DNA from: an uncultured bacterium
GTDB lineage: Bacteria > Atribacterota > Atribacteria > Atribacterales > Caldatribacteriaceae
Assembly (NCBI GenBank): GCA_937139415.1
Contig: CAKZPS010000050.1
Span: 1-56,708 of the forward strand
DNA length: 56,708 bases
Reading direction: 5' to 3'
Part shown: piece after piece, positions 1-56,708 of the stretch
How the letters are laid out: each line of letters begins with the position of its first letter
Position numbering within the stretch: position 1 is the stretch's first letter
The notes under the pieces: model-generated
What the model was told of the DNA's origin: nothing
The model's input: the letters and a program-made list of their open reading frames with translations, nothing else
Database searches by the model: none
Translations under genes and position numbers: made by a program

Positions 1-326
1 AGTTCTAAGACCTTCTTACATCCCTTGAGAATGGGGTGTAGCATATGCATGAGACCTTGCCTCCTTTGGTGGTGGTTTTTAGTTTTTCAAATTGCACACT
101 AAACACTGGATGGCGAGGTCTCTTCATTTCTTTATCCTGGAACACCTACAATAAGTTTACACTAAGGTCCCTTCAGTACCTTGAGCCTTGGGGGAGTCCC
201 TCTTTAGGGGTGCCGAAGATTGTCCTTTCCTTGAAGCGGTGACGCAGAGAAGGGGAGGAACTCATAGGTTTCGGGAATAAAAAGCGCCCTCCCTCTCTTT
301 AGCAATAAAAAAATTCGGGTGAGAGC
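1..326. other. Intergenic/partial region, no gene supported
   Basis: This stretch precedes the msrAB gene. One small open frame at 45-242 has no Shine-Dalgarno site and a composition unlike a protein (many F/L/S, no recognisable motif), so it is not called. The last 80 bases contain a purine-rich run followed by AT-rich sequence and a weak ribosome site (GGGTGAG) at about 317 before the ATG at 327. No recognisable riboswitch or clear promoter could be assigned; the true transcription start of msrAB is probably in here. Confidence 0.4.
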
Positions 327-1400
327 ATGAAAGAAAAGATTGTTTTGGTGTTGATGTTTCTCCTATTACTGGGGGTGGAATCTGGTTTTACCCAAGGGTG
401 GTGTACGATCGTGAACTATGAAAGAGCAACTTTTGCCGGTGGCTGTTTCTGGTGTATGGAGAGTGTTTTTGAAAAGGTACCGGGGGTAGTGGAGGTCGTT
501 TCTGGGTATACCGGTGGCGAGATGGAAAATCCCACCTACGAAGAGGTCTCCTCGGGTAAGACGGGACACTTCGAAGCGGTCACGGTGACCTACGATCCGC
601 GGAGAGTGTCCTATGAGGAACTTTTGACCGTTTTCTGGCAAAACATCGATCCCACCGATCCCGGAGGACAATTTGTGGATCGGGGGCCACAGTATCGCAC
701 GGCGATTTTTTACCATGACGAACGACAAAAGCTTCTTGCCGGAGAATCAAAGAGAGCGCTTGAAGCCTCCGGGCGATTTTCCCACCCCATTGTGACCGAG
801 ATTCGCCCTCTATCTGTCTTCTATCCTGCCGAGGAATACCATCAGGATTACTACAAGAAGTGCCCTGTGCGGTATGAGCTCTATCGTTCTCTCTCGGGGA
901 GAGACCAATTCAAGAAAAAGTATTGGAAAGGAGAGAAAGTTTCCCCGATGGGGAAGTATGCTCATTTCCGGAAACCCTCACAAGAAGATTTGCGGCGAAA
1001 ACTCACCTCTCTCCAATATGCGGTTACCCAAGAGAACGCTACCGAACCTCCCTTTCGCAACGAGTACTGGGATAATAAACGGGAGGGAATATACGTGGAC
1101 ATCGTTTCCGGAGAACCGCTCTTTAGTTCTCTCGATAAGTACGATTCGGGTACCGGTTGGCCCAGTTTTACTAAACCCTTGGAACCGGAGAACATCGTAG
1201 AACGTGTTGACCGAAGTCACGGCATGGTACGGGTAGAGGTACGGAGTAGGTATGCCGACTCTCATCTCGGACACGTTTTTGATGATGGTCCGCCTCCGAC
1301 GGGAAAGCGCTACTGTATTAACTCCGCTGCCTTGCGGTTTATCCCCAGGGAAGATTTGGAGAGGGAGGGATACGGAGAGTACTGCAGACTCTTTGAGTGA
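327..1400 (+). CDS. msrAB: Exported bifunctional methionine sulfoxide reductase MsrA-MsrB
   Basis: Repairs oxidised methionine: the MsrA part reduces the S-sulfoxide and the MsrB part the R-sulfoxide. The 357-residue protein starts with a hydrophobic signal sequence (about residues 1-23), so it probably acts outside the cytoplasmic membrane. MsrA follows at about 33-190 with the GCFWCME motif, catalytic Cys40. MsrB occupies about 210-345 with GTGWPSF, the histidine-rich [12 protein letters not shown], and [11 protein letters not shown] holding the catalytic Cys330. The CxxC pairs that bind structural zinc in many MsrB proteins are absent where the first would lie (VSGEPLFSS replaces CxxCGxPLFSS), as in the zinc-free MsrB class. 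The fusion order A-B is the common one. It stands alone, followed by a strong bidirectional hairpin. Start chosen at the ATG preceded by GGGTGAG and opening the signal peptide. Confidence 0.95.
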
Positions 1401-1406
1401 TAAGGA

Positions 1407-1440
1407 GTCTGGCCACGTGGCGAAGTGAACGTGGCCAGAC
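1407..1440. terminator. Bidirectional terminator hairpin between msrAB and fmdB-like gene
   Basis: A perfect 12-bp stem (GTCTGGCCACGT paired with ACGTGGCCAGAC) encloses a 10-base loop just after the msrAB stop and just after the end of the convergent gene at 1465. T-rich sequence follows about 11 bases downstream on the plus strand, so it can serve both convergent genes. Confidence 0.75.
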
Positions 1441-1464
1441 CCTTGTCCTCACTTTTTGCCGCTT

Positions 1465-1692
1465 CTATAGGGAACAGCTTCCTCCTCCACAACCACAGCT
1501 TGGAGTATGGGTGTGACCGGGAGTGGTCTTTCCTCGTGAGGAAGTAGCCACGAATCCTCCCCAAGTGTAAGCCATATCCGTGCTCCCACATTTGGGACAG
1601 TGGGGATGGAGTCCTCTTTCTTTCTCGCTCATGGTGGCCCAAATTTCTACTCGTTCACCACAGTGCTTGCAACGGTATTCGTAAGTAGGCAT
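1465..1692 (-). CDS. FmdB-family zinc-ribbon protein
   Basis: A small regulatory-type zinc-ribbon protein of the FmdB/CxxC family. The canonical opening MPTYEYRC is followed by two CxxC knuckles (CKHC and CPKC) about 20 residues apart, and a glycine/cysteine-rich tail ending CGCGGGSCSL. Length, about 75 residues, is normal. An in-frame ATG three codons upstream (1701) exists, but the family invariably begins MPTYEY, so 1692 is preferred. The family was named for a putative regulator of formamidase/amidase genes; no amidase is nearby and the real role is unknown. It is convergent with msrAB and not obviously part of an operon. Confidence 0.85.
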   Translation of the reverse strand: MPTYEYRCKHCGERVEIWATMSEKERGLHPHCPKCGSTDMAYTWGGFVATSSRGKTTPGHTHTPSCGCGGGSCSL

Positions 1693-1801
1693 TGTCATCA
1701 CCCTTTTTTCTTACGCAAAACCAGAAAGAGAGGTAATCATTCCCGTCCGTTGTAGTAAATTTCAACTTAATCGTTTTAGAAATATGATCTCCTCAAAATT
1801 G

Positions 1802-1830
1802 TTGACAAATTGTAAGATAAATTTTACAAT
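1802..1830 (+). promoter_or_regulatory. Sigma-70 promoter of the lacI-type gene with overlapping palindromic operator
   Basis: TTGACA at 1802-1807 and TACAAT at 1825-1830 are separated by exactly 17 bases. An inverted repeat, ATTGTAA at 1809-1815 and TTACAAT at 1824-1830, spans the spacer and covers the -10 box. This is a good place for a repressor to block RNA polymerase, so autoregulation by the LacI-type protein encoded directly downstream is likely (inference). The downstream ATG at 1863 has no clear Shine-Dalgarno site. Confidence 0.75.
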
Positions 1831-1862
1831 ATTCAAAAAATAAAAACCGTTTTAAAAAATTT

Positions 1863-2879
1863 ATGGCTGTTACCCTCAAAGACGTATCTAAATTGGCGGG
1901 GGTTTCCCCTGCTACCGTTTCCTTGGTTTTGAATAATCAACCCGGGGTTTCCGAGGAAACCCGAAAGAAAGTGCTTTTAGCAGCGGAAAAGTTGGGGTAC
2001 CGTCCCAACATCGTTGCCCGGAGTCTCATCAAAGGAAAAACCAATACTGTGCTCCTCTGTGCTTTCATTCAAGAACAAAATAAGCTCTCTACTTTTTATG
2101 GAGAACTCATCAATAGTTTACTCACCGCTACTTCTCGTGAAGGATATTACCTCCAGATCGTGGTCAAGGGTGAATTTTTCAACCATCATCCTTTGGATAA
2201 AAGAGAAGCTCTCTTGGATATTGCCCATAATCGTCTCTTTGAAGGATTGTTCATTCTCTCTCATTGGCCTATTCATTATGCAGAGGTGAGTGAGCTCGTA
2301 AAGAATAAATTTCCCTTTGTGGTGGTCAACCAGCGAGTGGAAGGAGAAGGAGTGGGTTCGGTGGATATTGACCACTACGGGGGAGCGAAGGCTGCGGTGC
2401 GCTACCTCATCGAAAAAGGTCACCGAGATATTGCCCACATTCGTGGTCCGGAAGGGCATCGTCATGCTGAGGAGCGGAGGCGTGCTTACCTTGACACCTT
2501 ACTCGAGTACGGTATCCCCTTGAGGAAGGAGTACTTAGTGGAAGGTGATTTTCGTCGCTTGAGCGGGAAGAGGGCGATGGAAAGACTTCTCTCTCTCCAT
2601 CCTCTGCCCACCGCTGTTTTTGCAGCGAATGACAAAATGGCGATCGGTGCCCTGCAAATGGCGCGCGAGCGGGGTGTGCGGGTACATGAAGATATCACCA
2701 TCATCGGTTTCGATGGAATTGAAGCGGTGAAGTACACCGAACCGCCCCTTCCTACCGTGGAACAACCGCTGGCAGAACTCGGGAAGGTAGCCGCAAACAT
2801 GCTCATGGAACAAATTAAGGGAGGTGAAAGGAAACAAGTCGTTCTTCCGTGTCAGTTACTCGATTGGGGGTCGGCGTAA
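1863..2879 (+). CDS. LacI-family transcriptional regulator of the oligosaccharide locus
   Basis: Sugar-responsive repressor. The N terminus is a textbook LacI helix-turn-helix (residues 2-50: TLKDVSKLAGVSPATVSLVLN, then the hinge region YRPNIVARSL), followed by a periplasmic-binding-like effector domain to residue 338. Length (338) is normal. It is the first gene of a same-strand run continuing with an oligopeptide/oligosaccharide-type ABC importer and a beta-glucosidase, 55 bp upstream of the binding-protein gene, so it likely represses that run in the absence of a beta-glucoside. The promoter carries a palindrome over the -10 box. The effector is not identifiable by eye. The start is the only one that gives the standard HTH N terminus, yet no clear ribosome site precedes it. 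Confidence 0.93.
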   Translation: MAVTLKDVSKLAGVSPATVSLVLNNQPGVSEETRKKVLLAAEKLGYRPNIVARSLIKGKTNTVLLCAFIQEQNKLSTFYGELINSLLTATSREGYYLQIVVKGEFFNHHPLDKREALLDIAHNRLFEGLFILSHWPIHYAEVSELVKNKFPFVVVNQRVEGEGVGSVDIDHYGGAKAAVRYLIEKGHRDIAHIRGPEGHRHAEERRRAYLDTLLEYGIPLRKEYLVEGDFRRLSGKRAMERLLSLHPLPTAVFAANDKMAIGALQMARERGVRVHEDITIIGFDGIEAVKYTEPPLPTVEQPLAELGKVAANMLMEQIKGGERKQVVLPCQLLDWGSA

Positions 2880-2933
2880 GGGATTCTGGTGTGGTTCTTC
2901 TTTGGGGAAATGAAAAAGGAGGAGGTTAGTTTT

Positions 2934-4826
2934 ATGAACATGAAGTGGTTTTGGGCAATAGTGATAGGGTGTTTGTTCATAAGTGGTGTTGCTTTTGCTC
3001 AGCTTCCTGCAGGAATTCCTCGTGAGGAAACTTTAATTGCGGATCAGTTGAGTGGTCGCGTAGGAACCCCCGGTAATTTTAATCTCTGGGCAGGATGGCG
3101 ATGGCAGGACCGAGGTATTCAGCAGCTTCTCTTGGAGCCCTTGTGGACGGTCGATTATGCCACCGGTGAAATTATTCCTGGCTTGGCATCGGGGATGCCG
3201 GAATACAACGAGGATTTTACCCAGATGACTATTCGTTTGCGACAAGGGGTCTATTGGAGCGATGGAGTGCCTCTCACTGCCGATGACGTCGTTTATACCA
3301 TTGATTTGCATGTCCGTAATGCAGAGTTACCGTACCACGGTCCCATGGCGGAGTTTGTGGAGAAAGTAGAAAAAATCGATGACTATACCGTTTCCGTCCA
3401 TCTCAAGAGGGCGAATTCGAGGTTCCATTCTCATTTCCTGGACCGTTGGGGATGCTTGCGGATCATGCCCAAACATGTTTTTGAGAAAGTCGATAACCCC
3501 ATAACCTATGAGTTTAATCCCCCAGTAGGTTGTGGGCCTTATGTTCTGTATGACTACGATCCTGCCGGATTCTGGACGTTGTGGGAGCGTCGTGAGGATT
3601 GGGATCGCACTCCTACGGGAATGCTCTATGGGAAACCGCAGCCAAAATACGTGATTATCCAAGGTTTTGAGAGTGAGGAAGCAAGAATTCTGGCTCAGCT
3701 CCGCCACGAACTCGATATGGCTCAACATACCCCCGAAGGGTTGAAAGTAGTTTTAGAGAAGAGTGACACGGTTCGTGCCTGGCGGAGAGAGTGGCCATGG
3801 GTAGTCAATATTGACCCATGCATCACTGGGATCATGTTCAACAACTTGGTGGAACCGTACAATAATCGTGAGGTGCGCTGGGCTTTGACTTTGGCTATCG
3901 ACATCGTCGAATACATGGCCATTGCCTTTGACTCCATGGCTCCGGTGAGTCCTATTCATCTTCCGCCGGTGCCTGCTTACAAAGAAGCCTTCTTTACCCC
4001 CTTAGAGGAATGGTTGAAAGGGTTTACCTTGGATCTCGGTAATGGAGAGACCTTCCAACCTTATGACCCTGAAGTGCCCTTCAAGATTGCCGAATCGGCA
4101 AAGAAACGAGGATACCCGGTTCCTGAGGACCCGGCAATGATTCGTGATCTTTTCGGTATGGGTTGGTGGAAGTACGCTCCCGAAGTGGCGGAGAAGCTTC
4201 TCAAAAAGAATGGTTTCAGTAGGGGTGAAGACGGTAAGTGGCGTTTACCTGATGGGTCTCCCTGGAAGATCGACATTGTTGCCGATGTGAATGTCGCCAG
4301 TCACCCCTTGCGGAACGCTACGGCGGCGGCTGAGCAATGGCGCAAGTTCGGTATCGAGGTCACCGTTTCACCGACCGAAGCACGAGAAACCATGATTCTC
4401 AAGGGAGAATTTGCCGTTTGTGACCAGTGGCCTGCCGCTGAGCCTTGGGGTGCGGGAGTAGACCTTTCGAGAACCTTCGATCCTTGGCACTCAAGACTCT
4501 TAACCCCTATTGGTAAATCCGTTGCCTTAGGACCGGGTGGAGCGGCACGTTGGTGTGATCCTCGCTTAGATCAAATCATCGGCGAGATGGAAGTTACCGA
4601 TCCTTTCACTGCTGTGGAAAGGACAAAACAATTGGGTATCGAAGCTCTGAAGATTTTGATACAAGAAATGCCCACCATTCCTACTTATGGATATTGTGGC
4701 GCGGTGGCTTGGGATGAATACTACTGGACCAATTGGCCCGGTGCCGAAAATCCTTACACCCAACCCTACCAACATTGGCCCAACCTCAAATATATGCTTC
4801 CTTTCTTAAAATCCCAAAAGAAATAG
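2934..4826 (+). CDS. ABC transporter substrate-binding protein, oligopeptide/oligosaccharide type (SBP family 5)
   Basis: Extracytoplasmic binding protein that delivers ligand to the permeases encoded just downstream. The 630-residue product opens with a signal peptide (MNMKWFWAIVIGCLFISG then VAFA-Q cleavage region) and has the SBP_bac_5 features: 'ETLIADQ' N-lobe, 'WSDGVPLTADDVVYTID' motif near residue 125, and a tryptophan-rich C-terminal lobe. The ATG at 2934 is preceded at 8 bases by AGGAGGAGG; an upstream in-frame GTG (2889) is not favoured. Size and the many aromatic residues match the cellobiose/beta-glucoside binding proteins of Thermotoga (TM0031-like) more than true peptide binders, and the GH3 enzyme and LacI regulator in the same run support a beta-glucoside ligand. 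Ligand assignment is inference; peptides remain possible. Confidence 0.88.
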   Translation: MNMKWFWAIVIGCLFISGVAFAQLPAGIPREETLIADQLSGRVGTPGNFNLWAGWRWQDRGIQQLLLEPLWTVDYATGEIIPGLASGMPEYNEDFTQMTIRLRQGVYWSDGVPLTADDVVYTIDLHVRNAELPYHGPMAEFVEKVEKIDDYTVSVHLKRANSRFHSHFLDRWGCLRIMPKHVFEKVDNPITYEFNPPVGCGPYVLYDYDPAGFWTLWERREDWDRTPTGMLYGKPQPKYVIIQGFESEEARILAQLRHELDMAQHTPEGLKVVLEKSDTVRAWRREWPWVVNIDPCITGIMFNNLVEPYNNREVRWALTLAIDIVEYMAIAFDSMAPVSPIHLPPVPAYKEAFFTPLEEWLKGFTLDLGNGETFQPYDPEVPFKIAESAKKRGYPVPEDPAMIRDLFGMGWWKYAPEVAEKLLKKNGFSRGEDGKWRLPDGSPWKIDIVADVNVASHPLRNATAAAEQWRKFGIEVTVSPTEARETMILKGEFAVCDQWPAAEPWGAGVDLSRTFDPWHSRLLTPIGKSVALGPGGAARWCDPRLDQIIGEMEVTDPFTAVERTKQLGIEALKILIQEMPTIPTYGYCGAVAWDEYYWTNWPGAENPYTQPYQHWPNLKYMLPFLKSQKK

Positions 4827-4834
4827 TTGGTCCG

Positions 4835-4864
4835 AAAACCCCCCGGGCAACCCCGGGGGGTTTT
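4835..4864 (+). terminator. Strong hairpin between binding-protein gene and permease genes
   Basis: A perfect 13-bp stem (AAAACCCCCCGGG with its complement) and a 4-base loop lie 9 bases after the stop of the binding-protein gene and end in four T. Because the permease genes follow on the same strand with only 16 bases to spare, it is best read as a partial terminator or 3'-end stabiliser giving more binding protein than permease. Confidence 0.7.
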
Positions 4865-4880
4865 GGTAGAGGAGATGACC

Positions 4881-5885
4881 ATGCGATTTGTGCGTGATTA
4901 TTTGATACCGAGATTAGTGCAGTATGTGTTAGTCATCTTTTTTGGGATTACCGCCGTGTTTCTCATCCCTCGTTTTACAGGACAAGACCCGGTTTTGGAG
5001 ATCATCGCCCAGATCCAAACCCAAGGTGGGTCCTTAGACCCTATTGCGGTTCGGAAACTCACCGAGACGCTCCAAGAGCTCTATGGTCTGCGGGGAACCC
5101 TATGGGAACAATATGTGAATATGTGGAGACGTGTTTTTCATCTCGATTTTGGTCCCTCTCTTTTCCAATTTCCTACCCCGGTGTCGGAGTTACTTCGTAT
5201 TTATCTCCCTTGGACGATCGGTCTTTTTGCCACTTCTACCCTCCTTGCTTGGCTTTTGGGGAATGTCCTCGGGGGGATTGCCGGTTACTTTTCCTCTCAA
5301 TCGTGGTCGAAAATCCTCGATGCGGTGATCATGGTCATCCGTCCTGTTCCCCATTATATCTTTGGGGTTTTACTCTTAATTCTTTTTGCCTATGTGTGGG
5401 CTCTTTTCCCCGCAGGTGGCTTGATGTTGGGAAGACGGACCGTTGTCGATTTGCGTTTTGTGATGATTATTCTGCGCTATTCCTTTCTCCCTGCTCTGAC
5501 CTTAGTAGTATTAGGAGGAGCAGGATGGTTTCAGCAGATGAAGCTTTTGGTGCAGAACGTGAGACGGGAGGATTTCGTCCAGTATGCTCAAGCAGGAGGA
5601 GTAAAAGAACGGGTGATTATTTCACGATATGTCATGCGGAACGCGATGCTTCCTCAGATTACTCAGTTGGCGTTAGTCTTGGGTCAAGTATTTAGCGGAG
5701 TACTCATGGTAGAGATGGTATTTTCCTATCCCGGAATGGGACTTTTACTGTATCGAGCGGTGACCAGGGGAGATTACAATTTGGTCATGGGTATTGCTAT
5801 ACTCTCCATTTTTACCATTACTACTGCGGTCCTCTTGCTGGATCTCCTCTATCCACTCCTTGACCCTCGCATTCGACATCGGTAG
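4881..5885 (+). CDS. ABC transporter permease, DppB/OppB type
   Basis: First of two inner-membrane channel subunits of the oligosaccharide/oligopeptide-type importer. The 334-residue protein has an N-terminal membrane helix (VQYVLVIFFGITAVFLIP), a large extracytoplasmic loop, then a five-helix binding-protein-dependent-transport domain. The EAA-type coupling loop is visible as 'VQYAQAGGVKERVIISRYVMRNAMLP' in the C-terminal half (read around residues 230-255). The ATG at 4881 is chosen because it follows GAGGAG and begins the usual short amphipathic start (MRFVRDYLIPRL); a frame open to 4827 runs through the hairpin and is rejected. Next gene starts 9 bases after its stop. Confidence 0.92.
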   Translation: MRFVRDYLIPRLVQYVLVIFFGITAVFLIPRFTGQDPVLEIIAQIQTQGGSLDPIAVRKLTETLQELYGLRGTLWEQYVNMWRRVFHLDFGPSLFQFPTPVSELLRIYLPWTIGLFATSTLLAWLLGNVLGGIAGYFSSQSWSKILDAVIMVIRPVPHYIFGVLLLILFAYVWALFPAGGLMLGRRTVVDLRFVMIILRYSFLPALTLVVLGGAGWFQQMKLLVQNVRREDFVQYAQAGGVKERVIISRYVMRNAMLPQITQLALVLGQVFSGVLMVEMVFSYPGMGLLLYRAVTRGDYNLVMGIAILSIFTITTAVLLLDLLYPLLDPRIRHR

Positions 5886-5894
5886 GTGGTCCTC

Positions 5895-6749
5895 ATGGAA
5901 GCCTTACGAGAATTGTTTCGAGACTATCGGTTTGCGGTAGGTTTTGTGTTCCTCGTCCTGCTTGCCGCCTTAGCTTTTCTCTCTTTCTTTTCACCTTATG
6001 ATCCGGTGAGATGGTTGCAGGTCCCCCGGGATGAACCCCCCTCTTGGAAACACATCTTGGGGACCAATGCCAAAGGGCAGGATGTTTTTTGGGAGGCGAC
6101 TTTTGCCATTCGTAATTCCTTGGTCGTGGCCCTCATTGCCGGGTTAGTCTCAAGGGTGGTTGCGGTTCTTGTGGGATTTTTGGCTGGATACAAGGGAGGA
6201 GTAGTGGATCGAGTACTCATGGGTGTCGCTGATGGACTCTTGGTGATTCCCCTCTTTCTCATTCTGGTCCTCGTGGCCATGCTTTTGCGGGAAGCCATGA
6301 CCATTGTGAACACCGGTTTACTCCTCGCCTTTTTTGGATGGGCTTGGGATGCACGGACCATCCGGGCACAAATTTTGAGCCTGCGGGAACGGGAGTTCAC
6401 TCAAACCTCCCTTCTCTCCGGGAATAGCACTCTCTCCTTAGTGAGTAAAGAATACGTTCCCTTCACCATACCGCTCATTTTCTCTACTCTGATCAGTAAC
6501 ATTGCCTGGGCAATCGGTATGGAGATTGTTCTCGCCATTTTGGGCTTGGTGCGGTTGGAAATTCCCACCCTCGGAACCATGCTGCAATGGGCAATTACCC
6601 GACAGGCGATGCTTCTCGGTCACTGGTGGTGGATTGCAACTCCCCTAGCGCTCACCGTGATCCTCCTTGTGGCCCTTTACTGGCTTTCGGTGAGTGTGAG
6701 TGAGTATCTCGATCCCCGCATGCGGATTCAGCGTATAGGAGCACGATGA
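5895..6749 (+). CDS. ABC transporter permease, DppC/OppC type
   Basis: Second membrane subunit, pairing with the DppB-type protein. It is 284 residues long with a typical DppC N terminus (short cytosolic lead, one helix around residues 12-32, the 'FSPYDP' and 'HILGTNAKGQDV' motifs) and the core permease domain with coupling loop sequence 'REREFTQTSLLSGNSTLS'. The ATG at 5895 is preferred over an upstream GTG (5886) that lies one base after the preceding stop. Its end overlaps the next gene by 4 bases (ATGA), so translation is probably coupled. Confidence 0.91.
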   Translation: MEALRELFRDYRFAVGFVFLVLLAALAFLSFFSPYDPVRWLQVPRDEPPSWKHILGTNAKGQDVFWEATFAIRNSLVVALIAGLVSRVVAVLVGFLAGYKGGVVDRVLMGVADGLLVIPLFLILVLVAMLLREAMTIVNTGLLLAFFGWAWDARTIRAQILSLREREFTQTSLLSGNSTLSLVSKEYVPFTIPLIFSTLISNIAWAIGMEIVLAILGLVRLEIPTLGTMLQWAITRQAMLLGHWWWIATPLALTVILLVALYWLSVSVSEYLDPRMRIQRIGAR

Positions 6750-7732
6750 TGGACGCTATTATCACCGTAGAGAATTTGCAGGCTTTTTACGTCCTTGAAG
6801 TGATGGGGGAGAGAAAGGTGATTAAAGCGGTAAACGGGGTGGATTTCGCCGTTCTTCGGGATGAAGTTTACGGAATTGCCGGTGAGAGCGGTTGCGGGAA
6901 GACTACCCTCCTTAAGGCGATTTTCGCTGCCCTTGAGCCGCCTCTGCGAATTTTCGAGGGTAAGGTCTATTACTATCCCAATGGAGAGAGGGTAGATGCT
7001 TTTTCCTTAGCGGGAGAGGCGAGGAGAAAATTGCGCTGGACCTACATTTCTTACATTCCTCAAGGGTCGATGAGCGTGTTCAACCCGGTCAAGCGATTGC
7101 GGATCACCTTTCTCGATTTTCTCAAAAGCCACGTAGGGGGCAAAAGGGAAGAAGAACTCCTCACCTTAGCCCGAGAGCATTTGGTTCGCTTGGGTTTGAC
7201 ACCCCAGGTTCTCAATGGGTATCCTCACCAACTTTCCGGTGGAATGCGGCAGCGGGTAGCCATCGCTTTGGCAACTCTACTTAAGCCTCGAGTGATTCTT
7301 GCTGATGAACCCACCACCGCTTTGGACGTGGTTGCTCAGAGAGCGGTTTTACAGCTCCTCCGGGATGTGCAAAAGGAGTTTCGGAGTACCATTATTGTCG
7401 TTACCCATGATATGGGTATTCATGCCCAAATCACCGACCGAATGGCCATCATGTATGCGGGGAGAATCGTTGAAGAGGGATTAACCAAAGACATTTTCGC
7501 CCGACCTCTCCATCCTTATACTCGCTACCTCATCCAGTCTCTTCCTAAAGTGGGTGATAAAAATACCAAAGAGAGTGCCCCGGGAAGTCCTCCCTCCCTT
7601 TTGTACCTCCCCCCGGGGTGTTCTTTCCATCCCCGTTGTTCGGAAGTTATGGAACACTGTGTTCAAGAAATACCTCCACTCAAAAAGATAAACGAAAGTC
7701 ATTGGGTAGCCTGTTGGATGAGGGAGGGATAG
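6746..7732 (+). CDS. ABC transporter ATP-binding protein, DppD/OppD type
   Basis: One of two ATPases that power the importer from the cytoplasmic side. The 328-residue protein has Walker A GESGCGKTT (about residue 50), the Q-loop 'ISYIPQGSM', ABC signature LSGGMRQRVAIA, Walker B 'VILADEPTTALD' and the H-loop 'VVTHDMG'. The C-terminal oligopeptide-transporter extension carries the cysteine set CSFHPRCSEVMEHC plus a later CW, a pattern that in DppD/OppD proteins can hold an iron-sulfur cluster. It overlaps the permease gene by 4 bases. Two consecutive ATGs open the frame (6746 and 6749); either could be used. Confidence 0.93.
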   Translation: MMDAIITVENLQAFYVLEVMGERKVIKAVNGVDFAVLRDEVYGIAGESGCGKTTLLKAIFAALEPPLRIFEGKVYYYPNGERVDAFSLAGEARRKLRWTYISYIPQGSMSVFNPVKRLRITFLDFLKSHVGGKREEELLTLAREHLVRLGLTPQVLNGYPHQLSGGMRQRVAIALATLLKPRVILADEPTTALDVVAQRAVLQLLRDVQKEFRSTIIVVTHDMGIHAQITDRMAIMYAGRIVEEGLTKDIFARPLHPYTRYLIQSLPKVGDKNTKESAPGSPPSLLYLPPGCSFHPRCSEVMEHCVQEIPPLKKINESHWVACWMREG

Positions 7733-7737
7733 CGGTT

Positions 7738-8691
7738 ATGACCGTTATTCTCGAGACCAAAGGAGTGAGCAAAGTTTTTTCCTTGGGAAGCTGGTTATCA
7801 CGGGTGCATCTTGTGGCGGTCGACCGAGTCTCCTTGCAAATCCGTCAGGCCGAAATTTTCACCCTGGCGGGGGAGAGCGGTTGTGGCAAGACCACTACGG
7901 CCAGAATGATCTTGGGTTTTGAATTACCCACTACTGGAGAAATTTTTTATCGGGGTAAACGAATCGATGAGTTTCGGGATCGCAAGGCGTGGTTTCAGGA
8001 GGTGCAGGCAGTTTTTCAGAATCCTTTTGAAACCTTTAATCCTTTGCGCAAAGTGGAGAGCTACTTCTTCGAAACGGTTTTTAACTATCATTTGCGAAAA
8101 GATGTAAAGGCGGCACAAGCCCTCATCGAAGAAAAACTCCAGGCGGTTGGTCTCTCTTTTCAGGATGTAGCGGGAAAATATCCTGCCGAGTTCTCCGGAG
8201 GTCAACTCCAGCGGGCTTCCATCGCCCGGGCGCTCCTCACCAATCCTTCGCTTTTGGTTGCCGATGAACCAGTTTCGATGGTCGATGCCTCACTGCGCAT
8301 GTCCATCGTCAACCTTTTCCGGACGTTGCGTGATAGTTTCGGGGTGAGTGTGGTGTATATCACCCATGACCTTGCCACTGCCTACTACGTGAGTGACCGG
8401 ATCGCGATTATGTTCCGGGGAAACATTGTGGAGATGGGGGGCGTAGAAGAAGTTCTCGGTGCTCCGAAGCATCCCTATACCAAGCTCCTCCTTGAGTCTA
8501 TCCCCGAACCCGATCCAGAGAGGCGGCAAGAAAAAGCAATGGTTTTTCTGGAAGAACGAGAGGAGTACCTCCGCCGGGGTTGTAAATTTGCCGGACGCTG
8601 TCCGGAAAAAGAGGAGATTTGTTCCCGGGAAGCTCCCCAGGAGGTGATGGTAGGGGGAGTTTTTGTGCGGTGCCATAAACATGCTCGATGA
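7738..8691 (+). CDS. ABC transporter ATP-binding protein, DppF/OppF type
   Basis: Partner ATPase of the preceding protein, 317 residues. Walker A GESGCGKTT, signature 'FSGGQLQRASIARAL', Walker B 'LLVADEPVSMVDASL' and H-loop 'VYITHDLA' are all intact. The C-terminal extension again contains a cysteine group (GCKFAGRCPEKEEICSR ... RCH). The ATG at 7738 lies 5 bases after the stop of the previous gene and follows a GAGGG site; the frame is open further upstream but overlaps the previous gene and lacks homology there. Completes an SBP-permease-permease-ATPase-ATPase set. Confidence 0.93.
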   Translation: MTVILETKGVSKVFSLGSWLSRVHLVAVDRVSLQIRQAEIFTLAGESGCGKTTTARMILGFELPTTGEIFYRGKRIDEFRDRKAWFQEVQAVFQNPFETFNPLRKVESYFFETVFNYHLRKDVKAAQALIEEKLQAVGLSFQDVAGKYPAEFSGGQLQRASIARALLTNPSLLVADEPVSMVDASLRMSIVNLFRTLRDSFGVSVVYITHDLATAYYVSDRIAIMFRGNIVEMGGVEEVLGAPKHPYTKLLLESIPEPDPERRQEKAMVFLEEREEYLRRGCKFAGRCPEKEEICSREAPQEVMVGGVFVRCHKHAR

Positions 8692-8719
8692 GAAAGAGAA
8701 GAAAGAAGGGAGTTTGATT

Positions 8720-10996
8720 ATGGACAGAATGCATTGTTTCGTGGAAGAATTGCTTGCCAAGATGACTCGTGAGGAGAAGGTAGCTCAATTGTGTGCCGTC
8801 CACGCTCACCGACTGCTCGATGGAGACGGCCGTTTTTCCCCGCCCAAGGCTCAAGAATTGTTGGGGAAAGGCATCGGGCAGATCACCCGTCTTGCCGCCA
8901 TTCCTGATATCAAACCAGCCAAAGCCGCAGAGCTTGGTAATGCCATTCAGGATTTCTTGCGTAGAGAAACCCGCTTAGGTATTCCGGCCATGGTGCACGA
9001 TGAGTGTCTCAGTGGTCTTTTGGCACGGGATGCTACTGTGTTTCCCCAGGCAATCGGTTTGGGGAGCACTTTTGCACCTTGGCTTGTGGAGAAAATGACT
9101 ACGGTCATTCGGCGACAGATGCGGCTCATCGGCATTCATCAGGGTTTGGCGCCGGTACTCGACATTCCCCGCGATCCCCGCTGGGGAAGGACTGAAGAAA
9201 CCTTCGGTGAAGACCCGTACCTCGTTTCCTGTATGGGGCACGCCTACATCCGAGGGCTGCAAGGCGATGATTGGCGAGTAGGAGTGATTGCCACCGCCAA
9301 GCACTTTACCGCCTACGGCATTTCTGAAGGAGGGAGGAATTTGGGTCCTGCGCGGGTGGGGATGAGAGAATTGCGAGAAGTATTCCTCTTCCCCTTTGAG
9401 GTGGCGGTACGCAAATCGCAGGTTGGCTCACTCATGAATGCCTATCACGATCTCGATGGGGTACCATGCGCCGCCTCTCCGTTGCTTTTGACCCAAATTT
9501 TGCGCGAGGAGTGGGGATTTACGGGGATTGTGGTCTCTGACTACGAGGCGATCAAGATGCTCGAGACTTTCCACCATGTGGCGCATGATGCTCGAGAAGC
9601 GGCCCTTCAGGCCCTACGTGCCGGTATCGATCTCGAGCTCCCCGATTTTGAGTGTTACGGAGCACCGCTCCTTGAGGCCATAGGAGAGGGTCTTTTGAGT
9701 GAAGAGGTTCTCAACGAGGCAGTACGTCGGGTCTTGCGCATGAAGTATCTCTTGGGGCTCTTTGAGGGGGAGCTTGCGGTGGATGTGAATGCCGTAGCAC
9801 CGGGTTTAGACACCGAAGAGGATCGGCTCTTAGCCAGAGAAATTGCCCGCGCTTCCTGCGTCCTTTTGAAAAACGAGGGCATTTTGCCGCTCAAAAAGGA
9901 GATCAAAACCATTGCCGTGATTGGACCGAACGCCAAGGAAGGACTCCATCTCCACGGTGATTACAGTTACTCTACCCATATTCCCAGTGTCTTGGCATGG
10001 AAGGGGAAAGAAGCAGTATGGGAAGAGGTAGTGCGGACGGTGAGCGTTTTGGAAGGGATCAGCAATAAATTGCCCGGTGCGGAAATCCTCTACGCTCAGG
10101 GATGTGATGTCCTTGGTTCTTCGAAAGAAGGATTTGCCGAAGCCTTGGCTGCAGCCCAAAAAGCGGAAGTGGTGGTAGCGGTGATGGGTGAAAAGAGCGG
10201 ACTCTTCCAACAATCCGTTTCCGGAGAGGGGAGCGACCGAGCCGAGCTCAACCTCCCCGGAGTGCAGCGGGAACTCTTGCAAGAGCTCTACAAGTTAGGC
10301 AAACCGATTGTCCTCGTTCTTGTGAACGGTCGACCGCTCACTCTTTCTTGGGAAAAAGAGCACATTCCTGCCATTGTGGAGGCGTGGTACCCAGGAGAAG
10401 AGGGAGGGAATGCTATCGCCGACATCCTCTTCGGAGATTATAACCCGGGAGGGAAGTTACCCATTTCTTTCCCGAAGAGCGTGGGGCAGATTCCCGTGTA
10501 CTATAACCGGAAACCATCTGCTTTCGGGGAGTACTTGAGTGAAGACGCTCAACCCCTCTTCCCCTTTGGACATGGGTTGAGTTATACCACCTTCGCATAC
10601 GAGGATTTACGGATTGAGCCGCGGGAAGTAGAGCATTTAGAAGCGGTGCGTATCTCCCTGCGGGTGAAAAACACCAGTCCCTATCGAGGGGATGAGGTGG
10701 TGCAACTCTACCTTCATGATCCGGTAGCGTCCTTAGTGCGACCGGTGAAGGAACTCAAGGGTTTTGTGCGCTTGAGTTTGGATCCCGGAGAGTCGCGTAC
10801 CGTCACCTTTACCCTTTTCCCTGAACAGCTTGCCTTTTACGATGGAGCGATGCGCCTCATCGTGGAACCGGGGGTCTTTGAAGTGATGGTAGGTTCCTCT
10901 TCCGAGGATATTCGCTTGCGTGGAAAATTGGTAGTGCAGAGAGAGACGGTCCTCTCCAGGTATCGTCGTTTCCACAGCCATGTCGAGGTAGAATAG
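8720..10996 (+). CDS. Glycoside hydrolase family 3 beta-glucosidase (or beta-xylosidase)
   Basis: Cleaves beta-linked oligosaccharides to free sugars, most likely in the cytoplasm because no signal peptide is present. The 758-residue protein shows the three GH3 parts: an N-terminal TIM barrel with 'PRWGRTEETFGEDP' and 'ATAKHFTAYG' and the nucleophile Asp274 in IVVSDYEAI; an alpha/beta sandwich from about residue 390 ('TIAVIGPNAKEG', 'VVVAVMGEKSG' with the acid/base loop region after it); and a C-terminal fibronectin-III-like domain from about residue 650. The ATG at 8720 follows a GAAGGGAG site. It directly follows the importer genes, as GH3 bglB-type genes do beside the beta-glucoside transporters of Thermotoga. 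Glucosidase versus xylosidase cannot be decided by eye. Confidence 0.93.
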   Translation: MDRMHCFVEELLAKMTREEKVAQLCAVHAHRLLDGDGRFSPPKAQELLGKGIGQITRLAAIPDIKPAKAAELGNAIQDFLRRETRLGIPAMVHDECLSGLLARDATVFPQAIGLGSTFAPWLVEKMTTVIRRQMRLIGIHQGLAPVLDIPRDPRWGRTEETFGEDPYLVSCMGHAYIRGLQGDDWRVGVIATAKHFTAYGISEGGRNLGPARVGMRELREVFLFPFEVAVRKSQVGSLMNAYHDLDGVPCAASPLLLTQILREEWGFTGIVVSDYEAIKMLETFHHVAHDAREAALQALRAGIDLELPDFECYGAPLLEAIGEGLLSEEVLNEAVRRVLRMKYLLGLFEGELAVDVNAVAPGLDTEEDRLLAREIARASCVLLKNEGILPLKKEIKTIAVIGPNAKEGLHLHGDYSYSTHIPSVLAWKGKEAVWEEVVRTVSVLEGISNKLPGAEILYAQGCDVLGSSKEGFAEALAAAQKAEVVVAVMGEKSGLFQQSVSGEGSDRAELNLPGVQRELLQELYKLGKPIVLVLVNGRPLTLSWEKEHIPAIVEAWYPGEEGGNAIADILFGDYNPGGKLPISFPKSVGQIPVYYNRKPSAFGEYLSEDAQPLFPFGHGLSYTTFAYEDLRIEPREVEHLEAVRISLRVKNTSPYRGDEVVQLYLHDPVASLVRPVKELKGFVRLSLDPGESRTVTFTLFPEQLAFYDGAMRLIVEPGVFEVMVGSSSEDIRLRGKLVVQRETVLSRYRRFHSHVEVE

Positions 10997-11006
10997 GAGT
11001 ACTGCC

Positions 11007-11381
11007 ATGAGAGGACTGAAAGGGGTACACCACGTGGCCCTCCTCACCCGGGATTTGGAGCAGAGTGTCCAGTTTTACCGTGACCTTTTGGGATTCCAAG
11101 AGGTAGAACGTTTTTTTGACCAAGGAGAAGATGCTGAGATCGTGTTTCTCTCCCTCCACAATACCTTACTCGAGCTCTTGGCGCCTCGCCGGGAGGAGGT
11201 GGCTCCGCCTTCTTCTTTTCACCTAGCTTTTGCAGTAGAAGGGGTGGAAGAGTTGTTCCAAGAACTCGTTTCCCGAGGGGTACCGGTGATCCTCCCTCTC
11301 ACCGTGAGTGCTGGGTTCCACTATGCCTATTTCCGGGGACCAATGGGTGAAACCATCGAGATCGTGGAGCGAAAGGGATGA
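11007..11381 (+). CDS. VOC-family (glyoxalase/dioxygenase-like) protein
   Basis: A 124-residue vicinal-oxygen-chelate protein. The two beta-alpha-beta-beta-beta modules are visible: 'GVHHVALLTRDLEQSVQFYRDLLGF' at residues 5-29 and 'FHLAFAVEGVEELFQELVSRGV' in the second half, ending with 'AYFRGPMGETIEIVER'. Candidate metal ligands are His8, a Glu in 'TLLELL', His72 region and the Glu of the last strand, the pattern of glyoxalase I and methylmalonyl-CoA epimerase. It lies 10 bases after the GH3 gene and likely belongs to the same transcript, so a role in sugar or methylglyoxal metabolism is plausible. Substrate unknown. Confidence 0.85.
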   Translation: MRGLKGVHHVALLTRDLEQSVQFYRDLLGFQEVERFFDQGEDAEIVFLSLHNTLLELLAPRREEVAPPSSFHLAFAVEGVEELFQELVSRGVPVILPLTVSAGFHYAYFRGPMGETIEIVERKG

Positions 11382-11432
11382 TTTCGGAGGTAATGGGGTT
11401 AGTATGGTATTGAGGGAGAAAGGAGTGATGGT

Positions 11433-12374
11433 ATGCGTACCGTCCTTTTGGGGAAGACTGATTTACGGGTGAGTATTTTCTGTCTTGGGACCATGTACTT
11501 TGGGAGTCGCACCGATCGAGAGACCTCGATCGCCCTACTCGACCAATACCTGGAACGAGGGGGATTCTTCCTCGATACCGCCAATATTTACGCCCGTTGG
11601 ATTCCGGGATTTCAGGGTGGAGAGAGTGAGACTCTCCTTGGAGAGTGGATGAAGGAACGTAAGAATCGCCACTCTATGGTGGTAGCTACCAAGGTCGGTT
11701 TTGAGATGCCAGGAGTGGAAAGAGGTCTACGCGCCCATCAGATTGAAACCGAATGCGAAAAGAGCCTGCGCCGCCTGCAGACCGACTACATCGACCTCTA
11801 CTACGCCCATGTCGATGATTACCGCACTCCGCCAGAAGAGACTTTGGAAGCTTTCCATCGCCTCATCCAGGCGGGAAAGGTGCGCTTCATCGGCGCGAGT
11901 AACTTCCGTGCCTGGCGCTTAGAGGAGTGTCGCTGGGTGAGTCAAACGAAGGGGTGGAGTGAATACTGTTGCATTCAACAACGCTACACCTATCTCCGTC
12001 CTAAACCCGGTACTTCCTTTGACCCCCAAGTAGCAGTCAACGAAGATCTTTTGGAGTATTGCCGTATTCGAGGTTTGACTCTCCTCGCCTATTCCCCCCT
12101 CATTGGTGGGGCCTACAGCCGGAGTGACCGACCCATCCCTCTTCAGTACCAGGGGCCCGATACCGAGGCCCGCCTCCAGGCTCTGCGGGAAATGGCAGAG
12201 AAAAAGGGGATAACCGTGAACCAACTCGTCTTGGCATGGATGATCTACCAGGACCCCCCGATCGTTCCCTTAGCAGCAGGGAGTACCCTTGCGCAGATGG
12301 AAGAGAATTACCGAGCCTTAGAGGTAACCTTGAGTGAAGAGGAGGTCCATTTTCTCAACGAGGTGACGGGGTGA
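11433..12374 (+). CDS. Aldo/keto reductase
   Basis: NAD(P)H-dependent carbonyl reductase of the TIM-barrel aldo/keto reductase superfamily, 313 residues. The catalytic tetrad can be read as Asp48 and Tyr53 (LDTANIYA), Lys87 (VATKVG) and His126 (LYYAHVDD). 'GKVRFIGASNF' and 'AYSPLIGGAYS' are the usual family motifs, and the nucleotide-binding C-terminal stretch 'PLAAGSTLAQMEENYRAL' is present. It is the last gene of the LacI-controlled run and ends inside a terminator stem. The ATG follows AAAGGAG at 10 bases. Probably reduces a sugar or a sugar-derived aldehyde; substrate cannot be inferred. Confidence 0.92.
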   Translation: MRTVLLGKTDLRVSIFCLGTMYFGSRTDRETSIALLDQYLERGGFFLDTANIYARWIPGFQGGESETLLGEWMKERKNRHSMVVATKVGFEMPGVERGLRAHQIETECEKSLRRLQTDYIDLYYAHVDDYRTPPEETLEAFHRLIQAGKVRFIGASNFRAWRLEECRWVSQTKGWSEYCCIQQRYTYLRPKPGTSFDPQVAVNEDLLEYCRIRGLTLLAYSPLIGGAYSRSDRPIPLQYQGPDTEARLQALREMAEKKGITVNQLVLAWMIYQDPPIVPLAAGSTLAQMEENYRALEVTLSEEEVHFLNEVTG

Positions 12375-12390
12375 GGTTGCTCACCCCGTC
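12365..12390 (+). terminator. Terminator hairpin at end of the beta-glucoside run
   Basis: A perfect 11-bp GC-rich stem (GACGGGGTGAG / CTCACCCCGTC) with a 4-base loop; the aldo/keto reductase stop codon lies in its left arm. The T-tract is weak (TTGG, then TTTT 12 bases later). Confidence 0.75.
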
Positions 12391-12419
12391 TTGGAGAACT
12401 TTTCCTTGAGTTCACCTTG

Positions 12420-12545
12420 GCGAGCGAGGAGGACAGAGCGATGCGGACCCTTCGTAGGATGTATTACCTCGCTTTTCTTCCGTTCAGAGAAAGAAATTGC
12501 CACCGACTTCTTCAAGTCCCTCGCAGTGATGGAGGAGATGAACTG
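12420..12545 (+). repeat. Decayed copy of the intergenic repeat family
   Basis: Stretches here match, in order and in the same orientation, parts of the 192-bp repeat at 18235 and 35338: a 'TTACCTC' segment, 'AGAGAAAGAAATTGCCACCG' against AGAAAAAGATAAGACCGCCACGG, and 'CCTCGCAGTGA'. The match is broken by many substitutions and gaps, so this is called with modest confidence. A short open frame across the region (12391-12645) has no ribosome site and is not called. Confidence 0.4.
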
Positions 12546-12650
12546 CAAAATTACATTTGGATCAATTTTTGCTCGGGAAAAAAGGAGAAACGGTGAGTTT
12601 TCGGAGAAGAATTTTTCCTTGGGAGTGATTCGTGATTCAGGGTAATCGGT

Positions 12651-13550
12651 TCAAATCCTATCGATTCTCTTCTTATCCCCTGTCTCTTTCCCCGCCACTC
12701 CGCGCGTCAGGTTATGTTCGAGGAGATACATATTCCTCCAGGTGGAGGGAGAGAAACCGGTGACTTTGCGGAAAACCTTGGAGAATTGTTGGGTGCTACT
12801 AAATCCCAAGGCCATGGCCACCTCGGTTACCGAGTGTTCTCGATGGAGGAGGAGACACTTACTCCGTTGGATTTTTAAGGTGGTGAGGTATTGTTTCGGG
12901 CTTATCCCCAAATAATTTTTGAAGAGTTTACGGAAGTGTTGGGAAGAAAGACCAAATTCCTTGGCGATTTCCCGAATGTGCAGAGATTCGTGACTCCGTT
13001 CGTGCATGAAACGCAAGGCGTTCTCGATAACCTCTCGTTGTTCGGGGAGAAGCGAGGTAAAGGAGATATTGTTCCCTCGGAGGAGGAATACCGCTAATTC
13101 CTCAAGGAGAGCGCGACACTCCACTTCCGCAAAGGGAAGTGCCGAGATCAACTCTCTCTGCAATTTATGACAGAATTCTAAGAAAATGTTCACCGCGAGA
13201 TTCGAGAGTTTGAAACGGCCGACTGGGGGTGTATTAATTAAGTGACACAGTAAATCTTCGTTGAAAGCGAGGAATTGGATGACTACGAATTCTACTCCTG
13301 AGGGAGGCTGGGCATAAAAATCGTGGGGAATGCCACTCGGGACAAAGAGGAGCTCGTTGGCTTGAAAGTATTCGTCTTTTCCATTGATGCGAATGATACA
13401 TCGTCCTGACTTGACCAAGCAGAGTTCGCACTGGACATGGCGATGCATGGGCATTCCCCACCCGGGAGGATAGGGAGGCTCTAAGATAACCGTATATTGG
13501 CTCATGCCTCGTTCAGGAGAAGTGGTTGGTTGATGTTGAATGACACTCAT
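12651..13550 (-). CDS. AraC-family regulator with N-terminal cupin domain
   Basis: Transcription factor of 299 residues. An N-terminal cupin sensor (about 20-110: 'HRHVQCELCLVKSGRCIIRINGK', 'FVPSGIPHDFYA') is joined to a C-terminal AraC DNA-binding domain with two helix-turn-helix units (about 190-285: 'IREIAKEFGLSSQHFRKLFKNYLGISPKQYL' and 'VTEVAMALGFSSTQQFSKVFRKVTGFSP'). It is divergent from a sugar ABC importer starting 163 bp away, the classic arrangement for an activator of that importer. It is clearly paralogous to the regulator at 55655-56518, sharing the cupin opening 'EPPYPP', 'VEFVV.QF' and 'NTPP.GRF'. The ligand is probably the sugar imported by the neighbouring system (inference). 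Confidence 0.92.
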   Translation of the reverse strand: MSVIQHQPTTSPERGMSQYTVILEPPYPPGWGMPMHRHVQCELCLVKSGRCIIRINGKDEYFQANELLFVPSGIPHDFYAQPPSGVEFVVIQFLAFNEDLLCHLINTPPVGRFKLSNLAVNIFLEFCHKLQRELISALPFAEVECRALLEELAVFLLRGNNISFTSLLPEQREVIENALRFMHERSHESLHIREIAKEFGLSSQHFRKLFKNYLGISPKQYLTTLKIQRSKCLLLHREHSVTEVAMALGFSSTQQFSKVFRKVTGFSPSTWRNMYLLEHNLTRGVAGKETGDKKRIDRI

Positions 13551-13570
13551 TGCCTATCACCCTCGTTTCT

Positions 13571-13579
13571 ATTATATCA
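13571..13579 (-). promoter_or_regulatory. Extended -10 promoter for the AraC-type gene
   Basis: Read on the minus strand the sequence is TGATATAAT, a TGN-extended -10 box with a consensus TATAAT, 21 bases upstream of the AraC start. No good -35 box is seen. The opposite strand of this 163-bp gap offers only an isolated TATGAT (13654-13659) without a -35 for the sugar importer, consistent with an activator-dependent promoter. Confidence 0.5.
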
Positions 13580-13712
13580 ATATCATACAAGACATATTCC
13601 TTTTTGACACATGAGAGTGCGAAAAGTTACCGCTCATTGGTTGGAATTCATACTATGATACCAAGAGAAGCGGAGGTTTTTGGTTTCTCAAAACTGGAAA
13701 GGGGGAATAGCG

Positions 13713-14723
13713 GTGAAAAAATTTCTCGTGGTGGTGGCCATTGGTCTCCTTGCGGTTTTACTGCTCGGGCAAGCTCCTCTGTGGGCGAAAAAGTTGGTAT
13801 ATGGTTACGTAACTCCCGGTCCTGATACCTGGTACCGGAAGGACGTAGAGGGTTTCCAATATGCAGCAAGTTTAGCCGGAGTGGAAGTAGTGGTATTGAA
13901 CTCTGATTATGATACCGAAAAAGAAATTGCCAATATTAATACCCTCATCAACATGGGTGTCGATGGCATGTGTATTTTCTCTTTTAACCCTAACGGGGCA
14001 ACCATTGCCGCTCGAGAGTGCGAGCGGGCAGGTATTCCCTTGGTGGTTACCGATAACGTGGGACAGGTTCTCAAATCGGGGCATGATGTGGTGGCCTGCA
14101 TTGACTTTGACTGGAAAGGTATGGGTGAACACATGGCCCAGTACATCGCCGAAAATTATCCGGGGGAGAAAATAGCAGTCATCATGGGTTTATTCGAGCA
14201 CGTACCGGTTCAAATCTTCCGCCAAGCATTCGAACCCAAGGTAGCCGAGTTAGGGAAAAACGAAATTGTCGCGGTACGGGATGGAAAGTATACCCCCACG
14301 GTGGCAGTGGATCAGGCTCAGGACCTCATTGAATCGGGATACGACTTTTCTATTCTCTTCATTTTCAACGAGGAAATGGCGGCAGCGGTGGTACGCATGT
14401 TAAAAGCGAGAGGGTTACTCAATAACCCCATTAAAGTCATGAGTACGAACGGTGCTCCCTACGGTATCGAACTGATTAAAGAAGGAAGTATGAAGTACTC
14501 TATTTCTACTTCTCCGGGATGGGAAGGATTCATCTCCTTCTTAGCGCTCCATGCCTATACCCAAGGGAGAATTACCGAAAAGAATCAACAAATCCTCCTG
14601 CCCAACACCCCCATTACTCCTGAAACCATCGATGACAAGAAGAAGGTCATTCCTTGGGATATCGATCCGGTATGGATTGAGCTGACCAAGGAATACTTCC
14701 CTCAATATGATGGTCTCTACTGA
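13713..14723 (+). CDS. Sugar ABC transporter substrate-binding protein (RbsB/periplasmic-binding type)
   Basis: Extracytoplasmic sugar-binding protein of the type I (ribose/galactose) fold, 336 residues. The GTG start at 13713 is chosen because it follows a GGGGG site and opens a signal peptide (KKFLVVVAIGLLAVLLLG, cleavage near ALWA-KK). The mature part has the two-lobe repeats, e.g. 'LINMGVDGMCIFSFNP', 'GIPLVVTDN', 'KIAVIMGLFEHVPVQ' and 'MSTNGAPYGIELI'. It heads a binding-protein, ATPase, permease, isomerase operon divergent from the AraC regulator. The sugar is unknown; a pentose or a deoxy/keto sugar would fit the isomerase. Confidence 0.9.
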   Translation: MKKFLVVVAIGLLAVLLLGQAPLWAKKLVYGYVTPGPDTWYRKDVEGFQYAASLAGVEVVVLNSDYDTEKEIANINTLINMGVDGMCIFSFNPNGATIAARECERAGIPLVVTDNVGQVLKSGHDVVACIDFDWKGMGEHMAQYIAENYPGEKIAVIMGLFEHVPVQIFRQAFEPKVAELGKNEIVAVRDGKYTPTVAVDQAQDLIESGYDFSILFIFNEEMAAAVVRMLKARGLLNNPIKVMSTNGAPYGIELIKEGSMKYSISTSPGWEGFISFLALHAYTQGRITEKNQQILLPNTPITPETIDDKKKVIPWDIDPVWIELTKEYFPQYDGLY

Positions 14724-14732
14724 GGAAATGCA

Positions 14733-14753
14733 GGGAGAGGCTACGCCTCTCCC
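14733..14753 (+). terminator. Intercistronic hairpin after binding-protein gene
   Basis: A 9-bp perfect stem (GGGAGAGGC / GCCTCTCCC) with a 3-base loop, 10 bases after the stop and 16 bases before the ATPase start. It lacks a long T-tract and probably protects the upstream message end rather than stopping transcription fully. Confidence 0.6.
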
Positions 14754-14768
14754 TCTCGAGAAGAGAAG

Positions 14769-16268
14769 ATGGCAGAGAAAAAAGAGACTCTCCTCGTTTC
14801 TTTACGAAATATCACCAAGGTTTACGGACACCACCGAGCTCTGCATGAGGTGTCTTTCGATCTCTACCCTGGGGAAGTTCACTGCTTGGTGGGAGAAAAT
14901 GGAGCGGGTAAATCTACCCTCATTAAAATTCTCTCCGGAGCCATCACTCCCGATCAGGGTGAGATTTGCATTCAAGGACAGTGCTTTCGGGCGCTCACCC
15001 CTCGTCAGGCGATTACCCTCGGTGTTTCTACCATTTATCAAGATGCTGAACTTGTGGATTCACTGACGGTTGCAGACAATATCTTCTTAGGGAGCGAGCA
15101 ATCGACTCGCTTTTCGTTTATCGTGGATAAAAAAGCCCAATTCGTCAGGGCACAGGAGATTATCAATACTCTGCATCTCCCCTTAGAACCGTCCCTTTTG
15201 GTTGAGGAACTCTCTTCCTCCCAGAGACAGATGCTCCAGATTACCAAGGCCCTCTATCGGGAGGCTAAAATTCTCATCATGGATGAACCGACGAGTGCTT
15301 TGGGGTTAGAAGAAAAACGTGCTCTCATGGAGATTATTCGTACTCTAAAGAGCCAGGGCATTGGTATTATCTACATCTCTCACTACCTCGAGGAAATCTT
15401 TGAAGTAGGGGACCGAGTGACGATTTTGAAAGACGGAACGAGCATGGGAACCTATCGTATCAGTGAAATCACCATAGAGGAAGTAGTACGCAAGATGGTG
15501 GGAAGAGACGCCTCGGCTTTTTTCTCCCGTCGGCTGGTACCCTTGGGAGAGGTATGTTTTGAGGTGAAAAACCTCACCAAGAAGGGACTTGTAGAAGGGG
15601 TGAGTTTCGCAGTACGGAGGGGGGAGATTTTCGGTCTCGGGGGGTTGGTCGGTTCGGGGAGGAGTGAGGTGGTGCATCTCATTTTTGGCGCTCTCCCTCT
15701 TGATCAGGGAGAGATATGGCTTGGAGGGAAGCGGGGCATGATTCGTTCTCCTCAGGACGCGATTCGGCAGGGTATCGCCCTCATTCCGGAAGACAGACGC
15801 AAAATGGCCATGCTCTTGGGTCGAGACCTCGTAGAGAATACTGCTTTGGTGCACAATGATATCTTCCGTGGACCGATTTTATATCGCAAAGAAGAGATGA
15901 CCATGACGCAAGATATCATTCGTAAACTCACCGTAGCTACACAGTCGGAAACCCAGCTCATCGAGGAACTCTCGGGAGGAAACCAACAAAAGGTGGTTAT
16001 CGGGCGCTGGCTTCTCGATGGGTACGAGGTGTATATCTTCGATGAGCCTACGAAAGGCGTGGATATCGGAGCGAAAGAGCGTATTTATGAACTCATGGTG
16101 GAACTCGCCGAACAAGGAAAGAGCATTATCATGATTTCTTCCAGTATGCCGGAACTCCTTTCCATGAGTGATCGCATTGGGATTATGCGTCAAGGGCGCA
16201 TGGTCGATATCGTGGAGAGTAAGAGCGTGACCGAAGAATACCTTATTCGTGCCTTCATCGGGGTATAG
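14769..16268 (+). CDS. Sugar ABC transporter ATPase, tandem-domain (RbsA/MglA type)
   Basis: Energy subunit of the importer, 499 residues with two fused nucleotide-binding domains. Domain 1 (about 10-240) has Walker A GENGAGKST, signature 'LSSSQRQMLQITKAL' (degenerate: LSSSQ instead of LSGGQ), Walker B 'ILIMDEPTSAL'. Domain 2 (about 260-495) has the incomplete Walker A 'GGLVGSGRSEV', signature LSGGNQQKVVIGRWL and 'VYIFDEPTKGVDIGAKE'. A canonical first and degenerate second P-loop is normal for this family. It follows the binding-protein gene after a hairpin and precedes the permease by a few bases. Confidence 0.93.
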   Translation: MAEKKETLLVSLRNITKVYGHHRALHEVSFDLYPGEVHCLVGENGAGKSTLIKILSGAITPDQGEICIQGQCFRALTPRQAITLGVSTIYQDAELVDSLTVADNIFLGSEQSTRFSFIVDKKAQFVRAQEIINTLHLPLEPSLLVEELSSSQRQMLQITKALYREAKILIMDEPTSALGLEEKRALMEIIRTLKSQGIGIIYISHYLEEIFEVGDRVTILKDGTSMGTYRISEITIEEVVRKMVGRDASAFFSRRLVPLGEVCFEVKNLTKKGLVEGVSFAVRRGEIFGLGGLVGSGRSEVVHLIFGALPLDQGEIWLGGKRGMIRSPQDAIRQGIALIPEDRRKMAMLLGRDLVENTALVHNDIFRGPILYRKEEMTMTQDIIRKLTVATQSETQLIEELSGGNQQKVVIGRWLLDGYEVYIFDEPTKGVDIGAKERIYELMVELAEQGKSIIMISSSMPELLSMSDRIGIMRQGRMVDIVESKSVTEEYLIRAFIGV

Positions 16269-16286
16269 AGAGTGAGGAGTGGAGTC

Positions 16287-17249
16287 ATGAAGAAAAATCG
16301 ATTGGCTGAGAAAAATGCCCTTTTCCGCAATCAGTGGTTCTTCTTATTGGTGGTCGAAATCGGCTTAGCCATTGTCACTGGCATCGTCAATCCGCGGTTT
16401 TTTACCACGAGCAATCTCATGAATATTTTAGAGCAAGTAGCGGTTTTGGGGATTGTCTCCTCGGGAATGACCTTGCTCATCATTTCTGGAGAAATCGATA
16501 TTTCTGTGGGGGCCAATATCGGTTTATCCTCATGTGTTATGGCCATGATGATGAAAGCCATGAGGTTTTCGTTTTTACCGGTCGCGGTAGGAATCCTTTT
16601 AGCGGTGGGGAACAGCTTTCTCGTGGGTATCACTTCGCGGGGATTTAAAGCCCCTTCGTTCATTACTTCTTTAGCCTTCATTAGTGTTTTTCAGGGCATT
16701 GCCTTAGCCATCACCAAGGGGTCTTTTCAGACCATTTATGGTCAATTCGAAACCATTGGCATGACGCGGGTGGCACAGATTCTCCCTTTGAGTTTTATCA
16801 TTAGTATCGGTGCTTACCTCTTCGTTCACTTTCTCCTCTCCCAGACCAAGCTCGGACGACGTATTTATTCGGTGGGAAGTAACCCCCAAGCAGCCTATCT
16901 TTCGGGTATATCGGTTGCCCATACCAAACTCACCGCTTTCTTCCTCAACGGTCTCTTTGTGGGTATTGCCACCATGGTGCTCCTCTCTCGTATTGGTGCC
17001 GCTCAGCCTTCTACTGGAACGGGTTTAGAATTGCGGGCGATTGGTGCAGTGGTGATTGGGGGTACGCCGCTTTCGGGAGGGAAAGGACGCATTATTGGTA
17101 CCCTCTTTGGGGTTTTCTTGATGGGTATTATTTCCAACACCCTGAACATGCTGCGCGTGAATCCCTATTTCCAAGAAGTCACTTTTGGTTTGCTCATCAT
17201 TGCCTCTTTGGCAGTAAGTGTTTTGAGTTCTTATGGAAAAACTCGATAA
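16287..17249 (+). CDS. Sugar ABC transporter permease (RbsC type)
   Basis: Membrane channel of the sugar importer, 320 residues with about eight to ten hydrophobic helices. Family landmarks are 'NPRFFTTSNLMNILEQVAVLGIVSSGMTLLIISGEIDISVGA' near residues 35-80 and 'GAVVIGGTPLSGGKGRIIGTLFG' near 255-280. The ATG at 16287 follows GAGGAGTGGAG; an in-frame GTG at 16272 is less likely. As the only permease of this operon, it presumably forms a homodimer. Confidence 0.92.
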   Translation: MKKNRLAEKNALFRNQWFFLLVVEIGLAIVTGIVNPRFFTTSNLMNILEQVAVLGIVSSGMTLLIISGEIDISVGANIGLSSCVMAMMMKAMRFSFLPVAVGILLAVGNSFLVGITSRGFKAPSFITSLAFISVFQGIALAITKGSFQTIYGQFETIGMTRVAQILPLSFIISIGAYLFVHFLLSQTKLGRRIYSVGSNPQAAYLSGISVAHTKLTAFFLNGLFVGIATMVLLSRIGAAQPSTGTGLELRAIGAVVIGGTPLSGGKGRIIGTLFGVFLMGIISNTLNMLRVNPYFQEVTFGLLIIASLAVSVLSSYGKTR

Positions 17250-17266
17250 AAAGGTGGGGATGGAAG

Positions 17267-18139
17267 GTGAGAATTAGCTTTCATACCGATGCTTTCAATT
17301 CGGCAGTATTCAGCTTTGAAAAAGCTCTCGCCTGGGCGAAGGCAAACGATATCCACTATATCGAAGCAGGACTCATTGAGGGAGTATCTTGGATTCACGG
17401 ATTAGGGTATTTTCCCCATATTTCGCTCAGTGAAGATCCTCTCAAGGTGGGAGAACTCCTGGAACAATACGGAGTACAATTCTCCCAGCTCGATGCCGCC
17501 TATCCTCTTTCGGGAAATGAGGGGTTATACTACGGTGTTCCCTACGTTCTCAAATCCCTTGCTTGGGCAAAGCTTGTGGGATGCCCCAATATCGCTACCA
17601 CCGATGGACTGAAAAAACCTGAAGAGATGAGTGTTGAGGAAGCCATGGAACTCATGAAGCGGGCCTATGGCACCATTGTCGAAGCAGCTGAACGCTATCA
17701 GATTACCGTCAATATTGAGGTTCACGGGTACTTCACTACCAACCCCGACCTCTTAGAGCGAATGCTCCACTTCGTACAGAGTCCCTACTTTGGTCTCAAC
17801 TTCGATACCGGGAATAGCTTTATCGCCGGTCAAGACCCGGTGGCTTTCTGTCGGCGATTCCTTCCCGCTATTAAGCACGTGCACATCAAAGATGTTTCCG
17901 AGAGTTTGGCGCAAGTGATGCGGGGGAAGGATACCGGTATCGGTATCAGTCACGTAGCAGTAGGGGAGGGAGTGAATGCCGAGAATATCAAAAATATTCT
18001 TGTCCTGCTCCGTGACCACGGCTATACCGGGTGTCTCAGTATCGAGTGTGAAGGGCAAGGTGGACCACTCATTGAGCGTTCTCTGCGGTGGCTCCGCTCA
18101 ACGTTTCAAGAATTGAACATTCCCGAAGAAAAGGAGTAA
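17267..18139 (+). CDS. Sugar-phosphate isomerase/epimerase, xylose-isomerase-like TIM barrel
   Basis: A 290-residue AP-endonuclease-2/xylose-isomerase-like barrel that isomerises or epimerises a sugar or sugar phosphate using a divalent metal. The expected metal and catalytic ligands can be read as Glu151 (NIEVHGY), Asp180 (NFDTGNS), His206 (HVHIKDV) and Glu260 (SIECEG). The GTG start sits 7 bases after an AAGGTGGGGA ribosome site. It is the last gene of the AraC-divergent sugar operon, so its substrate is probably the imported sugar or its first product. IolE-, tagatose/allulose-epimerase- and xylose-isomerase-like roles are all possible; none can be chosen by eye. Confidence 0.87.
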   Translation: MRISFHTDAFNSAVFSFEKALAWAKANDIHYIEAGLIEGVSWIHGLGYFPHISLSEDPLKVGELLEQYGVQFSQLDAAYPLSGNEGLYYGVPYVLKSLAWAKLVGCPNIATTDGLKKPEEMSVEEAMELMKRAYGTIVEAAERYQITVNIEVHGYFTTNPDLLERMLHFVQSPYFGLNFDTGNSFIAGQDPVAFCRRFLPAIKHVHIKDVSESLAQVMRGKDTGIGISHVAVGEGVNAENIKNILVLLRDHGYTGCLSIECEGQGGPLIERSLRWLRSTFQELNIPEEKE

Positions 18140-18234
18140 AACCGTTTGAAGGGACGATAAAGGAGACTCTTTGCAAGGGGATCTTTCTGCGTTATCCCTT
18201 TTTTGGCGCTTTCTTGCGAATGTTTACGCTCTCA

Positions 18235-18426
18235 TTGCGAGCCTCGCTTTCTCGCTTGGCGAAGTAACCTCATAGTTTTTCCCTGAAGAGACAGAAAAAG
18301 ATAAGACCGCCACGGCACAAGATGCGCGCCTCGCAGTGACAAAAAAACTCAAGCATGAGATACCCTCCTCGCGATGACAAAAGGGGGTCATTCCGAGGGT
18401 CTTTTTTCCGTCTCCCGTGGGAATCC
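18235..18426 (+). repeat. 192-bp intergenic repeat, copy A
   Basis: Aligns without gaps to 35338-35529 with four mismatches by eye count, all in the segments around 18366-18387. The left part contains an imperfect palindrome built on TTGCGAGC and the right part has CTCGCGATGACAAAA and GTCATTCCGAGGG. Related motifs (ATTGCGAGC ... GGCGAAG.AA.CTC, GCAGTGAC, GTCATTCCGA) are known as widespread non-coding repeats in many bacterial genomes. Decayed relatives occur at 12420-12545 and 53088-53160. No open frame or transposase is inside. Confidence 0.9.
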
Positions 18427-18719
18427 CACATTCTTTGAGACCGCTACGGAGCCTCGAAATGGAACTCCTTGCAGGACCGAGGGCTCCTTTCTTCTATAAT
18501 AATTCATCTCTTTTTGACGCTTCGTTCATTCCTTTGGGTCGCATGTTTTTTTGGGGTTTTTCTCTCTGTAATTTAGCAAGTTTTGGGAAGAGCGGGCAGT
18601 AGCGGGGGGTTTATCCGCATGAGGTTAAAAAAAACGGACAAAATGGGGATAATTTTAGCAATATTTTGAATAAATTTGGTAAACTTTTAGAAGAAAATAT
18701 GCCAGATTTGGGAAAGAAC

Positions 18720-18749
18720 TTGACAAAAATGGAAGATATTCCGTACAAT
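18720..18749 (+). promoter_or_regulatory. Sigma-70 promoter of the rhamnose importer operon
   Basis: TTGACA at 18720-18725 and TACAAT at 18744-18749, spacer 18. The surrounding 80 bases are AT-rich. Predicted start near 18756 leaves about 95 bases of leader before rhaS; the leader begins with a strong AAGGAGGT at 18763-18770 that is too far from rhaS to be its ribosome site. Confidence 0.75.
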
Positions 18750-18849
18750 TCTCTTAACCGACAAGGAGGTGGTGGTTGAGGAGAGGAAACGAGTGATTTT
18801 GGTGAGGGGTATACTTTTCTTTTCATTTTGGAAGGAGGTTGGATGAGGA

Positions 18850-19857
18850 GTGAAGAAGAACGTTTCTCTTTTGGTGTTTCTCCTTTTGGGTATTTTTGTC
18901 CTGACGGGAAGTGTTTTCGCCAAAGGATTCACTATTGGCATGGTGGTAAAAAACTTGGGTAATCCCTTTATGGATGCCTGTGGTAAAGGTGGTCAAGAGG
19001 CGTGCGAGCTTTTGGGCAATACGTTGATTTTCCAGGGTCCTGCAACACCGACGGTGGAGGGGCAAATTGAAATTATCGAGAATTTGATTGCCCAAAAAGT
19101 GGATGCTATCTGCGTCACCGCTAACGATTTCGATGCTTTGGTGCCGGTATTGAAGAAGGCCATGGCCAACAATATCAAGGTTGTTTCCTTTGACTCAGCA
19201 GTGAATCCTGAGGGACGCATCGTTCATGTCAATCAAGCTGATGCCGAACAGATCGGAAAGCTCCAGGTACAAGCCATCGCGGAGATGATTGGGTATGAAG
19301 GAGAAATCGCCATTCTCTCCGCCGGCGCTACCATGACCAACCAGAACACTTGGATTGCTTACATGAAAGAAGAGCTCAAGGACCCCAAGTATGCTAAAAT
19401 GAATTTGGTCACCATTGTATACGGTGATGACTTGCGAGATAAGAGCTACAACGAGGCCATGGGTCTTTTCAAGTCTTATCCTAACCTGAAAGGGATCATC
19501 TCTCCGACTACCGTAGGAGTGAGTGCTGCAGCGAAAGCCATTACCGATGCGGGATTGGTTGGTAAGATTAAGCTCACCGGTCTTGGGCTTCCCAGTGAAA
19601 TGGCGGAGTGGATTCACAATGGTGCTTGTGAAGCCATGTTCCTGTGGAATCCCATCGATCTCGGATATTTGGCTGCCTACGTGGCCGGATTGCTCTGTGA
19701 TGGTACCATTACCGGGAAAGAAGGCGAACAATTCTCTGCCGGACGGATGGGTGATTATACCATCACTAAGGCGGGAGACGGTGGTACTGAAGTCCTACTT
19801 GGCCCACCGTTCCGCTTCGACAGGAGCAATATCGACGAGTGGAAGAACGTGTACTAA
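18850..19857 (+). CDS. rhaS: Rhamnose-type ABC transporter substrate-binding protein RhaS
   Basis: Binds its sugar outside the membrane and hands it to RhaTPQ. The 335-residue protein has a signal peptide (MKKNVSLLVFLLLGIFVL then SVFA-KG). The C-terminal half follows RhaS of rhizobia closely in remembered family sequence: 'TNQNTWIAYMKEEL', 'KSYPNLKGIISPTTVGV', 'KLTGLGLPSEMAEWI', 'LWNPIDLGYLAAYVAG' and 'LGPPFRFDRSNIDEW'. The GTG at 18850 is preceded by AAGGAGG (18832-18838) and GAGGAG; no ATG in frame fits. The gene order SBP, tandem ATPase, permease, permease is that of the rhizobial rhaSTPQ system. AI-2 (Lsr) transporters have the same architecture but fit the sequence less well. Confidence 0.88.
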   Translation: MKKNVSLLVFLLLGIFVLTGSVFAKGFTIGMVVKNLGNPFMDACGKGGQEACELLGNTLIFQGPATPTVEGQIEIIENLIAQKVDAICVTANDFDALVPVLKKAMANNIKVVSFDSAVNPEGRIVHVNQADAEQIGKLQVQAIAEMIGYEGEIAILSAGATMTNQNTWIAYMKEELKDPKYAKMNLVTIVYGDDLRDKSYNEAMGLFKSYPNLKGIISPTTVGVSAAAKAITDAGLVGKIKLTGLGLPSEMAEWIHNGACEAMFLWNPIDLGYLAAYVAGLLCDGTITGKEGEQFSAGRMGDYTITKAGDGGTEVLLGPPFRFDRSNIDEWKNVY

Positions 19858-19870
19858 AGCTCATGAATTT

Positions 19871-19898
19871 CACGTGGACAGGGATCCCTGTCCACGTG
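19871..19898 (+). terminator. Perfect palindromic hairpin after rhaS
   Basis: A 28-base perfect palindrome (CACGTGGACAGGGA and its complement, centre GGATCC) followed by TTCTTT begins 13 bases after the rhaS stop and ends 17 bases before the rhaT GTG. It can terminate part of the transcripts or protect rhaS mRNA, and being so close to the rhaT start it could also lower rhaT translation. Confidence 0.75.
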
Positions 19899-19915
19899 TT
19901 CTTTACGGTGCAGAC

Positions 19916-21442
19916 GTGGAGAATGGTATTTTAGAATTACGCGGCATCTCTAAATTTTTTCCTGGTGTGCGGGCGCTTAATCGGGTTGATTTCGACCTCT
20001 ATCCCGGGGAAGTTCATTGTCTCGTGGGAGAAAACGGAGCGGGTAAGTCGACCTTAATTAAAATCATTACCGGGGTATATCAGCCGGACGAAGGAGAAAT
20101 CCTCTATCAGGGGCAAAAGGTGGTATTTGCCAATCCCATGGTAGCCAGCCGTTACCAAATTGCTGCCGTGTATCAACAGCCGGCTTCTTTCCCCCATCTC
20201 ACGGTTACGGAGAATATTTTTTTGGGTCATCCTCTGATCCACCCTAAGAGTAAACGTCTCCTGTGGCCTGCCATGTGGGAGAGGGCTCGGGAACTTCTCC
20301 GATCCCTGGGGAGTGATTTGAGTCCCACGGCGGTTGTGGGGACCTTGAGTGTGGCGCAACAACAGATGGTAGAGATTGCCAAGGCTCTGTCCATTCATGC
20401 CCGTATTCTCATCATGGATGAACCGACCGCCGCACTCACGAGGAGGGAAACCGAGGATCTGTATGCCATTGTGCGTAAGCTCCGTGCTCAAGGGACGGCC
20501 ATTATCTTTATTTCCCACCGGTTTGAGGATATTTACGAGATTGCCGACCGGGTGACGGTGTTACGGGATGGGAAGAGTGTCGGTACTTGGAAAATCGTCG
20601 AGATTGGGGAACAAGACCTCATTCGCGCGATGGTGGGAAGAGAGATTACCCAACTTTTCCCCAAGGCTCAAGTAACTCCGGGAAAAGAGCTTCTCCGGGT
20701 GGAGAAGCTTTCTCGGATAGGTTTCTTCCGCGATATTTCCTTCAGCTTGCGAGCAGGAGAAATCGTGGGATTGAGTGGTCTTGTGGGTTCGGGGAGGACG
20801 GAAGTAGCCCAGGCTATCTTTGGTATTGCTCCGGCAGATGAGGGGAAAATCTTTGTCGAAGGGAAAGAGGTGACTATTAAAAGCCCTCTCGATGCGATTC
20901 GCAATGGCATCGGTTATCTCCCCGAGGATCGTCTCCACCAAGGTCTCTTTTTCCCCATGAGTATTAGCGATAATATTACCATTGCCATTCTTGACGATAT
21001 CGCTCCTTCGGGGTGGTTACAACCGGAACGAGAGCATGAAGTCGCTTCGCGCATGCTCGAACTCCTCAAGATCAAGGCACCCACTATTTTCCATCCGGTT
21101 AGCTCTCTCTCGGGGGGGAACCAGCAGAAAGTAGTCGTTGCCAAACTCTTGGCAGCGCGTCTGCGAATTCTCATCATGGATGAACCGACCCAAGGAGTGG
21201 ATGTAGGAGCAAAGGCGGCCATCCACCAAATCATGTCCGATTTGGCTAAGGAAGGTTTGGGAATTCTCATGATCTCCTCAGAAATGCCTGAGATTTTGGG
21301 AATGAGCGACCGAATATTGGTTATGCACGAAGGACGCATCAGTGGGGAGTTCTCTCGTGGGGAAGCTACGCAGGAGAAACTCCTTGAAGCGGCTGTGAAT
21401 GTGGAACGTTCTCGAAAGAGAGAGGTGAACATAAGTGGTTAG
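19916..21442 (+). CDS. rhaT: Rhamnose-type ABC transporter ATPase RhaT (tandem domains)
   Basis: Two-domain ATPase of 508 residues. Domain 1: Walker A GENGAGKST, signature 'LSVAQQQMVEIAKAL', Walker B 'ILIMDEPTAAL'. Domain 2: 'SGLVGSGRTEVAQ' as degenerate P-loop, signature LSGGNQQKVVVAKLL, 'LIMDEPTQGVDVGAKA'. The frame is open back into rhaS, but homology begins at VENGILELRGISKFFPGVRAL, so GTG 19916 is chosen; it has no good ribosome site. Only 58 bp separate it from rhaS, and its end overlaps the next gene by 8 bases. Confidence 0.92.
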   Translation: MENGILELRGISKFFPGVRALNRVDFDLYPGEVHCLVGENGAGKSTLIKIITGVYQPDEGEILYQGQKVVFANPMVASRYQIAAVYQQPASFPHLTVTENIFLGHPLIHPKSKRLLWPAMWERARELLRSLGSDLSPTAVVGTLSVAQQQMVEIAKALSIHARILIMDEPTAALTRRETEDLYAIVRKLRAQGTAIIFISHRFEDIYEIADRVTVLRDGKSVGTWKIVEIGEQDLIRAMVGREITQLFPKAQVTPGKELLRVEKLSRIGFFRDISFSLRAGEIVGLSGLVGSGRTEVAQAIFGIAPADEGKIFVEGKEVTIKSPLDAIRNGIGYLPEDRLHQGLFFPMSISDNITIAILDDIAPSGWLQPEREHEVASRMLELLKIKAPTIFHPVSSLSGGNQQKVVVAKLLAARLRILIMDEPTQGVDVGAKAAIHQIMSDLAKEGLGILMISSEMPEILGMSDRILVMHEGRISGEFSRGEATQEKLLEAAVNVERSRKREVNISG

Positions 21443-22445
21443 CAGATCCTCTTCTCCGACCGTGGTTTTGCGCTTGCGAGGATTCCGAGAGTTGGGAATC
21501 ATCATTTTCATCGTTCTCATTTCCCTGGTTATCGGGGCGCGTAATCCCCGCTTTCTGACTTGGGGGAACCTCCATGACATGCTCCTTGATACGGCCATCC
21601 TTTCGATTTTAGCGGTAGGGATGATGCTCGTGCTGGTGACAGGGGGCATTGACCTTTCGGCAGAGTCGGGACTTGCCCTCACCGGAATGGTGGCGGGCAT
21701 GGTGATCAAAGCCCATCCCCATTTGTCGCCCCTTTTCATGCTCTTTTTGGGGTTGGGATTGGGGAGTCTCTTAGGAGCATTGACCGGGGTGATCGTGGCA
21801 TGGGGCAGGGTTTTACCCATTATTGCCACCTTGAGTATGATGTACGTCTATCGAGGGATTACCTTTATCATCAGCGGGGGCAAATGGATCAACGCTTACG
21901 AAATGCCCGACTCTTTCAAGGAAATGGCTACCGGGCGGCTCTTAGGGTTTTCCAATCTCATCACCATCGCTCTCCTCGTATACCTCGTTTTTTACTATTT
22001 CATTTACCATACCCGCACCGGTCGGGAGATTTATGCCGTGGGGAGTAACCTCGAAGCGGCACGGATCATTGGTATCGATACTACCTTTATCACCTGGCTT
22101 GTGTACACTCTCTCCGGGGCTCTCTACGGGCTCTCAGGGGTTATGTGGGTAGCACGTTATGCCTCGGCACAGAACGATACCGCTACCGGTTTTGTGATGA
22201 CCATCGTGGCTGCCTGCGTCCTGGGGGGTGTGAGCATTACCGGCGGAGTAGGGAGTTTATTTGGGGTCCTCCTTGGTTCGGTCACCATTGGGATTATTAA
22301 CAACGCCCTCCCCATGGTCCGTATTTCCCCCTTTTGGAAGATGGCATTGCAAGGAATCATTATTTTGGTAGCAGTGATGGTGAATATCCTGATCACTCAG
22401 AGTGTGGAAAGAGCGCAACGACGTCGTCGAAATGAGGAAATCTGA
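21435..22445 (+). CDS. rhaP: Rhamnose-type ABC transporter permease RhaP
   Basis: First of two RbsC-family permeases of this system, 336 residues, highly hydrophobic. Landmarks: 'ARNPRFLTWGNLHDMLLDTAILSILAVGMMLVLVTGGIDLS' near residues 35-75 and 'CVLGGVSITGGVGSLFGVLLGSV' near 255-280. The GTG start overlaps the rhaT end by 8 bases, so translation is probably coupled. The C terminus is a short basic tail (RAQRRRR). Having two different permease genes distinguishes this importer from the one at 13713-17249. Confidence 0.9.
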   Translation: MVSRSSSPTVVLRLRGFRELGIIIFIVLISLVIGARNPRFLTWGNLHDMLLDTAILSILAVGMMLVLVTGGIDLSAESGLALTGMVAGMVIKAHPHLSPLFMLFLGLGLGSLLGALTGVIVAWGRVLPIIATLSMMYVYRGITFIISGGKWINAYEMPDSFKEMATGRLLGFSNLITIALLVYLVFYYFIYHTRTGREIYAVGSNLEAARIIGIDTTFITWLVYTLSGALYGLSGVMWVARYASAQNDTATGFVMTIVAACVLGGVSITGGVGSLFGVLLGSVTIGIINNALPMVRISPFWKMALQGIIILVAVMVNILITQSVERAQRRRRNEEI

Positions 22446-22446
22446 T

Positions 22447-23412
22447 ATGAAAAGACGTTTCTTTCGCTGGGAATGGCTCTTATTGATTTTGATTATCGGT
22501 ATTTCTATTGTCAACGGTCGTCTTTCGACTCATTTTTGGAGTTACACCGGGCTCATGGATGCTCTGGCGGTATTCTTGGAGAAAGGGTTCATGGTTTTAA
22601 CGATGGTTCTTGTCCTCGTCATCGGAGATATTGACATTTCCGTGGCCTCGATCACCGCACTTTCTTCGGTTCTCATGGCCATGGCCTATCGTGGTGGTTT
22701 ACCCATGGCGCTTGCGGTGCCCCTTGCCTTAGCTGTGGGCGTGGGGTGTGGATACTTTAACGGCACGCTCATTGCCAAGATTCCCGGATTGTCGGCAATC
22801 ATCGTTACCCTGGCTGGTTCTTCCCTCTACCGGGGCATTGCTTACATTCTCCTCGGTGACCAGGCGGTAGGAGGATTCCCTTCCTGGTATTCTTATCTTG
22901 CCTGGGGATACATAAAGGGGACTCATATTCCTTTCATCATCGTCGCTTTTCTCGTTTGTGCCCTCTTCTATGGTCTCCTCCTCCATCGGACTACCTTTGG
23001 ACGCCGCCTCTACGCCATAGGGAATAATCTGGTCGCAGCCCGTTTCTCGGGGGTCCCGGTGGCGAGAATCAAGCAGATTGTCTTTACCCTCAACGGGCTC
23101 ATGGCAGGAGTTGCCGCGGTATTTCTCACCTCCAAATTGGGGAGCTCCCGCCCTAACATTGCCTTGGGATATGAGCTTGAGGTCATTGCCATCACCGTTT
23201 TGGGTGGAGTCAGTCCCTCGGGGGGAAAGGGAGGCATTGTGGGAGCGTGTTTGGCTCTCCTTCTCATGCGTCTCCTCCGCTACGGGATGGGACTCAAGAA
23301 TATCCCCGGACAGGTGATGATGGTCCTCATTGGGATTATCCTCATCGGCGTGGTGATGGTTCCCCAATTGGTGAGCACACGAAAGGGGAAACCGCTCGTT
23401 CGAGAGAGTTAA
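22447..23412 (+). CDS. rhaQ: Rhamnose-type ABC transporter permease RhaQ
   Basis: Second permease, 321 residues, expected to pair with RhaP. It shows the same family motifs: 'LEKGFMVLTMVLVLVIGDIDISVASITALSSVLMA' and 'AITVLGGVSPSGGKGGIVGACLALLLM'. The ATG at 22447 starts one base after the rhaP stop and has a short GAGG site upstream within rhaP. Its stop overlaps the stop of the convergent glycosyltransferase gene by 4 bases, and no terminator is visible between them. Confidence 0.9.
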   Translation: MKRRFFRWEWLLLILIIGISIVNGRLSTHFWSYTGLMDALAVFLEKGFMVLTMVLVLVIGDIDISVASITALSSVLMAMAYRGGLPMALAVPLALAVGVGCGYFNGTLIAKIPGLSAIIVTLAGSSLYRGIAYILLGDQAVGGFPSWYSYLAWGYIKGTHIPFIIVAFLVCALFYGLLLHRTTFGRRLYAIGNNLVAARFSGVPVARIKQIVFTLNGLMAGVAAVFLTSKLGSSRPNIALGYELEVIAITVLGGVSPSGGKGGIVGACLALLLMRLLRYGMGLKNIPGQVMMVLIGIILIGVVMVPQLVSTRKGKPLVRES

Positions 23413-26400
23413 CTCTGTTTGGTGTTTTCGACCCGTTTTCCGAGATACCTCGCCCATCGCTTCCAAGAGGAAGGAGTATTCTCGGTGAGGAGGATTGTAT
23501 CCACTGCCTGGATGAGAGCGCCGTGTTCTCCCTCGCTCAAGCTCTCGTTCACAAGGAGGATATCGGGCGTTTTCTCCGGGTCTATTCCTTGCGCGGCTAA
23601 AAACTCGGTCATCTTTTGGAGAACCGCCGAAGGTTCACCCTCTTCATAGACCACCAAGGTGACCTCCTCTTCCGGTGAGAAACTGCGGAGGTACCAGAGG
23701 AGGACCTCTTCAGAGAAAGGTGCTAAGTAGCGCACCTTTCTTGCCCCGTCAAGAGGGTAGGGTGAGGGTTGGAGGGGAACGAAGTGCTCCGCAGGGCTGA
23801 AGCTTCTCTTAAGGAGTGTACCGAGTGGATAACCTTCGGTAGGAGAGAGGTTTTGAGGCAGTTCCCATTTCTTTTTAAACTTCTCCCAGTTTTCTAACAT
23901 CAGCGCTCGGTAATCGATTTTTTCCCTCTGGAAGGTCTTACTCCCAAAGTGGTGGATGAAGACGTCATGGGCTACTTTGATCCGGAATCCGGCGAGTTGG
24001 GCCCGAATGCAGAAATCATCATCTTCGAAGTTCCCCAAGCCAAAGTATAGGTCAAATCCTCCGATGGCCTCGATAACCTCTCTTTTCACGAGCATGCAAA
24101 AGCCGATCACCCTCCCCACATTCTCCCACTTTCCCGCTCTCTCCAGGCTCCACGCTCGGGCAAACTCTTGCATCTTGTCCATGTCTTCTCCATAGGGGAC
24201 CTGAGGAACGATTTGGAGCCCAGCAACGTAGTTGGAGCAGGGGCCGACAATGCCCACCCGGGGGTCCGATTCTGCACAGGCGATGAGCCGCCTGAGCCAC
24301 CCCTCGGTGACGATGGTGTCGTTATTCAAGAAGAGGAGATAATTCCCCTTCGCTTCTCTGATTCCCCGGTTGTTCCCCAAGGGAAATCCGAGGTTCTCTC
24401 CATTTTGAACGAGGGTAACCCCTTTTTCTTGTCCTAAGAATTCTACCGTTCCATCGGTCGAGCCGTTATCCACAACGATGATTTCATGTGGTTCGGGGGT
24501 GTACCGGCGGATACTCTCTAAGCACTTTTGGGTGTACTCGAGGTTATTGCGGGTGAGGAGGATGATAGAAGTAAGAGGTGGCTCGTATTTTTTGATTGCC
24601 GGGGGAGAAATGGCTTGAAGTGAATTGTCGGGAAAAAGGATGTAGTCAGGAGTGATTTTCCCCAACCACTTTTTATGGAGTCGTTCGATGTTTTCTCTTA
24701 CTTTCCGAAACCGCTCTGGACCGCTTTGGGCCTCATGGTGAATGACTACACTTTGAGGTTCATAGACAATGAGCCAACCTTTACTTTGGAGCTTGAAACA
24801 TAGATCGACGTCTTCATACCCGTTCCAGTATTCTTCATCAAAACCTTCCACTTCCTCAAAAGCCTTACGTCGGATGAGAAGGCACGCAGCGGTAACTGCT
24901 TGGTAATATCGCCTCTCGTTAGTGACCTCGAGGGAAGCTGATTGTTTCTGATACACGTGGGTAGCATAGAGTGGGTCAGAACTCTTGCGATGATCGAGGA
25001 TGATTACCCCCGCGTGTTGAATTGATCCGTCGGGAAAGAGGAGCTTACCCCCTACGGCACCGACCCGAAAGTCATTGTCAAGAAGCTTCACCATAGGTTG
25101 CAACCAGTTCTCCTGCACTTCGGTGTCGTTGTTGAGAAAGAGGAGATACTCTCCGGAACTCACTTCTGCTCCCTGATTACAGGCTTTGGCAAAACCGAGG
25201 TTCACCGTATTCCTGAGATACCGCAAGCGCGGGTACTTCTGAGTAGCTTCCTTGAGGAACTCGGGGGTGCGATCCGAGGAAGCATTGTCAACCACGATAA
25301 CCTCCCAGGGGATATCGGAGGGAGTGTGAGTAAACAAAGCTTGCAGACATTTTTCCGTGAGTTCAACCTTGTTGAAGACCGGTATGATAATGGAGACCTT
25401 GGGATTTTGAAGAATTTTTAGTCGTTTCGTGTATGATTCTGCCTTGTCTCGTTCACCGATTCTTTCGTAAATGTCGCGAAGGTTTTCCGTTGCTAAGATG
25501 TTGTGGGCATCTCGATTCAGGCACTCTTCTAAAATCATGATAGCCAATTCGGTGTGACCTTGAAGAAAGTGGAGAACTCCCAAATCATTTAAGGCCTCGG
25601 TGGTGTCGGGGTAACAAGCAATAAAAGCGTGTAAGAGCTCAATAGATTCTTCGATGAAACCCTTTTTGATGAGTTCTTGAATAGTTTGGTATTGCTTTTC
25701 AGGATTGATTTGGATCCGTTTGATTGCTTCGCTTTCCCTAATGATGGGGAAAAGACGTATCGACTGAAAAGAGGGCTGGACGTCCTGATACTCTTTCATT
25801 TCGTCCTCGACTTTTTTTATGGTCTCGATGAGATTAGCTCTCTCTTCTTCGAGAAAATTTACCTGGCTGAGCCAACCACGGAGTGCATTTCTCAAGTTGG
25901 TAAGAGCAAGGAAATACAATTCAGGACTTTGGAGATAACCCAAGGATCTACTCTTTGTAAGAGCATGGTACCATGATTTTAAAGAAAAGAAAAACATCTC
26001 AGGGTTTCTTTGGGTTTGTTGCGCATGTTGTCGAAATGAACTCAGTGGTTGTGCGATGTAGATAATATTACCCTTGGCGAGGAGCCATATCCATAGAGCG
26101 ACGTCGATCAGGCCTCTTTGTTCTTTCTCTTCGCCATAAAGTTTGTAGAAAAAGGTCTTAAAGTTGTGGGCGTCTTCTCTGCGGAACATGACAGTAGAAG
26201 GTTCGCCAATGAAGTTAACCAGTTGAGTTAAGAGCAGATTACCGCAATCGATGCCAGTAATGTAAACATCTCGATCGCTTAATGGCCGAGTGGCACCGTC
26301 GTCAGGAAGTAGGTTCTCATTTTCATCGATGCGATTTCTTTTGCTCGTGACGAGCGTGATTCTCTTATCATAGGCTTCAAAATAAGCAACCATGTTTTTG

Positions 26401-27239
26401 AGACACATTGGATGTAAAAGATCGTCATCGTTGAGAAACTTAACATACTTTCCCCGTGCTTTGGAGAGCACCAAAAAGTAGTTATCACAACTACCTAAGT
26501 TCTTTGGATTTTTAAAAAATTGGACACGACTATCTCCGAGAGAGTGCACGAATTTTTCGATTTCTTCTCCTGGAGAGTCATCGCAAACAATGACTTCAAA
26601 GTTGAGATAGGTTTGTGACAAGGCGCTTTGAAGCGCTTTTAAAAAGAACTTGGGATTGTATGCTGGAATGCAAATGCTCACCAGGGGCAAAAGATGGGCA
26701 TGTTGTCCGTTTTCTTTGGTGAACTCTACTACGAGAGATCCGGATCGATGTTCAAGCCCTTCGAGCTCCTTGTACATACTTTCACTAACAGGTTTTTGCT
26801 CCCACAGAAGAAAGCCAGCAAGATGACCAACCATTACTAAATCTTCGAGGTCGTAAATATGTTGATGTCCCCATTCTCTTAAAGATAAGTTGAGCATAAC
26901 ACAACGGTTAGGTATCCACTGATAGTGAAAACGTGTAATCCATTCAGCTTGGGACCATGAATTTTGAATATACCTCTCAACATTCTTTGTTAAATCGGGA
27001 GTTGCTATTCGACACACTCCACCCGGTTTGAGGATGCGATATACTTCCTTTAAAAACATAATAACTTCATCGCGAGTCAAATGTTCGATGAAATGTTCGG
27101 CAAAAACAAAATCAACGCTTTTGTCAGGAAAAGGAAGACCCTCTCGAACATCCCTTACTATGTCAGGGTTCTCCTCAATATCAATGTTAACGAAACCTTT
27201 TAGTTTTCTTGTTCCACAACCAACATGAAGTTTGATCAT
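23409..27239 (-). CDS. Giant multi-domain surface-glycan enzyme: methyltransferase, GT2, TPR, GT2, GT2
   Basis: A 1276-residue protein that combines at least five modules, so it probably builds and caps a surface or flagellar glycan. Residues 1-175: SAM-dependent methyltransferase (HVGCGTRKLKGFVNIDI, 'YRILKPGGVCRIATPD'). About 186-430: GT2 glycosyltransferase ('LVSICIPAYNPKFFLKALQS', DDD metal site in 'FLNDDDLLHP'). About 520-625: TPR-like helical repeats ('EALNDLGVLHFLQGHTELAIMILEECL'). About 630-880: second GT2 ('VSIIIPVFNKVELTEKCLQAL', 'LFLNNDTEVQENWL', 'GYEDVDLCFKLQSKGW'). About 905-1150: third GT2 ('TSIILLTRNNLEYTQKCLESI', 'LFLNNDTIVTEGWL', 'FEDDDFCIRAQLAGFRI'). The C-terminal ~110 residues are unassigned. 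The N-terminal third is strikingly AT-rich, the C-terminal half GC-rich. No signal peptide; cytoplasmic. Confidence 0.9.
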   Translation of the reverse strand: MIKLHVGCGTRKLKGFVNIDIEENPDIVRDVREGLPFPDKSVDFVFAEHFIEHLTRDEVIMFLKEVYRILKPGGVCRIATPDLTKNVERYIQNSWSQAEWITRFHYQWIPNRCVMLNLSLREWGHQHIYDLEDLVMVGHLAGFLLWEQKPVSESMYKELEGLEHRSGSLVVEFTKENGQHAHLLPLVSICIPAYNPKFFLKALQSALSQTYLNFEVIVCDDSPGEEIEKFVHSLGDSRVQFFKNPKNLGSCDNYFLVLSKARGKYVKFLNDDDLLHPMCLKNMVAYFEAYDKRITLVTSKRNRIDENENLLPDDGATRPLSDRDVYITGIDCGNLLLTQLVNFIGEPSTVMFRREDAHNFKTFFYKLYGEEKEQRGLIDVALWIWLLAKGNIIYIAQPLSSFRQHAQQTQRNPEMFFFSLKSWYHALTKSRSLGYLQSPELYFLALTNLRNALRGWLSQVNFLEEERANLIETIKKVEDEMKEYQDVQPSFQSIRLFPIIRESEAIKRIQINPEKQYQTIQELIKKGFIEESIELLHAFIACYPDTTEALNDLGVLHFLQGHTELAIMILEECLNRDAHNILATENLRDIYERIGERDKAESYTKRLKILQNPKVSIIIPVFNKVELTEKCLQALFTHTPSDIPWEVIVVDNASSDRTPEFLKEATQKYPRLRYLRNTVNLGFAKACNQGAEVSSGEYLLFLNNDTEVQENWLQPMVKLLDNDFRVGAVGGKLLFPDGSIQHAGVIILDHRKSSDPLYATHVYQKQSASLEVTNERRYYQAVTAACLLIRRKAFEEVEGFDEEYWNGYEDVDLCFKLQSKGWLIVYEPQSVVIHHEAQSGPERFRKVRENIERLHKKWLGKITPDYILFPDNSLQAISPPAIKKYEPPLTSIILLTRNNLEYTQKCLESIRRYTPEPHEIIVVDNGSTDGTVEFLGQEKGVTLVQNGENLGFPLGNNRGIREAKGNYLLFLNNDTIVTEGWLRRLIACAESDPRVGIVGPCSNYVAGLQIVPQVPYGEDMDKMQEFARAWSLERAGKWENVGRVIGFCMLVKREVIEAIGGFDLYFGLGNFEDDDFCIRAQLAGFRIKVAHDVFIHHFGSKTFQREKIDYRALMLENWEKFKKKWELPQNLSPTEGYPLGTLLKRSFSPAEHFVPLQPSPYPLDGARKVRYLAPFSEEVLLWYLRSFSPEEEVTLVVYEEGEPSAVLQKMTEFLAAQGIDPEKTPDILLVNESLSEGEHGALIQAVDTILLTENTPSSWKRWARYLGKRVENTKQS

Positions 27240-27385
27240 TGTCCATTGTTCCTCATGCCTTTATTTTCAATGATTGTCGATTTTCCTCTTGACTAATATA
27301 GGATTGCCAGCTTGATACATGGTTTCTGACGGTAATATGGGATATGTATAGTCGAATCTGGAAAATAACTTCCCTACGCATTGTA

Positions 27386-28159
27386 TTACTCCTCGCCCTC
27401 GATGGCATGACCAAAACCAGATCTACCAAGGTCATTTCCATTGTAGAGCAGGTACTTTTTGCCCGCGAATATGTACACAACTTGGTATGCTATTGCTTCT
27501 GAATCCCATCCGTTTTCTGAAGGCATTATACCAACACGTTCGTCTAATCTAATCCAAGAAATTCCATCAGTAGATTCGGCATAACCAGCTCTGTATTGAT
27601 TGTTTGGATTCGTTCTAAAATTGCGCATGTCTCTCTTGCTGTACCACATTTTATACACTCCATCTTCTTGAATTGCCCATGGTCTTGCAACTACCTCGTA
27701 TTTGTGGGAAGGAATTATACATGAAATGTTACCCCTCCTCCAGTCAATTTCGTTTTCAGATTCAGCATATTTGATATGGTAACAAATTTCAGGTTTGCCA
27801 TCTATGATTTCCCAACGGGTTCCAGAAGTGTACCACATTCTCCACTGTGGATACGTTGTGGTTGGAGGCATGACAAATACAGCCCCTGTGTAATAAGGTT
27901 CTTCTTTGTTGCGGTCCAATATAGGTCCTTCATACAGTTGCTCGAATGCCATACCGTCTTTACTTATTGCTAAACCTATAGCATTTCGAGTGGGTACAGT
28001 AATACCGGGATTCCAACCAATATAGTACATATGAAAATAGTTGCCATACTTTACGACTGAAGAAACATTAACACCTTTATGTGCGTGGCTATGCGCCCAA
28101 TCGGAAAGGTTGCTTACGTTATAGATGAGTCCTTTCTTGATCCATTTCAAGCTTGTCAC
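27386..28159 (-). CDS. Beta-propeller protein related to GH43/GH32-type glycosidases
   Basis: A 257-residue protein made of repeating 'W/Y..YY/WY' blades typical of five-bladed beta-propellers: 'NYFHMYYIGWNPG', 'WRMWYTSGTRWEI', 'DGVYKMWYSKRDM', 'GKKYLLYNGNDLG', with intervening 'IGLAISKDGMAFEQL' and 'AGYAESTDGISWIRL' elements. Such proteins occur in capsule and O-antigen loci and resemble glycosidases, but a catalytic pair is not obvious, so the activity is unknown. The start is uncertain: GTG 28159 or TTG 28150, both overlapping the end of the upstream methyltransferase gene by 30-40 bases. Codon use is AT-rich like the rest of the island. No signal peptide is seen. Confidence 0.7.
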   Translation of the reverse strand: MTSLKWIKKGLIYNVSNLSDWAHSHAHKGVNVSSVVKYGNYFHMYYIGWNPGITVPTRNAIGLAISKDGMAFEQLYEGPILDRNKEEPYYTGAVFVMPPTTTYPQWRMWYTSGTRWEIIDGKPEICYHIKYAESENEIDWRRGNISCIIPSHKYEVVARPWAIQEDGVYKMWYSKRDMRNFRTNPNNQYRAGYAESTDGISWIRLDERVGIMPSENGWDSEAIAYQVVYIFAGKKYLLYNGNDLGRSGFGHAIEGEE

Positions 28160-28940
28160 CTCTCTTCATGGTTTTGCTCCTTGGCATAAAAAGGGGTCTA
28201 TTCAAAAACTCGCCCAAACTGTCGTCTCGGCGAATATTTTGAGAATTTAAGGGACAATAAACAATCTCTTGTTGATGTTTTTCGGGGATACCAATTACCA
28301 TGACTGTCCAAAAATCTTGGATACCTTCTACGATGAAGCGAATCATCTCATCTTTCGTACCGTTCGCAAAGAGAGGAAGATTGCGATCACCCTTCCGACA
28401 AAATCCCATTTGGAAAGCTAAAACCTGGGTAATCTTGGAAAGATTATTGAGGTATCGAATGATGAGTTTTTTGGCTTCTTCTCGGTCTTTAACTTGGTGA
28501 TTGAAATCGGCACCCACATGATGGAGCACGTTGAAAAGAAAAGTAAAGTCATATGATTCCTTAGGGATGGCGTCAAATGGGAAGTAACTTGCTCGGATTT
28601 CAATAGTTTGACGTAAATTGAGTAGTTGCAAAGCGGTTTGAACGAATTCTACATGCGTATCGTTTCCCTCATAGTAAATCACCTTCTGAGCTCCGTAGTG
28701 GATCATTTCGAAAGTGAAAAAACCGGTATTACCGCCAATATCAAGAACGATTTTATCCTTGGGATTAAAAAACTGTAGAACAAAATCAAGTCTTTCCCTA
28801 TCGAAACGTGGCTTGGCACTAAAACAAGCATTACCGAGAAAAGGTCGAAGAAAGGAAGGGATCGCTTGGTATTGACTATGTTTTCCCATCGTATTATATA
28901 AACTCATTAACTTGGTTATAAGGATTTTCTCTTGTGGCAC
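28119..28940 (-). CDS. Class I SAM-dependent methyltransferase of the glycan island
   Basis: A 273-residue Rossmann-fold methyltransferase. Motif I is 'IVLDIGGNTGFFTFEM' near residues 63-78, followed by the acidic motif II region 'VIYYEGND' and motif IV 'YDFTFLFNVLHHVG'. It sits between the ATP-grasp gene (25-base overlap) and the propeller gene (41-base overlap), so the three are almost certainly one transcript. It may methylate a sugar or an aminoacyl sugar. The start is GTG 28940; an internal ATG (residue 12) is an alternative that would remove the overlap. Confidence 0.82.
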   Translation of the reverse strand: MPQEKILITKLMSLYNTMGKHSQYQAIPSFLRPFLGNACFSAKPRFDRERLDFVLQFFNPKDKIVLDIGGNTGFFTFEMIHYGAQKVIYYEGNDTHVEFVQTALQLLNLRQTIEIRASYFPFDAIPKESYDFTFLFNVLHHVGADFNHQVKDREEAKKLIIRYLNNLSKITQVLAFQMGFCRKGDRNLPLFANGTKDEMIRFIVEGIQDFWTVMVIGIPEKHQQEIVYCPLNSQNIRRDDSLGEFLNRPLFMPRSKTMKRGDKLEMDQERTHL

Positions 28941-30064
28941 GATTTAAGTTCCTCTAAGAATACATTCACAGTATCTTCTCGAAAGTATACCTCTCTTTGT
29001 AACCATAAAGCGTATTCATCGAAAAAACGTTCTCGGTCATAGTTATGAAATGTAATCATGTTTCCAGAAGATAAATCTTCAAGGATGCCACCAAGCCAGA
29101 AGTAACGCGTTTTTGGTTGATAATCGAAAAGAAGAGACCGATCCTCGTTGACGAGACCGAAATCAACAGCGAAACGATGGAAGAGATCCATATTGGCATC
29201 GTTAATGAGTTGCGAAGGACCCCAAATAAGTGGATTGGCCTCGATCATGTAAAACTTTTCTCCTTTGAGTCGCGTTTCTACCATAACAAGTCCGGTAAAA
29301 TGCATGTCGAGAAAAAGGTCGGTAAACTTTTGAACCTCGCTATGCTCATGGAATTGAGCGGCTTCAGCTGCTATAATAGAACGGCCGTTGTATTGTTGCA
29401 TAAAGTTTTCTTGAGAGTAGATTGAGTAGGTTCGGTCTTTTCCAAAATAGAATAAGAGATAAACAGATTTTCCTTCCACGAATTCTTGGATGAAGGTATT
29501 TTGAGTGTCGATGGTCCTTCGGCATTTTTGAAGCTCTTCGAAATTGGAGATTACGGTTGTTTTAGGATTAACCGTTTTTTTATCTTGGGCAAAATACGTC
29601 TTTGGTTTGACCACGCAAGGGGGTTTACAATGGCTTATTGACAACTCTTGGGGCGTCAAAATTCCTCGATTACGGCAGAGAAGATAGAAACTGTATTTGT
29701 CGGATATCGCTTGGTACAGGGACATAGAACACAGAGGAATAACATACCCCATCGATTCTAAAGAATTTCTCTCTTCGAGTAAAAAATGGTTGAGAAACTC
29801 GGTAGAAGGTAAGACGATGGTCTCATCTGGGGAGAACGTTTTAGCGAAATATTCGCGATAACGCCGAAAAGCATCAAGGGTAAGTTTGGAGGTGAATCTC
29901 GTTTCGATCACGTTCTGAGAGTAACTTGATAGCAGTATTTTATCGTTTGAGGAGGCTGCAACAACGGCAAAAGGAATGTTTGCCTTTTTACAGAAGCGAC
30001 AGAAAGCTATGATTCCTCTCTCATTGTATCCGGAAAAAATAAGGACGGATCTCGTCGTACTCAT
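28916..30064 (-). CDS. ATP-grasp ligase of the glycan island
   Basis: A 382-residue ATP-grasp enzyme, a family that joins a carboxylate to an amine or similar via an acyl phosphate. The N-terminal pre-ATP-grasp domain (VLIFSGYNERGIIAFCRFCK) is followed by an ATP-binding part with 'SDKYSFYLLCRNRGI', 'PPCVVKPKTYF' and 'TFIQEFVEGKSVYL', and the metal-binding motif 'YMIEANPLIWGP'. The ATG at 30064 overlaps the aminotransferase stop (ATGA), matching coupled translation; a frame extension to 30142 is rejected. Next to an aminotransferase, it may attach an acid or amino acid to an amino sugar; that substrate is inference. Confidence 0.83.
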   Translation of the reverse strand: MSTTRSVLIFSGYNERGIIAFCRFCKKANIPFAVVAASSNDKILLSSYSQNVIETRFTSKLTLDAFRRYREYFAKTFSPDETIVLPSTEFLNHFLLEERNSLESMGYVIPLCSMSLYQAISDKYSFYLLCRNRGILTPQELSISHCKPPCVVKPKTYFAQDKKTVNPKTTVISNFEELQKCRRTIDTQNTFIQEFVEGKSVYLLFYFGKDRTYSIYSQENFMQQYNGRSIIAAEAAQFHEHSEVQKFTDLFLDMHFTGLVMVETRLKGEKFYMIEANPLIWGPSQLINDANMDLFHRFAVDFGLVNEDRSLLFDYQPKTRYFWLGGILEDLSSGNMITFHNYDRERFFDEYALWLQREVYFREDTVNVFLEELKSCHKRKSL

Positions 30065-31215
30065 GAACTTATTGCCTTCCATAAAATGTAACAAATCTTT
30101 TCCACTTCCTCTTCCTCCAGTGCTCCATACATTGGTAAACAAAGAACTTGGTCGGCTACTCTGTTAGCGATGGGTAAGTTTTCACGCTGTGCTGAAGGGA
30201 GGGTCCGATAGGAGGGAAAATTACTGATTAGGGGGTAAAAGTAACGGCGAGGGAAAATATGTTGTTCTTTGAGAGCAGTATATACTTCGTCTCGTGAAAC
30301 ACCGAACTCTTCCTCGTCGATAAAAATGGGGAAGTACGCATAATTGTACTCTACGTCTTCGAGTTCCTCAGGTAATTTCACACCCCGAATATCCTGAAGT
30401 CGAGTACGATAGAGATGAGCGATGTGTTTTCGGCGTTGGATTTCCTCTTCAACTATGTCCAGGCTCAAAAGACCGATAATACTTTGGAATTCGTTCATTT
30501 TCGCGTTGATACCAGGGGCAACAACGGTTACTTCGTTGGCAAAACCGAAGTTTCGAAGGTAGTCAATCCGTTTTTTGAGCTTTTCGTCTTGACAGACGAT
30601 TGCACCTCCCTCGAAGGTGGTGAAAAGTTTGGTGGCATGAAAACTGAGTATGGAAAGATCCCCTTCATTGAGGATGTTTTTTCCATTTCGCCGAACACCA
30701 AAAGCGTGGGCGGCGTCGTAAATGACGCGCAAACCATACGTGTCAGCAATAGCCTGGATTGCATCAGTTTGGCAAGGGTAACCATAGACGTGGACGGCAA
30801 GAATAGCAGTCGTTCTTGGGGTGATGAGAGCCTCAATTTTGTTTGGGTCAATGGTGAAGGTTTTTTCTTCAATGTCGCAGAATACTGGAGTTATGTCGTT
30901 CCAGCGTAAGGCATGTGCGGTGGCTACAAAACTAAAAGGTGTAGTGATAACCTCACCAGTGATTCGTAGCGCTTGCAGAGCAATAACGAGTGCTAAAGTA
31001 CCGTTTGCAACTAAGCTGGTGTAGGGAACTTGGAGGTAACGTTTCAAGGCTTCCTCGAATTGTTGATGGAAAGGACCATTATTGGTGAGTACTTTACTTT
31101 GCCATATCGCTTCAAGGTATGGCATAACCTTTTCAAGTGGGGGGAGATTGGGTTTGGTAACAAAAATTGGTTTTATAATTTCCCTCGGTTTTTCTTCTCG
31201 GATTGGTAAGGTCAT
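30061..31215 (-). CDS. DegT/DnrJ/EryC1/StrS-type sugar aminotransferase
   Basis: PLP-dependent enzyme that converts a keto sugar nucleotide to an amino sugar, 384 residues. The PLP lysine is Lys196 in SFHATKLFTTFEGGA, Asp167 in 'IYDAAHAFG' holds the pyridine nitrogen, and 'VANGTLALVIALQAL' forms the phosphate loop. The ATG at 31215 follows TGAGG; an in-frame GTG at 31230 is possible. It is the first gene of the minus-strand island and divergent from rmlA by 160 bp. Since rmlA/rmlB make dTDP-4-keto-6-deoxyglucose next door, a dTDP-4-keto sugar is a plausible substrate (inference). Confidence 0.9.
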   Translation of the reverse strand: MTLPIREEKPREIIKPIFVTKPNLPPLEKVMPYLEAIWQSKVLTNNGPFHQQFEEALKRYLQVPYTSLVANGTLALVIALQALRITGEVITTPFSFVATAHALRWNDITPVFCDIEEKTFTIDPNKIEALITPRTTAILAVHVYGYPCQTDAIQAIADTYGLRVIYDAAHAFGVRRNGKNILNEGDLSILSFHATKLFTTFEGGAIVCQDEKLKKRIDYLRNFGFANEVTVVAPGINAKMNEFQSIIGLLSLDIVEEEIQRRKHIAHLYRTRLQDIRGVKLPEELEDVEYNYAYFPIFIDEEEFGVSRDEVYTALKEQHIFPRRYFYPLISNFPSYRTLPSAQRENLPIANRVADQVLCLPMYGALEEEEVEKICYILWKAISS

Positions 31216-31325
31216 CTCAAAATGCCTCACTTCACGGTCTTTTTGTTTTTCATGATAAATTTTTTTGCCAATTCCGCCATATTTGGGAATTCAGATATCG
31301 CCTTGGTGGAAAAATTTATCCACGG

Positions 31326-31354
31326 TTGCCAAAGGTTGAAAATCATGCTATATA
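31326..31354 (+). promoter_or_regulatory. Sigma-70 promoter of the rml operon
   Basis: TTGCCA at 31326-31331 and TATATA at 31349-31354 with a 17-base spacer. The predicted start near 31361 leaves a leader of only about 15 bases containing the GGGGGG ribosome site of rmlA. Confidence 0.65.
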
Positions 31355-31375
31355 TCCCTGAAAGGGGGGTTCATT

Positions 31376-32113
31376 TTGACGATACGAGGTGTGATTTTAG
31401 CCGGAGGAACGGGGTCGCGACTCCATCCACTCACCAAGGTGACCAATAAGCATCTTTTGCCGGTGGGGAAATACCCGATGATTTTCTATCCCATCTTTCG
31501 TTTGAAACAAGCGGGGATCCGGGAAATTCTCATTGTGACCGGCAGAGAACACATGGGAGACGTGATCGAACTCTTGGGGAGTGGTAGGGACTTCGGGGTA
31601 GAGTTTACCTATCGGGTTCAGGATGAGGCGGGAGGGATTGCCCAAGCTCTGGGTTTAGCCAAAAATTTTGTCGGGGGAGAGCGGTGTGTGGTGATTTTGG
31701 GAGATAACATTTTCGGTGAGGACCTTGCTCCTTTTGTGGAAGCCTTTCGGAGGCAAGCTGAGGGGGCCAAAGTTCTCCTCAAAGAGGTTCCCGATCCAGA
31801 GCGCTTTGGGGTAGCGGTTTTTGAGGGAGAAAAAATTATCGCTATTGAGGAGAAACCTGCCAAACCGAAGAGCCGCTATGCGGTGACCGGAATCTACATG
31901 TACGATGCCGAGGTATTCGAGATTATCGCTACCCTGAAACCTTCGGCACGCGGAGAGCTTGAGATTACCGATGTGAATAACGCCTATTTACGTAAGGGTA
32001 CCCTCACCTACGGCATTTTATCCGGCTGGTGGAGCGATGCGGGGACTCCGGTTTCTCTCTATACCGCAAATACCCTGGCCAAAGATATGATTCTCGATTT
32101 CGAAGGCCTATGA
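31376..32113 (+). CDS. rmlA: Glucose-1-phosphate thymidylyltransferase, short form
   Basis: First step of dTDP-L-rhamnose synthesis: glucose-1-phosphate plus dTTP gives dTDP-glucose. The 245-residue protein is a short RmlA lacking the C-terminal extension of the 290-residue enzymes. The nucleotide loop GVILAGGTGSRLHPLT, 'NKHLLPVGKYPMIFYPI', 'VVILGDNIFGEDL' and 'IEEKPAKPKSRYAVTGIYMYD' are all present. The start is a TTG at 31376, 6-7 bases after a G-rich ribosome site, since the family start lies two or three residues before the GVILAGG strand. Overlaps rmlD by 4 bases. Gene order A-D-B-C is one of several known arrangements. Confidence 0.93.
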   Translation: MTIRGVILAGGTGSRLHPLTKVTNKHLLPVGKYPMIFYPIFRLKQAGIREILIVTGREHMGDVIELLGSGRDFGVEFTYRVQDEAGGIAQALGLAKNFVGGERCVVILGDNIFGEDLAPFVEAFRRQAEGAKVLLKEVPDPERFGVAVFEGEKIIAIEEKPAKPKSRYAVTGIYMYDAEVFEIIATLKPSARGELEITDVNNAYLRKGTLTYGILSGWWSDAGTPVSLYTANTLAKDMILDFEGL

Positions 32114-32973
32114 GGGTGATGGTTTTAGGAGCGAAAGGACAGTTGGGAGGTGCCTTCTGTGAGTTCTTGCGTCCGCAAGTCCATGTCTACCCCTTTTCGC
32201 GGGAAGAGCTCGATATCACCGATTTAGGGGCACTCATGCGGATGTGTTCAGAGCTTTCTCCTTCCCTCATTCTCAACTGTGCGGCCTATACTCAGGTTGA
32301 CCGAGCAGAAGAAGAGAGAGCTCGCTCCTATCTTGTGAATGCCTTAGGGGCGCGGAATGTCGCTTTTTGTGGGTACAAGGTGGGGGCAAAGGTGGTGTAC
32401 TTCAGTACTGATTATGTCTTTGACGGAGAGAAGAGAACCCCTTACACCGAATTCGATCCTCCTTCTCCTCTCTCCGTATATGGTCATTCTAAACTGTGGG
32501 GGGAGAAGTTCACTGCTCTCTTTAACCCCGATCACCTCATTATTCGGGTGTCCTGGCTCTACGGGAGGAGGGGCAAGAACTTTGTGAAAACTCTGGTACG
32601 CCTCGTCAAAGAGGAAGGGAAGAAGACGCTGCGGATCGTTGTAGATCAAAAGGGAACCCCTACTTATGCAGAGGATGTCGTGGGGAAAACTTGGGAATTA
32701 GTGGAGAGAAACGCGGTGGGCCTCTATCACGTAACAAACGGTGGAGAAACAACGTGGTTCCATTTCGCTCAAGAAATCGTTCGTCTCCTCGATCTCCCTG
32801 CCGAAGTAGTGCCGATTGAAAGTAGTGCGTATCTTGCTTTGGCGAAAAGACCCTCCTATTCCGTTTTGCATAATCTTATGCTACAGTTAGAGGGAATTCC
32901 GCTTTTGCGGAATTGGCAAGAAGCTTTGGGCGAATTTTTGCATTCTTGGAGAGAGGGTATTCTCCATGGATAG
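32110..32973 (+). CDS. rmlD: dTDP-4-dehydrorhamnose reductase
   Basis: Last step of dTDP-L-rhamnose synthesis, reducing the 4-keto group with NAD(P)H. 287 residues, extended SDR fold: 'VMVLGAKGQLGGAFCEFL' nucleotide-binding loop, 'LILNCAAYTQVDRAEEER', 'VYFSTDYVFDGEKRTPYTEFD', and the catalytic YxxxK in 'VYGHSKLWGE'. The ATG at 32110 overlaps the rmlA stop as ATGA; an upstream in-frame ATG inside rmlA is rejected. Overlaps rmlB by 8 bases. Confidence 0.94.
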   Translation: MRVMVLGAKGQLGGAFCEFLRPQVHVYPFSREELDITDLGALMRMCSELSPSLILNCAAYTQVDRAEEERARSYLVNALGARNVAFCGYKVGAKVVYFSTDYVFDGEKRTPYTEFDPPSPLSVYGHSKLWGEKFTALFNPDHLIIRVSWLYGRRGKNFVKTLVRLVKEEGKKTLRIVVDQKGTPTYAEDVVGKTWELVERNAVGLYHVTNGGETTWFHFAQEIVRLLDLPAEVVPIESSAYLALAKRPSYSVLHNLMLQLEGIPLLRNWQEALGEFLHSWREGILHG

Positions 32974-33973
32974 AGTTACCATTCTTGTGACTGGTGGGGC
33001 AGGTTTCATTGGCTCTTGCTTCATTCACTCCTTGAGGAAAACACGCCCTGATTACTCCATTATCAACGTAGATAAGTTGACCTACGCCGGGGATTTGCGC
33101 AATCTTGAAGGAATCGAAGAAGGCAAGAATTACCATTTTGTCCGGGGTGACATTACCAATCGAGAGCTCATGCGATACCTCTTTTCCGCTTTTCGACCTC
33201 GATACGTGGTCAACTTTGCTGCCGAGTCCCATGTGGACCGGAGTATCGCCGGACCAGAGATTTTCGTCCACACCAATGTCTTAGGGACTCAGGTGCTCCT
33301 TGAGGCTTTTCGAGATTATGTCGGCCAAGGCTCTCATGAAGCTCGGTTTTTGCAAGTGAGTACTGATGAAGTATACGGCGCTCTCCCTCTTGAGAGTGAG
33401 GAACGATTCTCTGAAAATTCGCCGCTCCGGCCGAATAGTCCTTATGCGGCTTCCAAAGCGGCGGCGGATTTATTGGTGCGTTCTTACTGGGTTACCTATC
33501 GTTTACCGGTCCTCATCACCCGTTCTTCAAATAACTTTGGTCCGCGACAGTACCCGGAGAAGCTCATCCCCCTCATGATTACCCACGCCTTAGAGGGGCA
33601 ACCGCTCCCTGTGTATGGTGATGGGCAGAACGTCCGTGATTGGCTCTATGTCGAAGAGAACTGTCGAGCCATTGATATGGTCCTCCACCGGGGAAAACCG
33701 GGAGAAATCTACAACATTGGCGGGAGAAACGAGTGGCGTAACATCGATTTGGTGAGGCTCCTCTGCGACCTTCTCGCCGAAGAGACAAAGAGAGAGGCCG
33801 AAGAATATCGGAAACTCATTACTTTTGTCCCCGATCGTCCTGGACACGATCGTAGGTATGCGCTCAATACAGAAAAGATTTACCGGGAACTGGGATTTCA
33901 AGCGCAGGAAAATTTTCGCGAGGCTTTGCGCCATACGGTGAGGTGGTACATTGAACGTCATGGAAAGGTTTAG
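32966..33973 (+). CDS. rmlB: dTDP-glucose 4,6-dehydratase
   Basis: Second step of the pathway, producing dTDP-4-keto-6-deoxyglucose with a tightly bound NAD. 335 residues: 'ILVTGGAGFIGSCFIHSL' loop, 'NVDKLTYAGDLRNL', 'VNFAAESHVDRSI', the catalytic 'STDEVYGAL' and YxxxK in 'PYAASKAAADLLVRSY', and 'NFGPRQYPEKLIPLMI'. Its product can go to RmlC/RmlD for rhamnose or to the aminotransferase encoded divergently. Overlaps rmlD by 8 bases and rmlC by about 14. Confidence 0.96.
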   Translation: MDRVTILVTGGAGFIGSCFIHSLRKTRPDYSIINVDKLTYAGDLRNLEGIEEGKNYHFVRGDITNRELMRYLFSAFRPRYVVNFAAESHVDRSIAGPEIFVHTNVLGTQVLLEAFRDYVGQGSHEARFLQVSTDEVYGALPLESEERFSENSPLRPNSPYAASKAAADLLVRSYWVTYRLPVLITRSSNNFGPRQYPEKLIPLMITHALEGQPLPVYGDGQNVRDWLYVEENCRAIDMVLHRGKPGEIYNIGGRNEWRNIDLVRLLCDLLAEETKREAEEYRKLITFVPDRPGHDRRYALNTEKIYRELGFQAQENFREALRHTVRWYIERHGKV

Positions 33974-34523
33974 CGTGCGGGAAACTCCTCTCCCTGGAGT
34001 AGTACTCATTGAGCCAAAGGTTTTTGAAGACGAGCGGGGTTTTTTCCTCGAAACCTATCGGTTACAAGACTTTCACTCTCTGGGTGTCCCCGGACCTTTT
34101 GTACAGGACAACCACTCCCGTTCCCGTAAGGGTGTGCTGCGGGGGCTCCATTTCCAGAAAAATCGCCCTCAGGGAAAGTTGGTGCGGGTCGTGAGGGGGC
34201 GGATCTTCGATGTTGCCGTGGACATCGCCCCCCACTCTCCCACTTTCGGTCAGTGGTATGGAGTAGAGCTCTCCGAGGAGAATCACTATCTCCTCTACAT
34301 TCCTCCTTCTTACGCTCATGGGTTCTTGGTGCTCTCCCCGGTTGCCGATGTCCTCTACAAGGTGACCGATTACTATGCTCCCGAGGACGAGGGAGGGATT
34401 CTTTGGAACGACCCCGATCTCGGTATTGCCTGGCCCCTTGAAGAAGTAGAGGAGGTCCTCCTCTCTCCTAAGGACAGAAAGTGGGGTCGTTTGAGAGACC
34501 TTCATTTTGAGCGCCATGCCTGA
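33960..34523 (+). CDS. rmlC: dTDP-4-dehydrorhamnose 3,5-epimerase
   Basis: Third step of the pathway, a cupin-fold epimerase of 187 residues. Signature segments are 'PGVVLIEPKVFEDERGFFLETY', 'VQDNHSRSRKGVLRGLHFQ' (catalytic His in RGLHFQ) and 'PPSYAHGFLVLS' with 'YKVTDYYAPEDEGGILWNDPDL'. The ATG at 33960 is listed; a TTG at 33951, 4 bases after GAGGTGG, is an equally possible start and would add three residues. Overlaps the end of rmlB, and its end overlaps mutM slightly. Confidence 0.94.
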   Translation: MERFSVRETPLPGVVLIEPKVFEDERGFFLETYRLQDFHSLGVPGPFVQDNHSRSRKGVLRGLHFQKNRPQGKLVRVVRGRIFDVAVDIAPHSPTFGQWYGVELSEENHYLLYIPPSYAHGFLVLSPVADVLYKVTDYYAPEDEGGILWNDPDLGIAWPLEEVEEVLLSPKDRKWGRLRDLHFERHA

Positions 34524-35307
34524 GCTTCCTGAGGTGGAGGTAGTCCGTCGCTCTCTCATAGGGTTTGTGGAGGGGTTTTCTATCCTCGCCATAGAGGAAC
34601 ACACCCCTCACTTCCCCCTTTCCCAAGGAATTCTCTCCCAGAGGATAGAGCGTTTCTCTCGCCATGGCAAGTGGCTTTTCTGGGAATTCTCCGCTCAGGA
34701 CGCTTTGGCCATTCATTTGGGAATGACCGGAAGACTCCTCGTCCGTGCTCATAGAACCTCTTTCCCCCACGAACACCTCTCCTTTTTCTTCTCTTCCGGA
34801 TACTGGATTTCCTTCTGTGACCAGCGGCGTTTCGGAGAGATTCGCTATCTCTTGAAAAGAGAGAAAGACACCCTCCTCCTTCGTTTGGGTATCGATCCCT
34901 TTTCTCCCTCTTATACCTTTGAGAGGGTGAGAGAGCTTTTGCGGGGGAAGCGCCGCCTCAAGGATTTCCTCCTTGATCAAGAAAAAATTGCTGGGATCGG
35001 CAATATCTACGCAAGCGAAATCCTCTTTCGGAGTAAGCTCCATCCGGAGCGAAGGCTCGATACCCTTCGCGAAGAGGAAAAACAAAGGCTTTTTACCCTC
35101 ATCCCTCAGGTTTGTGAAGAAGCCGTTCGTTGTCAGGGGACGAGTATCCGAGATTTTGTGGGGGGAGAGGGAGAAAAAGGAACCTTCCAGGATTGTCTTT
35201 TTGTCTATGGACGTGCAGGACTTCCTTGTAGGGCGTGTGGGACGGTGATTATCCGCCAAGTGATCGGGGCAAGGAGTACCTATTTCTGTCCCCGGTGTCA
35301 GAGGTAA
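34516..35307 (+). CDS. mutM: Formamidopyrimidine-DNA glycosylase (Fpg/MutM)
   Basis: Removes oxidised purines such as 8-oxoguanine from DNA and nicks the abasic site. The start at 34516 gives the obligatory MPELPEVE N terminus, whose proline after Met removal is the nucleophile and whose glutamate is catalytic; the frame is open three codons further upstream, which would block activity. 'HGKWLFWEF' carries the conserved lysine near residue 55. The C-terminal zinc finger is intact: Cys238, Cys241, Cys258 and Cys261 with 'VIIRQVIGARSTYF' between. 263 residues is normal length. It overlaps rmlC by 8 bases, so it is co-transcribed with a pathway to which it is not functionally related. Confidence 0.96.
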   Translation: MPELPEVEVVRRSLIGFVEGFSILAIEEHTPHFPLSQGILSQRIERFSRHGKWLFWEFSAQDALAIHLGMTGRLLVRAHRTSFPHEHLSFFFSSGYWISFCDQRRFGEIRYLLKREKDTLLLRLGIDPFSPSYTFERVRELLRGKRRLKDFLLDQEKIAGIGNIYASEILFRSKLHPERRLDTLREEEKQRLFTLIPQVCEEAVRCQGTSIRDFVGGEGEKGTFQDCLFVYGRAGLPCRACGTVIIRQVIGARSTYFCPRCQR

Positions 35308-35337
35308 AAGCCTCCTCGCAGTGACCCTTCCTTGTCT

Positions 35338-35529
35338 TTGCGAGCCTCGCTTTCTCGCTTGGCGAAGTAACCTCATAGTTTTTCCCTGAAGAGACAGAAA
35401 AAGATAAGACCGCCACGGCACAAGATGCGCGCCTCGCAGTGACAAAAAAACTCAAGCATGAGATACCCATCTCGCGATGACAAAAAGGAGTCATTCCGAG
35501 GGTCTTTTTTCCGTCTCCCGTGGGAATCC
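35338..35529 (+). repeat. 192-bp intergenic repeat, copy B
   Basis: Collinear with copy A (18235-18426) over 192 bases with four mismatches by eye count and no gap. It starts 30 bases after the mutM stop. Flanks beyond both ends differ completely from those of copy A, apart from a further CCTCGCAGTGAC motif at 35312. The rest of the 432-bp gap (35530-35688) holds no recognisable element until the sigma-28 promoter. Confidence 0.9.
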
Positions 35530-35688
35530 GGCTGAAAGCCGTCGCGATGACCAAAGAGCCAAGTCGTGAGACTACCACGAGATTCAGAAAAGAGTTCCGG
35601 GCGGTGGCAAGTTAAGGCCGCGGTGGTGCGGAAACGTGCCTTGTGGTGCAGGGAGGGCAATTTGGCAAAAAATTTTATGAGAGATCTA

Positions 35689-35715
35689 TAAAGTTTTTTT
35701 ACCTTTTTCCGATAA
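35689..35715 (+). promoter_or_regulatory. Sigma-28 (FliA/SigD) flagellar promoter for the TPR-GT2 gene
   Basis: TAAAGTTT at 35689-35696, an 11-base spacer, and TCCGATAA at 35708-35715. The established sigma-28 consensus is TAAAGTTT-N11-GCCGATAA, so this site differs at one base in sixteen. It lies 24 bases before the start codon at 35740, a normal leader. Confidence 0.88.
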
Positions 35716-35739
35716 TGAGAATGAGAAAGAGGTGAGAGT

Positions 35740-37422
35740 ATGCCTGTCCGGATTATAGAAGACGTGAAGAGCGGTGGGGAGGTCTGCCTGAGTGAAGAGT
35801 TGAAAAAAGGGGAAGCCTTTCTCTCCCAAGGGAATCTCGACGAGGCAGAGAAGTGTTTCCGGAGCATGTTGCAGAGAGACCCTCGTCATCCCTCGGCATA
35901 CGGTGGCTTGGGATTGGTTACTTATTATCGCAAGGATTATAAGGAAGCGGAGAAGTTCTTGCGTTTAGCGGTCCAATACGACCCTGAGTATGCCGCGGCG
36001 TGGAATAATTTGGGGGGAGTGTTCATTGCCCGGCAAAAATACTCTGAAGCCAAAGAGGCCTTGGATCGAGCGCTCTCTCTCAAACCCGATTTAGAAGACG
36101 CCCTCAACCAGCGTTTTTGGTTAGAGGAAAAAGTGTATAATCCCACTGGTGATTACCGCCATGGGCGGTATCCCACTGTGAGCCTGTGCATGATTGCCAA
36201 AAATGAAGAGAGAAATCTCCCTCGTGCGCTTGCCTTGGTGCAGAATGTGGTCGATGAAATGATTGTGGTTGACACCGGCTCCACCGACCGGACTGTGGAA
36301 ATTGCCCGCTCGTTTGGAGCACAGGTGTATTCCTTTCCCTGGTGCGATGATTTTTCGGCGGCGCGCAATGAATCGCTTCGCTACGCTACCGGTGAGTGGA
36401 TTCTCACCATGGATGCCGATGACGAGATGCGCGAAGAAGACCTCAAGAAGCTCAAGCTCCTCTTGCGGGTGACCGATTATACCGCTTTTGAAGTTTTGAT
36501 TCGCAGTCCGCTCACTCCGACCGGGAGGAGGGAAGAGATGAACTATTTGATACGGGTATTTCGCAACCATCCTGCCATTCGCTTTCGTAACCGGATTCAC
36601 GAGACGGTGACCCAGTCGGTAGTAGACCTGGGAGGGAAAGTGGGGAGATTGAAAACGCTTGTCGTTCTCCATCATGGGTATGAGAGTGACTTGCGGGTAT
36701 CACGCAAAGTACACGAGCGAAATCTCCAGATTCTCCTCAGAGAATATGAGGAAAACCCTGAGGATTTGAGGGTGATGTACTACTTGGCTTCCGCCTATCT
36801 TCCTCAAGGGAAGAGGGAAGAAGCCAAAAGTCTTTTCCTCCGCCTCCTTGAGCGCTCTCGGGAACTTCATGTGGGTGCGCTTGTCCTTTCCTGTATACAG
36901 CTTGCCCAGATGTCCTATGGTGAGGGTGGGTATGAAGAGGCGGTGAAGTATCTCGAAGAAGCCCTGGAAAAGGACCCCTTCCTTCCCGATACCTACTATT
37001 GGCTTGGGCGGGTATTCCACAAAATGGGTCGCTACGAGGAGAGCTTAGCGTATTTGGAGAAGACCTTTCAGGTGGATTACGGAAAGACTCTCTCCCCATT
37101 TGTGTTCATCTTTTTTGATGAGGTAGATGCCTACTGTCGTATGGCCGACTGTGCGTACCGTTTGGGTAAGGAAGACCTTGCGCAAGAGTATTGGGCGAAG
37201 CTTACCGAGCTCACCCACAATGATCCTGATGGCTTGCATAGTCTTGGAAAGACCATGCTCGATACCGGTTGCCTTGAGGAGGCAGAAATGTGCTTTCGCT
37301 CAGCGCTCACTCTCCATCCCCTCCATCGTGAGGCGCGAAATCACCTCCTCAATCTTCTCCTCCGCCAGGGGAGGCTCGAAGAGAGTAAAAATTTTCTCCA
37401 GGAATTGCGGGAATCCCTCTAA
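35740..37422 (+). CDS. TPR-GT2-TPR glycosyltransferase, probable flagellin glycosyltransferase
   Basis: A 560-residue cytoplasmic protein with three parts. Residues about 18-130 are TPR repeats ('AAAWNNLGGVFIARQKYSEAKEALDRAL'). Residues about 145-360 are a GT2 glycosyltransferase ('TVSLCMIAKNEERNLPRAL', 'VDTGSTDRTVEIARSFGA', metal site 'TMDADDEM' at 224-230). The remainder is again TPR-like ('DTYYWLGRVFHKMGRYEESLAYLEKTF'). The ATG follows GAGGTGAG. Because its promoter is of the flagellar sigma-28 class and the flagellin gene follows 166 bp downstream, the likely target is flagellin, with the TPRs holding the acceptor; the target is inference. Confidence 0.9.
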   Translation: MPVRIIEDVKSGGEVCLSEELKKGEAFLSQGNLDEAEKCFRSMLQRDPRHPSAYGGLGLVTYYRKDYKEAEKFLRLAVQYDPEYAAAWNNLGGVFIARQKYSEAKEALDRALSLKPDLEDALNQRFWLEEKVYNPTGDYRHGRYPTVSLCMIAKNEERNLPRALALVQNVVDEMIVVDTGSTDRTVEIARSFGAQVYSFPWCDDFSAARNESLRYATGEWILTMDADDEMREEDLKKLKLLLRVTDYTAFEVLIRSPLTPTGRREEMNYLIRVFRNHPAIRFRNRIHETVTQSVVDLGGKVGRLKTLVVLHHGYESDLRVSRKVHERNLQILLREYEENPEDLRVMYYLASAYLPQGKREEAKSLFLRLLERSRELHVGALVLSCIQLAQMSYGEGGYEEAVKYLEEALEKDPFLPDTYYWLGRVFHKMGRYEESLAYLEKTFQVDYGKTLSPFVFIFFDEVDAYCRMADCAYRLGKEDLAQEYWAKLTELTHNDPDGLHSLGKTMLDTGCLEEAEMCFRSALTLHPLHREARNHLLNLLLRQGRLEESKNFLQELRESL

Positions 37423-37446
37423 AGTTTTGGGGGGAGAGACCGATAT
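37420..37446 (+). promoter_or_regulatory. Sigma-28 (FliA/SigD) promoter for flagellin
   Basis: TAAAGTTT at 37420-37427 (its first three bases are the stop codon TAA of the upstream gene), an 11-base spacer, and ACCGATAT at 37439-37446, which matches GCCGATAA at six of eight positions. Predicted start near 37453 leaves a leader of about 135 bases before the flagellin ATG. Confidence 0.82.
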
Positions 37447-37588
37447 TAAGGATAGGAAACGAAAGTGAGGAGGTGACGAGAGAGGATAAGTGATAGAGGA
37501 GAAGTCGGGTTTTTGGTTTTCAAATCGTGTGGGAGAGTGAAGAAGGCATGGATGCCTCAAGAAAACTTTACGGAGGAGGTTGACCAGA

Positions 37589-38413
37589 ATGGGTTTACGA
37601 ATTAACCAAAATATTACTGCGCTCAATGCGCATCGGAGTCTCACCCAAACGGATAACGCCCTCTCGAAGTCTCTGGAGAAGTTGTCTTCGGGTTTGCGGA
37701 TTAACCGTGCCGCTGATGATGCGGCGGGGTTAGCTATCTCGGAGAAAATGCGCGGGCAGGTTAAGGGATTGGCGCAAGCGACTAGAAACGCTCAAGATGC
37801 CATTTCTCTCATCCAAACCGCAGAAGGGGCGCTCAACGAAACTCACTCCATTTTGCAGAGGATGAGACAGCTCGCCGTCCAAGCGGCGAACGATACCAAT
37901 ACCCAGGAAGATCGTCAACAGATCCAGCAGGAAATTACTCAACTCATCGCGGAGCTTGACCGTATTGGTGATACCACCCAATTTAATACCAAGGTGCTTT
38001 TGAGTGGTGATTTCGCGACCAACACTTTGACCTTCCACATTGGTGCGAATCAAGATCAGGTTATTGCTCTCAATATAAACGATATGCGAGCTACAGCTTT
38101 GACGGTCAATGGAATTGATGTAACCACTCAAGCCGGTGCCGAAACAGCCATTGCTTCCTTAGATGTGGCTATTAATGCTGTCTCCACCGAACGCTCTAAA
38201 CTCGGTGCTTACCAGAACCGTTTAGAGCACACCATTGCCAACCTGGGTGTCGCGCAGGAAAACCTCACTGCGGCGGAATCCCGTATCCGCGACGTCGATA
38301 TGGCCCAGGAAATGATGGAATTCACCAGGGCACAAATTCTCTTACAAGCGGGTACGGCAATGCTTGCCCAAGCAAACACCCTGCCGCAAGCGGTGCTCCA
38401 ACTATTACGATAG
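37589..38413 (+). CDS. fliC: Flagellin
   Basis: Filament subunit, exported through the flagellar apparatus. 274 residues with the canonical ends and a short central domain: N-terminal D0/D1 'GLRINQNITALNAHRSL', 'SSGLRINRAADDAAGLAISEKMRGQ' and 'NAQDAISLIQTAEGALNE'; C-terminal 'AAESRIRDVDMAQEMMEFTRAQILLQ' and 'AMLAQANTLPQAVLQLLR'. The variable region (about 140-200) is small, as in minimal Firmicutes/Thermotoga-type flagellins. The ATG at 37589 follows AGGAGG; an in-frame TTG at 37580 is not needed. Driven by its own sigma-28 promoter and closed by a strong terminator. Serines and threonines of the central part are candidate glycosylation sites for the enzyme encoded upstream. Confidence 0.96.
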   Translation: MGLRINQNITALNAHRSLTQTDNALSKSLEKLSSGLRINRAADDAAGLAISEKMRGQVKGLAQATRNAQDAISLIQTAEGALNETHSILQRMRQLAVQAANDTNTQEDRQQIQQEITQLIAELDRIGDTTQFNTKVLLSGDFATNTLTFHIGANQDQVIALNINDMRATALTVNGIDVTTQAGAETAIASLDVAINAVSTERSKLGAYQNRLEHTIANLGVAQENLTAAESRIRDVDMAQEMMEFTRAQILLQAGTAMLAQANTLPQAVLQLLR

Positions 38414-38445
38414 AAAAAGGGGGCGGTTTCGCCCCCTTTTTGAGA
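38414..38445 (+). terminator. Rho-independent terminator after flagellin
   Basis: AAAAAGGGGGCG paired with CGCCCCCTTTTT around a GTTT loop, starting one base after the flagellin stop. Because flaG follows 19 bases later on the same strand without its own visible promoter, some read-through is expected. Confidence 0.85.
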
Positions 38446-38459
38446 AGGGATGGTAAGCC

Positions 38460-38828
38460 GTGAAGGTGGATTCTTCGATGACCGCCAAGGGGTTAGAACA
38501 GAGAGTTACTTCCTCTCTTCAAGGAGAGGGGGTTTTCTTACGTCCCCCTCGTGAGGAGGAAACGCTCCGAGAGAAGCAAAAGAAGGAAAAAGAAAATTTT
38601 CTCGACCCAGAAAAAACCAAAAATCTTACCGAGGCTCTCAATAATTTGTTTCAGGCTTTCAATTTGGAGCTCCGTTTCTCCATCCATGAGGGGACCCGTG
38701 AGGTGATTGCCCGGATTGTCAATCGCGAGACCGGGGAAGTGATTCGGGAGATTCCCCCGGAAAAGTTTTTGGATATGATTGCTAAACTACGGGAACTCGC
38801 CGGTCTTTTTATCGATGAGTTAGTGTAG
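38460..38828 (+). CDS. flaG: FlaG family flagellar protein
   Basis: A 122-residue FlaG protein, associated with control of filament length. The N-terminal half is charged and poorly conserved; the C-terminal half has the family signature 'ELRFSIHEGTREVIARIVNRETGEVIREIPPEKFLDM' split over residues about 70-110. The start is a GTG at 38460 following GAAGGGATGG. It lies between flagellin and fliD, as it often does. It has no signal peptide. Confidence 0.88.
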   Translation: MKVDSSMTAKGLEQRVTSSLQGEGVFLRPPREEETLREKQKKEKENFLDPEKTKNLTEALNNLFQAFNLELRFSIHEGTREVIARIVNRETGEVIREIPPEKFLDMIAKLRELAGLFIDELV

Positions 38829-38837
38829 GAGGGTGTC

Positions 38838-40217
38838 ATGGCCAGCACGTTGAGTATTAGTGGTTTAGTTTCCGGTTTGGACACGAACAGTATCGTCAGT
38901 CAACTCATCGCCCTTGAGCGAACCAAAATCACCCAGCTTGAGGAGAAAAAGAGTACCTACGAAACGAAGCTCAATTTGTGGCAGAGTTTGAATACCCGGC
39001 TTTTAGCCTTAAAAGAGAGTATCTCTCGGCTCTCTTCTCCTACTGCTTTCCGAGCCAAGGCGACTGCGGTGAGTAACGAGAGTGTTTTATCCGCGGTAGC
39101 GACCTCAAGCGCGCTCACCGGGAGCTATCGGCTTGAGGTGCAGCAGCTCGCCTATGCCCATCAGATCGCAAGTAGCACTTCTTACGAAAACTATGACACC
39201 CTCCGTTTTGGAGAAGGAACCATTACTCTCCAGGTCGGTGGGGGTGCGGTGACCGAGATCACCATTGATAGTACTAGCAACACCTTAGAGGGGATCAAAA
39301 ATGCGATTATGCTTGCGCAAGCAGGGGTTAAAGCAGCGATGGTGAGAGACCAAACCGGTTATCGTCTCCTTCTCACCAGTAATACCACCGGCTCCCAGGG
39401 GGCGATTACCTTCACTGCCAACCTCACCGGAGGAGATGCGGAACTTTCGGGGATGACCGAACTTCAGTCGGCGCAGAATGCGCGAATTCTTCTTGGAGTG
39501 ACGAACCCCATCGTCTATGAATCATCGTCAAACGTAGTGAGTGGCTTTATCCCCGGAGTAACTCTGACCCTGAAGAGTACCGGAACGGTGAATTTGACCG
39601 TTGCGGAAGACAGAGAAAGCATAAAGAGCGCCCTCCGAGATTTCATTGAGAAGTATAACGATCTCGTCGACTTTGTGGATGAGAATGCTTCCTACAATGT
39701 GACTACGGAGAGAGGTGGCGCCCTCTTAGGTGATGCGAATCTCTATCGCGTGGTGTCGGGGGTAGCTAATCAGGTTTTGGGACGAATTTCCTATACCAAT
39801 TCGGGCTACGATAGTTTAGCTATGGTTGGAATTTCCGTGGATCGCTACGGAAAATTGTCCTTACAGAATGAGACGAAACTCAACGATGCTCTTGAAACGA
39901 ACTTCGAAGCGGTACAGGGGCTTTTTGTAGGGGGCGGTTCTGCGAGCGAAAAGGGTTTGGCAGTGCTCCTTAAAGAGCATCTTGCTTTTGCCACCGATTC
40001 CTATCAAGGGACGGTAAAAAGGGTACGGGATTTCTATAGTAACGTCATCAAAGACATTGACGAGCGGATTGAACTCATGGAAGAACGATTAGAACGGGAA
40101 GAAGAGCGCCTGTACACCCAGTTTGCCGCCTTGGAAAAAGTGCTCGCCACCTATCAAACCCAGTCGGAGTGGCTCACGCAACAGATTGCTAACCTATCGA
40201 AAAATTGGCGATCGTGA
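38838..40217 (+). CDS. fliD: Flagellar filament cap protein FliD (HAP2)
   Basis: Forms the cap on which flagellin polymerises. 459 residues. N-terminal part begins 'LSISGLVSGLDTNSIVSQLIALERTKITQLEEKKSTYETKL' over residues 5-45, the FliD_N signature with coiled coil; the C-terminal part (about 270-455) has 'FIEKYNDLVDFVDENASYN', 'LLGDANLYRVVSGVANQVL' and a long terminal coiled coil ('DIDERIELMEERLEREEERLYTQFAALE'). The ATG sits 9 bases after the flaG stop and follows AGGAGGGTG. Co-transcribed with flaG, fliS and the FliT-like gene. Confidence 0.94.
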   Translation: MASTLSISGLVSGLDTNSIVSQLIALERTKITQLEEKKSTYETKLNLWQSLNTRLLALKESISRLSSPTAFRAKATAVSNESVLSAVATSSALTGSYRLEVQQLAYAHQIASSTSYENYDTLRFGEGTITLQVGGGAVTEITIDSTSNTLEGIKNAIMLAQAGVKAAMVRDQTGYRLLLTSNTTGSQGAITFTANLTGGDAELSGMTELQSAQNARILLGVTNPIVYESSSNVVSGFIPGVTLTLKSTGTVNLTVAEDRESIKSALRDFIEKYNDLVDFVDENASYNVTTERGGALLGDANLYRVVSGVANQVLGRISYTNSGYDSLAMVGISVDRYGKLSLQNETKLNDALETNFEAVQGLFVGGGSASEKGLAVLLKEHLAFATDSYQGTVKRVRDFYSNVIKDIDERIELMEERLEREEERLYTQFAALEKVLATYQTQSEWLTQQIANLSKNWRS

Positions 40218-40232
40218 AGTGGAGGTTAACCT

Positions 40233-40619
40233 ATGAATACCTATAGTGCTAATTTGGTGCGCAATTACCAGGAGAATGCGGTGTATACCGCTTCACCGGT
40301 GAAACTCATCGTGCTCCTTTACGAGGGGGCAATTCGCTCCTTGCGTTTGGCAGAGCGTCATTTCGCCGAGGGTAAGCTCGAGAGAGCCCGAAGCGAAATT
40401 TTGCAAGCGGAGAAAATTCTCTTAGAGCTCATCAATACCCTCAATTTTGCGCAAGGAGGCGATATCGCCAAAAATCTCTTTGCCCTCTACCAGTTTATTC
40501 TGCGGCAGTGCGCTTCCCTTTCTGAAGAGAATACCCCCGAGATGATTCCCCGACTGGTAATGCTTCTTGAAGGACTCAAAGAAGCGTGGCAGGAACTGGC
40601 CAAAAATGCCGCTCACTAA
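40233..40619 (+). CDS. fliS: Flagellin-specific chaperone FliS
   Basis: Cytoplasmic chaperone that keeps flagellin unpolymerised before export. 128 residues, all-helical, with the standard opening 'NLVRNYQENAVYTASPVKLIVLLYEGAIRSLRLA' and 'LNTLNFAQGGDIAKNLFALYQFI'-like segments (read as 'INTLNFAQGGDIAKNLFALY'). The ATG lies 15 bases after the fliD stop behind GTGGAGG. Its end overlaps the next gene by 14 bases. Confidence 0.94.
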   Translation: MNTYSANLVRNYQENAVYTASPVKLIVLLYEGAIRSLRLAERHFAEGKLERARSEILQAEKILLELINTLNFAQGGDIAKNLFALYQFILRQCASLSEENTPEMIPRLVMLLEGLKEAWQELAKNAAH

Positions 40620-40974
40620 GGAGGAAGTTTTCACCCTCTTAGAGCGTTTAGAAAAAATTACCCTCCTCATGAGGGAAGAGGTAGCGCAGGGGCGGTGGGA
40701 GAACCTGTTACCGTATTTGCAGAGTCGTGGGGAAATCATGGAGAAGCTGGGGGATTTCCATTCCCTTCTTGAAGAAGGAGAGAAGCAAGAGGTTATTGCT
40801 CGTTTCCAAGAAATGATACGCTTAGATGAGGAGACCTGTGCCAAGGTAAGAGGTATTTTGCACCGTGACCTTCTCCGAGCCAAAGAGGCGCAGGAAAAGC
40901 TCTCGGCGCTGCGCCGTTTCCGGGAGAGTATGACCGGTCCTTCTCCCCATCGGTTTCTCGAGAAAGAGGGGTAA
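40606..40974 (+). CDS. FliT-like flagellar export chaperone (putative)
   Basis: A small, highly charged, helical protein of 122 residues (MPLTKEEVFTLLERLEKITL ...) with heptad-like spacing throughout. It has no strong sequence signature. Position directly after fliS with a 14-base overlap, length, and helical charged character match FliT/FlgN-type chaperones, which bind FliD or hook-associated proteins. The start at ATG 40606 gives a small overlap; a further in-frame start at 40567 would overlap fliS by 53 bases. Function is assigned from context. Confidence 0.6.
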   Translation: MPLTKEEVFTLLERLEKITLLMREEVAQGRWENLLPYLQSRGEIMEKLGDFHSLLEEGEKQEVIARFQEMIRLDEETCAKVRGILHRDLLRAKEAQEKLSALRRFRESMTGPSPHRFLEKEG

Positions 40975-40990
40975 GTCTTTTTTCTTTTTC

Positions 40991-41019
40991 TTGACAATCG
41001 TTCCCTGCTCCTCTACAAT
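40991..41019 (+). promoter_or_regulatory. Sigma-70 promoter of the riboflavin-transporter gene
   Basis: TTGACA (40991-40996) and TACAAT (41014-41019) with a 17-base spacer. Transcription would start near 41026, about 11 bases before the first paired base of the FMN riboswitch. Confidence 0.85.
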
Positions 41020-41036
41020 GTCTCTCTGGAAATATA

Positions 41037-41171
41037 CTTCTTCAGGGCAGGGTGGAATTCCCGACCGGCGGTGAAGAGCGTTATGCTCTCAAGCCCGCGA
41101 ACGATCTCGTGAGAGATTGCCGATCCGGTGTGAATCCGGAGCCGACGGTATAGTCCGGAAGGGAGAAGAAG
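41037..41171 (+). ncRNA. FMN riboswitch (RFN element)
   Basis: All hallmark RFN segments are present in order: GGGCAGGGTGGAATTCCCGA then CCGGCGGT, 'AGCCCGCGA', 'GATCCGGTGTGAATCCGGAG', 'CCGACGGTATAGTCCGGA' and 'GGGAGAAGAAG'. The closing helix P1 is CTTCTTC (41037-41043) with GAAGAAG (41165-41171). The element binds FMN and, with the terminator at 41189, would switch off the riboflavin transporter gene when flavin is plentiful. Confidence 0.97.
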
Positions 41172-41188
41172 GTCCATAGTTCTCCATA

Positions 41189-41219
41189 AGCCCTGAAGGT
41201 TCGCCTTCAGGGCTTTTTC
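41189..41219 (+). terminator. Riboswitch-controlled terminator
   Basis: AGCCCTGAAGG / CCTTCAGGGCT, an 11-bp perfect stem with a TTCG tetraloop and T5 tail, placed between the aptamer and ribU. This is the expression platform of a transcriptional OFF switch. Confidence 0.93.
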
Positions 41220-41250
41220 GTCCTGAAGAGGAAGAAAGGGAGGTATAACG

Positions 41251-41853
41251 ATGCACAGTCGGCGTTGGATTTACCTTGGAGTATTGGGAGGGTTATCGTT
41301 AGCCATGAGTCTCCTCGTTCACTTTCCCCTCATTCCTCAGGCTCCGTTTCTCCTCTACGATCCGGGAAACGTTCCCATTCTCGTGGCGAGCTTTAAGTTT
41401 GGTCCGGGGTTAGGGGTTCTCTTAGCAGGAATCGTTTCCGCACTTTTCGCTCTCCTCACCGGTGAGGGAGGTCCGTGGGGAGCGCTCATGCATTTTGTCG
41501 CGACTGGTACCTACGTTGCCCTGGCCGGATGGCTCTATGCCCGACGGAGGACTATCCAAGGAGCTCTCCTTGGGTTAATCATCGGACCATTGGCTATGAC
41601 CGCGGTGATGGTCTTTGCCAACTTGATCGTGACTCCCATTTATTTGGGAGTGGGGAGAGAAGTAGTATGGGGGATGCTCCTTCCCGCTATTATTCCTTTC
41701 AACCTCTTGAAGGGAGTCATCAATGGGGCGATTACTTTCTTCGTGTACAAAAGGATCAGTGTTTTCTTAGAAGAACCACTCTCAGCGCACCTCCGAGGAG
41801 AATCTCAAGCCCGAGCCGAATGTAGTTCCAGAGAGAGGAGGAGGACTTTATAG
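41251..41853 (+). CDS. ribU: Riboflavin ECF transporter S component RibU
   Basis: Membrane substrate-capture subunit that imports riboflavin together with a shared ECF module (not encoded here). 200 residues with about six hydrophobic helices: 'YLGVLGGLSLAMSLLVHFPLI', 'PFLLYDPGNVPILVASFKFGPGLGVL', 'GPWGALMHFVATGTYVALAGWLYA', 'GLIIGPLAMTAVMVFANLIVTPIYLG' and 'LPAIIPFNLLKGVINGAITFFVYK', closely following the RibU family pattern 'DYSDIP' region (here YDPGNVP). The ATG is preceded by AGGGAGG. The FMN riboswitch upstream makes flavin transport nearly certain. The last 49 bases overlap the end of the convergent ogt gene. Confidence 0.93.
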   Translation: MHSRRWIYLGVLGGLSLAMSLLVHFPLIPQAPFLLYDPGNVPILVASFKFGPGLGVLLAGIVSALFALLTGEGGPWGALMHFVATGTYVALAGWLYARRRTIQGALLGLIIGPLAMTAVMVFANLIVTPIYLGVGREVVWGMLLPAIIPFNLLKGVINGAITFFVYKRISVFLEEPLSAHLRGESQARAECSSRERRRTL

Positions 41854-42329
41854 CGCAGTCCTTCTCCGTATCCCCCGAGGGACTCTCGGGCAATGACCCG
41901 GTGACAGGGAATAAGGAGGGGAAGGCGATTGCGTCCTAAGGCTCTCCCCACCGCCCGGAAGGAATGAGGATGGCCGATTGCGCGGGCGATCGCTCCGTAA
42001 TTTGTGAGGACTCCGTAGGGGAGAGAGGCGATATACTCAAGAACCTGCCGGGTGAAGGGAGTATACCCCTCCAAAGAGAAAGGGTAAAAAGAGAAATGCA
42101 CCTCTCTTCCCGCAAAGTAAGCCCCAAGGTCCTCTTCGATCCCGAAGGGATTCGCGGTTTTCCGCTCCAAGTGTTTCCCCCAGGCGCGGCACTGTTTTTC
42201 GAAGCGTGCGCGTGCCTCTTCTTGGGTACGCTGGGGGAGGATGAAGGAGAAAAGCCCGGTGTCGTTCCAACTGAAGATGCTCCAACCGAAGCGAGTTTCG
42301 ATCTCTTGAAAGAAGACTCTCTCTGTCAC
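41805..42329 (-). CDS. ogt: Methylated-DNA--protein-cysteine methyltransferase
   Basis: Suicide repair protein that moves an alkyl group from O6-alkylguanine to its own cysteine. 174 residues; the active site IPCHRVIA places Cys142 as acceptor, with the DNA-binding 'LTNYGAIARAIGHPHSFRAVGRALGRNRLPLL' before it and 'GGYGEGLRYKVLLL' after it. The start is GTG 42329. The gene is convergent with ribU (49-base overlap) and divergent from the tryptophan T-box operon. The predicted promoters of the two divergent units share the palindromic TATAATTAATTATA at 42359-42372. Confidence 0.94.
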   Translation of the reverse strand: MTERVFFQEIETRFGWSIFSWNDTGLFSFILPQRTQEEARARFEKQCRAWGKHLERKTANPFGIEEDLGAYFAGREVHFSFYPFSLEGYTPFTRQVLEYIASLPYGVLTNYGAIARAIGHPHSFRAVGRALGRNRLPLLIPCHRVIARESLGGYGEGLRYKVLLLSLELHSARA

Positions 42330-42336
42330 GGGAGTA

Positions 42337-42372
42337 TTTACTTCTCCTTTTTTGTGCGTATAATTAATTATA
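42337..42372. promoter_or_regulatory. Overlapping divergent promoters of ogt and the trp T-box operon
   Basis: On the plus strand TTTACT (42337-42342), 16 bases, and consensus TATAAT (42359-42364). The -10 region is a 14-base palindrome, so the minus strand also offers TATAAT (42367-42372) for ogt, with a weak TATTCA as -35. The plus-strand assignment is the stronger one. Confidence 0.55.
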
Positions 42373-42384
42373 ACTTGGGAGAGG

Positions 42385-42617
42385 GAAAGTGAATAGGGAA
42401 GCCGAGGAAGGGAGAGAGTAGTCCTTGTGGCAGACTCAAGAGAGCCGGGGGAGGTGGAAGCCCGGTGTTGTGCGCGAGGATGAATGGGTCTTGGAGGCGT
42501 CGGCTGAACAGAGTAGGCACGACCGGTTTTTCTCCGCTACAGGAAGGGAGTGGAGCAAAGAGCTCAAGAAGGGTGGTACCGCGGGTTACCCCTCGTCCCT
42601 GAGGCGAGGGGTTTTTT
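42385..42617 (+). ncRNA. T-box leader, tryptophan specifier
   Basis: A tRNA-sensing leader. Stem I base pairs AGCCGA (about 42401) with TCGGCT (about 42500); the loop-E element AGAGTAG on the 5' side faces GAATGGG on the 3' side; the apical part has 'GGGGGAGGTGGAAGCCC'. The specifier read in the loop is TGG (42485-42487), the tryptophan codon. The antiterminator T-box core 'AAGGGTGGTACCGCGGG' is at about 42569-42585, with GGTGGTACC conserved exactly. The competing terminator is at 42588-42617. Uncharged tRNA-Trp should allow read-through into the transporter and trpB2 genes. ATG and AAT could be read in other registers, but the downstream genes support tryptophan. Confidence 0.93.
42588..42617 (+). 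terminator. T-box terminator
   Basis: ACCCCTCG / CGAGGGGT stem with a 9-base loop and a T6 tail. Its left arm overlaps the 3' side of the antiterminator, as expected for a transcriptional T-box. Confidence 0.93.
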
Positions 42618-42649
42618 GTTCGATACCAATTTCAAGGAGGCGAGAAGCG

Positions 42650-43660
42650 ATGAAGAGAATTCTTTTCGTGGGGTTGGTACTCTTTCTGGTCGTGTGGCTT
42701 GGGTTTGCGGGGAGTGCCGAAGAGAAGATTCGCGTCGGTATTATGCAAATTGTAGACCATCCCGCCCTCAATGCTACCCGCCAAGGACTCATTGATGCCC
42801 TCGCCGAGGTCTACGGCTATGTGGAGGGGCAAAATATCGTCTATGATGCTCAATCCGCGCAGGGAGACGTAGCCACGGCGAACACCATCGCCCGAAAATT
42901 TGTAGCCGATAAGGTTGACCTCATCGTCTCTATTGCTACACCCACCTCTCAAGCTGCGGTGAACGCCACGAAAGACATCCCCATTGTCTTCAGTGCAGTG
43001 ACCGATCCGGTGGCGGCAGGATTGGTGAAAGATTTGGAGAAACCAGGAGGGAATGTCACCGGTATTTCCGACCTCACTCCGGTAGAGAAGCAAATCTATC
43101 TCATTAAGTTCCTCTTCCCCGATGCAAAGAGAGTAGGAACGCTCTATAACGCCGGAGAGGTGAATTCGGTGGTAACGAACGAGATGGCCAAAGCCGCCTG
43201 TCAAGAAAACGGCTTAGAACTCGTGGAGGCCACGGTGACGAGCACCGCCGATGTGGCTATGGCTGCTCAGTCTCTCATAGGAAAAGTGAACGCCGTATAT
43301 GTGGCAACTGATAATACGGTGGTGAGTGCCCTTGACGTGGTGGGGAAGGTGTGTGTGGACAATAAACTCCCCTTGGTCTTAGCTGACCCGACTACCGTGG
43401 GTAAGGGAGCCTTGTGCGCCTTGGGCTTTGATTATTACCTCCACGGTCGGCAAACCGCCGATATCGTGGCGCGCATCCTCAAAGGAGAGAAACCCGGAGA
43501 GGTACCGGTCGAGTTTGCCAAAAAATTAACCCTCCTTGTCAATACCCAGGTGGTCACCTCCTTGGGGTTAGATAGCGCAGCAACTAAAGCGCAATTCGAG
43601 CGCTTTGTGGAGGAGATGAAAGGAAAAGGTGTAGAAGTCGCGCTTCAATTCATAGAGTAG
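42650..43660 (+). CDS. trpX: Tryptophan ABC transporter substrate-binding protein (TrpX type)
   Basis: Extracytoplasmic binding protein of the COG2984 family, 336 residues, with a signal peptide (MKRILFVGLVLFLVVWLG, cleavage after GFAGSAE region). Family motifs: 'VGIMQIVDHPALNATRQGLIDAL', 'VDLIVSIATPTSQAAVNATKDIPIVFSAVTDPVAAGLV' region, 'GGNVTGISDLTPVEKQ' and 'ALGFDYYLHGRQTADI'. Members controlled by Trp T-boxes or trp regulators are called TrpX. The ATG follows CAAGGAGG at 9 bases; the frame is open upstream through the T-box and is not coding there. The T-box with a TGG specifier makes tryptophan (or a precursor such as indole) the likely ligand. Confidence 0.9.
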   Translation: MKRILFVGLVLFLVVWLGFAGSAEEKIRVGIMQIVDHPALNATRQGLIDALAEVYGYVEGQNIVYDAQSAQGDVATANTIARKFVADKVDLIVSIATPTSQAAVNATKDIPIVFSAVTDPVAAGLVKDLEKPGGNVTGISDLTPVEKQIYLIKFLFPDAKRVGTLYNAGEVNSVVTNEMAKAACQENGLELVEATVTSTADVAMAAQSLIGKVNAVYVATDNTVVSALDVVGKVCVDNKLPLVLADPTTVGKGALCALGFDYYLHGRQTADIVARILKGEKPGEVPVEFAKKLTLLVNTQVVTSLGLDSAATKAQFERFVEEMKGKGVEVALQFIE

Positions 43661-43665
43661 TAAAG

Positions 43666-43693
43666 AAAGGGGGGGAAGATTCCCTCCCTTTTT
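43666..43693 (+). terminator. Intercistronic hairpin after trpX
   Basis: AAAGGGGGGG pairs with CCCTCCCTTT (one G-T wobble) around a 6-base loop, with a T5 run, starting 6 bases after the trpX stop and 22 bases before the proposed trpY start. It is a partial terminator or message stabiliser like those after the other three binding-protein genes. Confidence 0.65.
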
Positions 43694-43714
43694 GAGGAGA
43701 AAGGGGGCCAAACC

Positions 43715-44614
43715 ATTCGCGATTTTTTCCTCTATAGTGCGCAAGAAGGACTCCTCTTTAGCCTTTTAGCTTTGGGGGTATTTATCACCTTTCGCTGTCT
43801 CAATTTTCCCGATCTCACCGTGGATGGGAGTTACCCCTTGGGGGCAGCAGTATTGGCGCTCCTCATGTATCGGGGATACGGGGCTCTGGCGGGTATCGTG
43901 GCGGCGTGTTTGGCAGGGGCTTTGGCGGGTTTATTCACCGGAGTACTCCACACCTTTTCCCGCATTCCTGCGCTCCTTTCCGGTATTCTCACCATGATTT
44001 GCCTCTATTCCATTAATCTCCGGGTGATGGGAAGACCCAATATTTCTCTCTCCGAAAATTTGGGGCATCGCACGGTGTTTGTCCTCTTGCGGGACGCCTT
44101 TCCTCGGGTTCCGGAGGTTTACCTCCGTTTCATCTTCCTCTTTCTCCTCGTGGTCTTGGTGAAGGTCATGGTGGACCTCTTCTTGCAAACCGAAGTGGGT
44201 CTCTCCATCCGTGCGACCGGCGACAATGAAACCTTGGTTGCTACTCAGGGCATCGATCCCAACTGCATGAAATTGATCGGGATTTCCCTTTCCAACGCTT
44301 TGGTGGCCTTGGCGGGGGCAATGTTTGCCCAGTATCAGGGTTTTGTGGATATCAATATGGGTATCGGTATGGTCATTTCTGGGCTCGCCTCGGTGATCGT
44401 GGGTGAAGTGCTCTTACGGGGGAGAACCATTTTTATGGCTACTTTGCAGGTCGTTTTGGGTTCGGTGGTATACCGCCTGGCTACTGCTATAGCCTTGAAC
44501 TGGGGATACAATATCGGTTTCAAGCCCTATGATTTGAAGTTGTTCACCGGGCTCCTCGTGATCGTGATTCTCTCTTTCCCGATCTTGAAAGAAAAGTTGG
44601 GGAGGGTGAAGTAG
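43715..44614 (+). CDS. trpY: Tryptophan ABC transporter permease (TrpY type), probable ATT start
   Basis: Membrane channel of the COG4120 family that pairs with TrpX. With the start at 43715 it has 299 residues: '(M)RDFFLYSAQEGLLFSLLA' then 'LGVFITFRCLNFPDLTVDGSYPLGAAV', which matches the family's usual first helix followed by FPDLTVDGS. No ATG, GTG or TTG lies in frame between the trpX hairpin and a TTG at 43772. That TTG would cut away the first helix and has no ribosome site. The ATT at 43715 sits 7 bases after AAGGGGG. Later helices include 'LVALAGAMFAQYQGFVDINMGIGMVISGLASVIVGEVL'-type sequence near residues 195-235. Its stop overlaps the trpZ GTG. Confidence 0.85.
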   Translation: MRDFFLYSAQEGLLFSLLALGVFITFRCLNFPDLTVDGSYPLGAAVLALLMYRGYGALAGIVAACLAGALAGLFTGVLHTFSRIPALLSGILTMICLYSINLRVMGRPNISLSENLGHRTVFVLLRDAFPRVPEVYLRFIFLFLLVVLVKVMVDLFLQTEVGLSIRATGDNETLVATQGIDPNCMKLIGISLSNALVALAGAMFAQYQGFVDINMGIGMVISGLASVIVGEVLLRGRTIFMATLQVVLGSVVYRLATAIALNWGYNIGFKPYDLKLFTGLLVIVILSFPILKEKLGRVK

Positions 44615-45414
44615 TGCTCCGCTTAGAACGAGTCAACAAGTACTTCTTTCGCAATTCTCTCGATGAGCGTTGGACGATTCGGAACCTCACCCTCCAAGTG
44701 CAAGAAGGAGATTTTGTGACCGTGGTGGGGAGTAACGGAGCAGGGAAGACCACCCTGCTCAACTTGATTAGTGGCGCCTATTTTCCCGATGAGGGGCGCA
44801 TCGTGATCGACGAACTCGACGTGACCGAATTGCCTACCCACCGGCGGGCGCTCTATCTGGGGCGGGTATTTCAAAACACCTCCCAGGGTACCGCTCCCTC
44901 GCTCACCATCGAAGAGAATCTGGCCATTGCCTATCTCAAGGGGAAACCGAAGGGGATTCGCATGGCTTTAAACGAGAGAATGCGGGCGATATTCCGCGAT
45001 AAGCTCGCCGAGATCGGCCTTGGCTTAGAGAAGCGCTTGAAGGATCGGGTGGGCTTACTCTCCGGTGGACAGAGGCAAGCCTTAGCCCTCCTCATGGCCA
45101 CCTTGGCCAAACCCAAGATTTTACTCCTCGATGAACACACCGCTAACCTCGATCCGAAAACGGCGGAAATCATTATGGAGCTCACCGCCCGTTTAGTGGG
45201 GGAAAACCATCTCACCACTCTTATGGTCACTCACAATCTCCAGGACGCCCTTTCCTTTGGCAACCGAACTTTAATGATGGATGAAGGAGAAGTGGTGCTT
45301 GACGTAGCCGGCGAAGAACGCAAGAAAATGACCATTCAGGAGCTTCTTGAACGTTTTACGCTCCTGCGTCATAAGAAGTTTGCCGAAGACCGAGTGCTAC
45401 TCTCATCTTCATAA
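44614..45414 (+). CDS. trpZ: Tryptophan ABC transporter ATPase (TrpZ type)
   Basis: ATPase of the TrpXYZ importer (COG1101), 266 residues. Walker A GSNGAGKTT, Q-loop 'GRVFQNTSQGTAPSLTIEENLAIA' (the family-typical long version), signature 'LSGGQRQALALLMA', Walker B 'ILLLDEHTANLD' (His follows the catalytic Glu where most ABC ATPases have Pro, a feature shared within this family) and H-loop 'MVTHNLQ'. The GTG start overlaps the trpY stop by one base. Confidence 0.92.
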   Translation: MLRLERVNKYFFRNSLDERWTIRNLTLQVQEGDFVTVVGSNGAGKTTLLNLISGAYFPDEGRIVIDELDVTELPTHRRALYLGRVFQNTSQGTAPSLTIEENLAIAYLKGKPKGIRMALNERMRAIFRDKLAEIGLGLEKRLKDRVGLLSGGQRQALALLMATLAKPKILLLDEHTANLDPKTAEIIMELTARLVGENHLTTLMVTHNLQDALSFGNRTLMMDEGEVVLDVAGEERKKMTIQELLERFTLLRHKKFAEDRVLLSSS

Positions 45415-45432
45415 AAGAAAGGAGGAACGAGT

Positions 45433-46752
45433 ATGGAAGAAAATCGCATTATCCTCAATGCCCAAGAGATGCCCACCATTTGGTATAACATTCTCGCTGA
45501 TTTACCCCGCCCCTTGGATCCCCCTCTCCATCCTGCCACGATGCAGCCGGTGCAACTGGAGGACCTTGCGCCGATTTTCCCCCCGAGCCTCATCGAGCAA
45601 GAGGTGAGTTCTACCCGGTTCATCGATATTCCCGGCGAGGTCCTCGATATCTACCGTTTGTGGCGGCCGACTCCCCTCATCCGTGCCCGGAAACTGGAAA
45701 AGTTTTTGCAAACCCCGGCGCGCATTTACTATAAGTATGAGGGGACGAGCCCTGCAGGGAGCCACAAACCGAATACTGCAGTGGCCCAAGCGTATTACAA
45801 TAAGAAGGATGGGACCAAGCGTCTCACTACCGAGACAGGAGCCGGACAGTGGGGTTCGGCATTGGCCATGGCTTGTCAATTCTTTGGTTTAGAATGTACC
45901 GTATACATGGTCAAAGTGAGTTATGAGCAGAAACCCTACCGGCGGGTTCTCATGCAGACCTGGCGCGCAGAGGTCTATCCCAGTCCCAGTACCCGCACCA
46001 AGGCAGGAAGAGATATCCTGGCGCAGGATCCGGCTTCACCGGGGAGCTTGGGAGTGGCGATTAGCGAAGCCATCGAAGACGCCGTGACCACTCCTCATTC
46101 GAAATATAGCTTGGGGAGCGTATTGAACCATGTTTTACTCCATCAGACCATTATCGGTGAAGAAACCAAATTGCAGCTTGAAAAGGTGGGGGAGAAATAT
46201 CCCGATATCGTGGTTGGCTGTGTGGGGGGAGGGAGTAATTTCGGCGGAATCGTTCTTCCCTTCATGCGCGATAAGCTCGCCGGCACACAACAATTCCGTG
46301 CGATTGCGGTGGAGCCGACCGCGTGTTCTTCGCTCCTTCGTGGACGCTATGAATATGATTACGGAGATGTAGCCAAGAACACCCCGCTCCTCAAAATGCA
46401 CACCTTAGGTCACAATTTCATTCCCCCTGCGATTCATGCCGGAGGTTTACGTTACCACGGCATGGCTCCCATCGTGAGCCTGTTATACGATCTCGGGTTC
46501 ATTGAGGCACAAGCCTACAAGCAAAACGAAGTTTTTGAAGCAGCGGTGACCTTTGCCCGTACCGAAGGTTTGGTGGTAGCACCGGAAACCGCCCATGCGG
46601 TGAAAGCGGTCATCGAGGAAGCCAAGAAATGTGTTCTCAACGGGGAAGAAAAAGTGATCGTTTTTAACTGCAGTGGTCATGGGTTCTTGGATTTAGGAGC
46701 GTATGATCTCTACATCAACAATCACCTTCCCGATGTCAACCATAATAGTTGA
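45433..46752 (+). CDS. trpB2: Tryptophan synthase beta chain, TrpB2 type
   Basis: Makes tryptophan from indole and serine with PLP. 439 residues, longer than classical TrpB (about 400) and with the TrpB2 N-terminal extension (residues 1-80 with '[20 protein letters not shown]'). The PLP lysine is Lys112 in AGSHKPNTA, the catalytic glutamate lies in '[14 protein letters not shown]', and the phosphate loop is [11 protein letters not shown]. There is no trpA nearby. TrpB2 enzymes are known from archaea and thermophiles and often work without TrpA, salvaging free indole. Its place behind trpXYZ and a Trp T-box suggests that the operon scavenges tryptophan or indole. The ATG follows AAAGGAGG. Confidence 0.95.
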
Positions 46753-46761
46753 GCGAAGGCA

Positions 46762-46770
46762 TGGTACAAT
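46762..46770 (+). promoter_or_regulatory. Extended -10 promoter of the FGGY kinase gene
   Basis: TGGTACAAT is a TGN-extended -10 box, 25 bases before the GTG start at 46796. No convincing -35 hexamer lies at the usual distance, and no terminator separates it from trpB2. Confidence 0.45.
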
Positions 46771-46795
46771 GGAAGAGAGGAAAACGGAGTAGGGG

Positions 46796-48334
46796 GTGAA
46801 AACGTTGTACCTTTTGGGAACTGATATTGGTACACAAGGGACCAAAACCGTTATGGTGACTGAGAAGGGGGAATTCGTGGCTGATGCTTTCACCGAGTAC
46901 GATGTCATCACGCCTCGCCCTTCCTGGGCAGAGCAATGGCCAGATGTGTGGCTCGAAGCGGTGGTGGAAACGGTCGCACGGTGTGTGGAGAAAGCAAGGG
47001 TGAAACCTCAAGATATTGCCGGACTGGCTATAAGTGGCCTCTACGGTGGCTCGGGTGTTCCGGTGGATAGAGACTTAAACCCCTTACGTCCCTGTCTCAT
47101 CTGGATGGACCGCCGTGCCCGTAAGGAAACGCAGTGGGTGAAGGATAACGTTCCCTTAGAAACCATTTTTGGAATCACCGGAAATTACGTTGACTCTTAC
47201 TATGGCTTCACCAAAATGATGTGGATTCGCAATAACGAACCGCAAGTGTGGGAGAAGATTGGGCAATTCGTCACCCCTAAGGATTACGTCGTGCATCGTT
47301 TGACGGGAGTTTTGGCTACCGACTACTCCTCGGCAGGGAATATCGGTGGGGTTTTTGATATTCGCAAGCGTACCTGGTCGGAGGAAATGTGTTCGATTTT
47401 GGGTATTCCTCGACGGATGCTCCCCGATACTATTTTCAAATCTTCAGACATGGTGGGTAAACTCAACCGACAATTCGCCGAACGAATGAATCTCAAGGAG
47501 GGGACTCCCGTTATTGCCGGGGGAGTCGATGCACCGGTAGCCCAACTTGCAGCCGGAGTACTCACCATGGGTGAACACGTAGCCATGGCGGGGACCTCCA
47601 TGTGTTGGGGAACGGTGCATGAAGGGCAGTACCTCACTCCTTTCTTGGTGAGTTTCCCCTACGTGGTCTACGACGACAAGCTCATCTATACCTTTGGAGG
47701 GAGCGCCACCTCCGGAGCCTTAGCGCGGTGGTTCCGCGAACAATTCGGAATGTACGAAAAGGAAGTGGAGAAGAACACCAAAATTCCTGCCTATACCCTC
47801 TTAGAACTCCAAGTGCAGAACATCCCTTCGGGAAGTGAAGGGTTAATCGTGCTCCCCTACTTCATGGGAGAACGCTCTCCCATCTGGGATCCCGATGCGC
47901 GGGGGACGGTTTTAGGCCTCTCTCTCTACCATACTCGCGCCCATCTCTATCGGGCGATGCTCGAATCAGCAGCATACGCTCTCCGTCACAACATGGAGGA
48001 GGCGATGAAGACCGGGATGAAACTCAATCCGGAGTGCTGGATTGTGGGAGGCGTAGCTCGTTCCTCATTCTGGGTGCAAATTTTTGCCGATATCACCGGA
48101 TTCCATATGAAACGTCTCTCCAAAGACGTAGAGGCCCCGTTTGGGGACGCCTTTTTGGTAGGCTTGGGCACCGGGATCTTCTCTTCTCCCGAACAGATTA
48201 AAGAGTGGATCAGTTTCCGCCCGGTCATCACCGTGGATGAGGAGCGCAAGAAAGTGTACGACAAATATTACGCCCTCTTCCGAGAACTCTACGAGAATAC
48301 GAAGGGCATCATGAAAAAACTCGCCGATCTGTGA
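46796..48334 (+). CDS. FGGY-family carbohydrate kinase (xylulokinase-like)
   Basis: Phosphorylates a ketose or polyol with ATP. 512 residues with the FGGY N-terminal domain 'LLGTDIGTQGTKTVMV' (phosphate-1 loop), 'LAISGLYGGSGVPVD', 'CLIWMDRRARKET', 'VTPKDYVVHRLTG', and a C-terminal domain with 'VAMAGTSMCWGTVH' (adenosine/phosphate-2), 'LPYFMGERSPIWDPDARG' and 'WIVGGVARSSFWVQIFADI'. The GERSPIWD motif is that of xylulokinases. The GTG at 46796 follows GTAGGGGG. It stands between a tryptophan operon and an NQR operon with its own promoter and terminator; it could serve the sugars imported by the two ABC systems further upstream. Confidence 0.9.
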   Translation: MKTLYLLGTDIGTQGTKTVMVTEKGEFVADAFTEYDVITPRPSWAEQWPDVWLEAVVETVARCVEKARVKPQDIAGLAISGLYGGSGVPVDRDLNPLRPCLIWMDRRARKETQWVKDNVPLETIFGITGNYVDSYYGFTKMMWIRNNEPQVWEKIGQFVTPKDYVVHRLTGVLATDYSSAGNIGGVFDIRKRTWSEEMCSILGIPRRMLPDTIFKSSDMVGKLNRQFAERMNLKEGTPVIAGGVDAPVAQLAAGVLTMGEHVAMAGTSMCWGTVHEGQYLTPFLVSFPYVVYDDKLIYTFGGSATSGALARWFREQFGMYEKEVEKNTKIPAYTLLELQVQNIPSGSEGLIVLPYFMGERSPIWDPDARGTVLGLSLYHTRAHLYRAMLESAAYALRHNMEEAMKTGMKLNPECWIVGGVARSSFWVQIFADITGFHMKRLSKDVEAPFGDAFLVGLGTGIFSSPEQIKEWISFRPVITVDEERKKVYDKYYALFRELYENTKGIMKKLADL

Positions 48335-48374
48335 GGGAAATCTGCATAAGAGGCGTCTTTGGCTCTTTCTGGAG

Positions 48375-48407
48375 AATACCCTTCCCCTCCTGGGGGAGGG
48401 TATTTTT
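48375..48407 (+). terminator. Terminator after the FGGY kinase
   Basis: AATACCCTTCCCC pairs with GGGGAGGGTATT (one bulged base) around a short loop, ending in TATTTTT. It closes the kinase transcript 40 bases after its stop. Confidence 0.85.
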
Positions 48408-48722
48408 GTGGAAAACGCAAGACTCAGAGCAATCTTCCTAAGAATGGGCTTTTTCTCCAGGGCTATGGGGCTTGCAAAGGCTAAAAGAGAAGCCGCTGCA
48501 AGAGTCATCTTTTGGAGGTTTGTAGCGATCGATTGAAGAGAGAGTTTTTCCCGGTGTTTCCCAGAAAGTACTTGCGAAGGAAGTGTTTTCTTCGCCTTGT
48601 GGTGTGGAAATAAAGAGAACGAGGAGGGGGTTTGAGAAATTAGGCCACAGTTTCTTGTGGCTTTGTTGATGGTTTTGTTTGTTATAATAGAAACGAAGCT
48701 AACACTCGTAGGAGGAGGAACA
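48408..48722 (+). other. Intergenic region with nqr promoter
   Basis: About 315 bases without a gene. The first 240 show no recognised element. An extended -10 promoter, TGTTATAAT (48680-48688), sits near the end, about 35 bases before the nqrB start. A strong AGGAGGAGG ribosome site is at 48710-48718. No riboswitch-like pattern was recognised. Confidence 0.6.
48680..48688 (+). promoter_or_regulatory. Extended -10 promoter of the nqr operon
   Basis: TGTTATAAT: a TGN extension directly before a consensus TATAAT. A TTGTTG 14 bases upstream is too close for a normal -35. The site would start transcription near 48695 with a 28-base leader. Confidence 0.6.
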
Positions 48723-49598
48723 ATGGCTTTCTTTCAGAAGCAACCTTTGATGCGCAGAGTCCTCTATGCTCTCCTTCCCATTTACGCCTTCGCCTTCTTT
48801 CTCTACGGTCTGCGGGTGTTGTGGCTCAGCCTCGTTATCTTCACTTTGGGTATTCTCACCGAATACCTCATGGAGTGGAAGAAAGGGAAGAAGGTGAGCG
48901 AGGCTGTTTTAGTCACCTGTTCTCTCCTCACCCTTTCCATGCCTCCCCAGGTCCCCTTATGGATTGCGGGAGTAGCGAGCTTCTTTGGAGTGTTTGTGGC
49001 TAAGGAGATGTACGGTGGTTTTGGGAGGAACGTGTTCAACCCGGCGATCGTGGGACGTCTCTTCGTGTTCATTACCTTTCCGGTGTACATGACGACCGGT
49101 TGGATTATGCCGAGAATCCATGCCGTGACCTCGGCGACTCCGCTCAACATTCTGCGGGCGAATGAGCCCTTAGAACTATGGAAGTTGCTGGTGGGTTTGC
49201 GGGCTGGTTCGCTTGGGGAGAGCCCGATTCTCTTAATCCTTGCGGCTGCAGTGTACTTGATAGTCACTCGAACCGCAAGCTGGAGGATTATCCTCTCTAT
49301 CATTTCTTCGGCGTTCCTTTTCAATTTTTCCCTCAACCTCTTTGGGGTGGGGTTGTCAGTACTCCCCTCCCTCCTTTCGGGGAGTTTCCTCTTTGTCGCC
49401 GTATTTATGGCCACTGACCCTGTTTCTGCACCGAAGAAGCCTCTTGCCCAGTTTTGGTATGGAGTCGTCATCGGCTGTGTCACGGTGATCATTCGAAATT
49501 TTGCCCTGTTCTCCGAGGGGACGAGCTTTGCGGTTTTACTGGGCAATACTTTCTCTCCTCTCCTCGATGAGGTGAAAGGGAAAGGGGTGAAAAAATGA
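48723..49598 (+). CDS. nqrB: NqrB/RnfD family subunit of an NQR-like ion pump
   Basis: Large membrane subunit that carries flavins and moves Na+ (or H+). 291 residues with about eight hydrophobic helices. The flavinylation site for covalent FMN is visible as 'VTSATPLNIL' (Thr139, SGAT-like motif), preceded by 'YGGFGRNVFNPAIVGRLFVF', a family signature, and followed by 'FMATDPVSAPKKPLAQFWYGVVIG'. At 291 residues it is shorter than NqrB of Vibrio (about 415) and close to RnfD. The start at ATG 48723 follows AGGAGGAGG; the frame is open to 48657 but the promoter lies there. Overlaps the next gene by 4 bases. Confidence 0.88.
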   Translation: MAFFQKQPLMRRVLYALLPIYAFAFFLYGLRVLWLSLVIFTLGILTEYLMEWKKGKKVSEAVLVTCSLLTLSMPPQVPLWIAGVASFFGVFVAKEMYGGFGRNVFNPAIVGRLFVFITFPVYMTTGWIMPRIHAVTSATPLNILRANEPLELWKLLVGLRAGSLGESPILLILAAAVYLIVTRTASWRIILSIISSAFLFNFSLNLFGVGLSVLPSLLSGSFLFVAVFMATDPVSAPKKPLAQFWYGVVIGCVTVIIRNFALFSEGTSFAVLLGNTFSPLLDEVKGKGVKK

Positions 49599-50203
49599 AT
49601 AAGGAATCGAGGTTTGCTACCATCTTTTACACCTCGCTCATCACCTTTGGTTTTGTATTGGTGCTCTCCTTGATCAATTTTGCCACCCTCGGTAAAGTGA
49701 AGCAGAACGAGGAAATCTTCGCCGTGCGGGCACTCCTCAACGCCTTTGGGATCGGCTACAAGAACGACGCCGAAGCTTTGAAAATTTATGAGGAAAGGGT
49801 TTCCCAGTTCGCCATCGATGATTTCACCGTGTACACCACTACGGTCGATGGTGAAGAACGAGTGGCTTCCATTTTCACCGGAGATGCCCTGTGGGGGAGT
49901 ATCCGCTTCGCGATGGCCTTCGACAAGGAGGTGGAGAGGATTATCGGGGTAGATTTCATCGACCAAAACGAAACCCCGGGGTTGGGAGGGCGGATCACGG
50001 AAAAGTGGTTTCGCGACCAGTTCGTGAATAAGAGGATTCCGGAAGGGGGTTTAACCCTGAGGGTAGGTGGCACGGGAGATTACGATCCCGAGAGTGGGAG
50101 GTTTGACGCCATAACCGGTGCGACCTCGACCTCCAAATCGGTGGAGAGGATCTTCAATAGAGCAATTGAGGAGATGAAGAGGAAGCTTGGAGGTGGTCAA
50201 TGA
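49595..50203 (+). CDS. nqrC: NqrC/RnfG family flavoprotein subunit
   Basis: FMN-carrying subunit anchored by one N-terminal helix (residues 10-31, 'IFYTSLITFGFVLVLSLINF') with a soluble domain on the outer face. The flavinylation motif is 'DAITGATSTSKSVERIF' (Thr177 in TGAT), and the upstream 'VDFIDQNETPGLGGRI' is the FMN-domain signature. 202 residues, closer to RnfG than to NqrC of Vibrio (about 257). Covalent FMN needs an ApbE transferase, which is not encoded in this window. Overlaps both neighbours by 4 bases. Confidence 0.9.
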   Translation: MNKESRFATIFYTSLITFGFVLVLSLINFATLGKVKQNEEIFAVRALLNAFGIGYKNDAEALKIYEERVSQFAIDDFTVYTTTVDGEERVASIFTGDALWGSIRFAMAFDKEVERIIGVDFIDQNETPGLGGRITEKWFRDQFVNKRIPEGGLTLRVGGTGDYDPESGRFDAITGATSTSKSVERIFNRAIEEMKRKLGGGQ

Positions 50204-50808
50204 TGAACGATTTGACTAAGATCGCGAAGAGAAACATTCTCTTAGAGAACCAAATTCTCGTGGCCACCTTAGGGATATGTTCGACCCTGGCGGTGACCAA
50301 CAATCTCTTCAATACCGTAATCATGTCTGTGGGGGTGATCTTGACTACCGGGTTATCGAATTTTACCGTCTCGCTCCTCAAGGATTTCATGTCCCGGAAG
50401 TCGAGGATGACCCTTGAGACCCTGATTATCGCCTCTTACGTCATCATTCTCGATCTCTTCCTCAAGGCGTACCTCCCCGATGCCAGTAAAACCTTGGGCC
50501 CGTATGTGGGGCTCATCATCACAAACTGCATCATCATGGGGAGGGCGGAAGCGTTTGCCCAGTCCAATGGTCCTCTCCTCTCCCTGTGGGATGGATTGAC
50601 TGCCGGGGCGGGATACATGTTGGTTTTGGTGGTCATCGCCCTGGTGAGGGAATTCCTCGGTTTCGGAAGTCTCTTAGGAGTGCGGATTATGCCTGAGGGT
50701 TTCACTCCTTGGACGATCATGGTCATGGCCCCCAGTGCCTTCTTCCTTTTGGGAGCGTTCCTCTGGATGTTCAATGCTTTCCTCATGAAGGCAGGTGAGA
50801 AGAAATGA
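50200..50808 (+). CDS. nqrD: NqrD/RnfE family membrane subunit
   Basis: Six-helix membrane subunit, 202 residues. Together with NqrE it frames the intramembrane [2Fe-2S] centre; the two cysteines expected for this are visible as Cys27 (LGICSTLAVTNN) and Cys110 (GLIITNCIIMGRAEAFA). Other family segments: 'VALVREFLGFGSLLG'-type 'VIALVREFLGFGSLLGVRI' near residues 147-165. Both ends overlap neighbouring genes by 4 bases, showing tight coupling. Confidence 0.92.
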   Translation: MMNDLTKIAKRNILLENQILVATLGICSTLAVTNNLFNTVIMSVGVILTTGLSNFTVSLLKDFMSRKSRMTLETLIIASYVIILDLFLKAYLPDASKTLGPYVGLIITNCIIMGRAEAFAQSNGPLLSLWDGLTAGAGYMLVLVVIALVREFLGFGSLLGVRIMPEGFTPWTIMVMAPSAFFLLGAFLWMFNAFLMKAGEKK

Positions 50809-51392
50809 ACGTTGACCCTATTTTGCTCCTCTTTGCCTCCATTTTCACGAGTAACGTGGTGTTGACTAACTTTCTCGGGATGTGCTCTTACATTTCCATT
50901 TCTAAGGATTTGGTCTCGGCGAGTGGATTGGGCATGGCGGTCACCTTCGTCATGACGATCACTACTGCACTCAATTGGTTTGTCTACCATCACATCATCG
51001 TTCCTCTAAACATTGAGTACCTGAGATTCATCATCTTCATCATCGTCATTGCCTCGGTGGTGCAGATTCTCGAGATGCTGATCGATCGGGTATCACCTGC
51101 GCTCTATATGAGTTTGGGAATCTTTTTGCCCCTCATCACCGTAAACTGTGCTATTCTCGGAGTAACCCTGTTCATGCAGATCAGGAACTATAACTTCATC
51201 CAGTCTCTCGTGTACGGATTAGGTGGGGGTCTGGGCTGGTGGTTAGCCATCGTTTCCCTGGCGGCGATCCGAAAGAAAATCGATAATAACCCGGTTCCTC
51301 CCGGACTCAAAGGGACAGCCCTCACCATGGTGACCATCGGCATCATGGCCATGGCTTTCATGGGATTTGCGGGAATGATTCGGGTGCAGTGA
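50805..51392 (+). CDS. nqrE: NqrE/RnfA family membrane subunit
   Basis: Six-helix partner of NqrD with inverted topology, 195 residues. The conserved cysteines are Cys27 (TNFLGMCSYISIS) and Cys115 (LPLITVNCAILGVTLF), so the [2Fe-2S] site shared with NqrD appears intact. Other landmarks: 'NVVLTNFLG' at the N terminus, and 'SLVYGLGGGLGWWLAIVSLAAIRKK' near residues 145-170. Begins with ATG overlapping the nqrD stop and ends 10 bases before nqrF. Confidence 0.92.
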   Translation: MNVDPILLLFASIFTSNVVLTNFLGMCSYISISKDLVSASGLGMAVTFVMTITTALNWFVYHHIIVPLNIEYLRFIIFIIVIASVVQILEMLIDRVSPALYMSLGIFLPLITVNCAILGVTLFMQIRNYNFIQSLVYGLGGGLGWWLAIVSLAAIRKKIDNNPVPPGLKGTALTMVTIGIMAMAFMGFAGMIRVQ

Positions 51393-51402
51393 GGTAAACT
51401 CG

Positions 51403-52515
51403 ATGCAGATTTTACTTGCTCCCCTTGCCGTGAGCGTAATCAGTGGCGTTTTGGCGGCCTTGATCGTTTTGGTGGACGCTATCGTGAATAACTACGGTGA
51501 GGTGACGATCACCATAAACGGGGAGAAGACCATCAAGGTTCGTGGCGGAGCACCGCTCCTTTTCACCTTAGGTTCGGCGGGAATCTTTCTCCCCTCTGCC
51601 TGCGGGGGGAGAGGGAGCTGTGGGGTCTGTAAGGCGAAGGTGGTATCGGACGTGGGGCCGCATCTTCCTACCGAGATCCCTTACATGACTCAGGAGGAGA
51701 TCGCAAAAAATATCCGCTTGACCTGTCAGATTAAGGTGAAAAGGGATTTGGCCATCGAGATTCCTCCTGAACTTCTCTTCGTCAAGAAGTTTAAAGCCTT
51801 GGTGGAAAAGATTGTTGACGTGACCTACGATATCAAAGAGTTGACCTTGAAACTGATCGAACCGAACGAAATCGAGTTCAAGGCGGGGCAATACGTTCAG
51901 TTGCGGGTACCACCTTACGATACGATCAAGGAACCGGTTGAGCGAGCCTACTCTATTTCCTCCTCCCCGAGCCAAAGAGATCGCATTGAGCTTCTCATTC
52001 GCCTCGTTCCGGGTGGTGCGTTGACCACCTATATTTTCCATCACCTGAAAGAAGGGGAAATTCTCGAATTTCCCGGTCCCTTCGGTGAGTTTTACGTCCG
52101 CGATACCAAGGCGACCATGATCTGTGTTGCCGGAGGGAGTGGAATGGCACCAATCAAATCCATCCTCTTCGATTTATATGAGAAAGGGGTGAATGACCGA
52201 GAGATATGGTACTTCTTTGGTGCTCGTTCGCGAAAGGACCTCTTCTATGTGGAGATGTTTCGGGAACTCGAGGAAAAGTGGCCCATTTTTCACTTCATTC
52301 CTGCTCTCTCCGATCCTCTCCCTGAGGATGAGTGGGATGGCGAGGTGGGCTTGATCACCCAAGTACTTGAGAAGTACTTCCAAACCGTTATTCCTACCGA
52401 TAGCGCCAAGGAGGGGTATCTGTGTGGGAGCCCAGGGATGATCGATGCAGCGGTTAAGGTGATGACTCAGTGCGGTGTCCCTGAGGAGAAGATTTATTAC
52501 GACAAGTTTGCGTGA
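51403..52515 (+). CDS. nqrF: NqrF-type NADH-oxidising subunit (2Fe-2S ferredoxin + FAD/NAD reductase)
   Basis: Electron-input subunit: takes hydride from NADH to FAD, then to a [2Fe-2S] centre. 370 residues: one N-terminal helix (about 5-28), a plant-type ferredoxin domain with Cys67, Cys73 and Cys76 (SACGGRGSCGVCK) and Cys108 (LTCQIKV), then a ferredoxin-NADP-reductase-like module with the FAD motif 'ERAYSISSSPSQ', 'LVPGGALTTYIF', NAD motif 'ICVAGGSGMAPIKSI' and C-terminal 'GYLCGSPGMIDAAVKVM'. All redox sites are intact. NqrF occurs in NQR and not in Rnf, which uses RnfB/RnfC instead, so this operon is NQR-type despite the short B and C subunits. Confidence 0.94.
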   Translation: MQILLAPLAVSVISGVLAALIVLVDAIVNNYGEVTITINGEKTIKVRGGAPLLFTLGSAGIFLPSACGGRGSCGVCKAKVVSDVGPHLPTEIPYMTQEEIAKNIRLTCQIKVKRDLAIEIPPELLFVKKFKALVEKIVDVTYDIKELTLKLIEPNEIEFKAGQYVQLRVPPYDTIKEPVERAYSISSSPSQRDRIELLIRLVPGGALTTYIFHHLKEGEILEFPGPFGEFYVRDTKATMICVAGGSGMAPIKSILFDLYEKGVNDREIWYFFGARSRKDLFYVEMFRELEEKWPIFHFIPALSDPLPEDEWDGEVGLITQVLEKYFQTVIPTDSAKEGYLCGSPGMIDAAVKVMTQCGVPEEKIYYDKFA

Positions 52516-52529
52516 GGGGGTTGGTGGCG

Positions 52530-52976
52530 ATGAAGATGACTCCTCAGTACATCGAAGCTCAACGCAACATGCAACCGGGAGTCATCAGTTTGGTCGGGTT
52601 TTTGGGCAACGATGCGAGGAATCTCCTCGAAATCATCACCGCAGACGAGCGGGAGATGGCTGCACTGGGGTTAGATTTTCAAGAAGTGGCCGAATGGTTG
52701 AAGAAGATGATGCAAGAGGCGGAAAAGGGCCTCGGAGAGCCAGTGGTCTTCGATAAATGGGAAGTGCAACTCTTCGAAGCACGGGGGTTTATCCCCTGTC
52801 CCTTCAAGGATGGTATTTTTCAAAAGCGGACCATGCAGGTGAAGAGGCTCAATAAGGAACTCACTCCCTCGGTGAGTGAACTCTCCATCCATCTCCTCGA
52901 AAAACACCATTTCCTGCAGGGGAAGGGTTCTCCCTTTCGCATCGAACCGAGGGTGCTCAAAGAATTGATGGAATAG
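52530..52976 (+). CDS. Conserved protein of unknown function at the end of the nqr operon
   Basis: A 148-residue soluble protein starting 14 bases after nqrF. I recognise it as resembling an uncharacterised conserved family with N-terminal 'PGVISLVGFLGNDARNLLEIITADEREMAALG' character (residues about 14-46), a central 'EARGFIPCPFKDGIFQKR' (about 85-102) and C-terminal 'SIHLLEKHHFLQGKGSPFRIEP' (about 118-139). The single Cys in FIPCPF is notable. No membrane helix, no signal peptide, no known domain. The ATG at 52530 follows GAGGGGG; an in-frame GTG at 52512 overlaps nqrF. Position suggests co-transcription with nqr; a functional link is only inference. Confidence 0.75.
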   Translation: MKMTPQYIEAQRNMQPGVISLVGFLGNDARNLLEIITADEREMAALGLDFQEVAEWLKKMMQEAEKGLGEPVVFDKWEVQLFEARGFIPCPFKDGIFQKRTMQVKRLNKELTPSVSELSIHLLEKHHFLQGKGSPFRIEPRVLKELME

Positions 52977-53332
52977 AGGAGATTCGGCACGCTTCGCTTG
53001 CCTTGGATGCTTTCATGGGGGTAAAAATCCTTTGACACCGCGACGGCGCGAAGTATGTATCTTGGGATAGCTCCTCTTTTCGATCTTCGTGAGCCTCGCT
53101 TTGCCGTCTGGCGAAGTAATCTTGCAGTTCCTCTATGAGGGAAGAAAAGGCGATCCTGCTCCGGGACTTCTTCAAAGTACCCTGGAGTGATGATTAGGAT
53201 TGAATCGTAAGACCACCCAGGGCTTCCTTTTTTGAGGTTCCTTGAGTTGATGGAAAAATCGAACCAGAGACTACCAAGACTCTTCGCGAGTAACTTTGAA
53301 ACTCCTCGGAAAGAGAAAAGCAAAAGTCCTCT
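52977..53332. other. Intergenic region between convergent operons with a decayed repeat
   Basis: A 356-bp gap between the nqr operon (plus) and the photolyase operon (minus). It contains a decayed copy of the intergenic repeat at 53088-53160. No clear terminator hairpin with a T-tract was found for either side, and no gene is supported. Confidence 0.5.
53088..53160 (+). repeat. Decayed copy of the intergenic repeat family
   Basis: Aligns to the left part of the 192-bp repeat: 'GTGAGCCTCGCTTTG' against GCGAGCCTCGCTTTC, 'TGGCGAAGTAATCTTGCAGTT' in place of TGGCGAAGTAACCTCATAGTT (with interruptions), then 'GAGGGAAGAAAAGGCGAT' against GAGACAGAAAAAGATAAG. Substitutions and small gaps increase toward the right, after which similarity is lost. 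Confidence 0.55.
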
Positions 53333-54301
53333 CTATTCCCAGTAGTCTCGAGTAGGGAGGGAATCGTATTCGTATTCTCTTTTGAGTGTCTCCGGATAGG
53401 GGGAGAAAAACGCTTGCGAAGCGAGGTATGGTTCCCCAAATCGCTCGATCCAAGAACGGAGGAGAGTGGTCAAGGCAGAAAAGGGGATGACCCCCCGGCG
53501 GAACTGTTCCACTGCGTGGAGGAAAAAGCGTTTCTCTTGGGGGGTGAGTTGCTCTTTGAAGTATCCCAAGGCGTGGTAGAGGACGTTGGTCGCTAATTTG
53601 CGGTTCATTCCTCGTTTGAGCGCTTTGTGGAGGTGTTCCTCGTATTCCTGGAAGAGGCGATGAGGGTCCTTTTTCTCGTGATTGGCGACGATAGCCCCGA
53701 GAATTTTGGTTTCTACTTGATGGTGGGCCATGAGGAGGAACTTGTAGCGAGAATGGAAGTCGACGAGCGCTTGGAGAGAGCCCTCTTCTTGGTGCTTGTC
53801 GAATGCGGCGAGGGTGAAAACCTTGGTGAGGAAGTGTTCGTAGATCGCCGAATTCTCTAAGCGTTTTTCACTCTCTATGGCTATGTGCGGGAAATGGGCG
53901 ATCACCTGGGAAGCGAAAAGACCATTCCCCCGCGAGAGGGTGTGCCCGTGGGGGGAGTGGATAGGCACGTCTTTCAACCCACAGGAAGGGGATTTCGCCT
54001 TGAGGATAAAACCGTGAACACGGAGGCTCGCAAGGAAAGTTTGGGCGAAGTGATGCATAACTTCGGTGAGATCCTTTTTGGTAGTTTCCTGCACGAGGCG
54101 CAAAGACTCACCTTCTTTCACCATTCGGATGGGTTGGCGGGGGACACCAAGACCGATAGCTACTTCCGGACATACCGGAATGAATTCCACCACCTCTCTC
54201 ATCTTTTCTACAAGCTTATGAGGGAGGATCGAACCGTCGTACCGACAGTGATCGAATCCTAAGCATTTACTCACCCCGATCTGTGGCTTAGGGAAAGTCA
54301 T
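53333..54301 (-). CDS. YbgA-like protein (DUF523 + DUF1722)
   Basis: A 322-residue two-domain protein of unknown activity. The N-terminal DUF523 part (about 6-150) has the invariant 'GVSKCLGFDHCRYDGS', 'FIPVCPEVAIGLGVPRQPIRMV' and 'GFILKAKSPSCGLKDVPIH', whose spaced cysteines suggest a metal or Fe-S site. The C-terminal DUF1722 part (about 180-310) is helical: 'ALVDFHSRYKFLLMAHHQ', 'LTPQEKRFFLHAVEQFRRG'. In E. coli ybgA lies directly upstream of the photolyase gene phr; here the same pair is adjacent with photolyase first and a 14-base overlap, so the association is conserved. A role in photolyase cofactor or DNA-damage biology is possible but unproven. Confidence 0.92.
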   Translation of the reverse strand: MTFPKPQIGVSKCLGFDHCRYDGSILPHKLVEKMREVVEFIPVCPEVAIGLGVPRQPIRMVKEGESLRLVQETTKKDLTEVMHHFAQTFLASLRVHGFILKAKSPSCGLKDVPIHSPHGHTLSRGNGLFASQVIAHFPHIAIESEKRLENSAIYEHFLTKVFTLAAFDKHQEEGSLQALVDFHSRYKFLLMAHHQVETKILGAIVANHEKKDPHRLFQEYEEHLHKALKRGMNRKLATNVLYHALGYFKEQLTPQEKRFFLHAVEQFRRGVIPFSALTTLLRSWIERFGEPYLASQAFFSPYPETLKREYEYDSLPTRDYWE

Positions 54302-55658
54302 GGCTCAACCTCGCTACTCTCTCGATATAGGAGGAAAGAGGGAATTTTCTCTGTAGCCCCTCTTTCCCCATATATCTTACTTTACCAAAAATAGGTCGTT
54401 CAGGGAAAGCTCGATCGTGTTTCCCAAAGCACCACGCCACGCCGGCGAAACTGTTGGGATCGCGTCCGTCGAGAGAATACTTATTATTGAGGTAGAGGGC
54501 GATACGGAATGCTTCTTCAGGGTCTTTGCTCCACTCTAAGATTTTCTTTCCCCAATACATCCGCAGGTAGCCGTGCATTTTTCCGGTAAGGACCATTTCC
54601 TTTTGCGCAGCGTTCCAGAGGGAATCATGGGTTTTCGCTTTCTCCAGTTCCTCGAGATGGTAGAGGTAGGTACGCCTGTCTTGGGCGTGAGTGAGTAGGG
54701 TTTCTTGCGCCCAGGAGGGGAGAGCAAGGAAAGAATCGTAGTGAGGATGGTAAAAGACGAAATTCATCGCTAACTCTCGCCGCACGATGAGTTCTTCAAG
54801 GTAACTCTCCTTGGCGAGGTCAGGACACTCGGCTCTCTGTATCTCAAAAGCGATATAGAGGGGAGAAATTTGCCCAAAGTGGAGGTAGGGGCTCATGCCG
54901 GAGAGGTAATTCTCGCTCGGATCGTTTCGCTTCGTGTGGTACAAGGGGAGTTTCTCGGTGACGAACTCGGCTAATTGTTCTTTGGCTCTTTCCGTCCCTC
55001 CGCGGAGATTGACCGGGGAGACAGAACGGTCAAGGTCGAGTTGGGTGAGGAGCTCGTCAAGGGAAGAGAGGTCGAGTTCCCCAGGGAAAGGGGGAAGGAA
55101 AAGAGAGGGACGATGCACCTTTTTTTCTTCTATGGACTTGAGGAAGAGGGGGAGGAGCCTCTTTATTTTGGGGCGGAGGGTGTAGGCACCATACTCTTCA
55201 TGGGAGGAAGCCCTCTCAACCGGTACGATGACCTCACTCTCTACCTCGAAGAAGGGGCAAGGAATCCGCTCGGCAACGTAGGTGCGCCACTGTCTCTGAA
55301 TGCGGAGATACCCTCGATCGGTCACGCAGAGGACGGCATCCTGAGCTACCTCTAAGACCCCTTTTTCAGGTGAACCATGGCGCACGACCATTTTGATGCC
55401 CCGCTTTTTGAGTGTTCTCTGGGTTTCTTGGAGCCCCTCTAACATGAATCGGTAGTGGCGCAGGTTGGCTTCTGGGAAGCGGTCGGTGAGTCCGAAGAAG
55501 ACAAGGAAAGGTTTCCTCCGCTCATTGGCGCAAAGAAGAGCGTACTCTAAGGCGTGGTTCCACTCCGCCCGCTGCGAGGCCTGCATCCAGTAGAGGACGT
55601 ATTTCCCCTCTTGTGGGGGGAGGTCCTTGAGGCAACGAATGCGTTCTTGGGGAATCAT
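54288..55658 (-). CDS. phr: Class II deoxyribodipyrimidine (CPD) photolyase
   Basis: Light-driven repair of UV-made pyrimidine dimers with FAD. 456 residues, normal for class II enzymes. The class II N terminus is clear ('YVLYWMQASQRAEWNHALEYAL' over residues 19-40), and the FAD-binding C-terminal half shows 'LHFGQISPLYIAFEIQR', 'ELIVRRELAMNFVFYH', 'MHGYLRMYWGKKILEW' and the terminal 'IALYLNNKYSLDGRDPNSFAGVAWCFGKHDR' region (read in parts), 'FGKVRYM'. Class II photolyases occur in eukaryotes, some archaea and scattered bacteria. The start overlaps the upstream AraC gene by 4 bases (ATGA), implying one transcript AraC-photolyase-YbgA. Confidence 0.95.
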   Translation of the reverse strand: MIPQERIRCLKDLPPQEGKYVLYWMQASQRAEWNHALEYALLCANERRKPFLVFFGLTDRFPEANLRHYRFMLEGLQETQRTLKKRGIKMVVRHGSPEKGVLEVAQDAVLCVTDRGYLRIQRQWRTYVAERIPCPFFEVESEVIVPVERASSHEEYGAYTLRPKIKRLLPLFLKSIEEKKVHRPSLFLPPFPGELDLSSLDELLTQLDLDRSVSPVNLRGGTERAKEQLAEFVTEKLPLYHTKRNDPSENYLSGMSPYLHFGQISPLYIAFEIQRAECPDLAKESYLEELIVRRELAMNFVFYHPHYDSFLALPSWAQETLLTHAQDRRTYLYHLEELEKAKTHDSLWNAAQKEMVLTGKMHGYLRMYWGKKILEWSKDPEEAFRIALYLNNKYSLDGRDPNSFAGVAWCFGKHDRAFPERPIFGKVRYMGKEGLQRKFPLSSYIERVARLSHDFP

Positions 55659-56518
55659 GGATGCACCTTCTCGGGGAGGTGCTCGGGAAGAGAACGTTCC
55701 TTGTGAGAGTGGACTCTACGCCACTCTTGAGGGGTGAGCCCGGTGTTCTTGCGGAAAACCTTCGAGAACTGTCCGGCGTTACCAAAACCCAAGCGCAGAG
55801 CAATATCGTTAATTTTATACTCACCGTGGAGGAGCATGCACTTACTCCGTTGGAGTTTGAGGGCGGTGAGGTAAGCCTTGGGGCTTTTCCCCACGTAGCG
55901 GCGAAAGAGGTCCCGGAAGTGTTGGGGAGAGAAGCCTAATGATTCGGCAAGCTCCTTCATTTTGAGATTTTCGTGACTCCTGTGGTGAATCACGGCGAGT
56001 GCAGATTCAATCGCGCGCTGCTGTTCGGGATTGAGATAGGGTTCTTTCCCCCGCCTGTGGCTCCGCAAGAGGAGGACCACGATTTCTTGGAGGAGCGCCT
56101 GGCACTGTAATTCACTCCAGGGAAGACCCCCCGCACATTCCCTCTGGAGCTGGTGGACTAAGTCGAGGAACAGGCTCACTTCCAGGGGGAAAAGGGTAAA
56201 GCGACCGATGGGAGGCGTGTTCACGAGTTCAGCGAGGAGAAAAGGGTGGAGGGTAGTGAATTGAACGACCACAAACTCTACCTCCGAGTCGGGAGTGGTC
56301 CAAAAACCGTGGGGGAGAAGGCTGGGGAAAAAGAACACCTCATGGGTAGAGAAAGCATACTCGCCATGAGGCAAGGTGAGGAAACAACTGCCCCTCTTCA
56401 CCAAACCGATTTCGTGCACCTCGTGTTGATGCGGTGAAACCCGCCACTTGGGTGGGTAGGGCGGTTCACTGATCACCGCGTAGTGACTCACTGGAGAGGG
56501 CATTTCCCCTTCGTTCAT
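55655..56518 (-). CDS. AraC-family regulator with N-terminal cupin domain, upstream of photolyase
   Basis: 287-residue transcription factor paralogous to the one at 12651-13550. Cupin sensor at about 10-105 ('SEPPYPPKWRVSPHQHEVHEIGLV', 'FFPSLLPHGFWTT', 'VEFVVVQF', 'VNTPPIGRF') and AraC double helix-turn-helix at about 175-270 ('MKELAESLGFSPQHFRDLFRRYVGKSP', 'INDIALRLGFGNAGQFSKVFRKNTGLTPQEW'). It is first in a minus-strand operon with photolyase (4-base overlap) and the YbgA-like gene. AraC proteins of this build usually sense small metabolites; a sensor coupled to light-driven repair is unusual. It may simply have been inserted at this site, and its true target could be elsewhere. Confidence 0.92.
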   Translation of the reverse strand: MNEGEMPSPVSHYAVISEPPYPPKWRVSPHQHEVHEIGLVKRGSCFLTLPHGEYAFSTHEVFFFPSLLPHGFWTTPDSEVEFVVVQFTTLHPFLLAELVNTPPIGRFTLFPLEVSLFLDLVHQLQRECAGGLPWSELQCQALLQEIVVLLLRSHRRGKEPYLNPEQQRAIESALAVIHHRSHENLKMKELAESLGFSPQHFRDLFRRYVGKSPKAYLTALKLQRSKCMLLHGEYKINDIALRLGFGNAGQFSKVFRKNTGLTPQEWRRVHSHKERSLPEHLPEKVHP

Positions 56519-56708
56519 CTACTATCTCCTCGCCTTTCTTTTCCTTTCCTTTTTGACCATAAAAACAGCGAAACAAACATTGTCATTTTCTTGCGGGACT
56601 ACTTTAATAGTAGCAGATGAAAAGTAATTTTTCCAAGAGTGGAGAGGTAGTGTATCGTATTTTGGGTAGACATCCGAATAGAAGAAGAAAAAAAAGACCT
56701 CCTGATCG
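56519..56708 (-). other. Upstream region of the AraC-photolyase operon
   Basis: AT-rich 190 bases up to the window edge. On the minus strand an ATGACA near 56580 and a TATGGT near 56560 could form a weak promoter, but this is uncertain. No other element was recognised. Confidence 0.3.

Follow-up and report, generated by a model that had tools for sequence, protein, structure and literature searches.

GmaR of Listeria monocytogenes is both a flagellin O-GlcNAc transferase and the antirepressor of MogR; a proposed role of its TPR domain is the recognition of flagellin (PMC9638930). In Clostridioides difficile, the gene CD0240 adjoins fliC, and its expression ratio in a sigD mutant versus the wild type is 0.06 (PMC3865298); GT1, the counterpart of CD0240 in type B, is needed for the addition of GlcNAc to flagellin (PMC10889297). 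A 2026 survey of Clostridium took the combination of GT2 and TPR as the mark of a flagellin glycosyltransferase (PMC13317340). FlmG of Caulobacter crescentus acts in the cytoplasm, where its N-terminal TPR domain alone binds flagellins and its C-terminal domain transfers the sugar (PMC7591256).

The locus analyzed here lies in a stretch of 56,708 nucleotides (hereafter, the window), which makes up a single contig (C50) in a genome of 2.32 Mb and 96% completeness. The host is a heat-loving, largely uncultured bacterium of the phylum Atribacterota, and Candidatus Caldatribacterium supplied the nearest named relatives in the glycosyltransferase homology search. On the forward strand, the window carries a gene of TPR-GT2-TPR architecture (35740..37422, with ATG at 35740) whose 560-aa product is, based on the open reading frame, Pfam, an AF2 model, and homology, a putative flagellin O-glycosyltransferase. 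Directly 3' of it, on the same strand, Pfam identified genes for flagellin (37589..38413), FlaG (38460..38828), the filament cap FliD (38838..40217), and the flagellin chaperone FliS (40233..40619), in agreement with an earlier note that had placed the gene beside flagellin. A small conserved protein is encoded after FliS and occupies the same place in one relative. On the 5' side, profile searches identified rmlA-rmlD-rmlB-rmlC-mutM (31376-35307). mutM is followed by a long gap before the glycosyltransferase gene, in which there are short repeated CGCGATGACAAA-like motifs (35310-35560), also present at 18370, which perhaps belong to a dispersed repeat family.

Our main reading, to which we assign a probability of roughly 0.8, is that this gene encodes a putative late-class, soluble, cytoplasmic flagellin O-glycosyltransferase. 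The observations behind it are the promoter motif and its conservation, the presence of FliA and FlgM, gene order, co-occurrence with flagellin, the fold, and the conserved catalytic residues.

A TPR-flanked GT2 glycosyltransferase related to GmaR

The TPR-GT2-TPR architecture described in the earlier note was borne out by Pfam and by the AF2 model. An N-terminal TPR block (residues 17-132; 35788..36135) precedes the GT2 catalytic domain (approximately residues 145-315; 36172..36684; PF00535, 1.5e-23; also recognized by phmmer), which is followed by a C-terminal TPR superhelix (residues 318-560; 36691..37419). The DXD motif, D225-A-D227 (36412..36420), falls in invariant alignment columns and aligns with the IDAD of GmaR, and His287 of the IHE motif (36598..36600) is also invariant; overall, D225, D227, H287, and H311 are invariant among 30 aligned sequences. 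The AF2 model, computed with 30 sequences (mean pLDDT 89.4, pTM 0.73), places helical TPR blocks on both sides of a GT-A-like domain.

In a phmmer search of PDB sequences, GmaR was the best match to the GT2 domain (2.9e-32; residues 7-199 of its GT chain aligned), with SunS and ThuS next. Foldseek ranked ThuS and SunS first, followed by the TPR superhelices of OGT and SPINDLY. SunS and ThuS are S-glycosyltransferases that share the GT2 fold, but they modify a cysteine of glycocin peptides, and the window protein falls below the curated cut-off of TIGR04195 (92.9 versus 350 bits). No glycocin peptide gene was recognized at the window locus.

Like the window protein, GmaR is a cytoplasmic protein that combines a homologous GT2 domain with TPRs. 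GmaR has 637 aa in the order GT, TPR, linker, antirepressor (PMC9638930), whereas the window protein has a TPR block before the GT domain, no recognizable antirepressor region, and a sigma-28-type promoter. A chiefly regulatory function, like that of GmaR toward MogR, with the transferase activity secondary or a vestige, is very unlikely for the window protein. Among proteins of solved structure, its nearest GT2 relative, GmaR, does act as both glycosyltransferase and antirepressor (PMC9638930), but the antirepressor part of GmaR lies C-terminal to the TPRs, while here both flanks of the GT2 domain are TPR and the catalytic residues are intact. A late-class promoter would also be ill suited to an upstream regulator, and the MogR domain PF12181 had no match in the window genome, although control genomes were equally silent in this search.

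The other described systems resemble the locus in part. By their descriptions, CD0240 (GT1) and the window gene are alike in being glycosyltransferase genes beside flagellin with sigma-28 (SigD) dependence, which is predicted here; CD0240 sits 3' of fliC together with glycan-extension genes, whereas the window gene is 5' of flagellin. FlmG works in a similar manner by description, with TPR binding and a catalytic domain, but its sugar is pseudaminic acid and it is cell-cycle regulated. The window protein fits the GT2 plus TPR combination of the Clostridium survey (PMC13317340). The Clostridium GT2-TPR proteins are predicted in hypervariable islands between flagellin genes, whereas the window has one stand-alone gene, and no second TPR-GT2 match to the glycosyltransferase was found in the window genome. 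Features that characterize GT2-TPR flagellin glycosyltransferases were found here, namely the domain fusion, a position in the late flagellar cluster, and intact DXD and IHE motifs.

Sigma-28 sites at the locus, in relatives, and across the genome

Scored against the 16 positions of the sigma-28 consensus TAAAGTTT-N11-GCCGATAA, the site before the glycosyltransferase gene, TAAAGTTT-N11-TCCGATAA (35689..35715, forward strand), matches at 15 of 16. It consists of TAAAGTTT (35689-35696), the 11-nt spacer TTTTACCTTTT, and TCCGATAA (35708-35715), and 24 nt separate it from the ATG at 35740, as the earlier note had read. Those 24 nt form a short predicted mRNA leader (35716..35739) with a Shine-Dalgarno-like GAGGTGA, in which no CsrA-type hairpin was seen. 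No exact 16/16 match to the consensus occurs anywhere in the window. Known RNA families were not found in the region.

A separate sigma-28 site, TAAAGTTT-N11-ACCGATAT (37420..37446, forward strand), precedes flagellin and was absent from the earlier note. It overlaps the end of the glycosyltransferase gene, and its TAA is the stop codon of that gene. Searching the 2.32-Mb genome with the pattern TAAAGTTT-N12-CCGATA revealed only three copies without mismatch: those before the glycosyltransferase and flagellin (37420) genes, and one located 223 nt 5' of a dCache/HAMP/MCP chemoreceptor gene. Of three further sites with one mismatch, one is 40 nt 5' of a second chemoreceptor (MCP) gene. With the looser pattern TAAAGNNT-N10-12-NCCGATAN, six copies were found, versus two for the reversed control; two copies are at the locus, one is 46 nt 5' of flgM-flgN-flgK-flgL, and of the three elsewhere, two overlap unrelated genes. 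The sites before flgM-flgN-flgK-flgL and the second chemoreceptor gene are weaker copies. Flagellin, the flgM operon, and chemoreceptor genes are typical sigma-28 targets. Sites resembling the sigma-28 motif with one mismatch also precede two apparent lipoprotein genes (L182, C63:25075; L183, C44:20921), whose products have a C39-like peptidase domain and a carboxypeptidase regulatory-like domain, respectively; these are possible, if unexpected, late-flagellar genes.

The earlier note's reading depended on a sigma-28 gene in the genome. A profile search identified FliA above its cut-off (216.7 versus 189.6 bits), with fliA located in an operon alongside genes for flagellar export and chemotaxis, and FlgM is also encoded (PF04316, 5.6e-14).

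Promoter conservation was assessed at six family-level loci that have the gene directly 5' of flagellin together with upstream DNA (G000, G013, G015, G016, G019, and L006, the last being Ca. C. californiense). Each of the six has, a short distance 5' of the start codon, a sigma-28 site that matches at 13-16 of the 16 positions. Mean pairwise identity was 81% in the boxes, 35% in the 11-nt spacer, and 25% in the preceding 40 nt, and the glycosyltransferases of these genomes share 45-47% identity with the window protein. Since the boxes are conserved and the spacer and upstream DNA are not, the site stands out as a clear promoter footprint. G022 and G024, which are order-level outgroups, keep the glycosyltransferase-flagellin gene pair and the flagellin promoter, and no sigma-28 site was found before their glycosyltransferase genes.

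That absence in G022 and G024, and the overlap of the G024 gene with an upstream methyltransferase-glycosyltransferase gene, would suit a coincidental promoter match in the window, with the gene transcribed from elsewhere, for example together with mutM. We consider this exceedingly improbable. When the 280-nt region was shuffled 2,000 times (first-order), 15/16 matches were never reached, the site is at a short distance from the start codon, its boxes are conserved at six loci amid unconserved surroundings, no sigma-70-like site was found in the region 5' of the gene, and mutM is approximately 380 nt away. The motif is rare genome-wide, with three perfect copies, and this rarity, along with the shuffles and the conserved boxes, rules out a chance origin of the motif. 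We infer from the sequence that the glycosyltransferase gene is transcribed by sigma-28.

In the proposed mechanism, completion of the hook would allow FlgM to leave the cell and free FliA (sigma-28), which would transcribe the genes for the glycosyltransferase and flagellin, each from one of two neighboring and almost identical promoters. The TPR blocks flanking the GT2 domain would hold flagellin that is unfolded or bound to a chaperone, and the GT-A/DXD site would move a sugar from a nucleotide-sugar donor to flagellin Ser/Thr residues before export.

Flagellin as the probable acceptor

Distribution of the glycosyltransferase gene was analyzed in a phylum sample of 50 genomes, 11 of which have a strong flagellin match. 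With a threshold of E < 1e-40, the gene was present in 10 of the 11 flagellin-bearing genomes and in one of the 39 others, an association with a Fisher p of ~1e-8 that is not corrected for relatedness of the genomes. The single match among flagellin-less genomes, in G025, is partial and 37% identical, and the one flagellin-bearing genome in which the gene is absent is G007. The gene is also absent where FliA occurs without flagellin, as in many genomes of the order's second family. In this family (G001-G010), all ten genomes encode an FliA-class sigma factor above the curated cut-off, and a strong flagellin match was found only in G007 (the match in G009 is weak and interrupted); the sigma factor, being mostly without flagellin there, may serve a different function or be a relic. 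FliA appears split over two contigs in G017 and was not found in G016, an 88% complete genome. Outside the phylum, flagellin was within the flanks examined at 21 of 80 loci (the best 80 relatives); GT2-TPR proteins form a large family, and many relatives have no flagellin in the flanks examined.

In eight genomes the gene is directly 5' of flagellin, as is one truncated copy. It follows fliD-fliS in G014 and G017; in G014, a second copy is represented by its C-terminal end just 5' of flagellin. Methyltransferase-GT2 fusion proteins are encoded at 23409-27239 in the window and at L132:8789-11071, and the methyltransferase-GT2 gene of G024 that overlaps the TPR glycosyltransferase gene at its start may extend the glycan.

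An enzyme co-regulated with flagella could instead glycosylate another late surface or secreted product, such as the FliD cap, a lipoprotein, the S-layer, or exopolysaccharide. The two genomes with the gene after fliD-fliS, the two lipoprotein genes preceded by one-mismatch sites, and the polysaccharide/rml cluster upstream in the window are consistent with such an acceptor. We nevertheless judge it improbable, as co-occurrence tracks flagellin itself rather than FliA, the closest structural relative, GmaR, acts on flagellin, and the gene adjoins flagellin in nine genomes. Promoter conservation, co-occurrence, synteny, and GmaR homology point to flagellin modification, and they strengthen what the earlier note had concluded from placement in the late regulon. 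We therefore take flagellin to be the probable acceptor, through an O-linkage.

The flagellin of the window has 274 aa, versus 487-767 aa for the complete flagellins of relatives, which are longer because of a central insertion. According to Pfam and alignment, it lacks the central D2-like domain, which every complete flagellin of the compared relatives contains, and retains no more than the D0/D1 core with a short linker. With flagellin as the acceptor, D1 or the linker would thus have to carry the sugars, and the acceptor residues should lie in the exposed D1/linker region at approximately residues 117-190. Ser and Thr residues of this region, listed purely as candidates, are T117, S139, T144, T146, T148, T169, T172, T179, T180, T186, and S190. 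Conservation of flagellin Ser/Thr was rejected as a predictor of acceptors: most of the invariant residues belong to the D0/D1 core of all compared flagellins and are therefore uninformative on glycosylation.

By likeness to GmaR, the donor would be UDP-GlcNAc. The nearby rml genes suggest dTDP-rhamnose as an alternative. As evidence for a rhamnose donor, the rmlA-D-B-C neighbors are weak, because among the loci read the rml-flagellar neighborhood was found only here and in one relative, G017; rhamnose is kept as an alternative donor. In G017, the order rmlA-rmlD-rmlB-rmlC-mutM is also 5' of flagellin (L135) and rml adjoins the flagellar cluster, but the transferase sits elsewhere.

A hairpin in the flagellin leader and the timing of expression

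The flagellin leader (37447..37588, forward strand) is 142 nt long in the window and 142-219 nt among relatives. Alignment and covariation identified a CsrA-type hairpin with an NGGA loop, AGGCA-TGGA-TGCCT in the window, approximately 44 nt before the flagellin ATG, followed by the Shine-Dalgarno sequence GGAGGAGG. In a comparison of the window with ten relatives (L127-L133 and L135-L137), 92% of the cells of the five-pair stem were paired, and the outer pair occurred as AU, UA, CG, GC, or GU. The stem covariation score was 0.276, versus 0.082 in shuffles, with none of 500 shuffles as high; single-sequence folding of the flagellin leader was no better than shuffles. The window genome encodes csrA and fliW 3' of flgL. 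CsrA-FliW control of flagellin has been described in Bacillus and Campylobacter (PMC6529632, PMC4894983), and the hairpin together with csrA and fliW is in keeping with control of this kind.

With a hairpin in the flagellin leader and none in the glycosyltransferase leader, the enzyme may come first: it could plausibly be made once sigma-28 is free, while flagellin waits until FliW sequesters CsrA. A more tentative extension, which we regard as rather doubtful, is that a shared sigma-28 switch with a CsrA/FliW gate on flagellin alone would let a pool of enzyme precede flagellin translation, such that each flagellin is modified on appearance, and that, with the outer domain lost in this lineage, sugars on D1 would replace part of the missing filament surface.

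Because comparable arrangements have been described in Listeria and Clostridioides, the main reading is well supported rather than surprising; it opens no new mechanism, with GmaR as the precedent for activity and CD0240 for sigma-28 dependence. The locus points to a flagellar hierarchy governed by FliA/FlgM, and probably by CsrA/FliW, in a mostly uncultured phylum. With a 274-aa flagellin and one 560-aa enzyme, it is a compact system for studying the choice of acceptor sites by TPR arms. A phylum-wide prediction also follows, with a candidate enzyme named, that flagellated Atribacterota would modify their filaments.
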